Assembly: GCA_027624075.1 (NCBI GenBank)
Contig: JAQBUH010000011.1
Span: 1-64,000 of the forward strand
Origin: Chloroflexota bacterium
Lineage (GTDB): Bacteria; Chloroflexota; Dehalococcoidia; Lucifugimonadales; Lucifugimonadaceae
Length of the DNA stretch: 64,000 nt
Direction of reading: 5' to 3'
The notes under the pieces: generated by a model
Told to the model about the DNA's origin: nothing
Databases searched by the model: none
What the model saw: the letters and a program-made list of their open reading frames with translations, nothing else
Translations under genes and position numbers: made by a program
In this document: piece after piece, positions 1 to 64,000 of the stretch
Position numbering within the stretch: the stretch's first letter is position 1
How the letters are laid out: each line of letters starts with the position of its first letter

Positions 1-329
1 GAGCAGCTCAGATCCGCCTGAAATCTCTATTACCGATTCTGTCCCATTGTTGCTGACGTCCTACACCCGTGCCGTGCCAACTCATCTGCTGTCCCCGATC
101 TGAATGAGGCAGCGAAAACTGCCATTCAACAAACCCCCACCGTTGATCAGTGGGACAATGAGCAAGACTTCCCGGGAGTCGGCCTCGCAAAATCCGGCTG
201 CATTGTGTCTTGTAACGGAGTTTTCGTCAACAGAATGGGATGTATTCCGGCCTTTATGCGCATATTTTGTCCGGGCTACGGCGGTGTCCACTGGAGTGGC
301 GCTTGGGCCTGATCGATACTGGCTTCGCC
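1..329. other. No gene recognised at window start
   Basis: Short overlapping reading frames on both strands show no family resemblance, no good ribosome binding site and no conserved motif. The stretch precedes the likely start of the first gene and may hold its promoter, but I cannot point to a convincing -35/-10 pair. Confidence 0.4.
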
Positions 330-1133
330 ATGTTCAGACCTTCCGCACTCTCAGCGATGCAGGGGCACGGGTTCGCGCCCGGCGGCCTTGTAGCCGCGCT
401 GTCACGGTCGAGCGACCGCTTCCGTTGGCGCAGATGGGTCGCCAGTTTCATGGTTTTGTGCATGCTGGCGGTCTCACTGCTGATGCCAGCGGTATCAGCC
501 GAAGGGCAGACAGACGGAGGCGTCGTCGTCCGTGTCGTTGATGGGACGACGGGCCTCCCCGTAGACGCTGGGGTCCCAGTCATGACGGTGGTGCTGAGCG
601 ACGGCATCGAGATTTCAAGGTGGTCCGCGGTCACCAACGGTGATGGTGAGTTGAGAGTGCCGTCTCAGTCACCGGGTCAACTCACGCTTGCCATTTCGGC
701 AACATACGAAGGCGCCAGTTACGCCCGGAGATTCGACGTTCAGGACGGCGAGCCGGTCGAATTGACGGTCTATCAGGTAATGCCGGCGGACCAGTTGGAC
801 ATCACCGAACGCATGGCTTTGATCCTGGAGCCTGGGGATGCCCCGGGAGGGATCAACATTAAGCAATTTGTGCGGTTTGAGAACGCCGGCACGCGGGCGG
901 CAGTATACGGCGCAGGCGGACTGCTCCTGCCCGTCCCAGCCGCGATGTCCAACCTGAGCGTTGAGTCGGACCTCTCGCCTGACACTCCATTTGGCCTTGT
1001 TGATGAATTGGCCTTGTTGATGAACAGGGCCGTAGCCTGGGACTCGAGCCCGCTGCCAGCCGGCCGCGCCATGTGGCGCTCGAAACTCACGTGTCGCCAG
1101 GGAGTGGCACAGTGGTTCTCAATTACCAGGTAA
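330..1133 (+). CDS. Secreted carboxypeptidase-regulatory-like domain protein, N-terminal part (frame broken)
   Basis: Possible starts are ATG 330 and ATG 450; an in-frame ATG at 240 is also open. A hydrophobic segment (residues about 41-57 from 330) ending in AVSAEG looks like a signal peptide. It is followed by a beta-rich stretch (GGVVVRVVDGTTGLPVDAG) of the carboxypeptidase-regulatory/Ig-like type, then a second beta domain beginning VRFENAGTRAAVYG. The frame is broken inside that second domain by a perfect 17-bp tandem duplication (991-1007 and 1008-1024), so the last ~35 residues to 1133 are out of frame. Removing one copy joins this ORF to the one ending at 1474. The role is probably an extracytoplasmic binding or scaffold protein; no enzymatic motif is seen. 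Confidence 0.6.
   Translation: MFRPSALSAMQGHGFAPGGLVAALSRSSDRFRWRRWVASFMVLCMLAVSLLMPAVSAEGQTDGGVVVRVVDGTTGLPVDAGVPVMTVVLSDGIEISRWSAVTNGDGELRVPSQSPGQLTLAISATYEGASYARRFDVQDGEPVELTVYQVMPADQLDITERMALILEPGDAPGGINIKQFVRFENAGTRAAVYGAGGLLLPVPAAMSNLSVESDLSPDTPFGLVDELALLMNRAVAWDSSPLPAGRAMWRSKLTCRQGVAQWFSITR
991..1024. repeat. Perfect 17-bp tandem duplication inside a coding region
   Basis: TTGGCCTTGTTGATGAA occurs twice in direct succession. Since 17 is not a multiple of three, it shifts the frame. With one copy deleted, the codons read ...PFGLVDEQGRSLGLEPA... and continue into the downstream ORF, so the duplication is sufficient to explain the split gene. Confidence 0.9.
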
Positions 1134-1474
1134 ACGTCGCCGTGGGCACGATGGAGCTTTCATTTTTCCTGGCACGTCCGGTGGAGGAATTCGTCGTCCT
1201 CGTCCCGGCAGACAGTTCCCTGGGAATTGGCGCCGGCGAACCCAGGATGGAGTCGATCGCCGGGGTGGAGTACCGGAGTTGGGACCTGGGGAAGAGAGTG
1301 GCGGGGTCTGATGTGTCGATAACCGTGTCTGGAGCGCTCAGCCCCGGCAATCCAGGATTCTTGAGCGGAACAGCCGTGCGATGGATAGCGGTCGGGTCGA
1401 TCACGGTCCCTGGGCTGGCCGCGCTCTTGTACGCCATGACGCGAAGGCGCCGCGGATCTGCGTCAACGCACTAG
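1073..1474 (+). CDS. C-terminal part of the same frameshifted anchored protein
   Basis: This is the continuation of the preceding gene in another frame; the first residues (VALETHVSPGSG) directly continue the protein once the 17-bp duplication is removed. It holds a beta-rich domain (VVLNYQVNVAVGTMELSFFL) and a C-terminal transmembrane segment (about residues 105-125) followed by RRRR, giving an outside-facing protein with a C-terminal membrane anchor. As an independent gene it would have only a GTG-type start without a ribosome binding site, so I read it as half of a broken gene, not a separate one. Confidence 0.6.
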   Translation: MALETHVSPGSGTVVLNYQVNVAVGTMELSFFLARPVEEFVVLVPADSSLGIGAGEPRMESIAGVEYRSWDLGKRVAGSDVSITVSGALSPGNPGFLSGTAVRWIAVGSITVPGLAALLYAMTRRRRGSASTH

Positions 1475-1627
1475 TGTCCTGAGTTATGACAGATCCCTTG
1501 ATGGTTGATCGAGACTGGCAGCGCGGGCATGGCATCAGCAGCTCCTCGGCTAGGTTTGGAGGATGCTATTCTGCCCCGTGCCCTGAGTCCTGACAGAACC
1601 GAGCGAACGCCCTATTGCCCCTCCCCG

Positions 1628-2614
1628 TCACCTCCGCTGCGCAAGGTAGCTTCCTATCACTACCAGCGCCGCTCCCGCGTATAACTCGCCGCCCACCGTC
1701 TCTCCCAGTATCCACCAGCTGAACAGCACGCCGAACACCGGTTGGCTGAGCGAGATCACCGTCACCCGCGACGGCAGATAGTTCTTCAGCAGGTACGTCT
1801 GGCCCAGAAAACCGAACCCTGCGATCAGCACGCCCGTGTACAGCAGCGCAACCGTCAGCCGCAGCGTCAGCACCCACGAGTCGCCAGACTCGAAGATCAG
1901 GCTCGCTATAACAAAGGTCGTGATGCCGAAGACCGACTGCGCCATCAGCAGCTTGTGCTGCGGCACGTCCTGCGCCGCCTGCGAAATGTAGACCTGCCTC
2001 GCGCCAAGCAGGATGGCGGAGCCGAGCAGCAGCAGGTCGCCGATGATGAAGTCGTTACCCAGCGCAAGGCTTCGAGAGAACACGGCGACAACGCCGCCGT
2101 AAGCCACCAGTGTGCCGAGCGTCCGCTGCCGGGACATCCTGTCGCCCGGCACGAAGAAGTGCGCGAACACGGATGTCCAGAGCGGGAAGGTTGTCGTGAC
2201 GATCACCGCGTGGCCGGCCGATGTGAAGTCCTGGCCGACGTTCATGAACGCCAGCTGCACGGAGAAGAGGACGCCCAGCAGCACAAGCGGGCGGACCTCG
2301 TAGCGGTAGATCCTGAGGTTTTTCCGGGTAACGAGGCTGTAGATGATGACGACGAGGCCTCCGAGGATGAACCGCAGATAGCCGAGCCGCAGCGGCCCCG
2401 CGTCTTGAAGACCGGCCTTGTTGGCGACGGGGTTGCCTGCCCACATGGTCGAGAGGAGCAGCGCGAGTGCGGCGGCGGGGAGCGTGAGCGCCTTGCGCCC
2501 GCGTGCCGGCGTGGCCGTTGCCGGTTCGCCAGTCGCGCCAGTCGCGCCAGGCACGCCGGATAAGGGCTCAGGCTGGTCAGCTTGTGTTGAGGAGGTTATG
2601 TCGGCGGGTGGCAA
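1628..2614 (-). CDS. EamA/DMT-family permease
   Basis: Drug/metabolite transporter-type inner-membrane permease of 328 residues. After a ~40-residue polar N-terminus rich in Thr/Ala/Gly come about ten hydrophobic helices in two EamA repeats: the first starts near residue 48 (LALLLSTMWAGNPVANKAGL), the second near residue 190. The C-terminal pattern PVFGVLFSWWILGE is typical of the family, and the length is near the usual ~300. The substrate cannot be told from sequence; such carriers export metabolites or amino acids. It is transcribed away from the broken gene and followed by a second minus-strand gene whose start lies upstream at 3967. Confidence 0.85.
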   Translation of the reverse strand: MPPADITSSTQADQPEPLSGVPGATGATGEPATATPARGRKALTLPAAALALLLSTMWAGNPVANKAGLQDAGPLRLGYLRFILGGLVVIIYSLVTRKNLRIYRYEVRPLVLLGVLFSVQLAFMNVGQDFTSAGHAVIVTTTFPLWTSVFAHFFVPGDRMSRQRTLGTLVAYGGVVAVFSRSLALGNDFIIGDLLLLGSAILLGARQVYISQAAQDVPQHKLLMAQSVFGITTFVIASLIFESGDSWVLTLRLTVALLYTGVLIAGFGFLGQTYLLKNYLPSRVTVISLSQPVFGVLFSWWILGETVGGELYAGAALVVIGSYLAQRR

Positions 2615-2809
2615 GCAAACATTCTAGTTCCGCGATCGGGTCAAGTGGGCCGGATGGGGCGATTTGGCCTGCAGAGCGGCAATACGTCATCGCTGGCCAT
2701 CGAGGAACCGAACGCGTCTCCGGTCTCGGGGGCCTCAGGCTCTGCGCCCAAAGGCTCAGCACCGCGTCAGGGACTTCTTGCTGTCCCCCGCAAGACCCGG
2801 CCCTTGTCG

Positions 2810-3967
2810 CTATCTCACCGCGGCCACGGCTCTCTGCACCACTCCCGGCACGTCGCCGCACCAGCGGGTGACGATCACCAGTCCGTGTTGCGGGTCGATA
2901 TTGACCGTGTTGCCGCCCGCGCCGGACGCCGCAAACAGCGACTCCGGCACAGAGGTTCCGTACCGCTCTCCGCCCGTGTTAAGCCACCACATCAGCCCGT
3001 AGCGGCCGTTTTGCGGGCAAGGCTCTCGCATCATCTTGAGCCAGCGCCCGGAGATGAGGCGCATCCCGTTCCAGACGCCGCCATTCAGGAACAGCAGGCC
3101 GAAGCGGGCATGGTCATAGGTGTTGACGTGAATGCCGCCGCCCCAGTGCGCGCCGCCAGCGACAGACTCAATCTGTGTGCCGTTGATCTCGACGGTCGAG
3201 TTCCGGTATCCGTGCCACTCCCACGTCTCGCTGGCGCCAACAGGCTCCATCACGGCGCGCCGCAGCACATCCGGCAACGGCCTTTTCCAGAGCGCCGTGA
3301 GCGCCAGCGCGCAGAGGTTCACACGCACATCGTTGTACTCCCAGTGCTCGCCCGGCCGCCTGCGTTCGTCTCGATCGCCGGAGCCACCCTGGTCTATGGA
3401 CCGGTTCCAGTCGACCGTGTCAGGCCGGTCCCACAGAGTTCCCTCCCACTCGGAGGTCTGCTGGAGAAGGTGCCGCCATGTGATCTTCTTGTTCTGGCCT
3501 GTCGCGAAGGGCTCAAGCCTCTGGCCGGTGGCGGTCTCGCAGATCTCAACGTCGCCTATGTCCGCTATGACAGGACGGTCGAGGTCCGGGATGAGCCCGC
3601 CGTCGAAGGCGAGGCCGGCGACCGTCGCGAGGTAGCTCTTGGTGGCGCTGTAGGTGAGATCGACGCGAGAGAGGTCACCCCACTCGTGGACGATGTAGCC
3701 GTCTTTGAGGATGAGGCCGGCGGGTCCGCCGCGCGGCCGCATCGGGCCGAGCTTCTCTGCGTATTCGGGCGGGTCGTTTGAGACGTTGACACTGGTGAGG
3801 TCCTCCGGCCATGGGACCTCGTTGCCGATGGCGAAGCGGGAGGTCTGGTCGAGGGCTGCCGGGTCGAGGCCGAGCGACGCGGGGTCTCGCCGCTGCCATT
3901 CACCAGAATCGCCAGACGCGCCAGTTGTGCCAGTTGTGGTCGCTCGGGCATGCGGCGGAAAGTACAT
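2810..3967 (-). CDS. Beta-lactamase-fold serine hydrolase
   Basis: Family of class C beta-lactamases, DD-peptidases and esterases (S12-like). Motifs are present in the expected order: the SxxK nucleophile motif as SATK in a YSATKSYLATVAGL context (near residue 130), a YxN motif in HWEYNDVRVNL (near residue 220), and HWGGGI near residue 275 as the third (H/K)xG box. There is no convincing signal peptide, so a cytoplasmic esterase or amidase is more likely than a penicillin-binding protein. The first ~20 residues are Thr/Gly-rich and may not be translated. A second, divergent member of the superfamily lies at 52316-53347. Confidence 0.8.
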   Translation of the reverse strand: MYFPPHARATTTGTTGASGDSGEWQRRDPASLGLDPAALDQTSRFAIGNEVPWPEDLTSVNVSNDPPEYAEKLGPMRPRGGPAGLILKDGYIVHEWGDLSRVDLTYSATKSYLATVAGLAFDGGLIPDLDRPVIADIGDVEICETATGQRLEPFATGQNKKITWRHLLQQTSEWEGTLWDRPDTVDWNRSIDQGGSGDRDERRRPGEHWEYNDVRVNLCALALTALWKRPLPDVLRRAVMEPVGASETWEWHGYRNSTVEINGTQIESVAGGAHWGGGIHVNTYDHARFGLLFLNGGVWNGMRLISGRWLKMMREPCPQNGRYGLMWWLNTGGERYGTSVPESLFAASGAGGNTVNIDPQHGLVIVTRWCGDVPGVVQRAVAAVR

Positions 3968-4439
3968 AGATCAGCTCCAGTTGCCAGACCGTTACTCGCG
4001 GGCGGCGGCGAACGTGGCCGCCAGTTGCCAGGTGCCAGGTGTCAGCGCCAGCCGTCTGCGCCAACTACCGGCGGATATTAACGCAGGTTGGTCCGGGGAG
4101 CGCTGGGCGAGTCCATGCGCCGCCCTGCGATGACGGCTGTCCGGCCGGCGCATACTCCCCGCCCAGGTGGCGAATTTAAACCATCTTGCGGTGAGAACAT
4201 GGGGCGGTCGATCAGAGGCCGGACTGCGGCGTGCAAAGACCTCCTGCGCAACAGGCGCAACCGCCGGCTGGCCGCGCGGGGCGCAGGGATTCCTGGCAGG
4301 CTGATTCTCTCAAAACAGCCCTCAGCGGCGAGATCCTCACCGGAATTTCACGCTGACCTCACCCGCGAACGCTCGCTCCCGATACCGCCGGTTTAGAGTG
4401 CCTGCTGCGATCTATTCACCCGAGCACGGAGCACACCAC
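3968..4439. other. Divergent intergenic region
   Basis: This region lies between the serine hydrolase (minus) and the unnamed protein (plus). Open frames here lack family resemblance. GGAG at 4428-4431 is the ribosome binding site of the downstream gene. No clear operator or terminator was found. Confidence 0.4.
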
Positions 4440-5294
4440 ATGTTCTACGACACATCCTCATTTCGTAAGGCGCTTGCGCCTGTCCGGGATGACCGCACAC
4501 ACGCCATCATCATGCTGCTGCCACGCGAATCGAAGCGCCTGATTGCGAAGGGCGTGCTGGCCGTGCCAGAAGTGAGGCGTGTGCTCGCAAGCGGCTACTT
4601 AATCGTGTCCCGCGGCGTCACTCCGGCTTACATCCTGGAAGAGCTCACCGGCCAGCCCAAGGACAAGGGCAACTCAACCGCCGGCATCGTCACAGGCAGC
4701 CGCCTTGCCAGCGTGATCGAAGAGGACAGGCTCGGGCCGTGGGTGTTCAAGGACGGAAAGCTCTCGGAAGAGTCCGCACCCCAGGCGCTCGCAAAATTCA
4801 GGGCGCGAGACGTGTCGATCAAAGGGGCGAACGCAGTCGACCCACAGGGCAACATCGGTGTGCTTGCCGCAGACGGAGCAGGCGGCACGGTTGGCGGTAT
4901 CTGGGGCACTCTCACCGCCCGCGGAGCGCACTGGATGGCCCCGGTCAGCCTGGAGCGGCTCATCCCGAGCGTGATTGAGGCGGCGCAGTACTGCGGGAAC
5001 CACCTCTGGGACTACACGATGGGGCAGGCGGCCGGACTGATGCCGGTTGTGAACGCGAAGGTGGTTACCGAGATACAGGCGCTGGAGATCCTGACCGGCG
5101 TGACCGCCGTGCATGTGGCGTCCGGCGGTGTTGCCGGATCGGAGGGCGCGGTCATCCTGGCGCTGACCGGCGAAGAGGATGTCGTGAAGGCAGCGTTCGA
5201 GCTTGCGGAGTCTGTAAAGGGCGAGGAGCAGTTCGAGCCGCCGCGCCTGGTCCCGTACATCCGCGAGCCTGTGAACGCCCCGAGCAGGGTGTAA
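4440..5294 (+). CDS. Conserved-looking hypothetical protein (IKGANAVD motif)
   Basis: I chose ATG 4440 because GGAG lies 8 bases upstream; a GTG at 4398 would add 14 residues. The 284-residue soluble protein has no signal peptide. Strongly patterned stretches suggest a real, constrained enzyme: SRGVTPAYILEELTG (near residue 60), VSIKGANAVDPQGNIGVLA (near 130) and GGTVGGIWGTLTARGAHW, followed by a C-terminal alpha/beta region. I do not recognise the family and assign no function. It sits 134 bp upstream of an enolase-superfamily gene on the same strand, so a shared catabolic pathway is plausible. Confidence 0.75.
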   Translation: MFYDTSSFRKALAPVRDDRTHAIIMLLPRESKRLIAKGVLAVPEVRRVLASGYLIVSRGVTPAYILEELTGQPKDKGNSTAGIVTGSRLASVIEEDRLGPWVFKDGKLSEESAPQALAKFRARDVSIKGANAVDPQGNIGVLAADGAGGTVGGIWGTLTARGAHWMAPVSLERLIPSVIEAAQYCGNHLWDYTMGQAAGLMPVVNAKVVTEIQALEILTGVTAVHVASGGVAGSEGAVILALTGEEDVVKAAFELAESVKGEEQFEPPRLVPYIREPVNAPSRV

Positions 5295-5428
5295 TACATG
5301 GTTGACCTCAACCGTATGTATGGCCGCTGGCTGACGCGCGGCGTTAAACTGCGCCCGTCCGCCCGCCTGTCATCCTCCACCGTCAATGGAGAAGATCAGG
5401 CACGCGCCCCCAAACGGAGAAAAACAAA

Positions 5429-6625
5429 ATGAACATCACGAAAGTAACCCTCCACAAAGTCAGCGGCACCATGGAGACGGACGGCGCCTTTTGGGAAGAG
5501 CGGCTCGCAATGCCGCTCGACGTCTATGAGGAGTTCAGGGAGCGCAAGCCTGTCGCATGGGGCAACCAGGTGGACGACAGCCACTACAAACTCTCTGCCA
5601 CATTCGTTGAGATCGAGACAGACGACGGCGCAACCGGCCGCGGCGGGCCGATGGACGACTCGGTCGCGGCGATCATCGCAAGGCAGCTGCGGCCGCTCCT
5701 CATGGGCCGTGACGCCTTCGCCCACGAGTACCTGTGGGACATCATGCACAGGTCGCTGGTCCACGGCAGACAGGGCGAGGCGATGATGGCCGTATCGGCA
5801 GTCGACTGCGCACTCTGGGACCTCAAGGGACGTGCGCTCGACCAGCCCGTTTACCGGCTTCTCGGCGGCCCGACCCGAACCGAAGTCCCCGCGTACGCCT
5901 CCATGCTCGGCAACGATGTGCTCGACCCCGGCCTCGTGCGGGAGCGGGCGCAGCAGCACCACGAGATGGGCTACAGGGCGCAGAAGTGGTTCTTCCGCCA
6001 CGGCCCGATGTCTGGCCCCGAAGGGCTGCGCAAGAACGTCGAGCTTGTGCGCACGCTGCGGGACGCGCTTGGCCCGGACGACGACATCATGCTTGACTGC
6101 TGGCAGAGCATGGACCTGAACTACGTTGTGAAGCTGGCAGAGCGCATCGAGGAGTTCGAGCCGCGCTGGCTGGAGGAGCCTGCGATGCCTGACCGCATAG
6201 ACACGCACCGCCAGATCCGCCAGAGCATCAGCATCCCGGTCTCTGGCGCAGAGCACGAGTACACGCGCTGGGGCTTCAAGCGGTTTATCGACCAGGAGGC
6301 GCTGGACATCCTGCAGCCGGACATCTACTGGGCTGGTGGCCTGACGGAGACGCTGAAGATTGCGGCGTACGCCACGACGCACGACCTGATCACGATTCCG
6401 CACGGCCACTCGACCCCCGCGGGGATTCACTTCTCGGTCACGCAGTCGCCCATCCACACGCCTTACCAGGAGTACCTGGTGAAGTGGAACGCGGTGCACC
6501 AGCATTTCCTGGCGAACCCGTTGATGCCGGTGAATGGCGTGATCAAGGCGCCGTCGGCATCGGGGATAAACATGGACCTGGACCCGGCGAAGATCGAGTC
6601 GGAAGAGGAGTTCATGCCGGCGTAG
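5429..6625 (+). CDS. Enolase-superfamily (mandelate racemase/muconate lactonizing type) enzyme, probable sugar-acid dehydratase
   Basis: 398 residues with an N-terminal capping domain and a TIM barrel. The three metal-binding acids are visible: D in MLDCWQS, E in RWLEEPAMPD and E in PVSGAEHEYTRW. H in IPHGHSTPAG is the probable catalytic base at the end of the seventh strand. The pattern resembles acid-sugar dehydratases such as rhamnonate dehydratase, which abstract the alpha proton of a carboxylate with Mg2+, but the exact substrate cannot be read. The ATG is preceded by ACGGAGAAAAACAAA, a good ribosome binding site. Neighbouring hydrolases and an amidohydrolase suggest a carboxylate or carbohydrate catabolic cluster. 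Confidence 0.88.
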   Translation: MNITKVTLHKVSGTMETDGAFWEERLAMPLDVYEEFRERKPVAWGNQVDDSHYKLSATFVEIETDDGATGRGGPMDDSVAAIIARQLRPLLMGRDAFAHEYLWDIMHRSLVHGRQGEAMMAVSAVDCALWDLKGRALDQPVYRLLGGPTRTEVPAYASMLGNDVLDPGLVRERAQQHHEMGYRAQKWFFRHGPMSGPEGLRKNVELVRTLRDALGPDDDIMLDCWQSMDLNYVVKLAERIEEFEPRWLEEPAMPDRIDTHRQIRQSISIPVSGAEHEYTRWGFKRFIDQEALDILQPDIYWAGGLTETLKIAAYATTHDLITIPHGHSTPAGIHFSVTQSPIHTPYQEYLVKWNAVHQHFLANPLMPVNGVIKAPSASGINMDLDPAKIESEEEFMPA

Positions 6626-6721
6626 CGGGCGGGCGAATAGATTGGCGTGCGGGAGCCGCGTCGGCGTCATCGAGACGCTGATCAGCGGACGCCTGCGGGA
6701 GCCAGCGCTCAAGCAGTCCAA

Positions 6722-7564
6722 CTACTCTGCCTGCAAGAACCGCCTCACCACCTTGACGAAGTCGAAGTTGCGGGCGACGTGCAGGTTGTGGCCGGTGTGA
6801 GGCCAGTTGACGACCTGCGCCTGCGGGAGCAGCGCAGCCACGCGCGCCGCCTCTGCCTCGTCCATGATCCCGCCCTTGTCAGGGTTTCCGTGCATCAGCA
6901 GCACAGGGCAGTCGACCTTCGCAAACACCTCGTCGAAACCATGCTCCAGTTCGCTACGCGTGCCGCGGCCGCGCATCAGCTCCGGGTCCATCCGGAACTG
7001 CATCGTCGCCAGCCGCTCAACGATCTCCGCCGAGTAGCGAGGGTTCTCCTCGGCGATCTGTGCCACAAGCGGCTCTATCGAAACCGCCGCCTCGACAGTA
7101 TCCGGATCAGGCCGCGATGACCTGCGTGACGGGTCGCCGCGTGCGCGGTCGCCGACCAGCGACCCTGCGCCCGTATACGGGTCAACGGAGACGATCTTCG
7201 TTGCGAGGCCGGGGGCTACAGACGGCAGCGCAAGGCTGATCCAGCCGCCGAGAGAGTGGCCGACTACCGCTGCGCCGCCTGGAGTCAGCCGCTCCATCAG
7301 CCGCGCCGTGTCCTCGGCCCAGGTGACGCGCGCGTGGTCATCCAGCACCCTGCCGGACCGGCCGTGGCCGCGCAGGTCGAACGCAATCACCCGGAAGTCC
7401 CGGGCAAGCTGCGGCGCGACAGAGAGCCACACCTGCCATGAGACGCCCCAGCCGTGGACCAGCACAAGCGGCGGGCCGTCGCCCGGCCACTCCGCGACGT
7501 TGAGCGCAACGTCGCCGATGTGCAGGTAGCGCTCTTTCGGTTCGGCCTGGTGTTCTGGGGTCAT
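6722..7564 (-). CDS. Alpha/beta-fold hydrolase
   Basis: 280 residues from ATG 7564; a longer frame reaches 7666 but its extra Arg-rich stretch overlaps the upstream gene. The oxyanion motif is LVLVHGWGVSW, the nucleophile elbow GHSLGG, and the catalytic His lies in WPHTGHNLH near the C-terminus. The core DLRGHGRS is typical of the haloperoxidase/epoxide-hydrolase branch. Its start codon overlaps the stop of the upstream hydrolase (TGATG), so the two are probably translationally coupled. The substrate is unknown; esterase, lactonase and C-C hydrolase are all possible. Confidence 0.85.
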   Translation of the reverse strand: MTPEHQAEPKERYLHIGDVALNVAEWPGDGPPLVLVHGWGVSWQVWLSVAPQLARDFRVIAFDLRGHGRSGRVLDDHARVTWAEDTARLMERLTPGGAAVVGHSLGGWISLALPSVAPGLATKIVSVDPYTGAGSLVGDRARGDPSRRSSRPDPDTVEAAVSIEPLVAQIAEENPRYSAEIVERLATMQFRMDPELMRGRGTRSELEHGFDEVFAKVDCPVLLMHGNPDKGGIMDEAEAARVAALLPQAQVVNWPHTGHNLHVARNFDFVKVVRRFLQAE

Positions 7565-8442
7565 CAGTTTGCCGCGGCCACTTCGAGCCGTGCCACGAAC
7601 TCGCGTACCTGCCTGGCGAACCGCTCCGGCCTGTCTGCGTGCAGCAGATGTCCGGTGTCGTCCCACGCTGAAAGCTCGCAGTTCGTCATCAGGCTCCTCG
7701 CTAGCTCGCCATCCTCAACCCGCATCCAGGCGCCAAGCTCGACGTTGCCCCGCATCAACAGGACTGGACACTGTACGGAACGCATCATTGGCTCGATATC
7801 GGCGGACCAATCGATGCGCTGGTCGTGGACATGCGCAATCGCGTCGGCGTCTGTCACGAAAAGGCTTTGCGCGCTCTGCAGCACTGCCTCCTCGGTCGCC
7901 TCCGGACTGTCCGATCTTATCTCCGCAGCCATCTCCGCCACGGAGAGACCTGACCCGGATATTCGCCCGTTCCGCTCGAACCGCCTGTGCCGCTCCGGGA
8001 AGAGGTTCTCCATGATGTGACGGGCGAACAGCGGCGGGTCCTCTAGCACGATTGCTGCAGCAAGCTCGGGGCGTGTCGCAGCCAGCTGGAGCGCGGTCAT
8101 GGCGCCGAGCGAATGCCCGACCACAACGACCGGTCCGAGCTCCAGGCCGTCGATCAGCGACGCCATGTCGCGGGCGTAGTCAGGCAGCCGGTATGCGCCC
8201 CCATTTTGACCAGCCGAGTGCCCTGACCTGCCGTGGCCTCGCAGATCGACCGCTATCACCCTGGCTCCGCCTCTGATCCCGCCTGCCACCTCGTGCCAGG
8301 TCTCGTGACGGCCTGTGATGCCGTGGATGAACAGGAATGCCGGCGAGTTGCTGCCGGAGCCGGTTTTCCGGGCTGGCCACTCGGCGTAATGAATAGCGAT
8401 CTCGCCCGTGTTGAAGAATCTAAGAGCCGGCGTGCTCGTCAT
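7564..8442 (-). CDS. Alpha/beta-fold hydrolase, paralogue of the downstream gene
   Basis: 292 residues from ATG 8442; an in-frame start at 8484 would add 14 residues encoded by a 16-bp tandem repeat. Catalytic features are FLFIHGITGRHETW (oxyanion side), DLRGHGRSGHS, the nucleophile elbow GHSLGA, and the C-terminal His in DDTGHLLHADRP. It is the first gene of a two-gene operon with the hydrolase ending at 6722, and the two share overall layout, so they may act on successive or related esters. It is divergent from the amidohydrolase, with about 230 bp of shared upstream DNA. Confidence 0.85.
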   Translation of the reverse strand: MTSTPALRFFNTGEIAIHYAEWPARKTGSGSNSPAFLFIHGITGRHETWHEVAGGIRGGARVIAVDLRGHGRSGHSAGQNGGAYRLPDYARDMASLIDGLELGPVVVVGHSLGAMTALQLAATRPELAAAIVLEDPPLFARHIMENLFPERHRRFERNGRISGSGLSVAEMAAEIRSDSPEATEEAVLQSAQSLFVTDADAIAHVHDQRIDWSADIEPMMRSVQCPVLLMRGNVELGAWMRVEDGELARSLMTNCELSAWDDTGHLLHADRPERFARQVREFVARLEVAAAN

Positions 8443-8443
8443 T

Positions 8444-8475
8444 GAGCGGCGCACTCTGGGAGCGGCGCACTCTGG
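8444..8475. repeat. 16-bp perfect tandem repeat in a leader region
   Basis: GAGCGGCGCACTCTGG is present twice back to back, immediately upstream of the alpha/beta hydrolase start at 8442. A related short duplication (CCGCCCGCRTTGG, two copies, one mismatch) lies at 8561-8586 in the same divergent region. Confidence 0.85.
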
Positions 8476-8670
8476 AACTGGCATCTAAACAGCCTCCCTG
8501 TGAAACATGAGCGCCCAGTATACGAACTGGCGCCAGGGGTGCTCGGGCGGATCACCTTTGCCGCCCGCGTTGGCCGCCCGCATTGGCCGCGGCATAAACT
8601 GTCGCCACCGTTCAATCCGGCAAGCCTTGCCCGGAGCCTTCCCCACCGGAGTCCTAAAAGGAACAGCGCC

Positions 8671-9576
8671 ATGACCGTCCCGCCGTTCATCGACACGCAC
8701 CACCACCTGTGGGACCTTGAGAACAACCGCTATCCGTGGCTGCAGGAAGGCATCGACCACTTCGTCGGCGACTATTCGCCAATCCGTAAGTCGTTCCTGA
8801 TCGGCGACTTCCTGGCCGGCGCAGAAGGCATGCCGCTCAAAAAGTCGGTCCACGTGCAGGCCGAATGGGACCACGACGGCGATCCCGTCGGCGAGACCGC
8901 ATGGCTGCAGCAGGTGGCGGACAGCCCTGCCTCACGCGGCATGCCGAACGCCATCATCGGCTTTGCGAATCTTGCAGACCCGGCTGTCGAAGAGACGCTG
9001 GCACGTCACGCAGAGCATGCCAACTGGCGAGGCATCCGCCACATGCTGAACTGGGCCGTTGACCCGCGGTTCCGGTTCGCCGAGAGGGGCGACCTGATAC
9101 AGGACCCACGGTGGCGTGCGGGTTACAGGCTGCTGGCGAGGTTCAACGGCTCCTTCGATCTGCAGGTGTGGCCGTGGCAGCTTGCCGAAGGCGCCGCGCT
9201 GGCGCGGGACATCCCTGAGGTACCCGTCGTGCTGAACCACACGGGCATGCCCCGTGACTGGGACACACAGGGTGTAGGGCTCTGGCGGAAAGGGATGAAA
9301 GCGATTGCGGGCGCGCAGAACGTGTCTGTGAAGATCTCTGCGCTGGGCATGATGAAGCAGGACTGGTCTGTTGACGACATACGGCCGTTCGTGCTGGACA
9401 CCATCGAGACCGTTGGCGTCGACCGCTGCATGTTCGCCTCCAACTTCCCTGTCGACAGCCTTTTCTCGGACTATGCGACGGTGTGGCGGGCATATGACGA
9501 GATAACGTCCGGGTTCTCCGAGTCGGAGCGGTCAAGGCTGTTTCTGGAGAACGCAGAGCGTTACTACAGGATCTGA
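8671..9576 (+). CDS. Amidohydrolase-2 family TIM-barrel hydrolase
   Basis: 301 residues from ATG 8671, preceded by AAAAGGA. Metal-site signatures of the amidohydrolase superfamily are visible: FIDTHHHLWDL at the first strand, a mid-barrel VLNHTGMP, and a terminal acid in FASNFPVDSLFSDY. Closest in type are 2-pyrone-4,6-dicarboxylate lactonase, L-fucono/rhamnono-lactonase and related enzymes that open lactones or decarboxylate. With the sugar-acid dehydratase-like gene at 5429 this fits a sugar-lactone/aldonate route, but that is inference. The stop codon lies only two bases before a dispersed repeat element begins at 9579. Confidence 0.85.
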   Translation: MTVPPFIDTHHHLWDLENNRYPWLQEGIDHFVGDYSPIRKSFLIGDFLAGAEGMPLKKSVHVQAEWDHDGDPVGETAWLQQVADSPASRGMPNAIIGFANLADPAVEETLARHAEHANWRGIRHMLNWAVDPRFRFAERGDLIQDPRWRAGYRLLARFNGSFDLQVWPWQLAEGAALARDIPEVPVVLNHTGMPRDWDTQGVGLWRKGMKAIAGAQNVSVKISALGMMKQDWSVDDIRPFVLDTIETVGVDRCMFASNFPVDSLFSDYATVWRAYDEITSGFSESERSRLFLENAERYYRI

Positions 9577-9578
9577 GC

Positions 9579-9857
9579 GGCTCTGTTGAGATGACCCTTC
9601 CCTGCCAGGAGAGAGTGATAGACGGCGGGCTGTTTTTGTCATTCTGAGCTTGACTCAGAATCTCTCGGCTGGCTGGTTTACAGAGAGATGCTGAGTCGAG
9701 CTCAGCATGACAAGCCTCCCAGCCGACGGTGTTTGAGCTGTAAGTTCCCTCGACCCGAAATCAGGCGCCCGCGGCCGGGATGACAAATCCCGGAAGCCCC
9801 TCTCGCTGACCATCGCCCCTGTTCCTCGAACGGGGGAAGGATGGTGTCAACAGAGCG
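9579..9857. repeat. Dispersed repeat element, copy A (about 279 bp, inverted ends)
   Basis: The left end reads GGCTCTGTTGAGATGACCC and the right end, on the other strand, GCTCTGTTGACACCATCC, giving imperfect terminal inverted repeats. The core has the palindrome TCTGAGCTTGACTCAGAATC, a second palindromic half, and GGGATGACAAATCCCGG. No protein is encoded. Closely related copies are at 15882-16114, 18070-18230, 29609-29870 and 36446-36582. No target-site duplication is clear. A further half palindrome (GACTCTGAATCGAGTTCAGA) follows at 9871-9890. Confidence 0.75.
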
Positions 9858-10070
9858 CACGGACGCCGAGAGACTCTGAATCGAGTTCAGAGTGACAATT
9901 TCTCCATCACTGCCAGAGAGTGAATAAAAGCACCCTCGCGTCTTCCGCATGGCGAATTGGAACAAATCACCCCTCAAAGTCGTTTCTTTTAATAGTGACA
10001 CCAGCGCAAGCCGCCCACCGGCTTTCTGCGTCGCCGTACAAAATTGCTTAAAACGTCCGGAGAGGGACCC

Positions 10071-11405
10071 ATGAAAACACGGATCGCGGCCATCGCCGCG
10101 TCGGTCAGCCTGATCGTCATCGCCGCAGCCTGCGGCTCAAGCGAGCCAGACGCCAGCCCGACAGCCACGCTGCCGCCTGCGACCTCGACGGCGGGGCCGC
10201 AGAGCTTCACCGTCGCGTTCTCCGGTAAAGAGCGGGTCGAGTCGCCGTCTGTGCCTGCCGCCGACCTCGAAGAGCTTGCAGCCGGCAACAACCGGTTCGC
10301 GCTCGACCTCTACAGGCAGCTCTCCTCAGAAGACGGCAACCTGTTCATGTCGCCGTACAGCATCTCGCTGGCCCTGGCGATGACCTATGCCGGCGCGGGC
10401 GGCGACACGGCTGACGAGATGGCGCAGACCCTGGGCTTCTCGCTCGACTCAGGCAGGCTGCACCCCGCTTTCAACGCGCTCGACCAACTGCTTGAGGCGC
10501 GAGGAGCAGATCTTTCGTCGGACCAGAAGTTCACGCTCGAGATCGCCAACTCCATCTGGGGACAGCAGGGCTTCGAGTTCGAGCAAGAGTTCCTCGACAC
10601 GTTGGCGGAGAACTACGGCGCAGGCATGCGGCTGGTCGACTATGACACGCAGGCCGAGGCGGCGCGACTGGTGATCAACGGCTGGGTCGAGGACAACACG
10701 AATGACCGGATCAAGGACCTGATCCCGCAAGGGGTCTTGAGCCCTGACACGGTGCTGGTCCTTGCGAACGCCATCTTCTTCAAGGCGGCGTGGTTCGAGG
10801 AGTTCAACCCGGACCTGACTGCAAACGGTGATTTCCACCTGCTGGGCGGCGGCACCGTGACGGCGGACATGATGCGGCAGACCGCTCAGCTGAGGACTGC
10901 GGACGAGGACGGCTACCGCGCCGTCGAGATCCCGTACGTGGGCGGCGAGACGTCGATGCTCGTGCTTGTGCCGGACGATGGTGAGTTCGCGCAGTTCGAG
11001 TCTTCGCTGAGCGCGGCGAGGCTGGATGAGATCATCACGGGGCTGGAGCGGACCAGTATCGAGCTACAGTTCCCGAAGTTCAGCTTCGAGTCGAAGTTTC
11101 TGCTGCCTGGGCCGCTCAAGGAGCTTGGCATGGTGGAGGCGTTCGTGCCGGATGTCGCCGACTTTTCGGGGATGAGGACGCCGCCGCCGGACCTGGTGAT
11201 TACAGACGTGATCCACCAGTCTTTCGTTGCCGTTGATGAGCAGGGTACGGAGGCCGCCGCCGCAACCGCTGTGATTATCGTCAGGACCTCGGCGCCACCG
11301 CCGCCAGTGCCGTTCGTGGTTGATCAACCGTTCATCTTCCTGATTCGCGACATCCCCACTGACACGGTTCTGTTCATTGGCCGCCTGCTCGACCCGGCGT
11401 CGTAG
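10071..11405 (+). CDS. Serpin-family serine protease inhibitor, lipoprotein
   Basis: 444 residues from ATG 10071, chosen because it begins a lipoprotein signal (SLIVIAAACGSS, Cys near residue 20). The serpin fold covers residues about 70-444: NLFMSPYSISLALAMTYAGA at the N-terminal helix region, FKAAWFEEF, the breach region, and a C-terminal PFIFLIRDIPTDTVLFIGR strand. The reactive-centre hinge EQGTEAAAATA is of the inhibitory type, with small residues P12-P9. Counting from it as in alpha-1-antitrypsin puts Thr at P1 and Ser at P1', with Arg at P2; a one-residue offset would make Arg the bait and target trypsin-like enzymes. It stands alone after a repeat element. Confidence 0.92.
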   Translation: MKTRIAAIAASVSLIVIAAACGSSEPDASPTATLPPATSTAGPQSFTVAFSGKERVESPSVPAADLEELAAGNNRFALDLYRQLSSEDGNLFMSPYSISLALAMTYAGAGGDTADEMAQTLGFSLDSGRLHPAFNALDQLLEARGADLSSDQKFTLEIANSIWGQQGFEFEQEFLDTLAENYGAGMRLVDYDTQAEAARLVINGWVEDNTNDRIKDLIPQGVLSPDTVLVLANAIFFKAAWFEEFNPDLTANGDFHLLGGGTVTADMMRQTAQLRTADEDGYRAVEIPYVGGETSMLVLVPDDGEFAQFESSLSAARLDEIITGLERTSIELQFPKFSFESKFLLPGPLKELGMVEAFVPDVADFSGMRTPPPDLVITDVIHQSFVAVDEQGTEAAAATAVIIVRTSAPPPPVPFVVDQPFIFLIRDIPTDTVLFIGRLLDPAS

Positions 11406-11562
11406 AGCCTTGCCCATTGACACTGGATGCGTGGTCAGGCGGGGCGCTGGCCCAGGACGAGCGAGACAGAGTCTCCGCAAAACGGCGACATGCTCAGGAC
11501 ACGACATGGCGCGTTATGGCAGGTCAGGCGGACTAGGCGCTAGACTTGTGGATTCATGCCGC

Positions 11563-11652
11563 GGAGGGGTGGCAGAGCGGTTGAATGCGCCTGTCTTGAA
11601 AACAGGTATGCCCGCAAGGGCATCGCAGGTTCGAATCCTGTCCCCTCCGCCA
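11563..11652 (+). tRNA. tRNA-Ser (anticodon TGA)
   Basis: 90-nt class II tRNA. The acceptor stem GGAGGGG (11563-11569) pairs with CCCCTCC (11642-11648), followed by discriminator G and an encoded CCA. The anticodon arm CCTGT-CTTGAAA-ACAGG gives anticodon TGA, which reads UCA. A long variable arm (ATGCCCGCAAGGGCAT) and the T arm CAGGTTCGAATCCTG are present. The gene stands alone, and a strong hairpin follows at 11701. Confidence 0.97.
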
Positions 11653-11700
11653 GCCTCCATCGCCACGCACGCCCATGCGCGCCTTTCGGGTGCGGGACGC

Positions 11701-11737
11701 GTTACGCCGGCGACAGCAAAGCCGTCGCCGGCGTAAC
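11701..11737 (+). terminator. Perfect 14-bp hairpin downstream of tRNA-Ser
   Basis: GTTACGCCGGCGAC pairs with GTCGCCGGCGTAAC across a 9-nt loop. There is no U-run after the stem (TCAACACAAC follows), so it may be a Rho-aided terminator, a processing signal or a protein-binding palindrome, not a canonical intrinsic terminator. Confidence 0.5.
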
Positions 11738-11797
11738 TCAACACAACTGCGGCGGCAGGAGTTCTCGGAAGAACAGCGCTCTCTCAGGTCACCCCGC

Positions 11798-12073
11798 CTA
11801 CGAACCCGCTTTGTCCAGGAACAGAAACTCCGGGGGGCCCTGGACCCCGGCCTTCATCATGGCGTCCTTCAGCTTCTCCGAGCCGTTGAACTTCTGGGCG
11901 CTCTCGAGGCTGTCCCACTCGGTCAGGACCACAACCCCGCTCGGATTTCCGTAGTCACGGAAGACGCTTGCGCTTTTTGATCCGCCCTTGACGCGCTCAG
12001 CCTCGAGTGAGTCGTACACCTTCTTCCATGCCTCGAAGTCCGCAACCTTGTGCTTGACCATCACGTAACTCAT
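11798..12073 (-). CDS. Small dimeric alpha/beta-barrel (antibiotic-monooxygenase-like) protein
   Basis: 91 residues. The pattern VMVKHKVADFEAWKKVYDSL - VFRDYGNPSGVVVLTEWDSLE - ALKDAMMKAG matches the ferredoxin-like fold of the ABM/stress-responsive dimeric barrel superfamily. These bind small hydrophobic ligands, and some act as cofactor-free monooxygenases. The conserved W in TEW fits. It lies upstream of, and on the same strand as, an NmrA-like oxidoreductase (73 bp gap). GGGGAC precedes the ATG on the minus strand. Confidence 0.7.
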   Translation of the reverse strand: MSYVMVKHKVADFEAWKKVYDSLEAERVKGGSKSASVFRDYGNPSGVVVLTEWDSLESAQKFNGSEKLKDAMMKAGVQGPPEFLFLDKAGS

Positions 12074-12145
12074 ATCAATCCGTCCCCTTCTGCTGATCGT
12101 TTCTCACGAGCCCGCTCCGGGCCCGATCACAGCCAGACGAAAGCC

Positions 12146-13033
12146 TCATCCAGTCTTCACCACCGCGGTGGCGCCGCCGAAAACAGCCGCGAAATCTGAG
12201 CTGAACTGTGCGAACGAGCGCGCCGGGCGCCCGGTGAGCTGCTCAACGGCGTCCGTCGTCCGGTCGCCCCAGTTGACGGCGAAGCCGGCGAACAGTTCGA
12301 GGTACCCGTCGACGATCCACTCGGGAAAGCCCATGCCGGCCATCGACTCCCTGGCGGCTTCCAGAGGCACATCGAAGTACTTGACGTCTTTGCCAAGCGC
12401 CTCGGAAAGCGATCGGGCCACATCGTGGAACGAGATTGACGCGGGGCCGGTGAGAATGTAGGCGCGGCCGTGGTGGCCGCCGGTGGTCAGGACGCTGTGA
12501 GTCGCCTCGGCTATGTCGCGAACGTCGACCATTCCAACCTTGCCGTCTTTGAACGGCATGTAGATGGCTCCGTCCGAGGCAACGGTCTGCGCCGCCATCA
12601 TCACGTTCTGCATAAAAAAGGTCGGCTTGATGAACGTGTATGGCAACCCGGACGCCACGACCGCGGCGTCAATGGCGTCGTGCTGCTTGATCAGCCGGCT
12701 GGTCTCCGGGCCGTAGGCAGACACCTTCACGAAGTGCGGCGTGCCTGCCTTCACGGCGGCGGCGATCACATTCCGCCCCTGCTGCTCCGCCGTCTGGCCG
12801 TTCCAGGTGATAAAGCAGATCGAGTCCACGCCTGCCACCGCCTGAGTAAGTGTCTCAGGCCGGTCCATATCGCCGATAACAACCTCTGCGCCAGAATCCC
12901 TGAGCGGCTGCGCCTTCGCCTCGTCGCGGACCAGCGCCCGGACGGAAACGCCGGACTTCACCAGCGCAGGCACAAGCAACGAGCCGATGTTTCCCGTGGC
13001 GCCCGTTACCATGACCTTCTTTGAGATAGGCAT
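12146..13033 (-). CDS. NmrA-like NAD(P)-binding oxidoreductase
   Basis: 295 residues of the atypical SDR/NmrA type. The N-terminal VTGATGNIGSLLVPAL is the Rossmann dinucleotide motif, followed by GAEVVIGDMDRPETL. The middle FVKVSAYGPETSRLIKQHDA and the C-terminal region fit NmrA/QOR2-like redox-sensing or quinone-reducing proteins that lack the classical YxxxK. The gene is divergent from a MarR regulator; the shared ~210-bp region carries two palindromes that could be operators. A role in quinone or electrophile detoxification is inferred from that neighbourhood. Confidence 0.82.
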   Translation of the reverse strand: MPISKKVMVTGATGNIGSLLVPALVKSGVSVRALVRDEAKAQPLRDSGAEVVIGDMDRPETLTQAVAGVDSICFITWNGQTAEQQGRNVIAAAVKAGTPHFVKVSAYGPETSRLIKQHDAIDAAVVASGLPYTFIKPTFFMQNVMMAAQTVASDGAIYMPFKDGKVGMVDVRDIAEATHSVLTTGGHHGRAYILTGPASISFHDVARSLSEALGKDVKYFDVPLEAARESMAGMGFPEWIVDGYLELFAGFAVNWGDRTTDAVEQLTGRPARSFAQFSSDFAAVFGGATAVVKTG

Positions 13034-13082
13034 CCTTTTCTCCTTCTACGTCTCAAATCGCCATCCAACTAGCATGCCCGAT

Positions 13083-13117
13083 GTATCTGCGTTAGCATAT
13101 GATGCATATGCAGATAC
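13083..13117. promoter_or_regulatory. Nested palindrome, candidate MarR operator 1
   Basis: GCATATG-ATG-CATATGC (13095-13111) is a perfect 7-bp inverted repeat, nested inside GTATCT (13083-13088) and AGATAC (13112-13117). It lies between the divergent NmrA-like and MarR genes, about 50 bp upstream of the NmrA-like start, where a MarR dimer would be expected to act. Confidence 0.55.
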
Positions 13118-13156
13118 TGCGAAAGCAACTTACATGGAAAGAATCTGCGTTGTCAA

Positions 13157-13175
13157 TAGTTGTATTAGACAACTA
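13157..13175. promoter_or_regulatory. Inverted repeat, candidate MarR operator 2
   Basis: TAGTTGT-ATTAG-ACAACTA is a perfect 7-bp inverted repeat with a 5-bp spacer. Its size and centre fit a MarR-type site. It lies 72 bp upstream of the MarR ATG at 13247, consistent with autorepression. Confidence 0.55.
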
Positions 13176-13246
13176 CCTGCTTTCTGCTTACTCTTGTATT
13201 GACATCGACCTACACTCGAACACCGGGGCGCACTGGCGGTAACTCA

Positions 13247-13750
13247 ATGGCTGAAGTTGAAAAGGTTTCGACCGTGATGGCGTGGGAGTTGACCTTGCGC
13301 ACCGTTTCGGCGCTGCTGAAGGTGTACGACCGCACCTTTATCGATAAGTTGGGCATCCCTGTGACGTGGTACGACGTGCTGGTGAGCCTTAGCGGGGCGC
13401 CGGACAACAGGCTACGGGCGCAGACGCTGGCTGAGTCGGTCGCGATAACCCGCCCCGGGATGACCAGGCTTGTCGACGCTATCGAGAAGGCTGGCCTGGT
13501 GCGCAGAGAGGCGGCGAAGGAGGACCGGCGTGGCTCCTACGTTGTTCTCACAGACAAAGGAGAGCTCACCCTTGCCCAGGCGCACACTATCCACCTGGAT
13601 GACCTGGAGACGAACTTGGGCCGGTTCCTCGACGCAGAAGACTTGAGTGACCTGCACAGGGTCATGAATAAGGTCTGGACCGGCCACCTCAGCCTGTCCG
13701 GCAGACGCGCCATGCATATCGAGACGATGCCTGCTCCGGGGCCACAGTAG
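13247..13750 (+). CDS. MarR-family transcriptional regulator
   Basis: 167 residues from ATG 13247; an in-frame start at 13199 would add 16 residues. A winged helix-turn-helix is seen in LRAQTLAESVAITRPGMTRLVDAIEKAGLVRR, and the wing in EDRRGSYVVLTDKGE, both typical of MarR. Flanking helices form the dimer interface. Such proteins repress divergent detoxification genes and release DNA on ligand binding or oxidation. It is followed 37 bp downstream by a nitroreductase gene and is divergent to an NmrA-like oxidoreductase; two palindromes between the divergent genes are likely operators. Confidence 0.88.
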   Translation: MAEVEKVSTVMAWELTLRTVSALLKVYDRTFIDKLGIPVTWYDVLVSLSGAPDNRLRAQTLAESVAITRPGMTRLVDAIEKAGLVRREAAKEDRRGSYVVLTDKGELTLAQAHTIHLDDLETNLGRFLDAEDLSDLHRVMNKVWTGHLSLSGRRAMHIETMPAPGPQ

Positions 13751-13787
13751 GCGCCGGAATTCAGATCAACAGGGAGTTGAGACCCGT

Positions 13788-14378
13788 ATGGACACAGAGT
13801 CCGAGTTTGAGCTGGTGAGCCGGGTCATCAAGGCCCGGCGGACAGTCCGCGCGTTTACAGCGGACAAAGTGGCGGACTCGGACATCTCGGAGGTGATCGA
13901 GACCGCCGTGTGGGCGCCAAACCACCGGATGACGGAGCCGTGGCGGTTCTACGTGCTGCGAAATGGCGGCGCAAAGCGGGCCGAGGTGGCGCAGCTAATC
14001 TACGACTGGACGGTACGCAACACGCCCAACCCGAACCGTAAGGAGAGCGCAGCCGCCGAGGCGCGCGATGAGTTCCTGGACGCGCCTGCGCTCATCTACG
14101 CGTATTCGCTTCCGGGGCCGAACGCTGAGATCACGGAAGAGAACTACTCAGCCACCTCATGCGCGGTCCAGAACCTCATGCTCTCGGCGCACGCTAAAGG
14201 GCTGGGCGTTGGCTGGTCGACCGGCAAGGCGTGCAAGCCTGCGGAGTTGGCGACTTTGCTCGGCGCAGACGAGTCATGGAAAATAGTCGGGTGCCTGTTC
14301 ATCGGATACCAGGCGCCGCCAGTGGTCCCAGTCGTCCCGGTAAGGGCGCCCGCGCCCAGTGTCACAAGCTGGCAGTAG
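13788..14378 (+). CDS. Nitroreductase-family FMN oxidoreductase
   Basis: 196 residues. The FMN-binding N-terminus appears as KARRTVRAFTADKV and the conserved AVWAPNHRMTEPWRF motif. The helix ATSCAVQNLMLSAHAKGLG and WKIVGCLFIGYQ close the fold. It is nearest to the small YdjA-like subgroup that uses NAD(P)H to reduce nitro or quinone compounds as a homodimer. The gene follows the MarR regulator with a GGGAG ribosome binding site and is probably co-transcribed with it. The last ~20 residues are Pro/Val/Ala-rich and may be a flexible tail. Confidence 0.86.
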   Translation: MDTESEFELVSRVIKARRTVRAFTADKVADSDISEVIETAVWAPNHRMTEPWRFYVLRNGGAKRAEVAQLIYDWTVRNTPNPNRKESAAAEARDEFLDAPALIYAYSLPGPNAEITEENYSATSCAVQNLMLSAHAKGLGVGWSTGKACKPAELATLLGADESWKIVGCLFIGYQAPPVVPVVPVRAPAPSVTSWQ

Positions 14379-14495
14379 AGATTAGCCGGACTGTTTAACG
14401 TTGCGGCAGAGCGCTGTTTGCGGACGCAGATGAAGGTTCCCGGGAAGACGGTTGCGTCAAAAGCCGGGACGAGAGCAGATTGCCTTCGGACACGC

Positions 14496-14726
14496 TCAGT
14501 CGTCGGAACGGCTGCGGTCCCGGCGTCCGATCGGCTCTTTGGGCTCGTCCTCGACGATATCCTCGTCCGACCAGTCGCAGTTAGTGCAGTACTCGTAGCT
14601 GCTGTGGCGGTCAAGGTATGTCGCTATCGAGTCGGTGCCGCACTCCGGACAGGTATTGTCCAGCTCGACCTGTTCCTCGATCTCGTCGTCATTCTCGAAA
14701 GAGCTTGCTTTGAATGACAGGGCCAT
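14496..14726 (-). CDS. Small zinc-ribbon protein
   Basis: 76 residues from ATG 14726 (GAGAAGTGAG just upstream on the minus strand); the frame is open to 14840 but without a better start. Two CxxC knuckles, TCPECGTD and YCTNCDWS, about 25 residues apart can bind one zinc. The rest is strongly acidic (ENDDEIEEQVELD and SDEDIVEDEPKEP), ending in a basic RRDRSRSDD. No catalytic domain is present; a small nucleic-acid- or protein-binding accessory is possible. An inverted repeat GCCTGG...CCAGGC (14746-14766) lies in its upstream region. Confidence 0.65.
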   Translation of the reverse strand: MALSFKASSFENDDEIEEQVELDNTCPECGTDSIATYLDRHSSYEYCTNCDWSDEDIVEDEPKEPIGRRDRSRSDD

Positions 14727-15227
14727 CTCACTTCTCAATTGACCTGCCTGGCAGGCTATACCAGGCAAGACTATGAACCTCCGGCCGGAAATCCGACCTT
14801 GCGAATAGAAATTAGCAAAGCGGCGCGTTCTCGGCAACAACAGCAGATGGGCAAATGTACCGCGGTGGATGGTATTTTTTGGCCAATTTAAGTTGAGGCA
14901 AGTGTGAGACAGGGCGGATTCGCGTGCCGGGATCGCTCTGAGTTTGGCTTTCGCCGGCGTTTGGCCAGGCCCCGGCCAGGCCCGGGACAGCCAGGAGCAA
15001 TCGCAGCACGCTACCTGCGACGGTCACCGTTCGAGTACGGACATCGCACCGTCGTGGCACGGGCTCTGTTAGGTGGAATCACCGATGAGCCAGGGGCCGG
15101 GCGGTCACTAGACTCCAGTTGAAGTCAATCTCGAATCACCGGATGCGGTCGTGGCATGTGATCGAGTCTGCGCAGGGTGACGGACCGCGAGTCGCAAGTT
15201 AAATAGAGGCTGCAGAGGTATTTGTAG
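14727..15227. other. Divergent intergenic region, no gene recognised
   Basis: It separates the zinc-ribbon gene (minus) from cheX (plus). It holds the short inverted repeat at 14746-14766 and a GC-rich GGCCAGGCCC-type run near 14963-14990. Short frames here show no family features. Confidence 0.4.
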
Positions 15228-15713
15228 ATGAAGCAAGAGTATGTGAATCCGTTCCTGACCCCGGCGCAGATGGTGTGGCAGAAGGAATTCGGCTGTCCTC
15301 TGAAGATCCAGAACGCCGAGGTCGTGTCTAACCAGTACACGACTGACGATGTGACAGCCATAATCGGCATCAGTGGCAAGCTTCAGGGGAACGTGCTCTA
15401 CGGCTTCTCCAGCGGACTGATTGTGGAGATCGTCAAGCGCATGGTCGGTGAGGACATGAGTCCTCGCGACCCGATGGCACTTTCTGCACTCGGTGAGATC
15501 GCCAATGTGATTACCGGCAATGCCGCAACGCAGCTGGCCGCCTCCGGCTACCCGTGCGATATCAGCCCGCCGGTGATCCTGGAGCCAATTGGCGCAACGC
15601 TGACCGCAGGCGTCCCGAAGCAGATCCAGGTCACGTTCGAGAGCGAAATGGGCCTGCTCCGTGTCCGGATTGGCCTGGCCGAGAACACGAAGGCTGATGC
15701 GGCCGCCGCTTAG
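15228..15713 (+). CDS. CheX-like chemotaxis phosphatase
   Basis: 161 residues, matching CheX length (about 155). The beta-alpha pattern includes AIIGISGKLQGNVLYGFS, and the phosphatase helix ALGEIANVITGNAA holds the ExxN pair (E90, N93) that dephosphorylates CheY-P in CheC/CheX/FliY proteins. The ATG follows AGAGG about 14 bp upstream. No che or fla genes lie nearby. In flagellum-less bacteria such orphans are thought to act on receiver proteins of other pathways; the receiver-only proteins at 24 and 27 kb are possible partners, which is speculation. Confidence 0.82.
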   Translation: MKQEYVNPFLTPAQMVWQKEFGCPLKIQNAEVVSNQYTTDDVTAIIGISGKLQGNVLYGFSSGLIVEIVKRMVGEDMSPRDPMALSALGEIANVITGNAATQLAASGYPCDISPPVILEPIGATLTAGVPKQIQVTFESEMGLLRVRIGLAENTKADAAAA

Positions 15714-15881
15714 CCTGCCGGGCGCCATGCCCGCCTGGCATCAAAAGCCGGATCGAGACTGGCCAGTTCGGCTCGCCAGTTCGACTGTGTGGTCAGGACG
15801 TTCGATGCGAGCCTAACCTCCACAGCGTGACCGGTCAGACCTCGGACGGCTGTGACGGTCCGACGGCCACAGAAGTCGCCG

Positions 15882-16114
15882 GGCTTGTTGACATCATCCC
15901 CCTGCCAGGAGAAGTGGACTGGTTCTGTCATTCTGAGCTTGACTCAGAATCTCCCGCCTGACCGTGTTTGAGCGGTAAGATCCTTCGACCCGTAAGCGAC
16001 CCGTAAGCGGGCCGCAAGCGGGCGCCCCGCGGCCGGGATGACAAATCCCGGAAGCTCCTCTCACTGACCATCGCCCCTATTCCTCGAATGGGGAAGGATG
16101 ATGTCAACAGAGCC
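15882..16114. repeat. Dispersed repeat element, copy B (about 233 bp)
   Basis: The left end GGCTTGTTGACATCATCC and the right end read on the other strand, GGCTCTGTTGACATCATCC, form near-perfect terminal inverted repeats. The core (TCTGAGCTTGACTCAGAATC, GGGATGACAAATCCCGG, GACCATCGCCCC) matches copy A closely. An internal GACCCGTAAGC unit is repeated. It carries no coding capacity and sits just upstream of a fibronectin-like relic. Confidence 0.75.
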
Positions 16115-16164
16115 AGGTCGCTTCACACGAAACCGGAACGCCGGACGGGTCCCGTGCGGCTCCG

Positions 16165-16410
16165 GTGACGCTACCGGACATCCGGGTTGCGTGGAACGCT
16201 GTGCCTGGCGCAGACCACTACGACCTGCGATGGGGCCATCCAACATGGCAGATGGCCTTGTGGTCAACGGCTATACGGCCGGTTGCCTGGCCACCGACCC
16301 AGGCACCGGGACATCCTGGCACTTAGACATCCGTGCCTGCGCTGGCGAGGTGCGCTCTACGTGGAGTGGCGTGATTGGCTGGACCTCCGGAGATTATCCC
16401 GATCCGGGAC
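16165..16410 (+). pseudogene. Relic of a fibronectin type III-like domain
   Basis: One frame from 16165 reads VTLPDIRVAWNAVPGADHYD followed by LRWG, the strand pattern of an FN3 domain. After about 16225-16250 the other plus frame carries the continuation (DGLVVNGYTAGCLATDPGTG, then WHLDIRACAGEVRSTWSG). A single shift would join them into one domain. There is no start codon, signal or flanking domain, so this looks like debris of a larger secreted protein truncated by repeat insertion. Confidence 0.45.
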
Positions 16411-16700
16411 TGGTGATAGCGATGAACACCCCGCCAGCACGGTGGGGCGCTCTTTTTCATGCGCACTCCGTCAACAGGAGTAGTCCCGGTTGATTGAACA
16501 GTCCGGTGAAAGCCTCGCTTGTGAACCGGCTGCCCCCTTCAGGAGGACTCAGGATAACCGCCGGTCCGGTGTCGAAGGTCTCCGGCGTGCTTGCGGCCAT
16601 CCGGGGCTTCTCCAACCGCCTCGATACCGAAGTAACGTGTCTGTTCGAGGGGCCTGCGGCGCTGATGGAGCCTGCACAGAGCCACCAGGACACCAGTGAT

Positions 16701-16801
16701 CGCCGGAGCGGCTGATACCCGGAGCTTTCACCTGCCTGCATGGCGGCAGCGGACGCCGGAGTGGCTGATACCCGGAGCTTTCACCTGCCTGCATGGCGGC
16801 A
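16701..16801. repeat. Two tandem copies of a 53-bp unit
   Basis: The unit begins CGCCGGAGYGGCTGATACCC and spans 16701-16753; a nearly identical second copy starts at 16754 and diverges after 16801. The unit encodes nothing recognisable. It lies 87 bp from the end of the insertion sequence. Confidence 0.8.
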
Positions 16802-16904
16802 ACCTGGACAGCCGCCACACCAGGGAGCGTGGCATCGCCTTTCGTTCAACAGGCCGGCATTTACGAGCGCTGGCTTTAGACATCATTCGGCTCTGTTTAC
16901 ATCC

Positions 16905-17330
16905 TCATGTTGCTGCGGACGTGAGAGTAGCGGACGTGCGGGATGGCAGCGGGAATCGGGATGGCAGCGGGAATGAAGAAGGCCACGGTCTTGTCCGGTA
17001 GATGTTGTATGCAATGCCCAGGAGGAGTGCTTGGAGGACCTGGGTACGCAACGAGCGGCCGGGCGCTTTGAGCGAGAGCTTCCTCTTGATGATGGAGAAG
17101 ACGCATTCGACCAGGGCTCTCTTGCGGTACTGCTCAACCGGAAACTGCCGGCGCATCTGGAGCCGTGCGCCCCTGACCTTCCAGTCCTTCTTGCCCCTCT
17201 TGGCCGGAATGATTGCCCTTGCGCCAAGAGCGCACACCTGAGTGTGGTTCTTCTCACTGTCGAACTCGGCGTCGGCGAGCACCAGCCCGAAGCGTCTCTT
17301 TGTGAATGCAGAATCCACCAGCGGCCTCAA
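16905..17330 (-). CDS. Transposase, C-terminal part (second D and catalytic E)
   Basis: This frame encodes LRPLVDSAFTKRRFGLVLAD, then AEFDSEKNH with the second catalytic Asp, IIPAKRGKKDW, and RKRALVECVFSIIKRKLS with the catalytic Glu. It lies in the -1 frame relative to the upstream half. The last ~30 residues are read from the inverted repeat and from short GGGATGGCAGC-type repeats. Alone it would be inactive. No canonical X-XXY-YYZ slippery heptamer is present in the overlap, so I favour a frameshift mutation over programmed frameshifting. Confidence 0.75.
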   Translation of the reverse strand: MRPLVDSAFTKRRFGLVLADAEFDSEKNHTQVCALGARAIIPAKRGKKDWKVRGARLQMRRQFPVEQYRKRALVECVFSIIKRKLSLKAPGRSLRTQVLQALLLGIAYNIYRTRPWPSSFPLPSRFPLPSRTSATLTSAAT

Positions 17331-17926
17331 GATCGCCGAGCCCGGGTACCCGCTTGCGGGTGAGGCCCCTTCTTCTCAAGGAGCTGGCGGAGCCGGGCCA
17401 TCTGCCCCACCACCACGAGTCTCCCGGTGTCCACAGCCACAAGCCACTTGAGGTAGTGGGGCCAGGCAGAACCCTTTCCGCGGTCTCTGGCCCTCTTCAC
17501 ATGAAATGTGTTCACACTCCCGGGAAAGAGTCCGGTCCCGTCCACGGCGACCACCGCTCCGCCCGAAGGCGGGGGCGGCAGGCGGCCAGTGATCTCAGCC
17601 AGCACCCGTTCGATCATCTCTTCGCCAAGCCTCTCATTGAAGAAACGGTGCAGCGTGACGTGGTCAGGGACGCGGCTCAGGCCGAGCGCCGCCCGCAGTT
17701 CGCTGTGCTCGGAAAGCCTCACCTGGGCCTCTCTGAACGTCCAGTCCTCATAGCGCATCAGGCAGAGGATTGACAGCAGCTGAGGCTGGGTGAATACGTG
17801 TTTGGAGAACTTGCTCCGGCAGGGCGCTACTGAAGCAGAAGTCACCTCAAGCGCAAGATGCGCGAACCGCACAAGTCCTACTTCTGCCATGGCCAGGAAC
17901 CTCCTCAATCCTGACCACACCCTCAA
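17327..17926 (-). CDS. Transposase, N-terminal part (first catalytic D)
   Basis: The frame begins near the right inverted repeat and contains an N-terminal helical DNA-binding region (FTQPQLLSILCLMRYEDWTF, then SRVPDHVTLHRFFNERLGEE) of the IS4/IS5 type. The first catalytic Asp lies in GGAVVAVDGTGLF. It terminates after KKGPHPQAG, where the homologous protein should continue into the -1 frame (ILRPLVDSAF). Residues up to ARLRQLLEKKGP are normal family sequence; the last dozen are out of frame. Confidence 0.78.
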   Translation of the reverse strand: MRVWSGLRRFLAMAEVGLVRFAHLALEVTSASVAPCRSKFSKHVFTQPQLLSILCLMRYEDWTFREAQVRLSEHSELRAALGLSRVPDHVTLHRFFNERLGEEMIERVLAEITGRLPPPPSGGAVVAVDGTGLFPGSVNTFHVKRARDRGKGSAWPHYLKWLVAVDTGRLVVVGQMARLRQLLEKKGPHPQAGTRARRS

Positions 17927-17987
17927 CTACCCCGCGGTTCGGCTCAAGCTAAAATCAAGACCAGTTTTGAGGATGTAAACAGAGCCG

Positions 17988-18312
17988 GATAGTTACTTAG
18001 ATGCTGCCGCGACCTGCAGCATTACCTTCAGTTCGAATCTGAACGGTGTAATTGTGTACATGCGTTCAGCATGACACGTATCCCAGCCGCGCACCCATCG
18101 ACAAGCTCAGAATGGCGACTCAGAATCTCTCGGCTAATCGTATCCAAACGGTGAGATCCCTCGGCCCGCAAGCGGGTGCCCTGCGTCCGGGATGACAAAT
18201 CCCGGGAGTCACTCTCCCTCAAGAAAAAGGAAGATGCTCTCCCGCCAGGTCGTTCAGAATGCCCGCGCCTGAGCCGTCCCGCGCTCAAGCCGCTGTGCGC
18301 CGCCTCGAAAAA
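17988..18312. other. Intergenic stretch right of the insertion sequence
   Basis: No gene is recognised. Most of it is a degenerate copy of the dispersed repeat family (see the repeat at 18070-18230); the remainder is unassigned. Confidence 0.5.
18070..18230. repeat. Dispersed repeat element, copy E (degenerate)
   Basis: It shares GACTCAGAATCTCTCGGCTA, GGTGAGATCCCTCGGCCC and GGGATGACAAATCCCGGGAG with the other copies, but its ends are not well preserved. It lies about 80 bp outside the right end of the insertion sequence. Confidence 0.6.
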
Positions 18313-18621
18313 CTACATCAGGCCCGGTATGTTCAGGCCGCCTGTGATCGCGCCCATCTTGCTGGTCGCCTCCCTGGAGGCGGCGTCAAGCGCATCGTTC
18401 ACCGCCGCCGCGACAAGGTCCTGAAGCATCTCGATATCATCGGGGTCGACCACCTCGGCGGCGATCGTGATCGACTCGACCCTGTTTCCGCCCTGCACAA
18501 CCGCTTTCACAACACCTCCGCCTGCGCTCCCTTCTGTCACAGCCTGCGCCAGCTCCTCCTGGACCTCTGCAAGCCTGCGCTGCATATCCTGTGCCTGCTT
18601 CAACATCTTGCGGTTCATCAT
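18313..18621 (-). CDS. ybaB: YbaB/EbfC-family nucleoid-associated protein
   Basis: 102 residues, the usual length. An N-terminal long helix (NRKMLKQAQDMQRRLAEVQE) is followed by a beta sheet with GGVVKAVVQGGNRVESITIA and a C-terminal helical stretch with LVAAAVNDALDAA. Members form tweezer-like dimers that bind DNA without strong sequence specificity. In many bacteria the gene sits between dnaX and recR; here neither is present. It lies between an insertion-sequence/repeat region and a REP array. Start is ATG 18621 or 18618. Confidence 0.88.
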   Translation of the reverse strand: MMNRKMLKQAQDMQRRLAEVQEELAQAVTEGSAGGGVVKAVVQGGNRVESITIAAEVVDPDDIEMLQDLVAAAVNDALDAASREATSKMGAITGGLNIPGLM

Positions 18622-18840
18622 GGCGCGAACTCCTGTTGCGGCCCGGTTCTGGGCGATTCTTGGCCGGTCATCCGGGTGCAGTGGCCGGTCTCAACGGACG
18701 GCGGTGGTTGAATATGAGCCAAGTTTAGAGGTTTTTCCGGTCAGGCGCGGCCAGCCGGTCAGGAGGGTCCGAGATTGACTCATTGAACGCGGCCGGACGC
18801 CGGCGTTATGGCATGGGGACGATATGCAGCGCCCCGGTTT

Positions 18841-18902
18841 TGGTAGGGGCGCCGCTTGCTGCGCCCGTTCTCCGGGTGGGGGCGCCGCTCGCCGCGCCCG
18901 GA
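18841..18902. repeat. REP-like palindromic array, left of the RAYT gene
   Basis: Two related units: GGTAGGGGCGCCGCTTGCTG followed by CGCCCGTTCTCC, and GGGTGGGGGCGCCGCTCGCC followed by GCGCCCG. Each contains an imperfect palindrome of the GGCGCCGC-n-GCGCC kind. The same units occur in the opposite orientation at 19476-19540, on the other side of the transposase gene. Confidence 0.75.
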
Positions 18903-18913
18903 ATGCCCGGTAG

Positions 18914-19465
18914 TCATTCAATTCCGCCACGCTGCCGGACGCCGGCCTGTTCCAGCGTCTTTAGTCCGTTATACACAACGTAGTGCCGGGCCTGCTCCAA
19001 CTCCCTCTCGTTGCGGATCACGCGCTCGTAGTAACCGCGCTGCCAGACCCTGACTCCGGACCGGCCGAGACGCCGGTTGATCGCACGGGCTGAAATCGAC
19101 TTGAATGCCCGGACCACGTCACCGAGCGTCGTCTCGCTCTGCCTGAGGATCCCGACGATCAAGTGGGCATGGTCTGGCTGCACGTTGAACGCGTCGGTCT
19201 CAATGCCGGCAAAGCGTTTCGGAAGTCCATCCCACGATGACCGGACCAGCTTTCCGCATGCTGTTTGATATGTGACGGTTTCGTAGACGACGGAGAGCGC
19301 CGGAACGCCACTTGCCGTCCTGACCGTGACGAAGTAATAGCCGGGAGACGAGTAGTCGTATCCGGCGAGCCGGGTGCTTTTGCGGTTCAGTGACGGTGTG
19401 TGTGGATCGCTCACCGTGGCAGAGTCACACAACAGCTTCCGCAGTTCAAAATACCGGTGGCGCAC
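18914..19465 (-). CDS. REP-associated tyrosine transposase (RAYT, Y1_Tnp)
   Basis: 183 residues; the start is uncertain and an internal start near residue 20-25 is possible. Signatures of the Y1/IS200-like HUH family are present: SSPGYYFVTVRTASG at the N-terminus, the metal-binding HUH motif in VQPDHAHLIVG, and a C-terminal helix with the candidate nucleophile Tyr in VWQRGYYERVIRNEREL. RAYTs are single-copy domesticated relatives of IS200/IS605 that are thought to mobilise REP palindromes. Here the gene is flanked on both sides by inversely oriented REP-like units, the expected layout of such a module. Confidence 0.88.
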   Translation of the reverse strand: MRHRYFELRKLLCDSATVSDPHTPSLNRKSTRLAGYDYSSPGYYFVTVRTASGVPALSVVYETVTYQTACGKLVRSSWDGLPKRFAGIETDAFNVQPDHAHLIVGILRQSETTLGDVVRAFKSISARAINRRLGRSGVRVWQRGYYERVIRNERELEQARHYVVYNGLKTLEQAGVRQRGGIE

Positions 19466-19475
19466 CGACGGAGCT

Positions 19476-19540
19476 GGCGCTACGCGCCCGGGCGCAGCAA
19501 GCGGCGCCGCTACCAGGAGAACGGGTGCGGCGAGCGGTGG
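19476..19540. repeat. REP-like palindromic array, right of the RAYT gene
   Basis: CGGGCGCAGCAAGCGGCGCC followed by GCTACC (19489-19514), then AGGAGAACGGGTGCGGCGAG followed by CGGTGG (19515-19540), are reverse complements of the two units at 18841-18902. A short hairpin GGCGC-TAC-GCGCC precedes them at 19476-19488. Confidence 0.75.
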
Positions 19541-19577
19541 TCTCTTCCTGCCTGGACAGAAAACAGCCTGCGGCCTA

Positions 19578-20864
19578 TTACAGGCTTCGCAGTCGCGGGT
19601 AGATCGCCATCACAAGGGCTATCACCGCCAGGCATCCCGCGCCGAGGGCCATGTAGCCCGCGGAAACGCCGCGCTGGTCTGCGATGAATCCTGCGCCGAG
19701 CGCCGCGACAGGCATCAGTCCTGTGTCCAGCAGCGTCGTGGCGATCACGCGGCCGCGCATGTGGTCGGGCGTCGTCTCCATCAGGATCGTCGTGTTCATG
19801 GCGCGGAACGCCGTTTGCGACACGCCGACCAGGATCATGAGCGGGAACGCCAGCAGCAGCATGTCCAACCGTGCCGCGCCTGCGAACCCGAACAGCGCAA
19901 GCGCGTAGAAAAGCGTCGACACGACCATCAGCTTGCCCTTTGCGCTGATGCTCGTGCGGGAGGCGATGATCAGCCCGCCCGTCAGTCCGCCGATTGCGCC
20001 GACCGAGATGATGTAGCCGATCATGCTGGTGTCGTAGCCGAACTCGTCCACCAGTTGTGGCAGCAAAGTCTGGTGCGCAAACCCTATCGAGAGCGGCGCC
20101 ACGCCAAGCAGCACAAGCGCGAGGACCATGCGGTTGGCCGCCATGTAGCGGAACCCTTCCATGAGCTGGGCGACCGGGCTGACTGTGGAACGCGGGCCTA
20201 CTTTTTCCGGCATGTTGATGCGGGTTGTGAGCCAGATCACGACTGCGTATGCAATGGCGGACCAGACGTATGCGGCGCCTGTGTTGGTGATGGCGATAAC
20301 GAACGCGATGATCGCAGGGCCGACGAGGCGGCTGCTGTTCATGGCGATCGAGTTCAGCGTGAGCGCATTGGTCAACTCGCTCTTCGGGACAAGGTTCGGG
20401 ACGATCGATGTGCGCACAGGCTGGTTGAGCGCCATTCCGCCGCCAAGGCCGACCGCAAGGACGTAAACGTGCCATAGCTCGATGGCGTTTGCCAGGATGA
20501 GCACCGCCATGATGGCGTGCATGGCGAGGCTCCACGCCTGGATGACCATCAGAAGCCGCTTGCGGTTGAACCGGTCTGCGGCGACGCCGCCGAAGATGCC
20601 GAACACAAGCATCGGGACCGCTCTTGCGCCCAGGACTCCGCCGACCGCGGTGGAGGATTCGGTCAGCTCCCACACAAGCACGCCACGCGCCACCATGTCT
20701 GCGTGCATGGCGGTGGCAGAGGTGAGTTGGCCGAGCCACAGGTAGCGGAAGTCGCGGTTGGCAAGGGAGCGGAACGCTGAAGAAAAGCCGGACCGGACCT
20801 TTGGCGGGCCGGTCAGCTCAGCAGGCTGTTCGGTGATCGTGGTTGCCACGCCGGCAGCATACAC
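19578..20864 (-). CDS. MFS transporter, EntS-like exporter
   Basis: 428 residues with about twelve hydrophobic segments. The N-terminal SLANRDFRYLWLGQLTSATA and the loop motif GGVAADRFNRKRLLMVIQAW are typical of the MFS_3/enterobactin-exporter branch, which exports siderophores, drugs or metabolites by proton antiport. A second signature, TTPDHMRGRVIATTLLDTG, marks the C-terminal half. The start is GTG at 20864 or in-frame GTG 20849; neither has a strong ribosome binding site. Its start lies 34 bp downstream of the stop of the LLM oxidoreductase, so co-transcription is likely. Confidence 0.88.
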   Translation of the reverse strand: MYAAGVATTITEQPAELTGPPKVRSGFSSAFRSLANRDFRYLWLGQLTSATAMHADMVARGVLVWELTESSTAVGGVLGARAVPMLVFGIFGGVAADRFNRKRLLMVIQAWSLAMHAIMAVLILANAIELWHVYVLAVGLGGGMALNQPVRTSIVPNLVPKSELTNALTLNSIAMNSSRLVGPAIIAFVIAITNTGAAYVWSAIAYAVVIWLTTRINMPEKVGPRSTVSPVAQLMEGFRYMAANRMVLALVLLGVAPLSIGFAHQTLLPQLVDEFGYDTSMIGYIISVGAIGGLTGGLIIASRTSISAKGKLMVVSTLFYALALFGFAGAARLDMLLLAFPLMILVGVSQTAFRAMNTTILMETTPDHMRGRVIATTLLDTGLMPVAALGAGFIADQRGVSAGYMALGAGCLAVIALVMAIYPRLRSL

Positions 20865-20897
20865 CCGGCCGGTATGGCAGCCAGATCATTTCGCGAT

Positions 20898-21839
20898 TTA
20901 AACCCGTCCCACAATGTCGTCTGCGAACAGCTTGATGGACTCCGCCTCTTCCTTGTACGGGAACACGACCATGAACTGCGTCACGCCGAGTTCCGTGTAG
21001 CGTTTCAGGAGGCCTTGCGCCTCGCCTGTTGTGCCGACGAAAGCACGCGACCGCTTCGACCGCCACTCGTCCGGCGACATGCCGTCTCGTCGCGCCACTC
21101 GCTCGAGGCGGGCCTGGACTCCCGCGTCGTCAGCGCCGATCAGCATCGTCAGAAAGTGCGTCTTGCGGATCCGGTCGAAATCACGGCCCTCTTCCGAGCA
21201 GATCTCCTCGAGACTGGCCAGCGTCTCGGCGTAGGCCTTGACGTCCGGTTGCGGCACGAAGTTCACCGTGTCTGCGTACCTGGCCATGATCCTGAGCATC
21301 CGCGGCCGGGAGCCGCCGATCAGCACAGGCGGATGCGGGGCCTGGACTGGCTTCGGAGCTGCGACGGCGCTTTTCACCGAGTGGTATTTGCCGTCGAATG
21401 TCGTGACCGGCTCGGTCCAGAGGCTCTTTATGATCTGGACGGCCTCCTCAAGCTGGCTGACGCGCTCGCCGGCAGACGGGAACCGGTAGCCGTATGCCTG
21501 GTACTCGACATCCTTCCAGCCGGCGCCGATGCCGAACTCGAGGCGTCCGCCTGAGACCCGGTCGAGCGACGCCGCCATCTTCGCCAGGAGCGCCGGGTTC
21601 CTGTACGAGGCGCAGGTAACGAGCGGGCCGATCCGGATGTCCTTCACCTCAACCGCGATGGCGGTCAGGAGGGTCCAGCACTCCAGGCAGTCGCGGTCAG
21701 GCTCGCCGTCGTTGAGCATGAAGTGGTCAGAGGCCCACATCGAGTTGAACCCGTTGGGTCTGAGGGACCGCGCCAGCCCGGCGACATCCTCGTAGCTGAA
21801 GCCGAATGACGGCTCAATCTGCAGACCGAAACTTGTCAC
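20898..21839 (-). CDS. LLM-class (luciferase-like) flavin/F420-dependent oxidoreductase
   Basis: 313 residues, TIM-barrel luciferase-like monooxygenase. Typical blocks are NSMWASDHFML (strand 2), IRIGPLVTCASYRNPALLAK, LEFGIGAGWKDVEYQAYGY, and PHPPVLIGGSRPRMLRIMAR near residue 170. These proteins use FMNH2 or F420H2; the cofactor cannot be settled here, though F420 is common in Chloroflexota. GTG 21839 is preceded by GAGGTGAAC. It overlaps the 3' end of the upstream HEAT-like gene by 26 bp, so the two and the MFS gene probably form one transcript. Confidence 0.87.
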   Translation of the reverse strand: MTSFGLQIEPSFGFSYEDVAGLARSLRPNGFNSMWASDHFMLNDGEPDRDCLECWTLLTAIAVEVKDIRIGPLVTCASYRNPALLAKMAASLDRVSGGRLEFGIGAGWKDVEYQAYGYRFPSAGERVSQLEEAVQIIKSLWTEPVTTFDGKYHSVKSAVAAPKPVQAPHPPVLIGGSRPRMLRIMARYADTVNFVPQPDVKAYAETLASLEEICSEEGRDFDRIRKTHFLTMLIGADDAGVQARLERVARRDGMSPDEWRSKRSRAFVGTTGEAQGLLKRYTELGVTQFMVVFPYKEEAESIKLFADDIVGRV

Positions 21840-22623
21840 CGTTCACCTCGTAGTTCTGCCGTATCTCCGCATACGGCCGTGAGCGTTGAACGGTCTCCCA
21901 CGCCACGCCTTCAAGCCGTCTGACCGTCTCTACTTGCAGCCCGGTTGCGAGCGACACCTGCTCCAGCGTGAAGGGGTTGCTTGCGCTGGCGCGGGCGCTG
22001 CCGCCGGTCGAGCCGGATATGCCGAGCCGCAGCGCCATGATCGTCGCCATTTCTCCGGGGACTGAGCGCACGGCCACTGCGGTGAACGCCCGCGCCGCGG
22101 CCGGCGAGAGGGACCGGGAGTGGCCGTCGATGGCCCTGAACAGGCGGTCCATAGTCTTTGTTCGCCCCATAACCAGCAGCCTGAACGCGTGCAGCGGCTC
22201 ACGTTCCGGCGCCTCCAGAGTGCGCACATGGTCAAGCGCAATGCTCTCCAGCGACATCCAGCCTGCGCGGTCGCGGCTCTGCCTGAGCCCGTGCACGGCG
22301 ATCTCCCATCCATGCGGGTCGTCCTGTTCAAGAAGGGCTCGCAGCGCCGCAATGGCGTGACGGTCGCCGAGCGCGCCGAGTGCCGCCGCCGCCGCCGCCC
22401 GTCGCTCACCCGTCTCTTCGCTGTTAAGTATGGCGCTGAGCAGCCTCACCGAGCCGGAGTTTGCGCCTCCGAGTTCGTCTGCGACCCTGCGCAGGTGGCC
22501 GGCCTCGTCCTCGCGGTCGGTTTTGCCCAGTGGAGCCTGGTTGTGTTGGGCCTGCTGAGATTTCGTGGCGGACGCATCCTGTCTGAGGCTTGATATGTCA
22601 GGCTGGTTAATCATGGAGCACAA
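21814..22623 (-). CDS. HEAT/armadillo-like helical protein, function unknown
   Basis: 269 residues, start at ATG 22623 or 22611. The central part (about residues 60-130) shows HEAT-type helix pairs, e.g. RRAAAAAALGALGDRHAIAA and LESIALDHVRTLEAPE. The C-terminal 60 residues contain FTLEQVSLATGLQVETVRRL, which looks like a helix-turn-helix, and end in a basic region. It may therefore be a regulator or adaptor. It overlaps the LLM oxidoreductase gene and starts close to the divergent hydroxyacid dehydrogenase. I do not recognise a named family. Confidence 0.65.
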   Translation of the reverse strand: MCSMINQPDISSLRQDASATKSQQAQHNQAPLGKTDREDEAGHLRRVADELGGANSGSVRLLSAILNSEETGERRAAAAAALGALGDRHAIAALRALLEQDDPHGWEIAVHGLRQSRDRAGWMSLESIALDHVRTLEAPEREPLHAFRLLVMGRTKTMDRLFRAIDGHSRSLSPAAARAFTAVAVRSVPGEMATIMALRLGISGSTGGSARASASNPFTLEQVSLATGLQVETVRRLEGVAWETVQRSRPYAEIRQNYEVNGDKFRSAD

Positions 22624-22748
22624 TAGTGCCGACTTATCGCAGACCGTTCAACTGCGCTTGCCGCGTCTTGAACGGCCCGGCGGTGGCTCAGGCGGCTCGG
22701 CGGCGGCTCAGGCGACTCAAAAGAGAAAAATTCAATCCGGAGATACTA

Positions 22749-23735
22749 ATGTCGAAGATCACCGCGGCGTTCCTTGGCTACCGTGACGAGTGGGAGATCG
22801 AGCGGATTCGCTCCGCCGTCCCAGATGACGTTGAGGTCGTCGGCGTGCCGCAGGACCCAATAGAAACAGTACAGGAACGGGGCGCTGAGTTGGCGCTGGC
22901 CGCTGAGGTAGTCGTTCCGTGGCGGTTTCGCGTCACGCCCGAACTTGCGGAGTCGCCGCGGCTGAGGCTGGTGCAGGTGTTGAGCGCAGGCACCGACTAC
23001 CTTCCCAAGAAGGAGCTTCACGAGCACGGCGTCCTGGTGGCCGGGAACAACGGCGCCAACTCGGTGGCCGTCGCAGAGATTGCGATCATGCTGATGGTCG
23101 GCGCAAACCGCCACGCGCAGGAGCAGATCCGCAACCTGCAGTCCGGCAAGTACCACGGCGACTTCTTCGAGACGTGGGAGCAGTACCACGAGATCACTGG
23201 CAAGCGCGTCGGCATCATCGGCCTTGGCAAGATCGGATCGAAGGTGGCGAAGCGGTTGCAGGGCTGGGACTGCGAGGTCGTCTACCACGACAGGCTGGAG
23301 ATAAACCCTGATGTTGAGACTGAGGCGCATGCGAAGCGAGTCTCGCTGGATGAGCTGCTGTCGACCTCGGACATCATCAGCGTGCATGTCCCTCTGACGG
23401 AGAACAGCCGCGGGATGATCGGCGACGGAGAGTTCGCGCAGATGAAGGAGTCGGCAATATACGTGAGCACCTGCCGCGGGCCGGTCACGGATGAGGCGGC
23501 GCTGATACGAGCGCTGGAAAATGGCGCGATCGCGGGCGCCGGTCTCGACGTGACGGAGATCGAGCCGATCGATCAGGACAATCCGCTGCTGAAGATGCGG
23601 AATGTGTTCATGACTCCGCACCTGGCGGGCTCGAGCATCGAGGCGCGGGAGAAGGCGGTGGATAACGCGGCCCGCAACATTGCGCTGCTATCGCAGGGCA
23701 AGCAGCCGCAGGGGCTGATCGACCCCTTCGAGTAG
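22749..23735 (+). CDS. D-isomer-specific 2-hydroxyacid dehydrogenase
   Basis: 328 residues from ATG 22749 (GGAG nine bases upstream). The NAD-binding motif GIIGLGKIGSKVAKRLQGWD is central. The catalytic triad is visible: Arg in YVSTCRGPVTDEAAL, Glu in AGLDVTEIEPI and His in FMTPHLAGSS. Members interconvert 2-oxoacids and D-2-hydroxyacids (glycerate, lactate, phosphoglycerate types); the short single-chain form without an ACT domain argues against full-length SerA. It is the only plus-strand gene in its neighbourhood. The LarA-like protein at 48 kb also acts on 2-hydroxyacids, but no direct link is visible. Confidence 0.9.
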   Translation: MSKITAAFLGYRDEWEIERIRSAVPDDVEVVGVPQDPIETVQERGAELALAAEVVVPWRFRVTPELAESPRLRLVQVLSAGTDYLPKKELHEHGVLVAGNNGANSVAVAEIAIMLMVGANRHAQEQIRNLQSGKYHGDFFETWEQYHEITGKRVGIIGLGKIGSKVAKRLQGWDCEVVYHDRLEINPDVETEAHAKRVSLDELLSTSDIISVHVPLTENSRGMIGDGEFAQMKESAIYVSTCRGPVTDEAALIRALENGAIAGAGLDVTEIEPIDQDNPLLKMRNVFMTPHLAGSSIEAREKAVDNAARNIALLSQGKQPQGLIDPFE

Positions 23736-24070
23736 TCTTCGTGGCAGGGCGCCTGGCGATGGACGGCGCGGACTGGCGGCGTGGCGAGCGGCGCCCCGCC
23801 AAACGCGCGCCGAACTCAATTCGTTCGAGAGGACGTGTGCGCCCGGGGTTCCCCCGGAGTTCGTAAGGAGTGCTGCCGTACCTGCCCGTACCGGCGCCTG
23901 TGGGCCTGCCCGCACACCCGGATTGAGGGATGCACCGTGCGCAGCCATGTCGCCGAAACTAGGCTTGAAATTCGAGGGGATAGTTAATAGCTACATCCAT
24001 ATCAACCTGCCCAGAAGCCGCCGGACGCCGTAACGACTGGGCCAGATTGGGCCGGGCCCGGAGTTAATGA
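23736..24070. other. Intergenic, REP-like unit near 23775-23805
   Basis: No gene is supported. GGCGGCGTGGCGAGCGGCGC followed by CCCGCC resembles the REP units around the RAYT gene. The short frame at 23781-23987 has several Cys and Arg residues but no family match. Confidence 0.4.
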
Positions 24071-24520
24071 ATGAACCGCGAAAACTCCAAGATCCTCAGC
24101 TTCTCTACCGGAGCGTCAGACCCCGTCCGGCACTCCGTCCTGCTGGTCGACGACCAGGAGGCGTTCCGCGACATCGCTCGTGACCAGCTCGCCACCGACT
24201 CCACCTTCCTGATTATTGGCGAGGCCGTTGACGGCGCCAACGCAATTGAGCTCACAGGCCGGCTGCGCCCGAACGTGATCGTGATGGACATCCAGATGCC
24301 TGACATGAGCGGCATCGAGGCTGCTCGTCACATCCTCAGGGACGATCCCGGCGTGCGCATTGTGCTCACAAGCATGGGCGACGACGCTGAGTACGGCCCG
24401 CTGGCGAGGGAGATCGGCGCATGTGGCTTCCTGCCGAAGCGCGAGCTTTCTGCATTGAGCGTGCATGCCCTGGTAGACGACTTCATGCCGCCGGCCGGCT
24501 CTGCCCGGATGGCTGCGTAA
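24071..24520 (+). CDS. Single-domain response regulator (receiver only)
   Basis: 149 residues, one receiver domain after a ~20-residue N-terminal extension. The acidic pair LLVDDQEA (D27, D28), the phospho-acceptor D73 in VIVMDIQMPDMSG, the Thr in RIVLTSMGDD and the Lys in GFLPKREL are all present, so it should be phosphorylatable. No output domain follows: it ends about 25 residues after the Lys, with a short tail. It precedes a histidine kinase (24864) and a second receiver-only protein (26655) on the same strand. Confidence 0.88.
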   Translation: MNRENSKILSFSTGASDPVRHSVLLVDDQEAFRDIARDQLATDSTFLIIGEAVDGANAIELTGRLRPNVIVMDIQMPDMSGIEAARHILRDDPGVRIVLTSMGDDAEYGPLAREIGACGFLPKRELSALSVHALVDDFMPPAGSARMAA

Positions 24521-24863
24521 CTGCGGCTATCCATTTTTCGCGGCCGGCCGGCCGTTCCAATCCAGTCTCCCGTTGTGCTGCCCCTCGCCGCTCAACCCGC
24601 AATCTGTGTGGTGTGCTGCGAGCTGGTATCGGCCGCCGAATGGCGCGTAACAACTCGCAGCGGTATGTACGGGCCATGGCGCACGCCGCTCTCCCACGCC
24701 CGTCCTAGACTCCGGTGAGAGCACCGCCCACTCCGCCGAAACAGCCGCATTGGCTATATCGGCCAGGCTGGCAGGAAGCGGCAGTTGAGTCCGGACGGTC
24801 CGTATCCCGGTGATCTCCGCAGCGTGACGAGTGCCAGTCTTGACCAGTCCTGAACAGAACCGT
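24521..24863. other. Intergenic between receiver and kinase genes
   Basis: No gene is supported. Short frames lack motifs. The kinase may start at GTG 24831 or ATG 24864. No hairpin terminator was found after the receiver gene. Confidence 0.35.
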
Positions 24864-26435
24864 ATGAGTCTCAATACAGCCAGCTTTCCCGGACGCCGCC
24901 CACGCCTCAAATTGCCATTTGGCGACTACTCTCACGCCAGCCAACCGCTCGGCGTTGGCATCGTGGCGATTCTCATCATCTCGGCGGCGATCCTTTTTCT
25001 TGGCGACACGCAGGTCGAGCGCAGCGTCCTGCGAACCGCAGGCGCCGAGCATGAAAGCGATCTGCTCCGCTTCAGCGAGACGCTCCACTACTCAGGGCTC
25101 AGCCTCAACGGTCCGCAGGCCGGTCAAGACCTCCCTGAGCTGGCGCAGACCGCCATATTCGACACGCGCGTCAAACGAGCGCTCTTTGGCCTCAACGCCG
25201 AGAGGATGGAGATCTACACGCTGGATGGCGTGCCGGTCTACTCCACCGAGGGCATTGAGAACGCCCCTGCGCTCTCCGGCGGCGCACTGGAGGCGTTCGA
25301 GAACGCCAGCCGCAGTCAGTTCACCTCGTTCTTCCGGAGCCGCGCCTCTTCGCTGGCCGACTTCAGCAGCGACGCCGAGCTGATCCAGTCCTTCATGCTG
25401 ATGCGTGACGTCCCGCCTGACTCCGTCGACTCCGGCCGCTCCTTGATGGTCGCGGCGATCACCAGCGACGTCTCCCCTGAACTGGATGCCGCATACGCAA
25501 CGATGTGGCTGGTTGTTGGCGTCTTCTTCTTCGGCTCTCTCGTGATCCTGGCGGTCGTCCACTGGGTTTCGGTGCGTTCCAGCTCCCGGTTGAAGGCTGC
25601 GAACGACGCTCTGGCGATGCAGAACGTGGCTGTCAGGGAGTCGAGAGAGCGGATGATTGCCGCTGCGGACGCCACAAAGCGGGCGATATCGGAGGAGCTG
25701 CACGGCTCTGTCCAGACCCGCCTGTTCTCCATCTGGATGCGTCTCTCCAACCTGAAGAAGAGAATGGACAGTGCTGGCACAGATACCGAGCCAGCCCCGG
25801 CCCCAGGCCCAGGTTCAGAGAGAGCAATCAGGTCCGAGCTTGCGAGGATCATCGACGAGCTGGACGACGTGCGTGAGAACGACATTCGAGGCCTCTCGCA
25901 CCGGCTGCACCCGAGCATTGTGCGGGTTGGCGCCGCCCCGGCGCTGAAGTCGCTGTGCGACCGCCTCTCGGGAGACGTGAAGGTAGTGCTGCACGCAGAT
26001 AGAGCGGTGCGGGAGCTGGAGCCTCTGGGCGCGTCTCCGATCCCGGAGCCGGTGCGGTTGGCGGTCTTCCGGATAGCGGAGCTTGCGATAGGCAACACGA
26101 TCAAGCACGCGGCGGCGACTCGCTGCGATGTCCGCTGGAGTTACTCCGAGTCGCGGCAGGCCCTGGTCTTGAGCGTTGAGGACGACGGAGTCGGGTTCGA
26201 GCAGGGCACGATGAGTTCGTCCGGGCTCGGCATGGTCAATATCCAGGATTACACGGACGCCATCGACGGCAAGGCTGAGTTGAGGTCCGAGCCGGACTGG
26301 GGCACGACGCTTACGGTGACGATACCGTTTGTTCCCGTTCAGGCGGCGGAGTTCCAGTCACTGGCAGGCGCGAGGCTGAGGCTGCCGGACAACGTCACGC
26401 CGTTCGAACAGGGTGACCAGCAGGTGGCGGCCTGA
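24864..26435 (+). CDS. Membrane histidine kinase (HPK7/HisKA_3-like)
   Basis: 523 residues from ATG 24864 (an upstream GTG at 24831 adds 11). TM1 is GVGIVAILIISAAILFL (about residues 30-46), followed by an extracytoplasmic domain of ~165 residues, then TM2 (WLVVGVFFFGSLVILAVVHW, about 213-232). The dimerisation helix has ISEELHGSVQTRLFSIWMRL with the candidate phospho-His. The ATPase domain shows a weak N-box (AIGNTIKHAAATRC), DDGVGF and SSGLGMVNIQDY, ending GTTLTVTIPF. The E-x-x-H-G and GLGM spacing fits NarL-type kinases, whose partners usually carry LuxR outputs. Here both adjacent receivers lack outputs. Confidence 0.85.
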   Translation: MSLNTASFPGRRPRLKLPFGDYSHASQPLGVGIVAILIISAAILFLGDTQVERSVLRTAGAEHESDLLRFSETLHYSGLSLNGPQAGQDLPELAQTAIFDTRVKRALFGLNAERMEIYTLDGVPVYSTEGIENAPALSGGALEAFENASRSQFTSFFRSRASSLADFSSDAELIQSFMLMRDVPPDSVDSGRSLMVAAITSDVSPELDAAYATMWLVVGVFFFGSLVILAVVHWVSVRSSSRLKAANDALAMQNVAVRESRERMIAAADATKRAISEELHGSVQTRLFSIWMRLSNLKKRMDSAGTDTEPAPAPGPGSERAIRSELARIIDELDDVRENDIRGLSHRLHPSIVRVGAAPALKSLCDRLSGDVKVVLHADRAVRELEPLGASPIPEPVRLAVFRIAELAIGNTIKHAAATRCDVRWSYSESRQALVLSVEDDGVGFEQGTMSSSGLGMVNIQDYTDAIDGKAELRSEPDWGTTLTVTIPFVPVQAAEFQSLAGARLRLPDNVTPFEQGDQQVAA

Positions 26436-26654
26436 TCGGGACTTGCGGTTTTATCTGGCCAGTTTCATCTGGCAGCTAGCATCCATATCCACTGAGCCAA
26501 TGGATGCTCGTTCTTGAGCTTTCGCCTACTCCGCCGGGTGCGCTGACGAGGTTTACTTGATCTGTTGGACCCGTAGAAGACAGAGTGCCGTTTTGCATGC
26601 GCCGAACGGCCGCGCCAAGACGGCCAGATACGGCCTTGCACAGACGGAGAGAGC

Positions 26655-27038
26655 ATGTTCCGCGCCATTCTCGTAGACGACCAGCCGATCTTCCGCGACA
26701 TCATTCGCGGGCTCTTGCACCGCACCGGCCGCTTCCAGTTCGTTGGAGAGGCTGAGGACGGGATTCAGGCGGTCAACCTGTACACCCGAGTGAAGCCGGA
26801 CGTCGTGATCATGGATGTGCAGATGCCGAACCTGTCAGGCTTTGAGGCAACTGTGCGGATCCTCGAAGAGGACTCGGATGCCTTCGTGATCCTCACCAGC
26901 ATGCAGGCGGACGCCGGTTACGCGGCGGTAGCCGCTCAGGCCGGCGCGAGAGGGTTTCTGCCAAAGCGCCACCTTGACGCCGATATGGTGCTGAGCCTGC
27001 TGACGGAGCGCACGGACCAGGGTTACCTGGCGGCGTAG
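26655..27038 (+). CDS. Single-domain response regulator (receiver only)
   Basis: 127 residues, essentially one receiver domain. The acidic pair is in AILVDDQPIF (D8, D9), the phospho-acceptor is D54 in VVIMDVQMPNLSG, then Thr/Ser in VILTSMQAD and Lys in GFLPKRHL. It is clearly related to the receiver at 24071 (shared DVQMP/DIQMP and GFLPKR blocks), suggesting duplication around the kinase gene. There is no output domain, so it may act by protein-protein contact or in a phosphorelay. A terminator follows at 27065. Confidence 0.88.
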   Translation: MFRAILVDDQPIFRDIIRGLLHRTGRFQFVGEAEDGIQAVNLYTRVKPDVVIMDVQMPNLSGFEATVRILEEDSDAFVILTSMQADAGYAAVAAQAGARGFLPKRHLDADMVLSLLTERTDQGYLAA

Positions 27039-27064
27039 TCCGGCCAGATTTTCTCGACAGCTAG

Positions 27065-27099
27065 AACGGCCGCAGTGAAAGCACTGTGGCCGTTTTGTT
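27065..27099 (+). terminator. Intrinsic terminator after the two-component genes
   Basis: AACGGCCGCAGTG pairs with CACTGTGGCCGTT across an AAAG loop (13 bp, one G-U), followed by TTGTTC. It lies between convergent genes and should end transcription from the plus strand. Confidence 0.75.
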
Positions 27100-27134
27100 C
27101 GTCTGGCAATCGGGGTTACTGACCCGCCCTGTCA

Positions 27135-27830
27135 TTACTCACGCTTCCTGAGCCGCATCAGGAAGTGGCGGCCGCCGCGGGTGTACGGCGAGATGTTCTC
27201 GTTGAGAATGTCCACCAGCGCCTTCGTCGGGATCATATCTGCCTGGAGCAGCAGCTGCGCCTCAGACTCCTTCGCCCTGTGGAAGGCAAACGCCAGGCTC
27301 GTCACGTCCTGCCCGGCCTCCATGACCATTCCCCAATCGTTTGCCAGCGACTTGAAGGTTGCGTCCTGGTCCTCGATCAGCGAGCTCACAACGAAGTGGC
27401 CGCCCGGCTTGAGCACCCGAATAACCTCGGCGATGTCGAACACGTCCGTCGAGATTACAAGATCGAACATGCCGTCATCGAACGGCAGATTGTCTGCACG
27501 AGCCTCGACGAATGTGCAGAGGTCCGAGATGTTTTCGATCTCGGCAAGGTCCATTGCCACGGCAAGGGCGTCTGCGTCAATGTCGTTGCCGTAGACCTGG
27601 CATCCGTAAAGGGATGCCAGCCAGCGGGCGTTGCCGCCGACGGCGCAGGCCGTGTCCAGGATCTTCGTGTCAGGCGTGATCTCCAGGCCCTGCAGCACGA
27701 TGCGGAAGATGGTCTGGTTGGCGCCGACGTGCATGAACTCGCCGTACGAGGCGTGGTCCCAGCGAGGCCGCGACTCGAACCACTGCTGCAGGCGCTGTGT
27801 CTTGTTCAGGGGTTTCATCTGCTCACTCAT
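27135..27830 (-). CDS. Class I SAM-dependent methyltransferase
   Basis: 231 residues. SAM motif I is ILDTACAVGGNARWLA, followed by acidic post-I YGNDIDADALAVAMDLA, then a motif II region with LVISTDVFDIAEVIRVLKPG and GGHFVVSSL. The substrate is not indicated; ubiquinone/menaquinone-type and small-molecule methyltransferases share this layout. The start overlaps the end of the long frame of the cupin gene by eight bases. Confidence 0.85.
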   Translation of the reverse strand: MSEQMKPLNKTQRLQQWFESRPRWDHASYGEFMHVGANQTIFRIVLQGLEITPDTKILDTACAVGGNARWLASLYGCQVYGNDIDADALAVAMDLAEIENISDLCTFVEARADNLPFDDGMFDLVISTDVFDIAEVIRVLKPGGHFVVSSLIEDQDATFKSLANDWGMVMEAGQDVTSLAFAFHRAKESEAQLLLQADMIPTKALVDILNENISPYTRGGRHFLMRLRKRE

Positions 27831-28344
27831 ACTCGCCTCGGGGCCGTTGCGGCTGCGAATGGACTTTGCGAACTGGCCAGGCTGCCGCCCGGCGCCTCGT
27901 GCTAGATGAAGTGTGCCACAGAGTGGGCGTCAGGCGCGCTGCAATGGCCGCTCTACAGCGAAGGTTCCCAGCGGCCCGGACATGGCTGCGCCTCGCAGAT
28001 CCGGGCCACGGCGGCATTGTTGCGATCACGATTTCGAGCGGCGCGTCACCGTCGCTCCTGAACTGGAAACATGTGCCGGCCGAGATGGAACAGGATACGC
28101 CTGGCGTGAGAGCGAGAAGGTCTTCCCGCCCTTCGAGCGACCGCCAGAGCGCGCCGCTGCCTGCAACGCAGTGCCACATCTCCTCGACGCTGCGGTGACG
28201 CACCGGCCTGGTGATCTTTCCGGGAACCAGCGAGCATTGGACCATGCTGCCACCGGATGTGGCCACGGAGAGCAGGCGGATCTCAGAGCCGTCTGGCGCC
28301 AGGGCGTCCGGCTCAACCGGCAGGTGTTTGCTCTCGAATGCCAT
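27823..28344 (-). CDS. Cupin-domain protein with frameshifted C-terminus
   Basis: The first ~110 residues form a cupin: VQCSLVPGKITRPVRHRSVE, EEMWHCVAGSGALWRS (metal-binding His and Glu side chains), then LTPGVSCSISAGTCFQFRSD and EIVIATMPPWPG. After MPPWPG, family members normally have a short tail containing a GRW or GKW motif. The frame given instead continues for ~58 Arg/Ser-rich residues. In another minus frame the DNA reads EAQPCPGRWEPSL and stops at 27953, exactly the expected ending. The intact gene was thus probably 27953-28344 with a one-base change near 28000. Function unknown; sugar- or small-molecule-binding. Confidence 0.7.
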   Translation of the reverse strand: MAFESKHLPVEPDALAPDGSEIRLLSVATSGGSMVQCSLVPGKITRPVRHRSVEEMWHCVAGSGALWRSLEGREDLLALTPGVSCSISAGTCFQFRSDGDAPLEIVIATMPPWPGSARRSHVRAAGNLRCRAAIAARLTPTLWHTSSSTRRRAAAWPVRKVHSQPQRPRGEYE

Positions 28345-28433
28345 TGCGGGGTGAGGATAGCCCGTATCGAGCCTCTCCGCCCTGTTAGTCCGGCGCCTTT
28401 GCCGGGCCTTCGCTCACCCGGCGGAAGCAGCGG

Positions 28434-28892
28434 CTAGCCTCGGAGCCGGACCGTCTCTCTCAAGTAGACCAGCGTTGCGACGACCCTCTGGTCGATCCGC
28501 GGGCCATCGTCGATATGCATGTCCGCGTACAGCGACTTGATCAGCGTGTGGGTCTCTGCCTGCGTCAGCGCCAGCCTGCTGGCCACTCCGTGGTCTGAGC
28601 CGTCTGCCGCGCAGGCCCAGAGCTGGTCGATATCGTGTTCGTCTGGCCGCAGGAAGGCTATTCTCTTGCCGTCCGGTGACCAGACGGCGTGCTCCGCGTT
28701 TTCCAGGAGGAGCCGCGGCTCACGGTCCGCAGATGGATCGAGCCGCTGCAGGTAGACGTCTTTGAGCTCAAGCGGCTGGTCGCGCTCGAACCGTCCCACG
28801 GTGTAGAGGACAGACGCGCCGTCAGGGCTGATCGAAGGCTCCCGGGCTGTTCGGGTGTGATAGTGGAAGTCTGGTCCGATAGGTGAGGACAT
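28434..28892 (-). CDS. Truncated TolB/PD40-like propeller protein
   Basis: 152 residues, no signal peptide. Two WD40-like beta-propeller (PD40) units appear: EPSISPDGASVLYTVGRFER and HAVWSPDGKRIAFLRPDE. Proteins starting this way usually continue as S9-type prolyl peptidases or TolB of 400-700 residues. Here the propeller stops after WACAADGSDHG and runs into a helical tail (LALTQAETHTLIKSLYADMH) of a different style. A deletion fusing two genes, or decay of a larger peptidase gene, would explain it. I assign no activity. Confidence 0.6.
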   Translation of the reverse strand: MSSPIGPDFHYHTRTAREPSISPDGASVLYTVGRFERDQPLELKDVYLQRLDPSADREPRLLLENAEHAVWSPDGKRIAFLRPDEHDIDQLWACAADGSDHGVASRLALTQAETHTLIKSLYADMHIDDGPRIDQRVVATLVYLRETVRLRG

Positions 28893-29082
28893 TTTGAGAG
28901 CGTCTCATGTGGACGTTGTGGCGGCCCAAAGCGGCCCAGTTCGGGCCATATCGGGAGCGCAGGGTCTGTGCGCTGAGCAGACAGGAATTGTATCTCGCTG
29001 CCGCTCGACTCAGACACGGCAGCGGCCACTGTGCGACGGAATCGTGCCAGTCTCCCGCGCTAATGCGATCTGTTTGCTCGCG

Positions 29083-29547
29083 TCATCTACTTTCCAGCAA
29101 CTCGAATTCGGTGACTGAAAGCATCCAGCCGTGGCCGTATGCGCCAACTAAACGTGCGCTTGACGGATAACCGTAGACGGGGTCGTACGAGATCTCGCTG
29201 GACTCGCTGTAGTAGTTGCCTCCGCGGATCACTCCACCCATCCAGGCGAGCGCAATGGCGATCGTCAGGTCGCTGCTTGCAGCGCCCTGGGTGACAGGGG
29301 TGATGCGAGTGATGCCGGAAGCGGAAACCTTCACGTGCGCCGATTCTCCTGCCACCACAGGCGTGCATGACAGGCAGCCCCTGCGAATGACGTACTGATA
29401 TGCGGGCGGCTCGTTTTCCTGCCACCGTGCCCAGGCGACCAGCAGAGCATCAAAATCGGTTAATGCAGCGGCCGGGGTGGGCTGCTGGCGCGTGCAGGCC
29501 GCCAGTGCCAGGACTGTAGGCAAGAGGATTGCCAGTGACTGACGCAT
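29083..29547 (-). CDS. DUF6174-like lipoprotein
   Basis: 154 residues from ATG 29547. The N-terminal lipoprotein signal ends in VLALAACTRQQ. The mature part has WARWQENEPPAYQYVIRRGC with the following CLSCTPV cysteine cluster, then VKVSASGITRITPV and a long helix, the pattern of DUF6174 proteins (W..Y.Y....C.C). These are small secreted lipoproteins of unknown function. It is transcribed alone; the copy C repeat lies just upstream. Confidence 0.75.
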   Translation of the reverse strand: MRQSLAILLPTVLALAACTRQQPTPAAALTDFDALLVAWARWQENEPPAYQYVIRRGCLSCTPVVAGESAHVKVSASGITRITPVTQGAASSDLTIAIALAWMGGVIRGGNYYSESSEISYDPVYGYPSSARLVGAYGHGWMLSVTEFELLESR

Positions 29548-29608
29548 GGAAGTTCCTGGCCCGGTTGCCATGATGCTCTCTCCCCATGTGGGTAATAGTT
29601 AGATGGAG

Positions 29609-29870
29609 GAGCTGTTGAGATGGGCTTTCGGGAGTTGTCAACCTCAGACGGGGAACACGCCTACGGGTCAAGGGTGTTGGCTGAGGGGAGGAACGCATGA
29701 TATGTCATCCTGAGCTTGACTCAGAATCTCTCGGCTAACCGTAATCGAACGGTAAGATCCCTCGACTCCCAAGCAGGTGTCCGGCTGCCAGAATGGCAAA
29801 CCCCGGAAGTCCCGCTCACCAGCCCTCACTCCTGTTCCTACGATGGGGGAGAGAGTTTTCCAACAGAGCC
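29609..29870. repeat. Dispersed repeat element, copy C (about 262 bp)
   Basis: The left end AGCTGTTGAGATGGGCTTTC and the right end CCAACAGAGCC (29860-29870) correspond to the ends of copies A and B. The core shows TCCTGAGCTTGACTCAGAATC and GGTAAGATCCCTCGACTCCC. It is followed by CAATCAAGCTCAGCATGACA, a segment also adjoining copy D. Confidence 0.7.
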
Positions 29871-29871
29871 A

Positions 29872-30212
29872 ATCAAGCTCAGCATGACAACTCCGGATGA
29901 CGGCTATGGCAGGCGTGCCGGCTCTTCAGTTTGACCTCGCAGCCCGCTGATACTCTGAATAAGCTGGCCAGATGAACTGTGATAGGAGAGTGTTGCCGGA
30001 GACGCCCACCTCACTGGGGCCGAGCCTCGGGACGAACACCCCATTCAAGATCAAAACACCCGGCTTCAGCCCCCTGACATATAATCCTGCACACGACTCG
30101 AAGCAGTGCCGGTCGCTCCAGAGGCCCGCGAGGCCGAGCACCGATGGTTCGCGATGCGAAATCTCGTCTCCAGAAAGACCTCGCCAGAATGTCCCCAGAA
30201 GAGAACGGCGCC
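29872..30212. other. Intergenic upstream of the DUF1800 gene
   Basis: No gene is recognised. It probably carries the promoter of the DUF1800-NHL-DUF1501 cluster. In-frame starts for that gene at 30144 and 30189 lie here; I chose 30213 on ribosome-binding-site spacing. Confidence 0.35.
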
Positions 30213-31667
30213 ATGGTCACAACACCCGCCAGCATAGAGACGCAGCTCATATCGCACCTCCTGCGGAGAGCGGGCTTCGGCGGCACTCGGGATGAGATCG
30301 ACAGGTTTTCGAAGCTGGGCTACGAGGCAACGGTCGAACACCTCCTTAACCCACCCTCGGTTGAGTCCATGCCGCAGGACATCATCCGCCGCTACCACGT
30401 TGACCAGTCAGACCTGCGAGTGCAGCCGGCGACCGGCGCCAACTGGATCTACCGCATGGTCACAACCAACGCGCCGCTCCTGGAGAAGATCGCACTCTTG
30501 TGGCACCGCGTCTTCGCAACCGGCCAGACCAAGCTCATCCAGGGCAAGGTCATCGTCACCCAGCTGGAGATGTTCCGCCGCCTCGGACTCGGCAACTACC
30601 GTGACCTGCTGCTCGCCCTGTCCAGGGACCCAGCGATGCTCATGTGGCTCGACAACCAGGACAACCACAACGGCGCGATCAACGAAAACTTCGGCCGGGA
30701 GATCCTCGAACTCTTCTCGATGGGCGTTGGCAACTACACCGAGCACGACATCTACGAGTGCTCGAGGGCGTTCACCGGCTGGACCATCGCAAACACTCCG
30801 TACAACACGCAGAAGATGCGCAACAACACGGCGCGGCCATACGGCTACATCGCATGGCAGTTCAAGTACGACGACTCCGACCACGACCACGGCGAAAAGA
30901 CGTTCCTTGGCAAGACCGGAGACCTCAACGGCGAAGAGATAGTCGACATCATCTGCGAGCAGCGTGCGACTGCGCGCTTCATCGCCCGCCACCTCTATCA
31001 CCACTTCGTCGCAGACGAGGTCCCTGTGCCGCAGTGGCCGCACGTGCCGCCGAAAGACCCCGAGGCCATCGAGCTCATGGCGGACGCATACTTCTCGTCC
31101 GGATACAGCATCGGCGAGATGCTGCGTGCCACGTTTAACTCCGGTTTCTTCAAGTCAGAGGCGACGCGCAACGCCCGCATTAAGAGTCCGGTCGAGGTCG
31201 TCGTCGGCTCGTTGAGACTTTCTGGCGGGTACGAATGGCCGACGATGGACGTATACGACGCCAGCGCCTCTTGCGGCTACATGGGGCAAGGACTGCTGGC
31301 GCCGCCGAGCGTCGAGGGCTGGCAGGGCGGTGAGGAGTGGGTCAGCACGGGCGCGATGATGCAGCGGGTCAACTACGCCTCCAGGATCATCGGAGACCCG
31401 TCCCGTCCCGGTGTCAGGGAGATCATCGACGCTGTTTGCCGGAGTGGAGCCAGCCGGGACGCAGAGACGCTTGTGGACGAGTGCCTGCGGCACCTGGGTT
31501 ACCTTGAGCTCGGGGTTGAGACCCAGCGCGAGATAGTCGAGTTCGCACGTGGGCAGGTCGCGCAACTGCCGCAGGGCGGTGTCAAACAGAGAGACGAGGC
31601 GGTCGAGCGGGCGGTGATCGCCGTGCTGCAGTTGGCGGTGGCGACACGGGAGTTCCAGCTGGCGTAG
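30213..31667 (+). CDS. DUF1800 domain protein
   Basis: 484 residues from ATG 30213, with AGAAGAGA at good spacing; ATG 30189 and 30144 are alternatives. The family signature is complete: ISHLLRRAGFGGTRDEI at the N-terminus, KIALLWHRVFATGQTK, MLMWLDNQDNHNGAINENFG, REILELFSMGVGNYTEHDI, FTGWTI, then HDHGEKTFLGKTGDLNGEEI and a C-terminal APPSVEGWQGGEEW. DUF1800 proteins occur next to DUF1501 proteins; the biochemical function is unknown. There is no signal peptide or Tat motif. It is first of three genes (DUF1800, NHL propeller, DUF1501) on the plus strand. Confidence 0.92.
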   Translation: MVTTPASIETQLISHLLRRAGFGGTRDEIDRFSKLGYEATVEHLLNPPSVESMPQDIIRRYHVDQSDLRVQPATGANWIYRMVTTNAPLLEKIALLWHRVFATGQTKLIQGKVIVTQLEMFRRLGLGNYRDLLLALSRDPAMLMWLDNQDNHNGAINENFGREILELFSMGVGNYTEHDIYECSRAFTGWTIANTPYNTQKMRNNTARPYGYIAWQFKYDDSDHDHGEKTFLGKTGDLNGEEIVDIICEQRATARFIARHLYHHFVADEVPVPQWPHVPPKDPEAIELMADAYFSSGYSIGEMLRATFNSGFFKSEATRNARIKSPVEVVVGSLRLSGGYEWPTMDVYDASASCGYMGQGLLAPPSVEGWQGGEEWVSTGAMMQRVNYASRIIGDPSRPGVREIIDAVCRSGASRDAETLVDECLRHLGYLELGVETQREIVEFARGQVAQLPQGGVKQRDEAVERAVIAVLQLAVATREFQLA

Positions 31668-31749
31668 CAGGCCCGTCTGAACTTCTCCCTCGCTCGACAA
31701 GACAAACGCTCACTCCAACGCAGACACAAACGTTCACGCAAGCAAAAAT

Positions 31750-32772
31750 ATGACGACACAGGCAAGATCCAGGCTAGAACTCAAGTACCTGACCACCGTC
31801 GGCTTCACAGCTGATTTCGGGGGCCGCGGCTTCCACCTCCCCGTCGACATCTCTATTCGTAACGATGGCCGGATCTTCGTCATGAGCCGCAGCTCACCCA
31901 TCGCCACGCCGGGCATGCGCATCGGCATCGCAGACCTCAAACACAAGTTTCACGGCGAGTTTGGCAGCTTCGGCACAGACCCCGGCCAGTTCACGCGCCC
32001 GGCGGCCATCGCAATTAACGGCCAGAACCACCTGTTCGTCGCAGACGACAGCCTCAACCGCATCACCGAGTTCGACTCGAAGAACAACTACGTGCGGCAC
32101 TGGGGTGAAACAGGTGACAAGCCAGGCCAGCTCTCCGGGCCAAGCGGTCTCGTATTCGACAGGACCGGCAACCTGCTTGTGGTCGACCACCTGAACCACC
32201 GTGTCCAGATGTTCACAAAAGACGGCAGGTACATCTCGCAGATCGGTGGGTCCGGCTCACGGCGAGGCCAGTTCTGCTTCCCGTGGGGCATCGCTCTCGG
32301 ACCGGACGGCCGCATCTACGTCGCAGACTGGCGGAACGACCGCGTCCAGCGCTTTGCGCCAGACGGCGAGTTCATCGACATGCACGGGAAGTCCGGCTCA
32401 GCCGAAGGCCAGTTCAACAGGCCGTCAGACGTGGCGGTCGGCGCAGACGGCTTCATCTACGTCGCAGACTGGATGAACCAGCGCGTGCAGGCGTTCGACT
32501 CCGAATGGAAGTATCAAACAAGCCTCCGCGGCCAGGCAACGCTCTCACCATGGGCCACCGAGTACCTTGCGGCCAACGACGATGAGCGGCGGGCAAGAGA
32601 GTCGTTCAAGCCGGTGATTGAGGTCGACACAGTCGATCCTCACGAGGTTTCTGCACGTATCGAGTCCTACTTCTGGGACCCGGTCGCTGTTGAGGTCGAC
32701 TCCGAAGGCAGGCTCTACGTGCTGGAGACCAACCGGCACCGTTTCCAGGTCTACCAGTCATCAAGCAGTTGA
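31750..32772 (+). CDS. NHL-repeat six-bladed beta-propeller protein
   Basis: 340 residues, no signal peptide. At least five NHL-type blades are visible, e.g. QFTRPAAIAINGQNHLFVAD, LSGPSGLVFDRTGNLLVVDH, CFPWGIALGPDGRIYVADWR and NRPSDVAVGADGFIYVADWM. Each is followed by the N-R-V/I-Q-x-F ending typical of TRIM/NHL and peptidylamidoglycolate-lyase-like propellers. The C-terminal blade is VAVEVDSEGRLYVLETNRHR. It has no catalytic domain and likely serves as a binding or scaffold partner. It sits 82 bp after DUF1800 and 66 bp before DUF1501, so all three probably share a transcript. Confidence 0.9.
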   Translation: MTTQARSRLELKYLTTVGFTADFGGRGFHLPVDISIRNDGRIFVMSRSSPIATPGMRIGIADLKHKFHGEFGSFGTDPGQFTRPAAIAINGQNHLFVADDSLNRITEFDSKNNYVRHWGETGDKPGQLSGPSGLVFDRTGNLLVVDHLNHRVQMFTKDGRYISQIGGSGSRRGQFCFPWGIALGPDGRIYVADWRNDRVQRFAPDGEFIDMHGKSGSAEGQFNRPSDVAVGADGFIYVADWMNQRVQAFDSEWKYQTSLRGQATLSPWATEYLAANDDERRARESFKPVIEVDTVDPHEVSARIESYFWDPVAVEVDSEGRLYVLETNRHRFQVYQSSSS

Positions 32773-32838
32773 CATGCTGCCCGATGTGATATGGCCAGTG
32801 GCTGAGAAAGTCAAAGAGGCGAATACAGGAGCGGAACA

Positions 32839-33981
32839 TTGGCGAAGAAGCGAGACCGGGCACTTGTCGTCATCCAGCTCTCGGGCGGCAACGACTACCT
32901 GAACTGCGTCGTGCCATACGAGAACGGCCACTACAAGGACGCTCGCCCGAACCTGAAGATCACTGATGACAGGGTGATCCCGCTCGACAACGGCCTCGGC
33001 CTCAACCCCGGAATGAGGCCCGTCAAGGACCTCTACGACCGCGGCAAGGTCGCCATCCTCCACGGCATCGGCTACCCGGAGCCGAACCGCTCCCACTTCC
33101 GCTCGATGGACATCTGGCACACCGCTGAGCCGGCAAAGGTTGGCGACAAAGGCTGGCTCGGGCAGGCTGTGAGGGAGCTTGACCCGGCGGGAGAAAACGT
33201 CGTCACAGCGGTGAACTTCGGCAATGGACTGCCGCGCGCCCTTGCCGCGCCCGGAGTCCCGGTAGCCTCGGTTGGCGATCTCACCAACTACGGACTGCTC
33301 ACTGGCATCGAGGGCCATCGCCAGCGTGAACAGGCGCTCGCAACATTCAACCGTATCTACGCGCCCGTCGCCGGCAGCGGCGCGGTCATGGACTACCTGG
33401 GCAAGACCGGTCAGGACGCGCTGCGCGGAGCGGAGATACTGCAAACGGCGCCGCAGAAGTACCGCTCGGACGTCGAGTACCCTGACAACCCGTTCGCCTC
33501 AAGCCTCAAGGGCGTTGCGCAGGTCCACATGGCAGACCTCGGCACCCGCGTCTTCTACACGCAGTACGGCGGCTTCGACACGCATGCGGACGAGGTGAAG
33601 ACGCAGGAGCGGCTGTGGAGCCACGTCTCCGACTCACTGGCCGCGTTCTACCAGGACCTTGAGGAGGCGGGACGCAGCGAAGAGGTCGTTGTGTTGCTGT
33701 TCTCCGAGTTCGGCCGCAGAGTGAAGGACAACGGCACAGGCACAGACCACGGCTCAGGTGGCGTGGCGTTCCTTGTTGGCGACCAGGTGAAGGGTGGCCA
33801 TTACAACGAGTACCCTGAGATCGAGACGTCTGCGCTGGTCGAGGGTGACCTGCGCTTCAACAACGACTTCCGCGGCCTCTACACGGACCTGCTTGAGGAC
33901 TGGCTCGAAGTCGACGCGCAGCCGATAGTCGGCGGTCAGTACGAGAAGCTCCGGCCGTTCGTAAGCGTCAGCACAGGCTGA
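32839..33981 (+). CDS. DUF1501 domain protein
   Basis: 380 residues from TTG 32839, with AGGAG about 8 bases upstream. Family blocks: LVVIQLSGGNDYLNCVVPYE at the very N-terminus, KVAILHGIGYPEPNRSHFRS, YTQYGGFDTHADEVKTQERL, VVVLLFSEFGRRVKDNGTGT and DHGSGGVAFLVGD. These His/Asp/Glu blocks place it in the alkaline-phosphatase/sulfatase-like fold, but the function is unknown. Most DUF1501 proteins carry a Tat signal; this one begins directly with the domain, implying a cytoplasmic location or an unrecognised export route. It completes the DUF1800-NHL-DUF1501 cluster. Confidence 0.92.
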   Translation: MAKKRDRALVVIQLSGGNDYLNCVVPYENGHYKDARPNLKITDDRVIPLDNGLGLNPGMRPVKDLYDRGKVAILHGIGYPEPNRSHFRSMDIWHTAEPAKVGDKGWLGQAVRELDPAGENVVTAVNFGNGLPRALAAPGVPVASVGDLTNYGLLTGIEGHRQREQALATFNRIYAPVAGSGAVMDYLGKTGQDALRGAEILQTAPQKYRSDVEYPDNPFASSLKGVAQVHMADLGTRVFYTQYGGFDTHADEVKTQERLWSHVSDSLAAFYQDLEEAGRSEEVVVLLFSEFGRRVKDNGTGTDHGSGGVAFLVGDQVKGGHYNEYPEIETSALVEGDLRFNNDFRGLYTDLLEDWLEVDAQPIVGGQYEKLRPFVSVSTG

Positions 33982-34168
33982 AGAGCCAAAGGCCCGGCGC
34001 GGCTGGCAATCCTGAAGCCACCTGACCCTGTATAAAACCCCCGCTCGTTTAATCGGTCGCCATCCCGGGCAATCGGGTTCAACCTGGTTCCGTGTAAGTT
34101 GGATTTCCGCTGGAAACGGCAATAAAAAAACTGGGGGAGACAGCGGCCGAAGGCGTAGCTTTCGATGT

Positions 34169-34624
34169 ATGTTGACCCGTCAGCCACCACCACCTGATTT
34201 TGCATGGACAGCGGAGAGCATCCGGGCGCTCCGCAGCCACCTGAGCCAGTCACAGGCCGCCCTCGCCAGGGAGCTTGGCATCCGCCAGCAGACAGTGAGC
34301 GAGTGGGAGACTGGAATGTACAGGCCGCGCGGCGCCTCGGTCACAATCCTGACTCTTCTCGCCGTCAGCTCAGGGTTCCAGTTCGACCTGCCGCAGGCAC
34401 GCGATACTCCTCGCGACCAGACGGCCGGGCAGCAACGTGGAAGGAACGGGACGACTCCTCACTCCTCATCTCGCGTCGCGCCCAGGGAGATCAGAGGGTC
34501 ACGCACTCACCCAGACTGGGTGCGCGCGAGCGCCGTCTCGTCAGACGCCACCCGGACTCGCAACGTCGTTCAGCCCGGCCCTGACAGGAACTTCGGCTAC
34601 CGTGACGGTGAGATTCCGTTGTAA
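34169..34624 (+). CDS. XRE-type helix-turn-helix protein with disordered tail
   Basis: 151 residues. Residues about 14-72 form a Cro/CI-type helix-turn-helix: ESIRALRSHLSQSQAALARE, LGIRQQTVSEWETGMYRPRG, then ILTLLAVSSGFQFDLP. Short (~75-95 residue) proteins of this type are common. The remaining ~75 residues are Arg/Ser/Thr-rich with no pattern and may be a 3' extension produced by loss of the original stop. The target is unknown; the gene stands alone after the DUF1501 gene. Confidence 0.65.
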   Translation: MLTRQPPPPDFAWTAESIRALRSHLSQSQAALARELGIRQQTVSEWETGMYRPRGASVTILTLLAVSSGFQFDLPQARDTPRDQTAGQQRGRNGTTPHSSSRVAPREIRGSRTHPDWVRASAVSSDATRTRNVVQPGPDRNFGYRDGEIPL

Positions 34625-34898
34625 CAAGCGGGGCCACGTCCCGGTCCGCCGTCCGTGCTTTCTGGCCGTCTCTCAGCAGAGCCGCAGCGCTTCCTTTCAT
34701 GTTCGTTGACACTCTGCGTGGCCGGGCCTAGCATTCCGCGCCACTGAATTTGTGCGAATTCAGTGCTGCATGTTGGAAACCACCAACGGGCCTCGGTTGC
34801 CGTTTGCTGTGCTTTCTTCCGGCAGGGACTCCCGGCGGAAGGGATTCCCGGATTCCGGCTCTGAGTGGCGGCCGCACCCGGGAGAGGCTGCGGCATAC

Positions 34899-35138
34899 AT
34901 GACACGGGCCTACATTCTGATCGAGACGGCGGTTGGGAAGACGGGCGAGGTGGCGGAGCGATTACGGCTGCTTGAGTCGATGAAGACGGTCGACGCGGTG
35001 ACGGGGCCGTTCGACATCGTCGCTGTGGCCGAGGCAGAGACACTCAACGCCATCGGTGATCTGATCAGTGAAGGGATGCACCGCATCCCGGGCATCGTGA
35101 AGACCATCACCTGCCTTTCTGTGAGTAAACGGGACTAG
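34899..35138 (+). CDS. Stand-alone Lrp/AsnC ligand-binding (RAM) domain protein
   Basis: 79 residues from ATG 34899 (GGGAGAG upstream); a longer frame from 34752 lacks family resemblance. The whole protein is one RAM/SAM domain: AYILIETAVGKTGEVAERLR, VDAVTGPFDIVAVAEAETLN, and the C-terminal HRIPGIVKTITCLSV. There is no DNA-binding domain. Such stand-alone domains form amino-acid-binding oligomers and may modulate full Lrp proteins. It lies 48 bp before an acyl-CoA dehydrogenase on the same strand. Confidence 0.85.
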   Translation: MTRAYILIETAVGKTGEVAERLRLLESMKTVDAVTGPFDIVAVAEAETLNAIGDLISEGMHRIPGIVKTITCLSVSKRD

Positions 35139-35186
35139 TCTCTGGCGCCGGAAACTGGCAGCGACCTGCGCCCCTGTGGTGACCTA

Positions 35187-36365
35187 ATGCGATTCGAGTT
35201 CACCAGCGAAGATGAACGGTTCCGCGCAGAGCTGCGTGCTCTTCTTGCTGCGAACCTTCCCGCCGGTTGGACCGGCCCTCCGGACGAGGCGGACGACGCC
35301 GACTGGGCGCTGAGCCAGCGGATGCGGAAGGCGATTGCCGCCCGAGGCTGGCTGGTGATGCACTGGCCAGCAGAGTACGGCGGACAGGACGCTTCGCCAA
35401 TGCGCAACATCATCTTTGCCGAGGAGATGGCCCATCACCGCGCGCCAGGGAACGACCGTTTCGGCACCCGGATGATCGGCCCTGTGCTGATGCGTTACGG
35501 CTCTGATGAGCAGAAGCGGAAGTACCTTCCCGATATCGCGGCGGGCGGCATCCAGTGGTGCCAGGGCTATTCGGAGCCGGACGCCGGCTCTGACCTTGCT
35601 TCGCTGAAGACACGGGCCGTGTTGAAGGGCGACCGCTTCGTCGTCAACGGCGCAAAGATCTGGACCTCGCTGGCGCACCGGGCGGACATGATGTTCATGC
35701 TGGTCCGCACCGACCCTGGCGCGCCGAAGCACCGCGGCATCTCCATGCTGCTGGCCGACATGAACGCGCCGGGAGTCGAGGTGAGACCGATCATCAACAT
35801 GTCCGGCTCCCACAGCTTCAACCAGGTGACGTTCGACGACGTCGAGGTGCCTGTTGAAAACCTTGTTGGCGATCTGAACAACGGCTGGCGAGTTGGCATG
35901 TCCGTGCTCAACTACGAGAGGTCAGGCGTCGACTACGTCGGCTGGGGGCAGCGGGCGTGGGACGAGCTGGCGCAGTTCTGTCGGGAGGAGAGCGGCCCGG
36001 ACGGGCGACCGCTGTCCGCCGACCCCGCGGTGCGGAGGCGAATGGCGGAGCTTGACGCAGAGCTCGAGGGCGCACGTCTGCTGACGTACGAGGTTGCCTG
36101 GCATCAACAGAAGGGTGAGGCGCCTGCAGAGGTTGCGTCGATGAGCAAGCTGGCGGGCACGGTTGCGAACCGGAATGTGCTGGACTACGGGATGCGGCTG
36201 CTCGGGATGTACGGCGTACTGGAGCAGGGCTCGGCCCACGCGAAGCTCCAGGGCCGCTTCTTCAAGATGCGGATGTACTACACGTCCGGCGAGATCCTGG
36301 CGGGGACGACGGAGATACAGAAGAACCTGATTGCGTGGCGGGGACTGGAGTTGCCGCGGGTGTAG
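35187..36365 (+). CDS. Acyl-CoA dehydrogenase
   Basis: 392 residues, FAD-dependent alpha,beta-dehydrogenation of an acyl-CoA thioester. N-terminal helical domain to about residue 120. FAD/substrate loop QGYSEPDAGSDLASLKTRAV, then NGAKIWTSLAHRADMMFMLV. C-terminal domain with LNYERSGVDYVGWGQRAWDE and the FAD-binding end SGEILAGTTEIQKNLIAWRG. The signature GTTEIQ is intact, so it should be a functional FAD subunit. A second, shorter member lies 325 bp downstream, separated by a dispersed repeat. Comparable gene pairs form heteromeric dehydrogenases for sterol or bulky acyl chains in actinobacteria. Confidence 0.93.
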   Translation: MRFEFTSEDERFRAELRALLAANLPAGWTGPPDEADDADWALSQRMRKAIAARGWLVMHWPAEYGGQDASPMRNIIFAEEMAHHRAPGNDRFGTRMIGPVLMRYGSDEQKRKYLPDIAAGGIQWCQGYSEPDAGSDLASLKTRAVLKGDRFVVNGAKIWTSLAHRADMMFMLVRTDPGAPKHRGISMLLADMNAPGVEVRPIINMSGSHSFNQVTFDDVEVPVENLVGDLNNGWRVGMSVLNYERSGVDYVGWGQRAWDELAQFCREESGPDGRPLSADPAVRRRMAELDAELEGARLLTYEVAWHQQKGEAPAEVASMSKLAGTVANRNVLDYGMRLLGMYGVLEQGSAHAKLQGRFFKMRMYYTSGEILAGTTEIQKNLIAWRGLELPRV

Positions 36366-36445
36366 CGGCGCAGGTTGGATTGGGCCGGCAAAATCTGGGA
36401 GGATTTCATCCCGATCCAGGCAGGAGAGGTCTCAGGGAGGGAGAT

Positions 36446-36582
36446 CATGTCACTCTGACCTTTGGTTCAGAGTCTCTCAGGAAGCCGGTTAGCCGAGAGA
36501 TTCTGAGTCAAGCTCAGAATGACAACAACGGTCCACCTTCTACCTCTCTTTCTTGGCAGGGAGGGAGGACTAATACAGAGCC
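36446..36582. repeat. Dispersed repeat element, copy D (partial)
   Basis: TGTCACTCTGACCTTTGGTT followed by CAGAGTCTCTC and AGAGATTCTGAGTCAAGCTC followed by AGAATGACA form the paired palindromic halves; the right end is ATACAGAGCC. The left end is not recognisable. It lies between two acyl-CoA dehydrogenase genes. Confidence 0.65.
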
Positions 36583-36690
36583 AATCGAGTTCGGCACGAC
36601 AAAAAACTACCTCTCTAACGGCTTCACAACTCTAACGGCTTCACAACCGATACTCGTTTAACAGCACCCAGAAAAAACGAAAAACGAAAA

Positions 36691-37833
36691 ATGGAATTTG
36701 GGCTTAGCGAAACCGAAGAGATGGTGCGGGCCAGCGCCAGGGAGTTTCTCGAGCGCGAGGCCGGCCCCGCTGTTGCGCGCCAGGAAGACGCAGCCGCCGG
36801 GTTCTGGTCGAAGGTCAGCGAGATGGGATGGCCTGGCCTTGCGATAGCCGAGCGGTACGTTGGCGCAGAGATGGGCCTGACCGCGCTCGGAGTGCTTGCC
36901 GAGCAGTGGGGAGCGCACCTTGCGCCGGGGCCGCTGCTCGAATCTGCAGTCCTCGCAGCGCCGCTACTGGAAGCCTTCGCAGAAGAGCGGCTCAAGCGAG
37001 AGGTGTTGCCGCAACTGGCAGACGGCAGCTCAACTATAGCGATAGCCGTGCTGGAGCAGGCGGCGTCGTGGAGGCCCGAAGATATCCGCGCAGTTGCCGT
37101 ACGGACTTCGTCAAGTGCGGCCCGGACTCCGACAGGCTGGGCCATCACCGGAGTAAAGCACTTCGTCAGCTACGGCGACGAGGCGTCGAGGCTGATCGTG
37201 GCTGCGCGAACAGGTGACGGAGCACAGGACATCTCGCTATTTCTGATCGACCGCAATTCAGACGGTATTGATAGTCAGCCGCTCGACCACGCGTCCGGCA
37301 CGCCGGCGACGGTCCTGACCTTTAACGAGACTCACGCCGATGGCACGCGACTGGTCGGCGAAGAGGACGGAGGGTGGCCGCTTGTCGAGTCGATGATGCT
37401 CAGGGGCGCCGCGTTCAGGGCGGTGCAACTGGCGGGCCTCGGCAGGATGGTGCTGGACATCACCGCCGTGTACGTGAAGGAGCGCAGGCAGTTCGGCGTT
37501 CCGGTCGGCTCGTTCCAGGCGGTGCAGCATCACCTGGCGGATATGGCGGTCTCGGTCAGGCGCGTCGAGCACCTGGCGCGGCAGGCGGTGTGGAGCGTGG
37601 CGGAGTCCAGTTTGAGCAGGTCTGATCAACAGAAGCAGGTATCGCGTGCCAAACATGCCGCAAGCGAGTTGATTCCGGGCGTGTGCTGGACGGCGCACCA
37701 GTGTCACGGCGCGATAGGATTCACATGGGAGCATGACCTCCACCTGTATACTCGGCGCGCCGTTTCATGGGCGGCGGAGTTTGGCGACGCGGCGTGGCAT
37801 GCAGACCGTCTGGCCGGCGCGCTCGAGCTTTAG
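36691..37833 (+). CDS. Acyl-CoA dehydrogenase, second subunit type
   Basis: 380 residues. N-terminal FGLSETEEMVRASAREFLER and EMGWPGLAIAERYVGAEMGL, then GWAITGVKHFVSYGDEASRL in the beta domain, and a C-terminal VKERRQFGVPVGSFQAVQHH block. The end HQCHGAIGFTWEHDLHLYTR replaces the usual GTTEIQ motif, as in the partner chains of heteromeric actinobacterial enzymes. It may pair with the gene ending at 36365. FAD binding may depend on that partner. The gene directly follows a repeat element that probably separates formerly adjacent genes. Confidence 0.9.
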   Translation: MEFGLSETEEMVRASAREFLEREAGPAVARQEDAAAGFWSKVSEMGWPGLAIAERYVGAEMGLTALGVLAEQWGAHLAPGPLLESAVLAAPLLEAFAEERLKREVLPQLADGSSTIAIAVLEQAASWRPEDIRAVAVRTSSSAARTPTGWAITGVKHFVSYGDEASRLIVAARTGDGAQDISLFLIDRNSDGIDSQPLDHASGTPATVLTFNETHADGTRLVGEEDGGWPLVESMMLRGAAFRAVQLAGLGRMVLDITAVYVKERRQFGVPVGSFQAVQHHLADMAVSVRRVEHLARQAVWSVAESSLSRSDQQKQVSRAKHAASELIPGVCWTAHQCHGAIGFTWEHDLHLYTRRAVSWAAEFGDAAWHADRLAGALEL

Positions 37834-37902
37834 CGCTCGTGAACGTCCCGGCCCGGCAACTTCTAGCAAAAATCAAATTGTGCATACATTGCACGGGGAA
37901 GC

Positions 37903-38310
37903 GTGGATATGTGGCGCGACGTTAACGAAGAAAAATCGGTTGCCGACCTTGGCTGCGTCTTCTGCCGGGTAGCGGCTGGCCAACTGCCAAGCAGGCAGGT
38001 GTACAGCGATGACGACATCATTGCGTTTCATGATGTGACCCCGGTGGCAAAGGTGCATGTGCTGGTGATTCCGAAGCGGCACGTGACGCGCCTGGAAGAT
38101 TCCACGCAGGTAGACGAGGCGCTGCTTGGGAGGTTGATCAGGGTCGGAGTCGAGGTGGCTCAGAAGCTGCGCATCTCAGACAGCGGATACCGGCTTGCGA
38201 TCAACCAGGGAGCAGACGCGGGACAGGTGCTGGACCACCTGCACCTGCACGTAATGGGCGGGCAGAACCTGTATCCGCTTGGTGAGGTTACGACGGGCAC
38301 CGAGGGCTGA
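37903..38310 (+). CDS. HIT-family nucleotide hydrolase
   Basis: 135 residues (ATG 37903 or 37909). The zinc-type CVFCRVAAGQLPSRQVYSDD start, AKVHVLVIPKRHVTRLEDST in the centre, and the C-terminal HIT motif in QVLDHLHLHVMGGQ (HxHxH) match Hint/HinT-like purine nucleoside phosphoramidases. They hydrolyse AMP-linked phosphoramidates and act as dimers in the cytoplasm. Length is slightly above the usual ~115. It is transcribed in the direction of the molybdenum hydroxylase genes, 246 bp upstream of them. Confidence 0.92.
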   Translation: MDMWRDVNEEKSVADLGCVFCRVAAGQLPSRQVYSDDDIIAFHDVTPVAKVHVLVIPKRHVTRLEDSTQVDEALLGRLIRVGVEVAQKLRISDSGYRLAINQGADAGQVLDHLHLHVMGGQNLYPLGEVTTGTEG

Positions 38311-38556
38311 ACTCTGGAGAGTCGCCCCGTTGCCGCTCACGCCGGCGCGGGTGGGCCTGTCACGCCCCGCCTCGTTATCCGCCGCTTTCGGCCCCCAAAC
38401 CAAAGTTGCGAACAGGTTGCCTCGCGCGCATAATGAGGCCGCCCACCTTGTGCGGCGCTTTCAATACGGCGCTGAGCTGGTGAAAGGCTCCATAGCCGAC
38501 CTTGCTGGCATATTTCTTAGTGCCGGCCCATGCGATGAGATGAAAGGAGCGGATTT

Positions 38557-39429
38557 TTGCATCCGTTCGCGTATATCGCACCAAAGACCGTTGAAGAAGC
38601 CGTGGCGGTGCTAAACAAGCACGGTGATAGAGCGCGTCCAATAGCCGGTGGAACTGATCTCCTGGTCCAGGCCAGGGGCGGAAGGTTCGACCTGGACGCA
38701 GTTGTTGACATCAAGAAGATCCCTGAGCTCGAGTCGATCAAGAACGGCGCCTCGGGGCTTGAGTTTGGCGCTGCCGTCCCCTGCTACCAGCTCTACGAGA
38801 ACAAGAAGCTGGCGGCCGAATACCCTGGGATCATGGACGCGGCGTCGCTGATCGGCGGAATCCAGATCCAGTCCCGGGCAGGGCTCGGCGGCAACCTCTG
38901 CAACGCCACGCCAAGTGGGGACGGCATCGGACCGCTGATCGTCCACTACGGCACGGCAGTCATTGCCGGCCCAGGCGGACGCCGCGAGCTTGCGGTTGAA
39001 AAGTTCTGCACCGGCCCCGGCCGCAACGCCCTCAAGAAGGGCGAGCTGCTGGTCAGCCTGAAGTTCCCGAAGCCGTCTGCCACCTTCGGCGCCGCCTACG
39101 AGCGGTTCATCCCTCGAAACGAGATGGACATCGCGGTCGCAGGTGTTGCCGTGTCCGTTGAGTTGAGCGCAGACAAGAAGACGATCAAGAAGGCCAGGGT
39201 GGCGCTGGCGTCCGTGGCCCCGACCCCGGTGCTGGCCGAAGCCGCCGGAGCGGCGCTAATTGGCAAGAGCGCAGATGACGAGGCCGCGATCAACGCGGCG
39301 GGCGCAGCGGCGGCCAAGGCCGCAAAGCCGATCACTGACATGCGCGGGACTATTGAGCAGCGCAAGCACCTCGTTGAGGTGCTGACGAAGCGAATGATCC
39401 GTAAGGCCGTTGAGAGGGCGAGGAGCTAG
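38557..39429 (+). CDS. Molybdenum hydroxylase FAD-binding (medium) subunit
   Basis: 290 residues from TTG 38557, preceded by AAAGGAGCGG. CoxM/CutM-type FAD subunit of xanthine-dehydrogenase-family enzymes: the N-terminal FAYIAPKTVEEAVAVLNKHG, the FAD pyrophosphate loop RPIAGGTDLLVQARGG, the second loop AGLGGNLCNATPSGDGIGPL, and the C-terminal CO_deh_flav_C domain. It passes electrons from the iron-sulfur subunit to an acceptor. The next gene (2Fe-2S subunit) begins two bases after the stop with AGGAG overlapping this gene's end, followed by two large subunits. Confidence 0.92.
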   Translation: MHPFAYIAPKTVEEAVAVLNKHGDRARPIAGGTDLLVQARGGRFDLDAVVDIKKIPELESIKNGASGLEFGAAVPCYQLYENKKLAAEYPGIMDAASLIGGIQIQSRAGLGGNLCNATPSGDGIGPLIVHYGTAVIAGPGGRRELAVEKFCTGPGRNALKKGELLVSLKFPKPSATFGAAYERFIPRNEMDIAVAGVAVSVELSADKKTIKKARVALASVAPTPVLAEAAGAALIGKSADDEAAINAAGAAAAKAAKPITDMRGTIEQRKHLVEVLTKRMIRKAVERARS

Positions 39430-39430
39430 C

Positions 39431-39910
39431 ATGGAGCTGCCACAGAGAGTTCACGTAAGGACCACGATCAACGGCCAGGCGCAGGAGTTCCTCGTGCCGC
39501 CGTACATGAGCCTGCTTGACACCATTCGTGAGATCGCCGGGCTTACCGGGACGAAGGAAGGGTGTCTGGACGGCAACTGCGGCGCCTGCACGGTGAGCAT
39601 CGACGGACGGATCGTCGACTCGTGCCTTGTCCTTGGCGCAGAGGTCGATGGCAAGAGCATCACAACAGTCGAGGGTCTTGCCACCGCAAAGGGGCTGCAC
39701 CCGCTGCAACAGGCGTTCCTGGAAGAGGCTGCGCTCCAGTGCGGCATCTGCACACCCGGGTTCCTGGTTGCCGCAAAGGGCCTGCTCGACAACGAACCGG
39801 ACCCGAGCGAGGAGCGCATTCGCCACTGGCTCGCAGGCAACCTCTGCCGTTGCACCGGTTACGACAAGATCGTGAGGGCGGTCCAGAAGGCCGCCACCGC
39901 GTCACACTGA
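39431..39910 (+). CDS. Molybdenum hydroxylase 2Fe-2S (small) subunit
   Basis: 159 residues from ATG 39431. Two [2Fe-2S] domains: a plant-ferredoxin-type cluster with GCLDGNCGACTVSIDGRIVD and DSCLVLG, and a helical cluster with QCGICTPGFLVAAKGL and NLCRCTGYDKIV. All eight cysteines are present, so both clusters should form. It links the molybdenum site of the large subunit to the FAD subunit. The start codon sits directly behind AGGAG located at the end of the FAD subunit gene, indicating translational coupling. Confidence 0.94.
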   Translation: MELPQRVHVRTTINGQAQEFLVPPYMSLLDTIREIAGLTGTKEGCLDGNCGACTVSIDGRIVDSCLVLGAEVDGKSITTVEGLATAKGLHPLQQAFLEEAALQCGICTPGFLVAAKGLLDNEPDPSEERIRHWLAGNLCRCTGYDKIVRAVQKAATASH

Positions 39911-39980
39911 GCACACCCCGTGACCCAGACGGAGCCGGGGCAACAAGCGCCCGGAATATCTGAGCCAAAGGACGAAGTGA

Positions 39981-42266
39981 ATGGTTAGCACATTCGAGCC
40001 GAAGTCCAACTACAAGGTGATCGGCACCCGGCCGATTCGCCATGACGGTCTGGACAAGGTAACGGGCCGCGCGATCTACGGCGCAGACATCAAGCTGCCG
40101 GGGATGCTGTGGGCCGTTGTCGTCAGGAGCCCGCACGCCCACGCGCGCATCAAGAGCATCGACACCTCTGCCGCCGAGGCGATGGACGGTGTCTACGCCG
40201 TGATGACAGGCGCAGACCTCCCGGCGCAGGAAGACAGGGTTGTCGACCTCGGCGAGGGCTCCGCGAACTTCAGGTGGGCCTCAGACAACATCATGGCGAG
40301 CGACAAGGCTCTCTACCGAGGCCACGCGGTGGCGGCTGTAGCCGCGTCCGACCGCTACATCGCAGAGATGGCCGCCGGCCTGGTGAAGGTTGAGTACGAG
40401 GTGCTTCCGAACGCAACGAACGTGGTCGACGCGTTGGCGCCGAACGCTCCAATCATCCTCGAAGACCTGGTTGGCGACGACCTTGGCGAAGAGGTCAAGA
40501 ACACCAACATGGCGTCTCACTTCAGGCACGAGTTCGGGAACGTCGACGGCTCGTTCGCAAAAGCCGACCATGTGATCGAGCGTGAATACACGATGCAGAT
40601 GGTCCACCAGGGCTATATCGAGCCTCACAACGCAACGGCCATCTGGGACCAGGAAAACCGTGTCCGCATCTGGACAAGCACACAGGGCGCGTTCCCTGTC
40701 CGCACCCAGACCGCGGGGATCCTCAAGCTCTCCGAGTCGCGTGTCAAGGTGACGCCGCTCGAGATTGGTGGCGGGTTCGGCGGCAAGATTCCGATCTACC
40801 TCGAGCCGGTCTGCGCCATCCTATCCAGGAAGTCTGGCGGCCGCCCGGTCAAGGGCGTCATGGAGCGTCGCTCTGTGTTCGAGGGCAGCGGCCCCGCTCC
40901 CGGCGGCGTGCTCACCGTAAAGCTCGGAGCAACCAGAGACGGCAAGCTGGTGGCCGCGGCGACGGACATCAAGCTCGAGGCCGGAGCCTACCCTGGCGCG
41001 GCGGTCGGCGCGGCGGCCATGTGCGTCTTCTCCTGTTACGACATTGCGAACACCCGCATTGATGGCTGGGACATAGTCGTCAACAAACCGAAGTCCTCTG
41101 CCTACCGGGCGCCGGGCGCTCCGCAGGCGACGTACGCCATGGAGTCTGCGGTAGATGAGCTCTGCGAGGCGGCAGGCTTCGACAAGATGAAATTCCGCGT
41201 AGATAACGCCGCGCACGAGGGCACTCGCCGCGGCGATGGCGTGATCTTTCAGAAGGTCGGGATGCGAGAGGTGCTGGCTGCGACGAAGGCGTCTCCGCAC
41301 TGGAGGTCCGAAATCGGAGCGCCGTCCAGGCCCGGCAACAAGCGCGGGCGAGGCATTGCGTCAGGCTACTGGTTCAACATTGGCCTTAAGTCCAGCGTGA
41401 ACCTTGCGCTCAACAGCGACGGCACAGTTGAGCTTGTGGAGGGGTCGACGGACATCGGCGGCAGCAGGGCATCCATCGCCATGCAGGCGGCCGAGGTCCT
41501 TGGCATCACAGCCGAAGAAGTGCGGCCCAGTGTGGTCGACACCGAGTCTGTCGGCTACACAGATGTGACTGGCGGCTCTCGCACGACGTACGCAACCGGC
41601 TACGCCGCGTGGAAGGCTGCGAACTCGATGGTGGACGAGCTGAAGCGCCGTGCGGCTTTGCTGTGGGAGATAGGCGAGGACAACATCCAGTTCGAGGACG
41701 GTGTGTTCAGCTCAAAGACGGACTCCGAGTTGAAGATCTCGTTCAAGGACCTGGCCGGTAAGCTCAACGACACAGGCGGCCCTGTGAATACAACCGGCGC
41801 GGTTGACCTGGAGGCCGCCGGAGGCGCTTACGGCACCCACATCTGTGACCTGGAGATCGACCCGGAGACGGGGAAGACGGATGTGGTCAGGTACACCGTT
41901 GTGCAGGATGTCGGCAAGGCGATCCACCCCTCGTATGTCGAAGGACAGATGCAGGGCGGCGCGGCGCAGGGCGTTGGCTGGGCGCTCAACGAAGAGTACT
42001 TCATGAACTTAGACGGCACGATGATGAACTCCACCTACCTGGACTACCGGATGCCGACTTCGCTGGACCTGCCTGAGATCGAGACGGTGATTGTCGAGGT
42101 CCCGAACCCGCTGCACCCGTTCGGCGTGCGAGGCGTTGGCGAGGTCCCGATCTGCCCTCCAATTGCGGCGGTGGCGAATGCCATTCACGACGCGGTTGGC
42201 GTCAGGCTGAGGGACACGCCGATGAACCCCGGCAAGATCATGAGCGCGCTGGAGAAGAAGGGTTAG
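39981..42266 (+). CDS. Molybdenum hydroxylase large subunit, paralogue 1
   Basis: 761 residues, CoxL/XdhB-type molybdopterin-binding subunit. The N-terminal ribosome-like domain opens with VIGTRPIRHDGLDKVTGRAI; the Mo-cofactor motif is EIGGGFGGKIPIYLE, and the probable catalytic Glu is in GVRGVGEVPICPP at the C-terminus. The active-site loop reads SSAYRAPGAPQATYAMES, unlike the AYXCSFR of form I CO dehydrogenase and the AYRGAGR of form II. A hydroxylase for an organic substrate is therefore more likely. The gene follows the FAD and 2Fe-2S subunits (70 bp gap) and precedes a paralogue. Confidence 0.92.
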   Translation: MVSTFEPKSNYKVIGTRPIRHDGLDKVTGRAIYGADIKLPGMLWAVVVRSPHAHARIKSIDTSAAEAMDGVYAVMTGADLPAQEDRVVDLGEGSANFRWASDNIMASDKALYRGHAVAAVAASDRYIAEMAAGLVKVEYEVLPNATNVVDALAPNAPIILEDLVGDDLGEEVKNTNMASHFRHEFGNVDGSFAKADHVIEREYTMQMVHQGYIEPHNATAIWDQENRVRIWTSTQGAFPVRTQTAGILKLSESRVKVTPLEIGGGFGGKIPIYLEPVCAILSRKSGGRPVKGVMERRSVFEGSGPAPGGVLTVKLGATRDGKLVAAATDIKLEAGAYPGAAVGAAAMCVFSCYDIANTRIDGWDIVVNKPKSSAYRAPGAPQATYAMESAVDELCEAAGFDKMKFRVDNAAHEGTRRGDGVIFQKVGMREVLAATKASPHWRSEIGAPSRPGNKRGRGIASGYWFNIGLKSSVNLALNSDGTVELVEGSTDIGGSRASIAMQAAEVLGITAEEVRPSVVDTESVGYTDVTGGSRTTYATGYAAWKAANSMVDELKRRAALLWEIGEDNIQFEDGVFSSKTDSELKISFKDLAGKLNDTGGPVNTTGAVDLEAAGGAYGTHICDLEIDPETGKTDVVRYTVVQDVGKAIHPSYVEGQMQGGAAQGVGWALNEEYFMNLDGTMMNSTYLDYRMPTSLDLPEIETVIVEVPNPLHPFGVRGVGEVPICPPIAAVANAIHDAVGVRLRDTPMNPGKIMSALEKKG

Positions 42267-42327
42267 AAGCCGGCTCGAGCGCCCATTGTTGAATCCAGGG
42301 TTCTGCGAACAACAGGACTGAATAAAA

Positions 42328-42366
42328 ACAGCGGCCGGGCAGTCTTAACAACAGGCTCCCGGCTGT
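42328..42366 (+). terminator. Weak hairpin between the two large-subunit genes
   Basis: ACAGCGGCCGGG can pair, with a bulge, with CCCGGCTGT across an 18-nt loop; TCTGGTTT follows. It may attenuate transcription between the paralogues. Support is weak. Confidence 0.3.
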
Positions 42367-42490
42367 CTGGTTTAAGATAGTGGCTCTCTTTGCCGGATTG
42401 GCCGGCCGTTCAGCAGATTTGTAACATTCCGGCAGATGACGCCGGCACAGACACCGCGATTTTGTTCACAGAAAAACCAGGGAGACGCTG

Positions 42491-44767
42491 ATGGTCCAGA
42501 CATATGAGCCGAAGAGTGACTACAAAGTCGTAGGCACGCGGCCGATCCGCCACGACGGACTAGACAAGGTGACGGGCCGCGCTGTGTACGGCGCCGACGT
42601 CAAGGTCCCCGGCCTGATCTGGGGCGAGGTCCTCCGCAGTCCGCATGCGCACGCCCGCATCAAGAGCATCGACACATCTGCGGCCGAGGCGGCGCCGGGC
42701 GTCTACGCAGTCGCCACAAACGCAGACTTCCCTGACCCTCGCGCCGGAGAGATCGACTCCGGCGAAGACGTGGTCAACTTCGAGCGGGACACCAAGAACC
42801 TGCTCGCAAAGGACAAGGTCCTCTACAAGGGTCACGCCGTGGCGGCAGTTGCCGCGGTCGACCGCAACACCGCGATCGAGGCGACGAAGCTGATCAAGGT
42901 TGAGTACGAGCTGCTCAAGCCGGTCCGCAATGTTGATGAGGCGATGGCGAAGGGCGCTCCGATTCTCATGGAAGACCTGGTCGGCGACGACCTTGGCGAG
43001 GACGTTCGCAACACGAATGTGGCACGCCACTTCAGGCACGAGTTCGGCGAGGTCGAGAAAGGTTTCGCAGACTCAGACCTGGTGGTCGAGCGCACCTTCA
43101 CACTGCAGATGGTGCACCAGGGCTACATCGAGCCCCACAACGCGACGGCAATCTGGGACGAGTCGGGGCACGTGACCGCATGGTCGAGCACCCAGGGCAT
43201 GTTCGCAGTGCGCGACCAGACCGCCGGCATGCTGCGCATCCCGGAGTCACAGGTCACCGTCTACCCCGTCGAGATCGGCGGAGGCTTCGGCGGCAAGACG
43301 AAGGTGTACCTTGCGCCGGTTGCGGCCATTCTGTCGAAGAAGTCCGGCGGCCGGCCGGTCAAGATGATCATGGACCGCAACTCCGTGTTCGAGGCGTCCG
43401 GCCCCGCGCCGGGTGGCAAGATCACGGTGAAGATGGGCGTGACGAAGGATGGCAAGATCAAGGCATGCGCGTCCGACCTGCGATACGAGGCAGGCGCGTT
43501 CCCTGGCTCGGCCATCGGGGCAGGCGCCATCTGCATCTACGGCTGCTACAACATCCCGAACAGCCGCATCGACGGCTACGACGTTGTCGTGAACAAGCCG
43601 AAGTCCGCCGCATACAGAGCTCCCGGCTCTCCGCAGGCCGCTTTCGCCATCGAGCAGGTTGTGGACGAGATCTGCGACCAGATGAACTGGGACAAGATCA
43701 AGTTCCGGCTCGACAACGCGTCGAGAGAGGGAACGCGCCGCGGCGATGGCGTGATGTTCGGGAAGGTCGGCCTGATCGAGACGCTCGAGGCGGCACGCGA
43801 CTCTGACCACTGGAAGACGCCGCTCAAGCCGTCAACGAACGGCATGCTGCGCGGTCGCGGCATTGCGTCCGGCTACTGGATGAACGGCGGTGGTAAGTCG
43901 ACGGTTGACCTGATGCTGCAAGACGACGGCACGGTGGCGATGAATGAGGGCTCCGCCGACATCGGCGGGACCCGGGCTTCGATCGCGATGCAGGTGGCGG
44001 AGGTGCTGGGACTTCCGGCTGAGGCCGTTCACCCGTTCATCCCGAGCACGGACAGCATCGGCTTTACCGGCACCACTGGCGGCTCCCGGACGACCTACGC
44101 CACGGGCTACGCAGGGTGGCAGGCGGCGAACAAGCTGGTCGGTGAGATGAGCAAGCGGGCCTCGGTCCTCTGGGGCATCGACCCTTCGGATGTGAAGTTC
44201 GCCGCTGGCAAGTTCAGCTCCGGCTCAGACCCTGAGCTGAGCATTGGGTTCAAGGACCTTGCGGCCAGGATAGGTGACACGGGCGGCCCGATCACGACGA
44301 CGGCGTCAGTAAACCTGGCGGCGGCTGGCGCCGCTTACGGGGTGCACATCTGCGACCTCGAGATCGACCCTGACACGGGCAAGACCGATGTCATTCGGTA
44401 CACGGCCGTGCAGGATGTGGGAAAGGCGGTCCACCCGTCGTACGTAGAGGGGCAGATCCAGGGCGGCGTCGCACAGGGAATTGGCTGGGCGCTGAATGAG
44501 GAGTACTTCATCACCGACAGCGGCTCCATGGCGAACCACACCTTCCTGGACTACCGGATGCCGACTTCGCTTGACATGCCGATGATCGACACGATTCTCG
44601 TTGAGGTGCCGAACCCGCTGCACCCGTACGGCGTCCGCGGCGTTGGCGAGGTGCCACTTGCGCCGCCGCTGCCGGCCGTGGCAAACGCGGTGAAGGATGC
44701 GACCGGGAAGCGAATCCTGGACCTTCCGATCAAGCCGGGCAGGATCATTGAGGCGATGGGCAGCTAG
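42491..44767 (+). CDS. Molybdenum hydroxylase large subunit, paralogue 2
   Basis: 758 residues and collinear with the preceding gene from the first residues (YEPKSDYKVVGTRPIRHDGL) to the end. Mo-cofactor motif EIGGGFGGKTKVYLA, active-site loop SAAYRAPGSPQAAFAIEQ, catalytic Glu in GVRGVGEVPLAPP. Substitutions cluster around the loop (GAPQATY versus GSPQAAF) and elsewhere, as in a duplicated gene with altered substrate range. It has its own 224-bp leader and GGGAGA ribosome binding site. It has no FAD or 2Fe-2S genes of its own, so both large subunits probably share the upstream pair. A terminator follows at 44883. Confidence 0.92.
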   Translation: MVQTYEPKSDYKVVGTRPIRHDGLDKVTGRAVYGADVKVPGLIWGEVLRSPHAHARIKSIDTSAAEAAPGVYAVATNADFPDPRAGEIDSGEDVVNFERDTKNLLAKDKVLYKGHAVAAVAAVDRNTAIEATKLIKVEYELLKPVRNVDEAMAKGAPILMEDLVGDDLGEDVRNTNVARHFRHEFGEVEKGFADSDLVVERTFTLQMVHQGYIEPHNATAIWDESGHVTAWSSTQGMFAVRDQTAGMLRIPESQVTVYPVEIGGGFGGKTKVYLAPVAAILSKKSGGRPVKMIMDRNSVFEASGPAPGGKITVKMGVTKDGKIKACASDLRYEAGAFPGSAIGAGAICIYGCYNIPNSRIDGYDVVVNKPKSAAYRAPGSPQAAFAIEQVVDEICDQMNWDKIKFRLDNASREGTRRGDGVMFGKVGLIETLEAARDSDHWKTPLKPSTNGMLRGRGIASGYWMNGGGKSTVDLMLQDDGTVAMNEGSADIGGTRASIAMQVAEVLGLPAEAVHPFIPSTDSIGFTGTTGGSRTTYATGYAGWQAANKLVGEMSKRASVLWGIDPSDVKFAAGKFSSGSDPELSIGFKDLAARIGDTGGPITTTASVNLAAAGAAYGVHICDLEIDPDTGKTDVIRYTAVQDVGKAVHPSYVEGQIQGGVAQGIGWALNEEYFITDSGSMANHTFLDYRMPTSLDMPMIDTILVEVPNPLHPYGVRGVGEVPLAPPLPAVANAVKDATGKRILDLPIKPGRIIEAMGS

Positions 44768-45118
44768 GCGTTGCCTTCTTGCCCTGATCGAGGCGCCGCT
44801 GGAGTCTCAGGCGGCCCCTGCGGCAGATGCGCCCGCAGGTGAGCCAGCCTGGACGGCTCAATGTGGAACGGTTAGAAAAAAATGCGGGTCGGCTGCTCTT
44901 CGAGAGTGGCCGGCCCGCTTTGTTCAACGCCGCTCGTTAGCCGAAGAATTGCGGATTGCTGCCGAAGCTGGCCTTCGCGCGTCGGCGGAAGCCGCCTGCG
45001 GCATCGCTCGTCACAGACCGCGCCGCTCGTCGCTAATCCACGCGGCAACGCCGTCAGTCCATCTCTGCGCGTACAGTCCGCATCTAACCGGTAGAATTGC
45101 GCTACTGGAGTTTTAGAT
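44768..45118. other. Intergenic after the molybdenum hydroxylase genes
   Basis: Contains the terminator at 44883-44920. The remaining ~200 bp before the MoaD-like gene shows no coding signature. Confidence 0.5.
44883..44920 (+). terminator. Intrinsic terminator after the molybdenum hydroxylase genes
   Basis: GCGGGTCGGC pairs with GCCGGCCCGC (10 bp including one G-U) and is followed by TTT. A run of A residues (44876-44881) precedes it, so it could also work in the opposite direction. Confidence 0.7.
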
Positions 45119-45409
45119 ATGGCGAAGGTCTTCGTTTCATTTGCTCTTCGGAAATACACCGGCGGCAACGGCCAGGTGAACGTGCCGGGCGCAACGCTCG
45201 GCGAGCTGATCGACAACCTTGAGGCCGCTTACCCCGGCATCAGCGGGCACCTGCTGCAAGACGGCAGGCTGAAGCCTGGGCTTGCGGCGGTCTGCGGCCA
45301 CGCCGCAACGCGTCAGGGGCTGCTACAGAAGCTCGAAGAAGACACAGAAGTCCACTTCGTGCCTGCCGTCTCAGGAGGCCAGGGCAGACCGCACCTGCTG
45401 GCGCTGTGA
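45119..45409 (+). CDS. MoaD/ThiS-like ubiquitin-fold protein with C-terminal extension
   Basis: 96 residues with the beta-grasp pattern of MoaD: VFVSFALRKYTGG, ATLGELIDNLEAAYPGISGH and DTEVHFVPAVSGG. In MoaD and ThiS the chain ends in Gly-Gly, which is activated and thiocarboxylated. Here Gly-Gly is at 86-87 and nine residues follow (QGRPHLLAL). Sulfur transfer would need removal of that tail, or the protein has another role. It lies about 350 bp after the molybdenum hydroxylase genes and 70 bp before folE, so a molybdopterin-synthase small-subunit role is suggestive but unproven. Confidence 0.8.
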   Translation: MAKVFVSFALRKYTGGNGQVNVPGATLGELIDNLEAAYPGISGHLLQDGRLKPGLAAVCGHAATRQGLLQKLEEDTEVHFVPAVSGGQGRPHLLAL

Positions 45410-45479
45410 CTGCCTCCGCTCACATGCGCACCCCGCTCAATATCGTTCAAGACAGTGACGACCGGGAAGAAGGGTCAAC

Positions 45480-46124
45480 ATGGCCGATACGACCAGTGTG
45501 AACGGCAGGCCGCTGGCTGAGTTGGAGTTTGAGGACGGCATCCAGCTCAGTGGCGAGTGCAAGAAGAAGATCGCGACAGCGGTCAGTGGAATACTTTCGA
45601 CGATAGGCCAGAACGCCGATCGGTCCGGCACGGCAGACACGCCGATGCGCGTTGCCAACATGTACGACGAACTGCTCTCCGGCTACGCGCTCGACGCCGC
45701 AAAGGTGCTCAACAACGCGCTGTTTGAAGTCGAGTACGACGAGATGGTTGTGGTCAAGGACATCGACTTCTACAGCCTGTGCGAGCACCATATGCTGCCG
45801 TTCTACGGCAAGGCGCACGTCGGCTACCTCCCGGACAAGAAGGTCGTTGGCCTGAGCAAGATCCCTCGCCTCGTGGACATGTTCTCGAAGCGGCTGCAGG
45901 TGCAGGAGCGGATGACGCAACAGATAGCCGCCGCCATAGACGAACTGGTTATGCCGCGGGGCGTCGGCGTCGTGGTCGAGGCGCATCACCTTTGCGCCGC
46001 CATGCGCGGAGTCAAAAAGCCAGGCACGGTAATGACCACAAGCTCGTTGCGTGGCCAGTTCAGGGACAACTCGTCAACCAGGGACGAGTTCATGTCCCAC
46101 CTCAGAGCGCGCGGCGGCTCATAG
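45480..46124 (+). CDS. folE: GTP cyclohydrolase I
   Basis: 214 residues, first enzyme of tetrahydrofolate/tetrahydropterin synthesis (GTP to dihydroneopterin triphosphate plus formate). Diagnostic blocks: RSGTADTPMRVANMYDELLS, FYSLCEHHMLPFYGKAHVGY (Zn Cys and His), VVGLSKIPRLVDMFSKRLQV, QERMTQQIA, and VVVEAHHLCAAMRGVKKPGT with the third Zn ligand Cys. It is therefore the zinc-dependent FolE1, not FolE2. The gene begins a cluster with a FolM-like reductase, an SDR and folB. Confidence 0.96.
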   Translation: MADTTSVNGRPLAELEFEDGIQLSGECKKKIATAVSGILSTIGQNADRSGTADTPMRVANMYDELLSGYALDAAKVLNNALFEVEYDEMVVVKDIDFYSLCEHHMLPFYGKAHVGYLPDKKVVGLSKIPRLVDMFSKRLQVQERMTQQIAAAIDELVMPRGVGVVVEAHHLCAAMRGVKKPGTVMTTSSLRGQFRDNSSTRDEFMSHLRARGGS

Positions 46125-46156
46125 GCTACGCGGGTCAGCGGGCACGGAGCGATCTA

Positions 46157-46885
46157 TTGAAGGTTTCCGGCAGTACGGCACTGGTCACAGGCGGCGGACG
46201 GCGCGTTGGGCGGGCAATAGCCCTTGCGCTTGCAGAGTCCGGAGCAAACGTCGCCGTGCACTTCAACCGCTCAGAGGGCGATGCAGCAGAGACGGTCGAA
46301 GTGGCACGGTCGATGGGCGTGAGCGCAGACTCGTTCCAGGCGGACCTGGCAGACGCCGGCAGCGCGGTCAGGCTCGTCGACACGGTCAGATCGTCGCTAG
46401 GACACCTGAACATCCTCGTCAACAGCGCGTCGATGTTCAGTCCGGGCAGCTTCGAGGACACATCGCTTGATGAGTGGGACCGATACATGGCGGTGAACTT
46501 CCGCGCTCCGTTTCTGCTGGCGCAGGCGATGTACCGTGCGATGCCGGACGGGGAGCAGGGCAAGGTGATCAACCTGAACGACTGGAGGACGGCACGCGCA
46601 AAGCGGTTTGCGTACGGCGTCAGCAAGGCGGCGCTATCGGGACTGACTCGCTCGCTTGCGGTGTCAATGGCGCCGAACGTGCAGGTGAGCGAACTGGCGC
46701 TGGGCGCAATACTGCCGCCGGCAGACATGGTTGTTGAGCGGCTCGGGCCGGTGGAGACGAAGCTGGGACCGGCTGCGCGCATGGGCACGCTGAACGAGGT
46801 TTCCGCCGCTGTGCTGTCACTGATCGGGAACGACTTCATAACGGGCGAGACGCTGCACATCGACGGCGGACGTCACATCAGGTAG
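46157..46885 (+). CDS. Pteridine reductase-like SDR (FolM/PTR1 type)
   Basis: 242 residues from TTG 46157 (GGAG about 8 bases upstream); the in-frame stretch back to 45779 overlaps folE in another frame. The dinucleotide motif is TALVTGGGRRVGRAIALAL, i.e. TGxxxRxG, the hallmark of pteridine reductases such as E. coli FolM and PTR1, where ordinary SDRs have TGxxxGxG. The catalytic motif is FAYGVSKAALSGL (YxxxK), and HIDGGRHIR ends the chain. The likely role is NADPH-dependent reduction of dihydropterin or dihydrofolate. It lies 33 bp after folE and just before another SDR and folB. Confidence 0.82.
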   Translation: MKVSGSTALVTGGGRRVGRAIALALAESGANVAVHFNRSEGDAAETVEVARSMGVSADSFQADLADAGSAVRLVDTVRSSLGHLNILVNSASMFSPGSFEDTSLDEWDRYMAVNFRAPFLLAQAMYRAMPDGEQGKVINLNDWRTARAKRFAYGVSKAALSGLTRSLAVSMAPNVQVSELALGAILPPADMVVERLGPVETKLGPAARMGTLNEVSAAVLSLIGNDFITGETLHIDGGRHIR

Positions 46886-46894
46886 AGGAATGTC

Positions 46895-47572
46895 ATGTCA
46901 TCGATCTCCGGCCTCGACGGCCGCATTGCGCTGATAACCGGCGCGTCAGGAGCGCTTGGCAGCGCCGCCGTCAAGGTATTCACAGACGCCGGGGCGACGG
47001 TCTCAGTGTGCAACCGGGCAGGTGAGGCGCCGACGCGGCTCGACGTGACAGACCCTGCTCAGGCGGCGCAAGCCGTCGAGTGCGCTGTGCGCGACCACGG
47101 ACGGATAGACATCCTGCTCAACATCGTTGGCACGTGGTCGCCCCAGCCGCCTGTTGGCGAGATCGATGACGCGACTGTCGACAGGCTGATGGCGGTTAAC
47201 TTCCGAAGCGCGCTCAACATGTCTCGCGCAGCCCTGCCGCACATGACCGGCAACGGCTGGGGACGGATAGTCAATGTGGGGGCGAAGCAGGGGTTGAAGA
47301 GCACTGCGGGAAACTCCGCATACGGCGCAGCGAAGGCGGCGGTGATAGCGCTGACGCAGTCGATAGCAGACGAGTCCGGCGCAGGTGGCGTCACCTGCAA
47401 CGCCATTGTCCCCTCGATCATTGACACCGCCGCCAATCGCTCAGGGATGCCTGGCGCGGACTTCTCGAAGTGGGTGAAGCCCGAGCATATCGCTGAGACG
47501 ATGGCGTTCCTCTGCACGGAGGCGGGCGGAAACATTAACGGCGCAACGATCCCGGTCTGGAACCGGGCATGA
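46895..47572 (+). CDS. Short-chain dehydrogenase/reductase
   Basis: 225 residues of classical SDR. The dinucleotide motif LITGASGALGSAAVKVF is followed by LDVTDPAQAAQAVE, the NIVG (NNAG-like) stretch in LLNIVGTWSPQPP, and YGAAKAAVIALTQ as YxxxK. The catalytic Ser appears displaced (VNVGAKQGLKSTAGNSAYGA), so activity or substrate choice may differ. It is encoded between the pteridine reductase and folB, with a 4-base ATGA overlap into folB, and may work on a pterin or a folate precursor. Confidence 0.85.
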   Translation: MSSISGLDGRIALITGASGALGSAAVKVFTDAGATVSVCNRAGEAPTRLDVTDPAQAAQAVECAVRDHGRIDILLNIVGTWSPQPPVGEIDDATVDRLMAVNFRSALNMSRAALPHMTGNGWGRIVNVGAKQGLKSTAGNSAYGAAKAAVIALTQSIADESGAGGVTCNAIVPSIIDTAANRSGMPGADFSKWVKPEHIAETMAFLCTEAGGNINGATIPVWNRA

Positions 47573-47943
47573 GCGACCGGCCGCTGGACCGGATCAGGCT
47601 GGAGGGACTGAGCTTCCACTGCGTCATCGGCATCAATGACTGGGAGCGGGTTGCGAAACAGGTGGTCGAGATTGACCTTACGCTGTACGCCGACCTTTCG
47701 CCGGCTGCGGAGAGCGATGACATCTCAGACACGGTGAACTACCGCACGATCAGCCAGAAGGTGCGGGACTTTGTGGAAGGCTCTAGCTTCGGGCTGGTGG
47801 AGAGACTGGCAGACGGCGTGGCGCGGATCTGCCTGGAGGACGAGATGGTGAGGCGCGTGGACGTGAGTCTCAGGAAGCCGGGCGCACTGCGGCTTGGCCG
47901 GTCTGTTGGGCTGGATATCACCCGGACGCGTGACGGTCAGTAG
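47569..47943 (+). CDS. folB: Dihydroneopterin aldolase
   Basis: 124 residues, the usual size. The opening DRIRLEGLSFHCVIGINDWE, then KQVVEIDLTLYADLSPAAES and DISDTVNYRTISQKVRDF, the region around the catalytic Glu in SFGLVERLADGVARIC, and VDVSLRKPGALR. FolB cleaves dihydroneopterin to 6-hydroxymethyl-dihydropterin and can epimerise to dihydromonapterin (FolX-like). The ATG overlaps the stop of the upstream SDR, so the four genes folE, FolM-like, SDR and folB form one translation-coupled unit. No folK or folP is visible in the window. Confidence 0.93.
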   Translation: MSDRPLDRIRLEGLSFHCVIGINDWERVAKQVVEIDLTLYADLSPAAESDDISDTVNYRTISQKVRDFVEGSSFGLVERLADGVARICLEDEMVRRVDVSLRKPGALRLGRSVGLDITRTRDGQ

Positions 47944-48110
47944 GCCCGGCTCGTATCGGAGTAGGCTGCGAGCAACTCTTCTTTGAGGTCAACGGCGCGC
48001 TGTGTGAGTTCGGAGATGTCGTCTGAGCCGACACGGCTCTCCTGCGCAACGCTGAGCGCGCCGAGAGCGTGTATAAGCTCGTTGGCTTTCGCCTGCAGTT
48101 CGTGTGTCAT
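47937..48110 (-). CDS. Small acidic helical protein
   Basis: 57 residues from ATG 48110, preceded on the minus strand by GGGGAG at good spacing. It is helical and acidic (DISELTQRAVDLKEELLAAY) with an amphipathic heptad-like pattern, so a coiled-coil partner is possible. Its stop overlaps the end of the convergent folB gene by a few bases. No family is recognised. Confidence 0.5.
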   Translation of the reverse strand: MTHELQAKANELIHALGALSVAQESRVGSDDISELTQRAVDLKEELLAAYSDTSRAY

Positions 48111-48450
48111 GTCTGGACTCCCCGACGCCCTCACGTATTCTCGACTGGACCGGGAACGCGAGTGCGGCTGCGAGAACTCACTGAATAGAGATACGAGCCT
48201 GCCTCCAGAGTGGGTGTTTCCCAGCGGCGCGTGCGGAAACTGTGACACACTTTGTCGCCAGCCGAACTGGGATGAACTGAGACGATCTTCGAAAAAGAGA
48301 GAAAAGCGGCAGCCGCTCCACGACGATCGCTGTGTTTCCCACTCAACCGCGCCGGACCGATTACCGGCGCATCGAGCGGGGCCGAAGGGACTGCGGTAAC
48401 TTGAGAGCTACAGGCCTGAAACGTCTGCCGCCGGAGTGACCCTAATTACC
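48111..48450. other. Intergenic between the small helical gene and the racemase
   Basis: Open frames here show no family pattern; GGAG at 48432-48435 may serve the downstream gene. No terminator or repeat was seen. Confidence 0.35.
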
Positions 48451-49716
48451 ATGAAGTTACGGCTTGATTACGGTACAGACGGGCTTGAGGTTGAGGTTCC
48501 GCAGACGGCCACAGTGATCGAGCCGGCGCATACAGCCGCTTTGCCCGACATGCATGCGGCGCTGATGGACGCGGTGCGAAGGCCGGACGGGACTGCCCGC
48601 CTTCGCGAACTCGTCCGTCCCGGCCAACGAGTCGGCATCTCGGTCTGCGACTTCACGCGGCCTCAGCCACGCCGCCAGATGCTCGAGGCGATCTTCGAAG
48701 AGTTGACCGAGGTCGGTGCCGACGCATTCACCATCTTCGTTGCGACCGGCACGCACCGCGCAAACACGGCCGAAGAGCTCGACCAGATGCTCGGAGCGGA
48801 GATTGTCAGCAGTTACCGGGTCGTGAACCACGTGGCGAGGGACGAGTCGACGTTGCGGCGGGCCGGCACGACTGGCAACGGTGTCGAGGTGCTGATGAAC
48901 GCAGAGTGGCTCGACTGCGACTTCAGGATCACTACCGGCTTTGTCGAGCCGCACTTCTTCGCAGGATTCAGCGGCGGGCCGAAGATGGCTGCGCCCGGAC
49001 TGGCCGGGCTTGAGACCGTGATGACGCTGCACGATGCGGCGCACATCGGGTCCCCGAACGCCACGTGGGGCGTCACGCACGGCAATCCTGTGCACGACGA
49101 TGTCCGCGAGATCGCCCGCATGACCGGCGTCGACTTCGCTATCGACGTGACGCTGAACCGCCACAAGGAGGTCACCGCGGTCTTCGCAGGTGAGCTATTC
49201 GCGGAGCACGCGGCGGCGTGTGAGGTGGCAAGGCGGACTGCGATGCGGCCGGTTGAGGCGCCGTTCGATGTGGTGCTGACGACGAACTCCGGGTTTCCGC
49301 TCGACCAGAACCTGTACCAGGCTGTCAAGGGGATGTCTGCGGCGGCGAAAGTCGTGAAGACGGGCGGCACGATCATCTGCGCAGCGGAGTGCCGTGACGG
49401 GATCCCCGATCATGGCTCGTACGCAGAGATACTTGCCTCGGGCAGCTCTCCGGGCGAGTTGCTGTCGCTCATCAACTCGCCTGGTTACCGCGTGCCTGAC
49501 CAGTGGCAGGTGCAGATTCAGGCAATGGTGCAGGAGCGGGCGCGAGTACAGGTGAAGGCCGGGATGTTGAGCGATGAGCAACTGCGAGCGGCGCACTTCG
49601 AGCCGGTGGACGATGTAACGAATGCGGTGGAGGCAGCGCTGGCAAATGCCGGACGTGGGGCGACGCTGTGTGTGCTGCCGCAGGGTCCGCAGACCATTCC
49701 GTACCTGTCTGGCTGA
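48451..49716 (+). CDS. LarA-family (nickel-pincer) 2-hydroxyacid racemase
   Basis: 421 residues from ATG 48451; GTG 48436 adds five. LarA-type features: ICDFTRP-like VCDFTRPQPRR, FVATGTHRANTAEELDQML with the first catalytic His, TTGFVEPHFFAGFSGGPKMA with the second His and the Lys that anchors the Ni-pincer nucleotide, and LHDAAHIGSPNATWG. These residues are all kept, so it probably racemises a 2-hydroxyacid. The pincer cofactor needs LarB, LarC and LarE, none of which is in this window. Many LarA homologues act on acids other than lactate, so the substrate is open. Confidence 0.9.
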   Translation: MKLRLDYGTDGLEVEVPQTATVIEPAHTAALPDMHAALMDAVRRPDGTARLRELVRPGQRVGISVCDFTRPQPRRQMLEAIFEELTEVGADAFTIFVATGTHRANTAEELDQMLGAEIVSSYRVVNHVARDESTLRRAGTTGNGVEVLMNAEWLDCDFRITTGFVEPHFFAGFSGGPKMAAPGLAGLETVMTLHDAAHIGSPNATWGVTHGNPVHDDVREIARMTGVDFAIDVTLNRHKEVTAVFAGELFAEHAAACEVARRTAMRPVEAPFDVVLTTNSGFPLDQNLYQAVKGMSAAAKVVKTGGTIICAAECRDGIPDHGSYAEILASGSSPGELLSLINSPGYRVPDQWQVQIQAMVQERARVQVKAGMLSDEQLRAAHFEPVDDVTNAVEAALANAGRGATLCVLPQGPQTIPYLSG

Positions 49717-50059
49717 GTTGGCCTGCTGAACGGGTCTGGCCGAGTGGGCGGGCTGAACGCATTTTACGCGGCATGGCTCAGTCTTCGAGCATCTGCCTCA
49801 CCTCAACCGATCTGTGGAACGCGCATGGCATCCTCGACGAGAAGCTCATGGCTTCGTCCATACCAGTACACTCGAGTATGTAGGCTCAGCCCAGCCGCTC
49901 TCTGGTTTTCTGCGAATGGCCCGTCGGTCTCTGCAAGTGATACTTCATCGCCGTCTCCGTTCAACGTTGCCGCTGTCGCTACCGTCCGGGCAGACGGGAC
50001 AAACGATCTGTTCCGGCACATCGAACCGCCGAACTCAAACTTCGCTCCGGCCCGGACTC
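49717..50059. other. Intergenic holding a decayed DGPF gene
   Basis: The stretch between LarA and the sigma factor holds the remnant described at 49764-50050 and no other gene. Confidence 0.55.
49764..50050 (-). pseudogene. Decayed third DGPF/YCII-like gene
   Basis: One minus frame carries ATLNGDGDEVSLAETDGPFA followed by ENQRAAG, including the DGPF signature. It then continues in a different frame as AYILECTGMDEAMSFSSRMP followed by CAFHRSVEADA, which matches the usual second half (YLIEC..LDEA..W..RIP.A..GSVE), and ends at TAA 49764. A frameshift and an in-frame stop near 49895 separate the halves, and the N-terminus is missing where it abuts the sigma-factor gene. It is a pseudogenised paralogue of the two intact DGPF genes upstream. 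Confidence 0.65.
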
Positions 50060-51343
50060 TCACGCGCCTGTGACCTCTTCGATCCTACGACGCAGGAACC
50101 TGCGCTCCGGCGCACTGTCTGCAAGCTCGAGCGCCTGGCGATACGCCGCGGCCGCCTCCGCATACCTGCCGAGCCGCCTCAAGAGGTCGGCCCGGGTCGA
50201 ATACAGGAACAGGTATCGCTCCATGCGCTGGTCTTTTGCCAGACCGTCCACGATGGCAAGAGCGCGCTCAAGTTGTCCGGCCATCGCCACCGCGACCGCT
50301 CGGTTTAAGCTCACCACAGGCGAAGGCTGTGCGCTCTGCAGGGCGTCGTAGAGCAACACGATCTGCCGCCAGTCAGTCTCCTCAGCGGTCTTCGCCTCGC
50401 AGTGCACCGCGGCTATCGCCGCCTGCAACTGATAGACGCCCGGCGCGCCCCTCCTCAGAGCGGCCACGAGAAGCTCGGTTCCATCGGCGATCTGATCGCT
50501 GTTCCAAAGCGTGCGGTCCTGCGACTCAAGCAAAACCTGGTTGCCGTCAGCGTCCACGCGGGCATTCTTACGGGAGTCCTGCAGGAGCATCAGCGCGAGC
50601 AGCCCAGCGACCTCTGGCTCGTCTGGCATCAACAGGCAAAGCACGCGGCCAAGCCGTATCGCCTCATCGCACAGCTCAAAGCGGATCAGGTCGTCGCCGG
50701 CGGTCGCAGAATAGCCCTCGTTGAACACCAGGTAGATCACCGCAAGGACAGACGGCACTCGCTCAGGGAGCAGGTGGTCTGGCGGCACTCTGTAAGGTAT
50801 ACGGGCGTCCTTGATCTTGCGCTTGGCACGCACCAGGCGCTGGGCAAGCGTCGGCTCTGGGACGAGGAATGCCCTTGCGATCTCGGGAGTTGTCAGGCCG
50901 CCCAGCGTGCGCAGTGTGAGAGCGAGCTGTGCCTCGACGTTGATGGCAGGGTGACAGCAGGTGAAGATCAGCCTGAGCCTGTCGTCCACGAGAGCGGAGC
51001 CGGAGGCGTTCTCAACCATCTCGAACTCCGTTTCCTGGTCGTCTCCCGATGCCAGAGCAGACTGTTTGTTGTCCCTGACCTTGTCGCGCCTCAGACGGTC
51101 GATAGCCTTGCGCCGCGCCGCGGTGGTCAGCCATGCGCCAGGGTTGTCAGGCACGCCGTCACGCTGCCAGCGGTCGAGCGCAACCGTCATTGCGTCCTGG
51201 AGCGCCTCCTCGGCAAGATCGAAGTCGCCGAGGGAGCGAATCAGGGTTGCGATGATGAGGCCGTGCTCGTGGCGGAACACCCGGTCGATGGCGTCAGCCG
51301 GAGTTGGAGAGGGCGTTGGCCGTGACCCGCGGGACTCGCTCAC
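50060..51343 (-). CDS. ECF42-type RNA polymerase sigma factor with C-terminal TPR domain
   Basis: 427 residues, twice the length of a minimal ECF sigma. Sigma region 2: [60 protein letters not shown]. Region 4: [20 protein letters not shown] and [20 protein letters not shown], then [16 protein letters not shown]. The last ~220 residues are helical repeats ending [20 protein letters not shown], the TPR-like extension typical of ECF42. ECF42 genes are found with DGPF (YCII) partners instead of anti-sigma factors, as here: the start overlaps the upstream DGPF gene by four bases. Confidence 0.93.
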
Positions 51344-51705
51344 GGCACGCTGCGCTCCTCCTCGATGACACGGCGTATCTCAAGCGTCGAGTCCATGACC
51401 GCCGGGATAAGCTCCATCCACCTCAACAGTTGCGCCTCATCCTGTGCCTCGACGAGGTAGTAGCCGCCGAACTGCTCCTTCGTCTCGGTGAAAGGGCCGT
51501 CCGTTATCGACCGCTCGCCGCCCCTGATCTTCACCAGGGTTGCGGTCGACGCAGGCGCCAGCCTGTGCGTGCCGAGCAGTATGCCCTCACGGGCCACAGT
51601 CTCTTCGAACGGCCTTAGCGACTCGATCATCCGTTGCGCGTCTTCGGGAGACAGCGCTGCGAACGCCTCACCGTCTCCGTGGATCAAGATCATGTATCTG
51701 TTCAA
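51340..51705 (-). CDS. DGPF/YCII-like protein, partner of the ECF sigma factor
   Basis: 121 residues, ferredoxin-like YCII fold. Opening [20 protein letters not shown], middle [20 protein letters not shown], the eponymous motif [16 protein letters not shown] and [20 protein letters not shown]. The stop overlaps the ECF42 start (ATGA), so it is translationally coupled. The role of DGPF proteins in ECF42 signalling is not settled. A paralogue lies 36 bp upstream. Confidence 0.92.
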
Positions 51706-51741
51706 ATGAGCGTGCCCTCCAGGTCCTGTGCCAGTGCCGGC

Positions 51742-52116
51742 TCACAGCGGGCGGCCGGCGTCCAGGACATTCAGCTCCAGGATGGGCCTCACCTCGATGG
51801 CTCCACCGCATCGGGCGTCCGGGATCCTGGCCGCCCACTCTAACGCCTGGTCGAGGTTCTCACACTCGAGCATATAGAATCCACCGAGCGCCTCATTCGA
51901 CCCGGTGAACGGGCCATCTGTGATGGCGGCGCCGCTCTCCGTCATTCGCACGACGGTAGCCGTCTCGGCCGGCTGAAGCGCCTCGCCTCCGAGCAACACT
52001 CCGGCGTTTTTTGCCTCCCTGTTGAACCTCGCGTACTCGTCCTTAAGCAGTCTGTTCTCATGATCCGGCGCCGGACGCTCCGTGCTTCCGGCGAATATCA
52101 TTGCCAGGTATCTCAT
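51742..52116 (-). CDS. DGPF/YCII-like protein, first gene of the ECF42 operon
   Basis: 124 residues, clearly related to the next gene: YLAMIFAGSTERPAPDHENR, GVLLGGEALQPAETATVVRM, AAITDGPFTGSNEALGGFYM and ECENLDQALEWAARIPDARC, with the DGPF motif intact. As the promoter-proximal gene of the operon it is followed by a second DGPF gene, then the sigma factor. A TGTCGA-N17-CGTC promoter candidate lies about 110-140 bp upstream. Confidence 0.92.
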   Translation of the reverse strand: MRYLAMIFAGSTERPAPDHENRLLKDEYARFNREAKNAGVLLGGEALQPAETATVVRMTESGAAITDGPFTGSNEALGGFYMLECENLDQALEWAARIPDARCGGAIEVRPILELNVLDAGRPL

Positions 52117-52227
52117 TTGAGGTTGCCTTCTGGAGTTAACCGGTGCCGGCCCGTGCTTGCCAGTCCCTGGCCGGAGAGCGGTCCGGTCCGGCCAATGTCG
52201 GCCGTTTCGGGGTCATCTCGATTTCAC

Positions 52228-52254
52228 GACGCACCAGCTCTGCAAAAATCGACA
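52228..52254 (-). promoter_or_regulatory. Candidate ECF42-dependent promoter (TGTCGA-N17-CGTC)
   Basis: On the minus strand TGTCGA (52254-52249) is separated by exactly 17 bases from CGTC (52231-52228). From memory, motifs reported for ECF42 regulons are TGTCGA at -35 and CG(A/T)C at -10, so this is a close match ahead of the DGPF-DGPF-sigma operon and would make it autoregulated. The start would lie near 52220, leaving a leader of about 100 bases. Confidence 0.6.
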
Positions 52255-52315
52255 TCTATTTGCCGGTAAGTGGTAGGCCAAACGGCGCGATCAGCGACAA
52301 CGGAAACGGCGCGAC

Positions 52316-53347
52316 ATGAGCATCGAGGGCGGTACAACATGGCCGGGCCGTGATTGGCCGTGCGCAGAGCCGGAGGCGCTTGGCTTCGACCGGAGGCGCT
52401 TGATGGAGGCGGGCAGCTGGCAGGCTTCGGAGGCGGAAAATACGCCGTACAGAGCGCTGATAGTCCGGCACGGCCAGATCGCCGCCGAGTGGAACTTCCG
52501 CATCGACCCGCTTGAGCGCGCGCAGCAGGCCTCGGCCTCGAAGTCCACCTTCTCCTGTGTCCTGGGAGTCGCAGTCCAGGAAGGCGTGATCGGGTCGGTG
52601 GACGACCGCGTGGCGGACTACTACCCGGAGATGATGGACGTGGCGCCGGGCGAGGGCCCAAAACCTGACAGGCACGCCTTTCCGGAAAACGAGGGCATCA
52701 CGTTCCGGCAACTGATCGGCAATACGTCCGGTTACATGAAGCCGGGTGAGGCGCCGGGCAGAGTGTTCAACTACCAGACGTTCGGCATGAACATCCTGAC
52801 CCACGCCGTCGCGTCCGCTTACAGCCTGTACAAGACCGGTGACCCTGAGCGCGGCGCGGGGTTCGGCACATTGACGGAGTGGAAGGTGCGGGACCCGATA
52901 GGCGGCACATGGTCATGGGAATACCGCAACTTTAAACCTCCGCACGGGGCGAAGCTCGGGGTGTTCGGCTACTTCACAGGATACGAGATGACGCCGTATG
53001 ACATGGCGAGGTGCGGTCTCCTGTGGATGCGTTACGGTGTCTGGGACGGCGCCCAGGTGGTCCCTGAGGAGTGGATGCGGCAGGCGACGCGTGTCAACGC
53101 AGACGTGCTGGCGAACGAGCCGGAAGAGAGCCACCGCTACGGCCTGGGCTTCTGGTGCAACGATCGCGGGCAGATGTGGCCTGACCTTCCGCGAGACGCC
53201 TTCGCTGCCAGCGGAAACGGGAGGCAGCACATCTGGGCATGCCCGTCTCTCGACCTGATAGTCGTGCGCAGTCCGGGAACGTATGAGCAGGAAGATCCGT
53301 CCCAGGGCGGGAGGTTGTTGGAACTGGTGGCGGACGCCGTGCGCTGA
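52316..53347 (+). CDS. Beta-lactamase-fold serine hydrolase
   Basis: 343 residues, no signal peptide. The nucleophile SxxK is in QQASASKSTFSCVLGVAVQE (near residue 80), the FNYQTFGMNILTHAV block corresponds to the YxN motif, and HIWACPSLDLIVVRSPGTYE lies at the C-terminus. RHGQIAAEWNF and VDDRVADYYPEMM are typical class C/esterase features. The substrate is unknown. It is divergent from the ECF42 operon; the two starts are about 200 bp apart. It belongs to the same superfamily as 2810-3967, but similarity outside motifs is low. Confidence 0.85.
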   Translation: MSIEGGTTWPGRDWPCAEPEALGFDRRRLMEAGSWQASEAENTPYRALIVRHGQIAAEWNFRIDPLERAQQASASKSTFSCVLGVAVQEGVIGSVDDRVADYYPEMMDVAPGEGPKPDRHAFPENEGITFRQLIGNTSGYMKPGEAPGRVFNYQTFGMNILTHAVASAYSLYKTGDPERGAGFGTLTEWKVRDPIGGTWSWEYRNFKPPHGAKLGVFGYFTGYEMTPYDMARCGLLWMRYGVWDGAQVVPEEWMRQATRVNADVLANEPEESHRYGLGFWCNDRGQMWPDLPRDAFAASGNGRQHIWACPSLDLIVVRSPGTYEQEDPSQGGRLLELVADAVR

Positions 53348-53545
53348 GGTCCGGCGCTGGCCAGAGTTGACCGGCGCTGGCCCGCTTTGGCCAGACCGCA
53401 GAGTCTGCGGCCAATTGCGGGCAAGTTGCGAGCCGTATACCCTGCAACGCCAGTCCGGGCTCACTGTTTGGTGCTGGCACACGTCCGTCTGACAGGCTGT
53501 GCCGGGAGAATGTGCCTGGACACAGGCACGATGCCGGGATTTTGT

Positions 53546-54565
53546 ATGAACTTAACGCTTGGACGGAATGGCGGTCTCACGCTCGTTGCGCTCATTGCGC
53601 TTGTCGCATCGGCGTGTGGCTCGGACACCGATATCGACGCCACGATCGACGCCCGCATACAACTTGCGCTGGAGGCGGCGCCGACGGTCACGCCGCAGCC
53701 AACCGCGACGCTTCTGCCGTCTGCAACTCCACAGGCCATCCCAACTCAATTACCCACCGCAACTCCTGCGCCAACCGCGACGCCCGCTCCAACGGCGACT
53801 ACGCTTCCTGAACCTACGCCGGCGCCGACCGCTACTCCACAGCCGACTGCAACACCGCCGCCTACGCCGACAGCGCCTCCGGCGCCGCCAGCGACGCCAA
53901 CGGCCATACCGGTCCCGAGTGACCTGTATGCGGGCCTGCGGCTGTCTGTTGTGAGGGTCAGTTCAGGAAGCTCGTATGGATCTGGCTGGGCCATTGAGGA
54001 CGGCTGGATCATCACCAATGAACATGTCGTTTCCGGGGCGTCTGTCGTCACGGTTGAGATACCGCTCCCAGGCGGCGGAGTGCAGACGAAGGTTGGAACG
54101 GTGCGAGCCGTTGACACCAAGCGTGACCTTGCGGCGGTGCAGGTTGACCACGGCGCTCCGGCGCTGCCGACGCGCGTGGTGGTGGCCCTGGACGCAGGGA
54201 CGCAGATCATCCAGATGGGCTACTCGGTCAACTCATCAGGTGGATTCCCGGTGATTCACACCGGCGTGATCTCGACCGTGGTGCGTCACCTGGGCAATGT
54301 GCTTGACAGCGCATCCGAGCGGGCAGACGAGGGTAATGACGTAGGTGGCGTCGGCGTTGTGATCTTCGACGCAGACGCTGATCCCGGCGATAGCGGCGGG
54401 CCGGTGTTGGACCTGCAGGGCAATGTGGTTGGTATCACGTTCGGCTCTGTTGTCTTAACCGCCGGAGGCAATCGTGTGATCGGGCAGCAGAAGGCGACGG
54501 CCGTCGAGTCGATCGAGCGGGTCTGGACCGAGCTGCGGAACGGCACGAACACGACCGGTCTTTAG
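53546..54565 (+). CDS. Trypsin-like serine protease lipoprotein with Thr/Pro/Ala linker
   Basis: 339 residues from ATG 53546; a longer frame to 53387 lacks a signal. The lipobox is VALIALVASACGSD. A linker of ~75 residues of Pro/Thr/Ala (TATPAPTATPAPTATTLPEP-like) follows, then a chymotrypsin-fold domain: His in GWIITNEHVVSG, Asp in DTKRDLAAVQVD and Ser in DADPGDSGGPVLDLQGN. The triad is complete, so it should be an active HtrA/DegP-like protease without a visible PDZ domain. It acts outside the membrane. The serpin at 10071 is another secreted protease-related lipoprotein in this genome. Confidence 0.9.
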   Translation: MNLTLGRNGGLTLVALIALVASACGSDTDIDATIDARIQLALEAAPTVTPQPTATLLPSATPQAIPTQLPTATPAPTATPAPTATTLPEPTPAPTATPQPTATPPPTPTAPPAPPATPTAIPVPSDLYAGLRLSVVRVSSGSSYGSGWAIEDGWIITNEHVVSGASVVTVEIPLPGGGVQTKVGTVRAVDTKRDLAAVQVDHGAPALPTRVVVALDAGTQIIQMGYSVNSSGGFPVIHTGVISTVVRHLGNVLDSASERADEGNDVGGVGVVIFDADADPGDSGGPVLDLQGNVVGITFGSVVLTAGGNRVIGQQKATAVESIERVWTELRNGTNTTGL

Positions 54566-54762
54566 GCGGCCGGCAGCCGGTTTTCGACTGGCAACTGTCC
54601 GCGTCTCGTAGCGGTGTTCCATGCGTCTGGCACGAGCGACGCGTGCTATTCTCGGCCTTTTCGCAGACGGGGCAACCGGCCTCGCGCAGCCGAACTAACA
54701 TTTGATCTTGCTCGTGACCGTAGACCCGGAGCGGACGCACTCCTCGAACGGACAAAATTACT

Positions 54763-55467
54763 TTGAGCGACCAGTTCTACGCGCTGACGATTGCCGGGGG
54801 CCGAGGCGAGAGGCTGAAGCCGCTCACGGATACGGTCCCGAAGCCGATGATCAGCCTGAACGGCAGGCCAATGCTTTCTTACCAGGTTGAGTGGATGCGC
54901 TCACAGGGCGTGACGGACATCGTGTTCCTGTGCGGATACCTGGGCGAGACGATCAGGGACTTCTTCGGTGACGGCAGCAAGTTCGGAGTCAATGCTCACT
55001 ACTCGCTCGAGGACCGTCCGCTCGGCCGCGGCGGCGCTGTGCGCAAGGGCATGTCTCAGGTGCCGCCGGACGCCGGCACGGTGCTGGTGACGAACGGCGA
55101 CAACGTAACGGACCAGCGGCTGTCTGAGATGACGGCGCTGCATGAGCGGCGGGACGCGCTCGCCACCATCATGCTTGCGCCTTACATGAGCCAGTACGGC
55201 ACAGTCGAAAGCGATGAAGACGGCACGGTGACCCGCTTCGTTGAAAAGGGGCGGCTGCCACTCTGGATAAACGCCGGGGTCTATCTATTTGACCGCTCGC
55301 TTGAGCAGCGTCTTCCCGAGGTTGGGGACCACGAGACGACGACGTTCCAGGAGCTTGCGGCGGAGAGGCGGATGGCTGCGTTACGGTCTGAGGCGACGTG
55401 GCTGACGGTGGACAGCCAGAAGGATATCTCTGAGTGCGAGAAGCGGCTGAAGACGATGTTTAGCTGA
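54763..55467 (+). CDS. Sugar-nucleotide pyrophosphorylase-like nucleotidyltransferase
   Basis: 234 residues from TTG 54763. The N-terminal AGGRGERLKPLTDTVPKPMI is the NTP-transferase signature (GxGxRLxPLT, PKP). Then VTDIVFLCGYLGETIRDFFG, LVTNGDNVTDQRL (metal and sugar region), and NAGVYLFDRSLEQRLPE. It is short for a GlmU- or RfbA-like enzyme and closest in size to heptose- or mannose-1-phosphate nucleotidyltransferases, which make activated sugars for glycans. No glycosyltransferase is adjacent. It is convergent with the CBS-domain gene. Confidence 0.87.
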   Translation: MSDQFYALTIAGGRGERLKPLTDTVPKPMISLNGRPMLSYQVEWMRSQGVTDIVFLCGYLGETIRDFFGDGSKFGVNAHYSLEDRPLGRGGAVRKGMSQVPPDAGTVLVTNGDNVTDQRLSEMTALHERRDALATIMLAPYMSQYGTVESDEDGTVTRFVEKGRLPLWINAGVYLFDRSLEQRLPEVGDHETTTFQELAAERRMAALRSEATWLTVDSQKDISECEKRLKTMFS

Positions 55468-55492
55468 AACGGTGTCAGGAATTTTTGCCAGG

Positions 55493-56008
55493 TTACGTGC
55501 CCTTGCCGGGCGGGTCTGCAGGACCGGCGGGGTCGAAGAATAGCCTCAACAGATCGTGCCTGGAGATGATTCCAACCGGCTTGCGGTCCTCTACAACGCA
55601 AACGTGGTGCACTTCGTCGCTCACCATTCGCTCAACGACGTCTGCGATGTGCGTATCCCGGCTGACAGGTCTGGCGCTGGTGTTCATGACCTCGCTGAGC
55701 TTCAGCGACCGCACCTCTGCCATCGTCTCCTCGATGTTCTCGAAGTCCCCGACTTCACGTCCAAGGACGCGGAACGCCTTACCACGCATGAACGGCACCA
55801 ACGCCTCTTTCGGAAGCAACATCCGCTCAGTAAACAGTCCGGCGAAGTGGCCGTTCTCATCGAGGACAATAACTGATCCGACCTGGTTCACCAGCATCAG
55901 GTTCGCGGCCTCCGATACGGTCACATCTGAGCGGACCGTAATAACGGGCGAGGTCATCACCTCGCCTGCTGTCACAGTCTTGCCGACCTCAGGTTTGGTC
56001 CTTGCCAA
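55493..56008 (-). CDS. Two-CBS-domain protein
   Basis: 171 residues from TTG 56008. Two CBS domains: VMTSPVITVRSDVTVSEAAN plus GSVIVLDENGHFAGLFTERM, and EVMNTSARPVSRDTHIADVV plus HHVCVVEDRKPVGIISRHDL. Between them is a linker with VLGREVGDFENIEETMAEVR. Such tandem-CBS proteins bind adenosine nucleotides (AMP, ATP, SAM) and regulate partners; the partner is not indicated. The gene stands alone, convergent with the nucleotidyltransferase. Confidence 0.9.
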   Translation of the reverse strand: MARTKPEVGKTVTAGEVMTSPVITVRSDVTVSEAANLMLVNQVGSVIVLDENGHFAGLFTERMLLPKEALVPFMRGKAFRVLGREVGDFENIEETMAEVRSLKLSEVMNTSARPVSRDTHIADVVERMVSDEVHHVCVVEDRKPVGIISRHDLLRLFFDPAGPADPPGKGT

Positions 56009-56147
56009 GTGTCTTAGCTCCAGTCAGGTGGTCTGAAAAAAGGCGTCGAAGGACGCTGCGGAGGTGGCGCGTTTCCGGCGCGGAACGCAAGGCTCGCTGG
56101 CTCAGAATAACACCGGCGGCACGCGGACTGCGCTGACGACCGTGTCC

Positions 56148-56831
56148 TCAGACGCTCGCCGCCAGCTCCGGCCAGCCATTACGCGCTGCGCGGGTTATCC
56201 GGACCGCGGCCAGGTTGATCTGCTCACGAGATGTGTTGACGCAGATATCGTACAGGCTCTCGTCTTCAGGATGGGCGGAGTGTATCGACTCGAAGTATTG
56301 CGCCTGCGCCTCTTCCCGCTCACGGATCATACGGTCTGCCTGGGAGGTCCTGGAGAAGCCCTGGGAGCGCATGGTCCTGGCGACGTGGTCCTCCCAGGAG
56401 GCGAACACGCCGATCTTCAGCACCTGTTCATGGCCCTTGAGCGCCACCGCGCCCGCTCGTTGCACCAGTACTGACTGGCCGTTCTTGAGCAGGGCCTGGA
56501 TAGAGTGCGGGTGCTCTTCGCCTTCTGCCGCGTCAGGGGCCATTGGCGCGCCGGGCGATGAGTCCCATGTGAGCGGATACATCATCAGCTCGGCGGTAGC
56601 GAAGTACGGATCACCGGCTGCGTTGCCGAGCGCGACGCCACGGACGGTCTTCTCGATGATCGACCAGACGCGGTCCGAAAGTCTCATCTTCTGCTGGACC
56701 GGCTCTTCGGAGGCTGTGTGACCGGGCAGCAGGAGCCTGTTCACGTATGTGTGGTCAAGCATGCGGGCAACGCTGCGGCCGAGCTGGGCGCTTCCTGCGC
56801 CAATGTGGCCGTCTATCGTGACGAGCGCCAT
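56148..56831 (-). CDS. Cytidylate-kinase-like P-loop protein
   Basis: 227 residues. The N-terminal VTIDGHIGAGSAQLGRSVAR is a divergent P-loop lacking the usual GKS/T lysine, as in the cytidylate-kinase-like family, whose members are annotated from fold, not tested substrate. The later ALLKNGQSVLVQRAGAVALK and KIGVFASWEDHVARTMRSQG blocks match family members. A REREEAQAQYFESIHSAHPE region forms the lid-like part. AAGGAG precedes the ATG. It is followed upstream by a TetR gene on the same strand (46 bp gap). Confidence 0.8.
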   Translation of the reverse strand: MALVTIDGHIGAGSAQLGRSVARMLDHTYVNRLLLPGHTASEEPVQQKMRLSDRVWSIIEKTVRGVALGNAAGDPYFATAELMMYPLTWDSSPGAPMAPDAAEGEEHPHSIQALLKNGQSVLVQRAGAVALKGHEQVLKIGVFASWEDHVARTMRSQGFSRTSQADRMIREREEAQAQYFESIHSAHPEDESLYDICVNTSREQINLAAVRITRAARNGWPELAASV

Positions 56832-56877
56832 TCAGGGCTCCTTACGTGCGAACAACCTGCTTTCCGCCTGTTCCCGC

Positions 56878-57501
56878 TTAGCTTGCGGATTCTACACTGC
56901 GAACAGGCTCAAGCGAAGTCCTGTACAGGCGCCAGAGGCTCAGAACATTCTCCGCAAGGGGATGAGCCGCCGAGTCGAACAGCCAGCGGGTCACCGACGC
57001 CTGGATCATCCCAAAGAACATTGTGGCCGCCGCAGACGGGTTGATCGACGGCTCGACCTCGCCGGAGTCGATGCCCTGCTGGATGAATCCTTCGACGACG
57101 GTGAGATAGTCTTCTACCAGTTTCTTACCTGCGCTGCGCACCCTCGGCTCCTGGAACTGTGCCGCCTCTGCAATGACGACGAATGAGATGCCGCGCCGGG
57201 ATTCGATGAACGAGAGATGGTGTTGCAGCGCGTGCTCCAGCTTGTCGAGCGCATGCAGGTCTGGCGCTGTTGTCTGCGCAATCGTTCCGAGGACAGACTG
57301 GCGCACGTCTTCGAGCAACATGACAAGGACCTGGGCCTTGCTGTCGACATGACGGTATATCGCAGCCTCTGTGACGCCGACCTTCCGTGCGATGCCTCGC
57401 ACAGTCAGCGCTCCAACGCCGCCGGCTGCGATCAACTCCCGCGCAGCGGCGAGGATCTGGTTAAGGCGCGTCTCGTGGTCTAAATGCGTATTGGTTGTCA
57501 T
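56878..57501 (-). CDS. TetR-family transcriptional regulator
   Basis: 207 residues from ATG 57501; TTG 57507 would add two. N-terminal helix-turn-helix: LNQILAAARELIAAGGVGAL, TVRGIARKVGVTEAAIYRHV, DSKAQVLVMLLEDVRQSV. The C-terminal helical half is the ligand/dimer domain. A perfect palindrome AACATATGTT lies 27 bp upstream of the start and may be its operator. The kinase-like gene downstream (46 bp gap) may share the transcript. Confidence 0.9.
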   Translation of the reverse strand: MTTNTHLDHETRLNQILAAARELIAAGGVGALTVRGIARKVGVTEAAIYRHVDSKAQVLVMLLEDVRQSVLGTIAQTTAPDLHALDKLEHALQHHLSFIESRRGISFVVIAEAAQFQEPRVRSAGKKLVEDYLTVVEGFIQQGIDSGEVEPSINPSAAATMFFGMIQASVTRWLFDSAAHPLAENVLSLWRLYRTSLEPVRSVESAS

Positions 57502-57853
57502 TAGCAATCTGAACCGGCAGATGAGTGAACATATGTTATTGATTTGTGAAATTCAACGCAATTACTGATGTCACTGTTCGCAATTCCGGCGATTGCGTCC
57601 GGGCCGCCGCCAAACGCCACCCCGGATAGCGAGATAGCGCATCGGCACATAGTTCGAGCAACCGCGGGAAGACCACGCATTCATGCCAGGCTCACAACAA
57701 GCGGGAGGCGCCAGGACCCCGGACCGGCATACGGTAGTCCGGCCGCGCCGGACTCGCCTGCAGTCGGCGCGTCACACACGGGCTTTCAGGTGAATTGACC
57801 CGCATTTCACTCACAGGTGGCGCACATACGTCGGTCAATCCATACTGGCCGCG
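57502..57853. other. Divergent intergenic region with a palindrome
   Basis: AACATATGTT (57528-57537) is a perfect 10-bp palindrome 27 bp upstream of the TetR start and is the likely operator. The rest separates TetR from the HPP-like gene; the true start of the latter may lie here. Confidence 0.5.
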
Positions 57854-58282
57854 ATGCTGCTCTGGGTGGTGCTGCTGGCGCAGGACGTCATCTCCAGTGG
57901 CGCCATAGTCGCCGCTATCGTCTCGTCGGTGGCCATCGTCTTCTTCGTGCCACACTCGGTGGCGTCTGCTCCCTCACACATCGTGGGAGGCCATTTATCC
58001 GGTGTTGTCGCCGCATACATCGTCGTCGGCATAGGCCTGGCGTTGCCCGGCTCAGTGGCAGACGCCACATGGTTTGTTGACCTTTCCGGGGCGGTCGCGC
58101 TCGGGCTGGTTGTGCTGTTGATGAGCGTAACGAACACGGAGCACGCGCCCGCCGCCGGTACTGCGCTCGGGCTGGCTGTGCGCGGGACGCCGGGAGAGGC
58201 GGTTCTCTTCATCATCACTGCGGCCGTTATCGTGGCCGCGGCGCGCGTCATACTTGGCCCGCGGTTACACAACCTGCTCTGA
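57854..58282 (+). CDS. HPP-family-like membrane protein
   Basis: 142 residues from ATG 57854, with about four hydrophobic helices and the HPP pattern: VPHSVASAPSHIVGGHLSGV (loop after the first helices), then LVVLLMSVTNTEHAPAAGTA, where HAPAAG replaces the name-giving HPPAGA. HPP proteins include nitrite transporters. The DNA upstream stays open in frame for another 20 codons to ATT 57794 (reading HRWRTYVGQSILAAM before the chosen Met), which looks like genuine family sequence. The true start may be a non-ATG codon, or a start has been lost by mutation. Confidence 0.65.
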   Translation: MLLWVVLLAQDVISSGAIVAAIVSSVAIVFFVPHSVASAPSHIVGGHLSGVVAAYIVVGIGLALPGSVADATWFVDLSGAVALGLVVLLMSVTNTEHAPAAGTALGLAVRGTPGEAVLFIITAAVIVAAARVILGPRLHNLL

Positions 58283-58383
58283 TCTTGTTTCCCGGCGGTC
58301 TGCGTTGAGGCCTGGGTTTCTTACGCGGTCGCGCAGGGCTCCGGGGGCTGGGACCTGATAGCGCCAGTCACCGCCGGATATGC

Positions 58384-58413
58384 AAAAAGACCCCGGAACT
58401 CCGGGGTCTTCTT
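58384..58413 (-). terminator. Intrinsic terminator, convergent side of hflC
   Basis: AAGACCCCGG (58387-58396) pairs with CCGGGGTCTT (58401-58410) across AACT. Read on the minus strand, a U-run (TTTTT) follows, ending the hflK-hflC transcript; on the plus strand TTCTT follows, so it may also serve the convergent HPP gene. Confidence 0.85.
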
Positions 58414-58446
58414 GCATCGGCTCAATGTCGAACAGCTAGTCTTGGA

Positions 58447-59529
58447 CTAGTTGTTTGCCGTGTCACCGAACGGGTCTTGCAGGAACTTGAACAGGTCACT
58501 GTTCGAATCGAGCAGTATCGTGGTGTCTGCGTCCAGCGCGATGCGGTACGCCTCAAGCGTTCGCTGGAAGTCGTAGAACTCGGGGTCCTGCTCGAGCGCG
58601 TCTGCCAGGATCGTGATCGCCGCTCCCTCTCCCTCACCTCGTAGCAGTGACGCTCGGCCACGCGCCGTCTCCAGCGTTATCTCAACGTCCCTGTCAACGT
58701 CAGCCCTGATCTCGGCGTCGCGCTGTGCGCCTTCGGCACGGAGACCGCTTGCGATGCGTTCCCGTTCGGCTTGCATGCGGTTGAAGACGCTGCTGGCGAT
58801 GTCTACAGGGAAGTCAGCGCCCTTGATGCGGACATCAACCACTTCCACTCCGAGCCGCCTCGCCAGCGGTTGGAAGTAAGCGGCCTGAAGGCCTGCCAGT
58901 TCCGGTGGGGAAGGCTCGCGGATGAGCGCCTCAAACTCAACGGTCGTGGGCGGCCTGGCACGCACCTGGTTTACCGGGTCCTGCACGATCGGAGATATCT
59001 GGATCGTAATCTCAGGATTTCGCAGGCCCAGGACGGGCTCCAACGAGAGCGCGGTATTGCGGTCGATCTCAGCGCGGTTGCTGCCGATCGTCACCCGCCG
59101 CATCACCTCTTCTCGTGTCTCCGAGATGATGTCTGACTGGAGGTCCAGAGCCACCTCGCTTCTGAGCTGCGAGTTGACAATTGCGGCGACTCGGCTGGCG
59201 GCTTCCCGCTCACTACCCAGGCTCCTGAAGAAGAGCAACGGGTCAACGATGCGATACCTGGCGTATGAGTCGATCACCAGGTTCCGCTTGTCAGAGGTCA
59301 GCAGTGAGGCACTCGGCGCGTCTGCCCTCAAAAGCCTCTTGTCGAACTTGGTAGCCGAATCGACAAACGGCGTCTTCACTCGCAGGCCCGGGTTGTTATG
59401 CGCCCGCCTGAACTCTCCGAACCTGGTCACGATGGCCAGTTGCGTCTCGTCGACGGTGAAGAAGATCTGCGGCAGGACGATGAGCGCCAGTATGGCGACT
59501 ATTACTGTGGGGATAAGTACTTTTGCCAT
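58447..59529 (-). CDS. hflC: HflC-like SPFH/prohibitin membrane protein
   Basis: 360 residues. An N-terminal transmembrane anchor (VLIPTVIVAILALIVLPQIF) is followed by an SPFH domain: QLAIVTRFGEFRRAHNNPGL, VKTPFVDSATKFDKRLLRAD, NLVIDSYARYRIVDPLLFFR. Then coiled-coil MQAERERIASGLRAEGAQRD and DAEIRADVDREIEITLETAR-type repeats. HflC with HflK forms a ring around the FtsH protease. The ATG lies two bases after the hflK stop, so the pair is co-translated. The C-terminal 30 residues are acidic and end DPFGDTANN. Confidence 0.88.
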   Translation of the reverse strand: MAKVLIPTVIVAILALIVLPQIFFTVDETQLAIVTRFGEFRRAHNNPGLRVKTPFVDSATKFDKRLLRADAPSASLLTSDKRNLVIDSYARYRIVDPLLFFRSLGSEREAASRVAAIVNSQLRSEVALDLQSDIISETREEVMRRVTIGSNRAEIDRNTALSLEPVLGLRNPEITIQISPIVQDPVNQVRARPPTTVEFEALIREPSPPELAGLQAAYFQPLARRLGVEVVDVRIKGADFPVDIASSVFNRMQAERERIASGLRAEGAQRDAEIRADVDRDVEITLETARGRASLLRGEGEGAAITILADALEQDPEFYDFQRTLEAYRIALDADTTILLDSNSDLFKFLQDPFGDTANN

Positions 59530-59531
59530 GA

Positions 59532-60659
59532 TCAGGCGCCCCCTCCAACCGAAGCCGGGATCAAGCTCGTATTTGAGCCGCCAATTGGCAGGAACGGCAG
59601 GACGCCGCTTTCACTTGAGAGGATGAACTTCTTCACCCCCGGAAGGATCTCCTCCATCGCCTCCAGGTAGAGGCGGCGGCGCGTCACATCCGGCGAGCCG
59701 CGGTAGCCTTCCAGAATGGCGAGGAATCCGTCTGCCTCACCCTGGGCCTTGGCGATACGGCCGTTCCTGAAGCCCTGTGCAGCCTCGGTGATCCTTGCCG
59801 CCTCACCCTCCGCCTTCGGTATCTGCGCCGCCTCGTAGGCCAGGGCCTGGTTGATCGTGGTCTCACGGTCTTCCCGTGCCCTCACCACGTCCTCAAATGC
59901 CGCCTGGACTTCTTTTGGCGGATTAACGTTCTGCAACAGGACGTTCTGAATCTCTATGCCCGTGCTGTAAAACTGAGCGAGCTCGGTCATCTTCAGAAGA
60001 ATATCTGTCTGGACGCGTTCCTTCTCCGTTGTCAGGACGTCGTCAATGTTCCTGGCCCCAACAACCTGCCTAACCGCGGTCTCTGCTATGTCCCGCAGGG
60101 TCGTGCCGTCTGGCTGACCGGATGCGATGCCGCGGTCGCTGTCTCCGGGGTCGTCTACCGCAAAGAGGAAGTCTCGCAAGCTGCCGACGCGGTACTGCAC
60201 AACGACCTGCACGTCGACGATGTTCTCGTCGCTGGTGATCATCAGAGACTCTTCAGGCACAGATCTGGGTGCGCTGTTGCCATCTTCTCCACTACGGAAG
60301 CCGAGTTCGAGCTGCCGGGTGGTTGTTACGGAGACTACGTTCCGGGTGCCGATTGGCGCCGGATAGTGCCAGTGCAGGCCCGATGTCTCGAAGCGCTGGA
60401 ACTCTCCAAACGTTCTGAGTGCGGCCTGTTCTGCCGGCGATACGGTATAGAAGCCTGTCGCGAGCCAGATGAAGAGTGACAGGAAGAAGATCCCGAGCAC
60501 TATCACCAGCGCGCCGCCGCCGCCTACGCCGGGGGTGTTGAACGAGTTGCGCAGCCGGTTGATGATGTCCTCAAACTGTACATTTGGCTCCTCGTTCTGA
60601 GGCGGCCTGTACATCTTGAGGTCCTCGACCGTGCCGCCCTCGTTGTTAGCGATTGCCAT
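59532..60659 (-). CDS. hflK: HflK-like SPFH/prohibitin membrane protein
   Basis: 375 residues from ATG 60659, directly behind GGAGG; an upstream frame to 60767 is not needed. N-terminal cytoplasmic part with DIINRLRNSFNTPGVGGGGA, TM segment LVIVLGIFFLSLFIWLATGF, then YTVSPAEQAALRTFGEFQRF and HWHYPAPIGTRNVVSVTTTR of the SPFH domain, DVQVVVQYRVGSLRDFLFAV, and a C-terminal coiled coil (QALAYEAAQIPKAEGEAARI). Partner of hflC in a membrane complex that modulates FtsH. First gene of the operon. Confidence 0.9.
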   Translation of the reverse strand: MAIANNEGGTVEDLKMYRPPQNEEPNVQFEDIINRLRNSFNTPGVGGGGALVIVLGIFFLSLFIWLATGFYTVSPAEQAALRTFGEFQRFETSGLHWHYPAPIGTRNVVSVTTTRQLELGFRSGEDGNSAPRSVPEESLMITSDENIVDVQVVVQYRVGSLRDFLFAVDDPGDSDRGIASGQPDGTTLRDIAETAVRQVVGARNIDDVLTTEKERVQTDILLKMTELAQFYSTGIEIQNVLLQNVNPPKEVQAAFEDVVRAREDRETTINQALAYEAAQIPKAEGEAARITEAAQGFRNGRIAKAQGEADGFLAILEGYRGSPDVTRRRLYLEAMEEILPGVKKFILSSESGVLPFLPIGGSNTSLIPASVGGGA

Positions 60660-60880
60660 TGATCCTCCAACCTGTTCGTGGCCTGGTCTGCCCGTGGTCC
60701 GCTCGTATCGTGAACCGGGTGGGCTTGCCGTCTGGGACGGAACATTACAGAGCCGTGCGCTCGCCACAACTCGCCTCAGCCGGACAGGGCATAGACGGCG
60801 TTGGGCCGGTGCGGACAGCCGCCGACAAGTATAGCGAAGTACAGGGGTTCAACCCGGCAGTAAGCGCTCTATCTGCCGCT

Positions 60881-62272
60881 TTAACGGCCAACGGCAATCC
60901 CGCGGGCGTCCAGCAGCGCCTCGAATTCCGAGTACGTCGAAACGCCCCTGACGGCTTTAAGAAGGCCGGCCGAGCCGTTCTCTTGCTGGCGTAGTTCCCA
61001 CATTTGATGCGCTGTGGGGCTTACAGATGAAGGGCTGTCGCCGTAGCTCCCGTTGAAAGCGAAGAACGCCTGGTTGATCTTCCGGATGAAATAGCCGTTG
61101 TCCTGGAGCTCGACGCGCCGCCGCTCCATCCACGTCTCTGCCTCATCGGTCTCGCCAGCCGCCAGGAGTTCATCCGCACGCACCCTCGTGTCACGCATAA
61201 AGCGAAAGAAGTCGAACTCGCCCGGCTCAGGCTCAGGCGCCGGCGGCTCGTCTGGTGAAGTGAACGGCGGCGGAGGTTCCCGGACAGGCGCCGGATTTCC
61301 GGTGAGTTGGGCCCACGCCTCTCCGCCGATCTCGTTGCCCACGATGTTGGCGAGCGTCTCGTTGAGCTCGACCATCTGGCCGCCGCTGAAGAAAGAGCGG
61401 CCCAGCGGGTAGAAGAAGAGGTACGCGTGGACCCATTCGTGCGCCGCGACCTCAAGCGTGGGAAGCAGGTCGCGGGTGGACGATATGACGTTTGGATAGC
61501 TTGCCAGGCCGCCAGTGCGCATGATTGCGGCAGACAGATTGTTCTCTTCGAGCAGGAGCTTCTCTATGCGCTCCATGTCTGCCACTGAGATGTCCGGCTC
61601 GATGAGTATCGTCTCAGCGCGGTCGATGCGGTCTCTCGGTGAGATGACCAGCACGCTTGGCGGGTTGTCGATGCGGAAGTCGACGGGCGGCCAGATGAAA
61701 TCGCCCGCCACATTCAGGCCGACCTCCACAAGCCGGGCGCTGATCGCCGACTCCAGGTACTCCTCCACACTGTCGCGCAGCCCGTCACGCTCACTCAGAA
61801 GGTCGTCCAGTTCGCGTTGCCGTTCGGCGAGCGCCGCGGGAGCGACGGTGTCTTTGGAGGACTCTTCAAGGACGTTGAACTCGACACTACGGATGAGCGG
61901 CACAAGCTCCAGGTAACGGGCGAGGTCACGTTCCCTGTCCGCTGTTCCGGTGTCTGTCCAGGGAAACGCGGTGTAGACCCGGTGGAGCCACTTGTCGAGG
62001 AAGTTCTCGATCTCAAACGACAGAAGTCCGTAGCGGTGGCTTGCAGACGCTGCTTCGGCCGCTGTGAAAGATAGCGAGTCTCCGCGCGGGAGCATCCACG
62101 CAATGATGCCGTAGAGGACAAGAAGAGCGACGACGAGCCACCTGGAGACACGGCCCTCCGGCGCTCGCAGAGTCCGGCGGACGGGACGGATTACCAGTCT
62201 CAGCGGCAGCTTGAAGAGCCGCTGAGTGACGCGGTTTGCTGCCGGTTTCGGTGTGCGGCGTGCGGTTAGCAC
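60881..62272 (-). CDS. Membrane-anchored HExxH metallopeptidase-like protein
   Basis: 463 residues. Basic N-terminus with a TM helix (WLVVALLVLYGIIAWMLP, about residues 45-62), then a long region with a coiled coil (LAERQRELDDLLSERDGLRD). The core is EVAAHEWVHAYLFFYPLGRS, an HExxH zinc motif, followed by ELNETLANIVGNEIGGEAW, where Glu in NETLA can be the third zinc ligand (gluzincin-like). A Pro-rich spacer (PPPPFTSPDEPPAPEPEPGE) and a helical C-terminus follow. I cannot name the family. The divergent gene at 62343 also holds an HExxH motif. Confidence 0.75.
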   Translation of the reverse strand: MLTARRTPKPAANRVTQRLFKLPLRLVIRPVRRTLRAPEGRVSRWLVVALLVLYGIIAWMLPRGDSLSFTAAEAASASHRYGLLSFEIENFLDKWLHRVYTAFPWTDTGTADRERDLARYLELVPLIRSVEFNVLEESSKDTVAPAALAERQRELDDLLSERDGLRDSVEEYLESAISARLVEVGLNVAGDFIWPPVDFRIDNPPSVLVISPRDRIDRAETILIEPDISVADMERIEKLLLEENNLSAAIMRTGGLASYPNVISSTRDLLPTLEVAAHEWVHAYLFFYPLGRSFFSGGQMVELNETLANIVGNEIGGEAWAQLTGNPAPVREPPPPFTSPDEPPAPEPEPGEFDFFRFMRDTRVRADELLAAGETDEAETWMERRRVELQDNGYFIRKINQAFFAFNGSYGDSPSSVSPTAHQMWELRQQENGSAGLLKAVRGVSTYSEFEALLDARGIAVGR

Positions 62273-62342
62273 AAGTGGTTGACCCTGTGGATGCTGCTAC
62301 GAACTCCCTATCAACTGTGAACGTATATGTTTGTTACCCGAG

Positions 62343-64000
62343 ATGCACACGCGGTTTCACTATTTTCACAGGCTCATCGTTTTCGCTGCGACTGGCGCTC
62401 TGGCGTCTGCACTACTGCTGACGGCGTGTAGCGGCAAAGGCGCCGGCCGCGTCACGCCGGCTACTCCGGCCATAAGTACCGCGACGCAAACGCCCGTGGC
62501 AGTTAGCGCAGGCGCTGCCAGTCCCGCCAGTCCCGCCAGTCCTGCCAGTCCCGGCAGCTCTGGCAGACAGCCGTGGCCCGATGGCCAGCCGGTTGAGCAG
62601 TCGCAATGGGTGCGGGACAGGCTGGCCGCTGTGAAGATGATCTACCGCTTCACTCTCGCAGGCGAGGAGTGGATCGACGGATACGATTTCCGGCAGATGG
62701 TGGAGCAACCGGCATGGTTCGGAAGCCACGGCTACGGCTCATGGGCGGGCGCAGGCGAGGCGGTGCCGAGATCGGTGCTGCATGAGCTAGGCCACTCTTA
62801 CTGGGGCGCGTTCTCGGTCGCAGGCCGGCCCGAGCTTGATTGGGACACTTCGACCGGAACGGCGCCCGCGTTAGAGGCGTTCAGAGGAGACCTCGACACG
62901 TTCCTGAGGCAGCCGCCTGACCGGTTCGAGCCGTTGCGAGACCGTTTCAGGAACCTGCCGGGACTGAACGCCGGTGAGTACCCTGACCTGTTCCACTTCG
63001 GCGAGGCCGACCTCCTGTACATGACCGGAGGTAACCTGCAGCTCGTGCCGCCGGTCCTGCGGAAGTATGTCTCAGGCTATCTGCTGCCGGCAGGCGCAGG
63101 GCCTGAGGGCGGCGGCGGGATGCTCGCATCGTGGGACATCGCACTCTCGTGGTTCAACTCTCTCTCGCCCGATGACAGGCGGATCGCAGGAGAGCTATTC
63201 GGGCTTCAACACTTCCCTGAAGAGCCGTATGCGGGTCTGCCGCAAGTCAAATTCCCGGGCGATTTACCTGGTATCGCAGTAGAACTCCGTACGGTGTACG
63301 AAGGCGAGGAGCGGCAGCGCTTAATCGACTTCGCAGAGCAGTTCGCAGGGATACTCGACCGGGAGTTCTCTCTGGTCGATGCCGCAGGCGCTGACCGCGG
63401 GTTCGATTTCTGGCGTTCGTACCTGTCAGACAAGCTGGACCTGCACACCCGCTACCCGGAGGTGCTTACTGGCGTCGGCACAGCCCGAGCCCGCGAACTG
63501 TCTGCGGCGCTCGACCTGTATGGAGATCTGTCTGGACTGTCAGTGGATCTGCAAGTCACCCGATACCGGGAGGCGCAGAGGCAGGCGCTTGTGCCTGAGC
63601 TTGCGGTCCTGCTAAAGCCCCGGGCGATAGTCCGGCTGTTCGCAGATGTGGAGTCGGCTGGCGGGATAGCCGCCGTGCTGGGCAGCAGGGCAGCCAGGCT
63701 GACAGCCCTCGTTGAGGCGGTTGAGCGCGTCGGGTCAGCAAGCAGTGCGGCGGCAGGCGCGGCTGAGCTGGAGCGGTTCATGCGCTCTGTACCGGAGGAC
63801 GAACTGCGGTCAGACATATTCCTGCTGCTCGACCTGCTCCGCAGCGCTGACGATGGCCTGTCCGGCCGGGTGCTCCCGGCGCTGAGCGATGACGCGCTTC
63901 TGCTCTTGCTGCGGGTCCAGCCTGCTGCCGCAAGGTCGTTTGAGATCGGCCCGGAGCGGCTTCTCAAGGCGACGGGCGTTACCGCCGGATCATCGCTTGC
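62343..64000 (+). CDS. HExxH-containing lipoprotein, runs off the window
   Basis: Open from ATG 62343 to the window end without stop (552+ codons). The lipoprotein signal LASALLLTACSGKG is followed by a Ser/Ala/Pro-rich linker with SPASPASPASP-type repeats. The mature part has VPRSVLHELGHSYWGAFSVA (HExxH, His at about 147 and 151), then FHFGEADLLYMTGGNLQLVP and MLASWDIALSWFNSLSPDD; a third ligand could be the Glu in FGEADLL. Beyond residue 330 it is helical, with paired helices such as ELAVLLKPRAIVRLFADVES. It is divergent, 70 bp from another HExxH gene. Confidence 0.75.
   Translation, partial: MHTRFHYFHRLIVFAATGALASALLLTACSGKGAGRVTPATPAISTATQTPVAVSAGAASPASPASPASPGSSGRQPWPDGQPVEQSQWVRDRLAAVKMIYRFTLAGEEWIDGYDFRQMVEQPAWFGSHGYGSWAGAGEAVPRSVLHELGHSYWGAFSVAGRPELDWDTSTGTAPALEAFRGDLDTFLRQPPDRFEPLRDRFRNLPGLNAGEYPDLFHFGEADLLYMTGGNLQLVPPVLRKYVSGYLLPAGAGPEGGGGMLASWDIALSWFNSLSPDDRRIAGELFGLQHFPEEPYAGLPQVKFPGDLPGIAVELRTVYEGEERQRLIDFAEQFAGILDREFSLVDAAGADRGFDFWRSYLSDKLDLHTRYPEVLTGVGTARARELSAALDLYGDLSGLSVDLQVTRYREAQRQALVPELAVLLKPRAIVRLFADVESAGGIAAVLGSRAARLTALVEAVERVGSASSAAAGAAELERFMRSVPEDELRSDIFLLLDLLRSADDGLSGRVLPALSDDALLLLLRVQPAAARSFEIGPERLLKATGVTAGSSL

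Follow-up and report, generated by a model that had tools for sequence, protein, structure and literature searches.

The region at positions 18842-19537 of a Chloroflexota contig (JAQBUH010000011.1) is very probably a REPtron, in which a single-copy RAYT (TnpAREP) gene is flanked on both sides by its cognate REP, which is GTAG-tagged and arranged in inverted arrays. It lies within the 64,000-nt stretch of DNA that was analysed, here called the window. The gene is flanked by REPs in opposite orientation, each a hairpin with a GT[AG]G foot, multiple further copies are dispersed in the same genome, if few compared with those of sister species, and the predicted protein has the Y1 core, with HUH motif and catalytic tyrosine, of a RAYT. 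Pairs of GTAG REPs and RAYTs are already known, and the locus therefore belongs to a known kind. The genome of the window is referred to below as G000 (2.3 Mb in 60 contigs, 89% complete), and three sister species as G002, G004 and G005.

The RAYT gene and its flanking repeats

The features of the locus and its surroundings are:

18313-18621: ybaB (PF02575), on one side of the RAYT gene
18842..18867, plus strand: REP unit 1, GGTAG foot and GGGCGC/GCGCCC hairpin (covariance model 40.4 bits, E 2.5e-10)
18875..18900, plus strand: REP unit 2, GGTGG foot, hairpin as in unit 1, head-to-tail with it (43.7 bits, E 2.6e-11)
18914..19414, minus strand: RAYT gene (TnpAREP-like Y1 transposase), 166 aa, likely GTG start at 19414
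19489..19514, minus strand: REP unit 3, GGTAG foot, one stem mismatch (GCGGCGC) (38.5 bits, E 9.7e-10)
19522..19537, minus strand: REP unit 4, truncated to the loop and 3' stem half, seen in the inverted repeat and the alignment
19578-20864: MFS transporter gene, on the other side of the RAYT gene
23778..23795, minus strand: resemblance to the REP stem core, no GTAG (covariance model, E 0.24)

The REP units consist of GGTAG or GGTGG followed by GGGCGC-loop-GCGCCC, that is, the canonical GT[AG]G foot and hairpin, with the consensus GGTAG-GGGCGC-YGCTYGCY-GCGCCC. A sequence-only reading of the window had described a Y1 transposase-like gene between inverted REP-like units, and both parts were recovered: an ORF (18914-19465, minus strand) and two inverted-repeat matches across it, one of 50 nt (18852-18901 against 19488-19537, 84% complementary) and one of 27 nt (18841-18867 against 19489-19515, 96%). 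Its statement that the same two units occur on both sides held for the opposite orientation and for the spacer GTTCTCC, common to the left and right pairs, but the order of unit types is not mirrored: from the outside towards the gene, the TTGCT-type precedes the TCGCC-type on the left, and the TCGCC-type precedes the TTGCT-type on the right. The outer right unit is also incomplete, having neither the 5' stem half nor the GTAG foot. Unit 3 sits 75 bp 5' of the likely RAYT start codon. At three or fewer mismatches, the 20-nt REP core has four matches in the window against 0.04 expected, and three of these are the RAYT-flanking units. No Rfam match was found in 18000-24200 up to E 0.1. At 14339-14367 on the plus strand, the REP model weakly matches (E 0.02) a REP-like hairpin that contains GGTAAGGGCGCC and GCGCCC. 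The left REP pair is bracketed by an 18-nt direct repeat (17/18 identical; 18787-18804 and 18929-18946), whose second copy falls within the terminal part of the transposase gene.

The open frame reaches as far as a GTG at 19465; the likely start at 19414 was inferred by alignment with the G004 protein. The product matches Pfam Y1_Tnp (35.7 bits, cut-off 23), and its best NCBIfam match is NF047646 (REP_Tyr_transpos, REP-associated tyrosine transposase; 66.4 bits, E 2.5e-18, equivalog cut-off 80). The IS200 model NF033573 gives 31.7 bits against a cut-off of 55. Solved structures gave weak sequence matches only, TnpArep 4er8 appearing at E 0.87. The protein carries the motifs PDHAH, VWQRGYYERVIR and YVVYNG, its HUH being HAH. 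The catalytic residues, which the sequence-only reading had expected in homologues, are indeed kept across 107 RAYT-related loci (some of them overlapping pieces of one gene), with H99 being H in 96/99 aligned letters, H101 in 98/99 and Y162 being Y in 95/95. The tyrosine motif is YVVYNG here and YVRFNW in G004, the N being kept and the P lost; the P of Y---NP is present in 89 of 95 homologues. Residues W141, Q142, E147, R148 and R151 were matched by eye, with conservation taken from the homologue alignment, to the GTAG contacts W94, Q95, E100, H101 and R104 of the E. coli protein (PMC6006769).

This gene is the single Y1 match in G000 (89% complete), which agrees with the label 'domesticated'. 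Comparison of the window and G004 genes by codon position gave 0.40, 0.35 and 0.61 over 178 codons, poorly aligned N-termini included, which may be a hint, but only a hint, of purifying selection on the two RAYTs. Counting against the REPtron reading are the NCBIfam RAYT score below its cut-off, YVVYNG in place of the class 2 Y---NP, and the small number of units in the genome.

In the window the RAYT gene adjoins ybaB, whereas in G004 some 15 kb separate it from ybaB and its neighbours are different. No empty site between ybaB and the MFS gene was found; in G002 these two genes are on separate contigs. Upstream of ybaB, G002 and the window share 30 identical nucleotides that reach window position 18737, which limits the changed stretch on the ybaB side. 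Elsewhere in the window (16905-17926, minus strand), another transposase is split over two overlapping ORFs in different frames, a DUF772 part and a DDE_Tnp_1 part, and is probably broken because of this split.

Dispersed REPs and related RAYTs

The dispersal that had been suggested from the sequence of the locus stood up to a genome-wide count: the 25-nt REP unit has 12 matches in G000 at two or fewer mismatches against none for a reversed control pattern, and the units are thus not limited to the RAYT locus. The unit at 23775-23805, offered earlier as the sign of dispersal, adds no evidence and was rejected as a dispersed REP, with only the stem core matching; the resemblance is probably chance or, at best, a decayed copy. 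At the same threshold there are 45, 49 and 78 matches in G002, G004 and G005, none in the other three species of the genus, and 1 to 5 each in 4 of 53 further genomes of the family and order. A covariance model built from sister-species copies, with up to 150 candidates scored per genome, gave matches at E<=0.01 of 15 in G000, 91 in G002, 50 in G004, 127 in G005, 3 in G003, 1 in G006 and 0 in G001; at 1e-4, 11 of 61 sampled family genomes had model matches, confined to two genera. The REPs of G000 are few and more varied than those of the sister species, which suggests that its REP population is declining. Close pairs seen in G000 are head-to-tail (C16 1707/1744, C48 7446/7542, C59 18842/18875), and REPINs, that is, two close inverted REPs as a dispersed unit, were not seen there. 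In G005, inverted REP pairs 362 nt apart at two places were considered as a long miniature element, which was ruled out because the sequences between the paired REPs differ. In G087, a Terriglobia MAG of another phylum (genome of L024), some of the pattern matches are units GTAGGGGCGCTGCTYGCTGCGCCC, whose core is that of the window REP.

A match to the RAYT protein is present in 13 of 60 genomes, that of the window included. The closest relative is in G004 (53% identical), where the gene has neighbours other than those in the window and is bracketed by GGTAGGGGCGCCGCTTGCTGCGCCC (plus strand) and GGTAGGGGCGCTGCTCGCTGCGCCC (minus strand), with the same core and the same inverted layout. More distantly related is a protein in G016 (38%), with three nearby copies of a GTAG hairpin whose sequence differs. 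Judged by sequence, the gene-repeat combinations of G004 and G016 look like cognate RAYT-REP pairs. More widely, GTRG hairpins occur within 600 bp of 55 of the 107 RAYT-related loci, for a total of 176, where a single shuffle of the flanks gave 18, and a GTAG-hairpin pattern has 19 to 494 matches in six other RAYT-bearing genomes, symmetric units counting twice because both strands were counted. A RAYT was not found in G002 (90% complete; 45 REPs) or G005 (74% complete; 78 REPs), which counts against the REPtron reading and against a strict link, since a genome can have abundant REPs and no RAYT in evidence; the sole Y1 match of G005 is strongly IS200-like (130.8 bits) and, by the protein search, not a RAYT. 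The layout read earlier as a REPtron thus draws support from the inverted REPs, the RAYT family matches and the G004 counterpart.

Could the region instead be a small autonomous insertion sequence of IS200/IS605 type, with the inverted REPs as its ends and moving whole? Inverted repeats do lie at both ends of 18842-19537, and the G004 relative stands among other neighbours, both as such an element would have it. The gene, however, is the only Y1 copy in the genome, the REPs are scattered without it, and the IS200 model falls well short of its cut-off; multiple near-identical copies of gene plus ends, the mark of IS200/IS605 elements, were not found in G000 (89% complete). An autonomous element is accordingly considered very unlikely. 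More improbable still is that the hairpins are ordinary transcript-end structures, either terminators or RNA stabilisers, that neighbour a Y1 gene by chance. GC-rich hairpins are common near gene ends. Here, however, foot, loop and stem sequence are conserved across species, the same layout surrounds a second RAYT in G004, and no T-run follows the hairpins among 111 REPs of four species, except for two G000 copies (L210) with TTTTTT directly after the REP. These 111, with identical copies merged, were picked by core match (three or fewer mismatches) from hand-chosen stretches of the match list.

Under the REPtron reading, and by analogy with studied relatives, the RAYT would recognise the GGTAG foot and GGGCGC/GCGCCC hairpin in single-stranded DNA, Y162 would cleave at a nearby pyrimidine-T site with H99 and H101 holding the metal, and REPs would thereby be copied or moved to other sites. 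In PMC8266576, TnpAREP is described as recognising the GTAG foot together with the hairpin when the DNA is single-stranded, with cleavage at CT. Directly 5' of the foot, the 111 REPs show a conserved T-[CT]-T, with T at -3 in 85, C or T at -2 in 107 and T at -1 in 87; CT occupies -2/-1 in 47.

A second hairpin in the sister species

In G002, G004 and G005, a second hairpin stands exactly one base beyond the 3' end of most REPs; it has an 8-bp stem, a 3-nt loop and GT...AC ends. With at least 7 of 8 pairs at offset 1, this geometry was found in 10 of 22 REPs of G002, 20 of 21 of G004 and 44 of 52 of G005, and in none of the 14 of G000; at each of the seven alternative offsets (0 and 2-7), the count was 0 or 1. 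The 74 good second hairpins have 27 different 5' arms, and GT...AC ends in 66. These counts leave out two of the 111 REPs, which are cut by contig ends. In a freer hairpin search, a score of at least 6 was reached by 54 of 109 3' flanks against 40 of 5450 shuffles, and by only 1 of 109 5' flanks. By genome, the 3' counts were 1/14 (G000), 11/22 (G002), 17/21 (G004) and 25/52 (G005). The difference between G000 and its relatives could reflect a gain in the sister species as an alternative to loss.

Pairing is kept while sequence changes. In a gapless alignment of 95 copies from the three sister species (89 distinct), 90.7% of cells pair, and both sides of a pair have changed in 173 cells, compared with 62 +/- 5 in shuffles, which do not keep the relatedness of the copies, and 37-56 in slid structures, which do. 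Such double changes occur at all 8 pairs of the second hairpin, while the first hairpin is nearly invariant, the exception being one C-G/G-C exchange in 6 copies. The test speaks for the three sister species only, because the 14 REPs of G000 were left out after the second hairpin was seen to be missing there. Pairwise identity in G002 is 0.965 for the REP core, a value biased upward because the REPs taken there are the zero-mismatch ones (22 of 45), compared with 0.56 for the second-hairpin arms, no two of which are alike in the 10 copies that form 7/8 pairs or more. These nearly all-different arms fit either rapid paired change or a pre-existing target hairpin.

As a general trait of RAYT-flanking REPs, the second hairpin was mostly ruled out: it was present in 7 of 176 units (107 loci), two of the seven being G004 itself, with a shuffle rate of 0.5%. 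The geometry was found once each at L075 and L077, and among the REP copies examined from other RAYT-bearing genomes it was seen in none except in G084.

Two explanations can be given. In the first, which is possible but less likely than not, the mobile REP of the genus would have two parts. One is a GTAG hairpin of constant sequence that the RAYT would recognise; the other, one base further on, is an 8-bp/3-nt hairpin of which only the shape would matter. While the element multiplies, this second hairpin would be replaced or altered in sequence without losing its pairing, as though snap-back copying rebuilt it during single-strand transposition. A target choice, in which the REP inserts beside a pre-existing hairpin that lies outside the element, seems somewhat unlikely. 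It would account for the G002 values, as if each insertion had met a different hairpin, and PMC3733652 describes GTAG-23 REPs of T. roseum inserted within small palindromes, at hundreds of unlinked targets. Yet the one-base offset, stem length, loop length and GT...AC ends are all fixed, and in G004 and G005 many copies have one and the same second hairpin. By reading, 49 sites of one stem type in G005 comprise 39 after a foot-bearing REP core, 7 after a decayed one and 3 with none; most follow a REP core, and the second hairpin thus travels with the element there.

Other repeat structures were noted in the sister species. In G004 the REP and second hairpin lie inside a composite repeat of about 170 bp that also contains other hairpins, CCCTCTCCCAGCTTGGGAGAGGG to one side and CTCCCTCCCTGNCAGGGAGGGAG to the other, seen at L155-L170 (the starts of 16 contigs) and also at L171-L173; many G004 contigs end inside this repeat, which therefore breaks the assembly. 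Variant REPs of G005 (e.g., L273, L279, L286, L290, L292, L298) have an enlarged, nested first hairpin, GGTAGGGGCGCGCCCG-N-CGGGCACCCGGCTGCGCCCG, followed by the usual second hairpins, as if first and second hairpins were exchangeable modules. Presumed intergenic stretches of G002, G004 and G005 such as L192-L204 are mosaics of other repeat families, e.g., around CCATCCTGAGCTTGTCGAAGG and CCTTCTCCCGCTGGGAGAAGG.

A RAYT-REP pair in which the REP core is unchanged while the protein has diverged to 53% identity is well suited to tests of recognition. In the sister-species repeats, one hairpin is constant and the other varies but stays paired; they could separate the part of a REP that is read as sequence from the part read as shape, and would let one ask how new hairpin sequences arise. 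If only ordinary selection is involved, they are a tidy but ordinary addition.

Comparison with known systems

According to Di Nocera et al. (2013, PMC3733652), GTAG REPs and RAYTs occur together in many phyla, including the Chloroflexi. With the GTAG superfamily described there and the class 2 RAYTs of Quentin et al. (2018, PMC6006769), the locus shares the HUH/Tyr core, the guide-contact residues W-Q...E...R, the opposite-orientation GT[AG]G hairpins that flank the gene, the dispersed REPs and the low gene copy number; it differs in having Y---NG rather than Y---NP, and HAH.

In the part of the literature covered, the exact two-hairpin form of the sister species was not found; related composites are nevertheless on record. 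PMC3733652 ties T. roseum GTAG-23 repeats to a short GC palindrome, CCGSSCC n3-4 GGSSCGG, and describes composites in P. putida and P. fluorescens, in hundreds of copies, that unite a degenerate REP with an unrelated stem-loop. Like these, the sister-species elements link a GTAG REP to a second short palindrome or stem-loop; however, the REPs of the published composites are inserted within palindromes or are degenerate, while in the sister species the second hairpin is wholly 3', one base away, of fixed size and free in sequence. The REPINs of Pseudomonas fluorescens (PMC3116915) likewise combine a conserved REP with a less conserved part that keeps its length and hairpin capacity by compensatory changes. 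A REPIN, however, consists of two inverted REPs around a spacer, whereas the sister-species element has a single REP and then a separate hairpin that lacks another GTAG.
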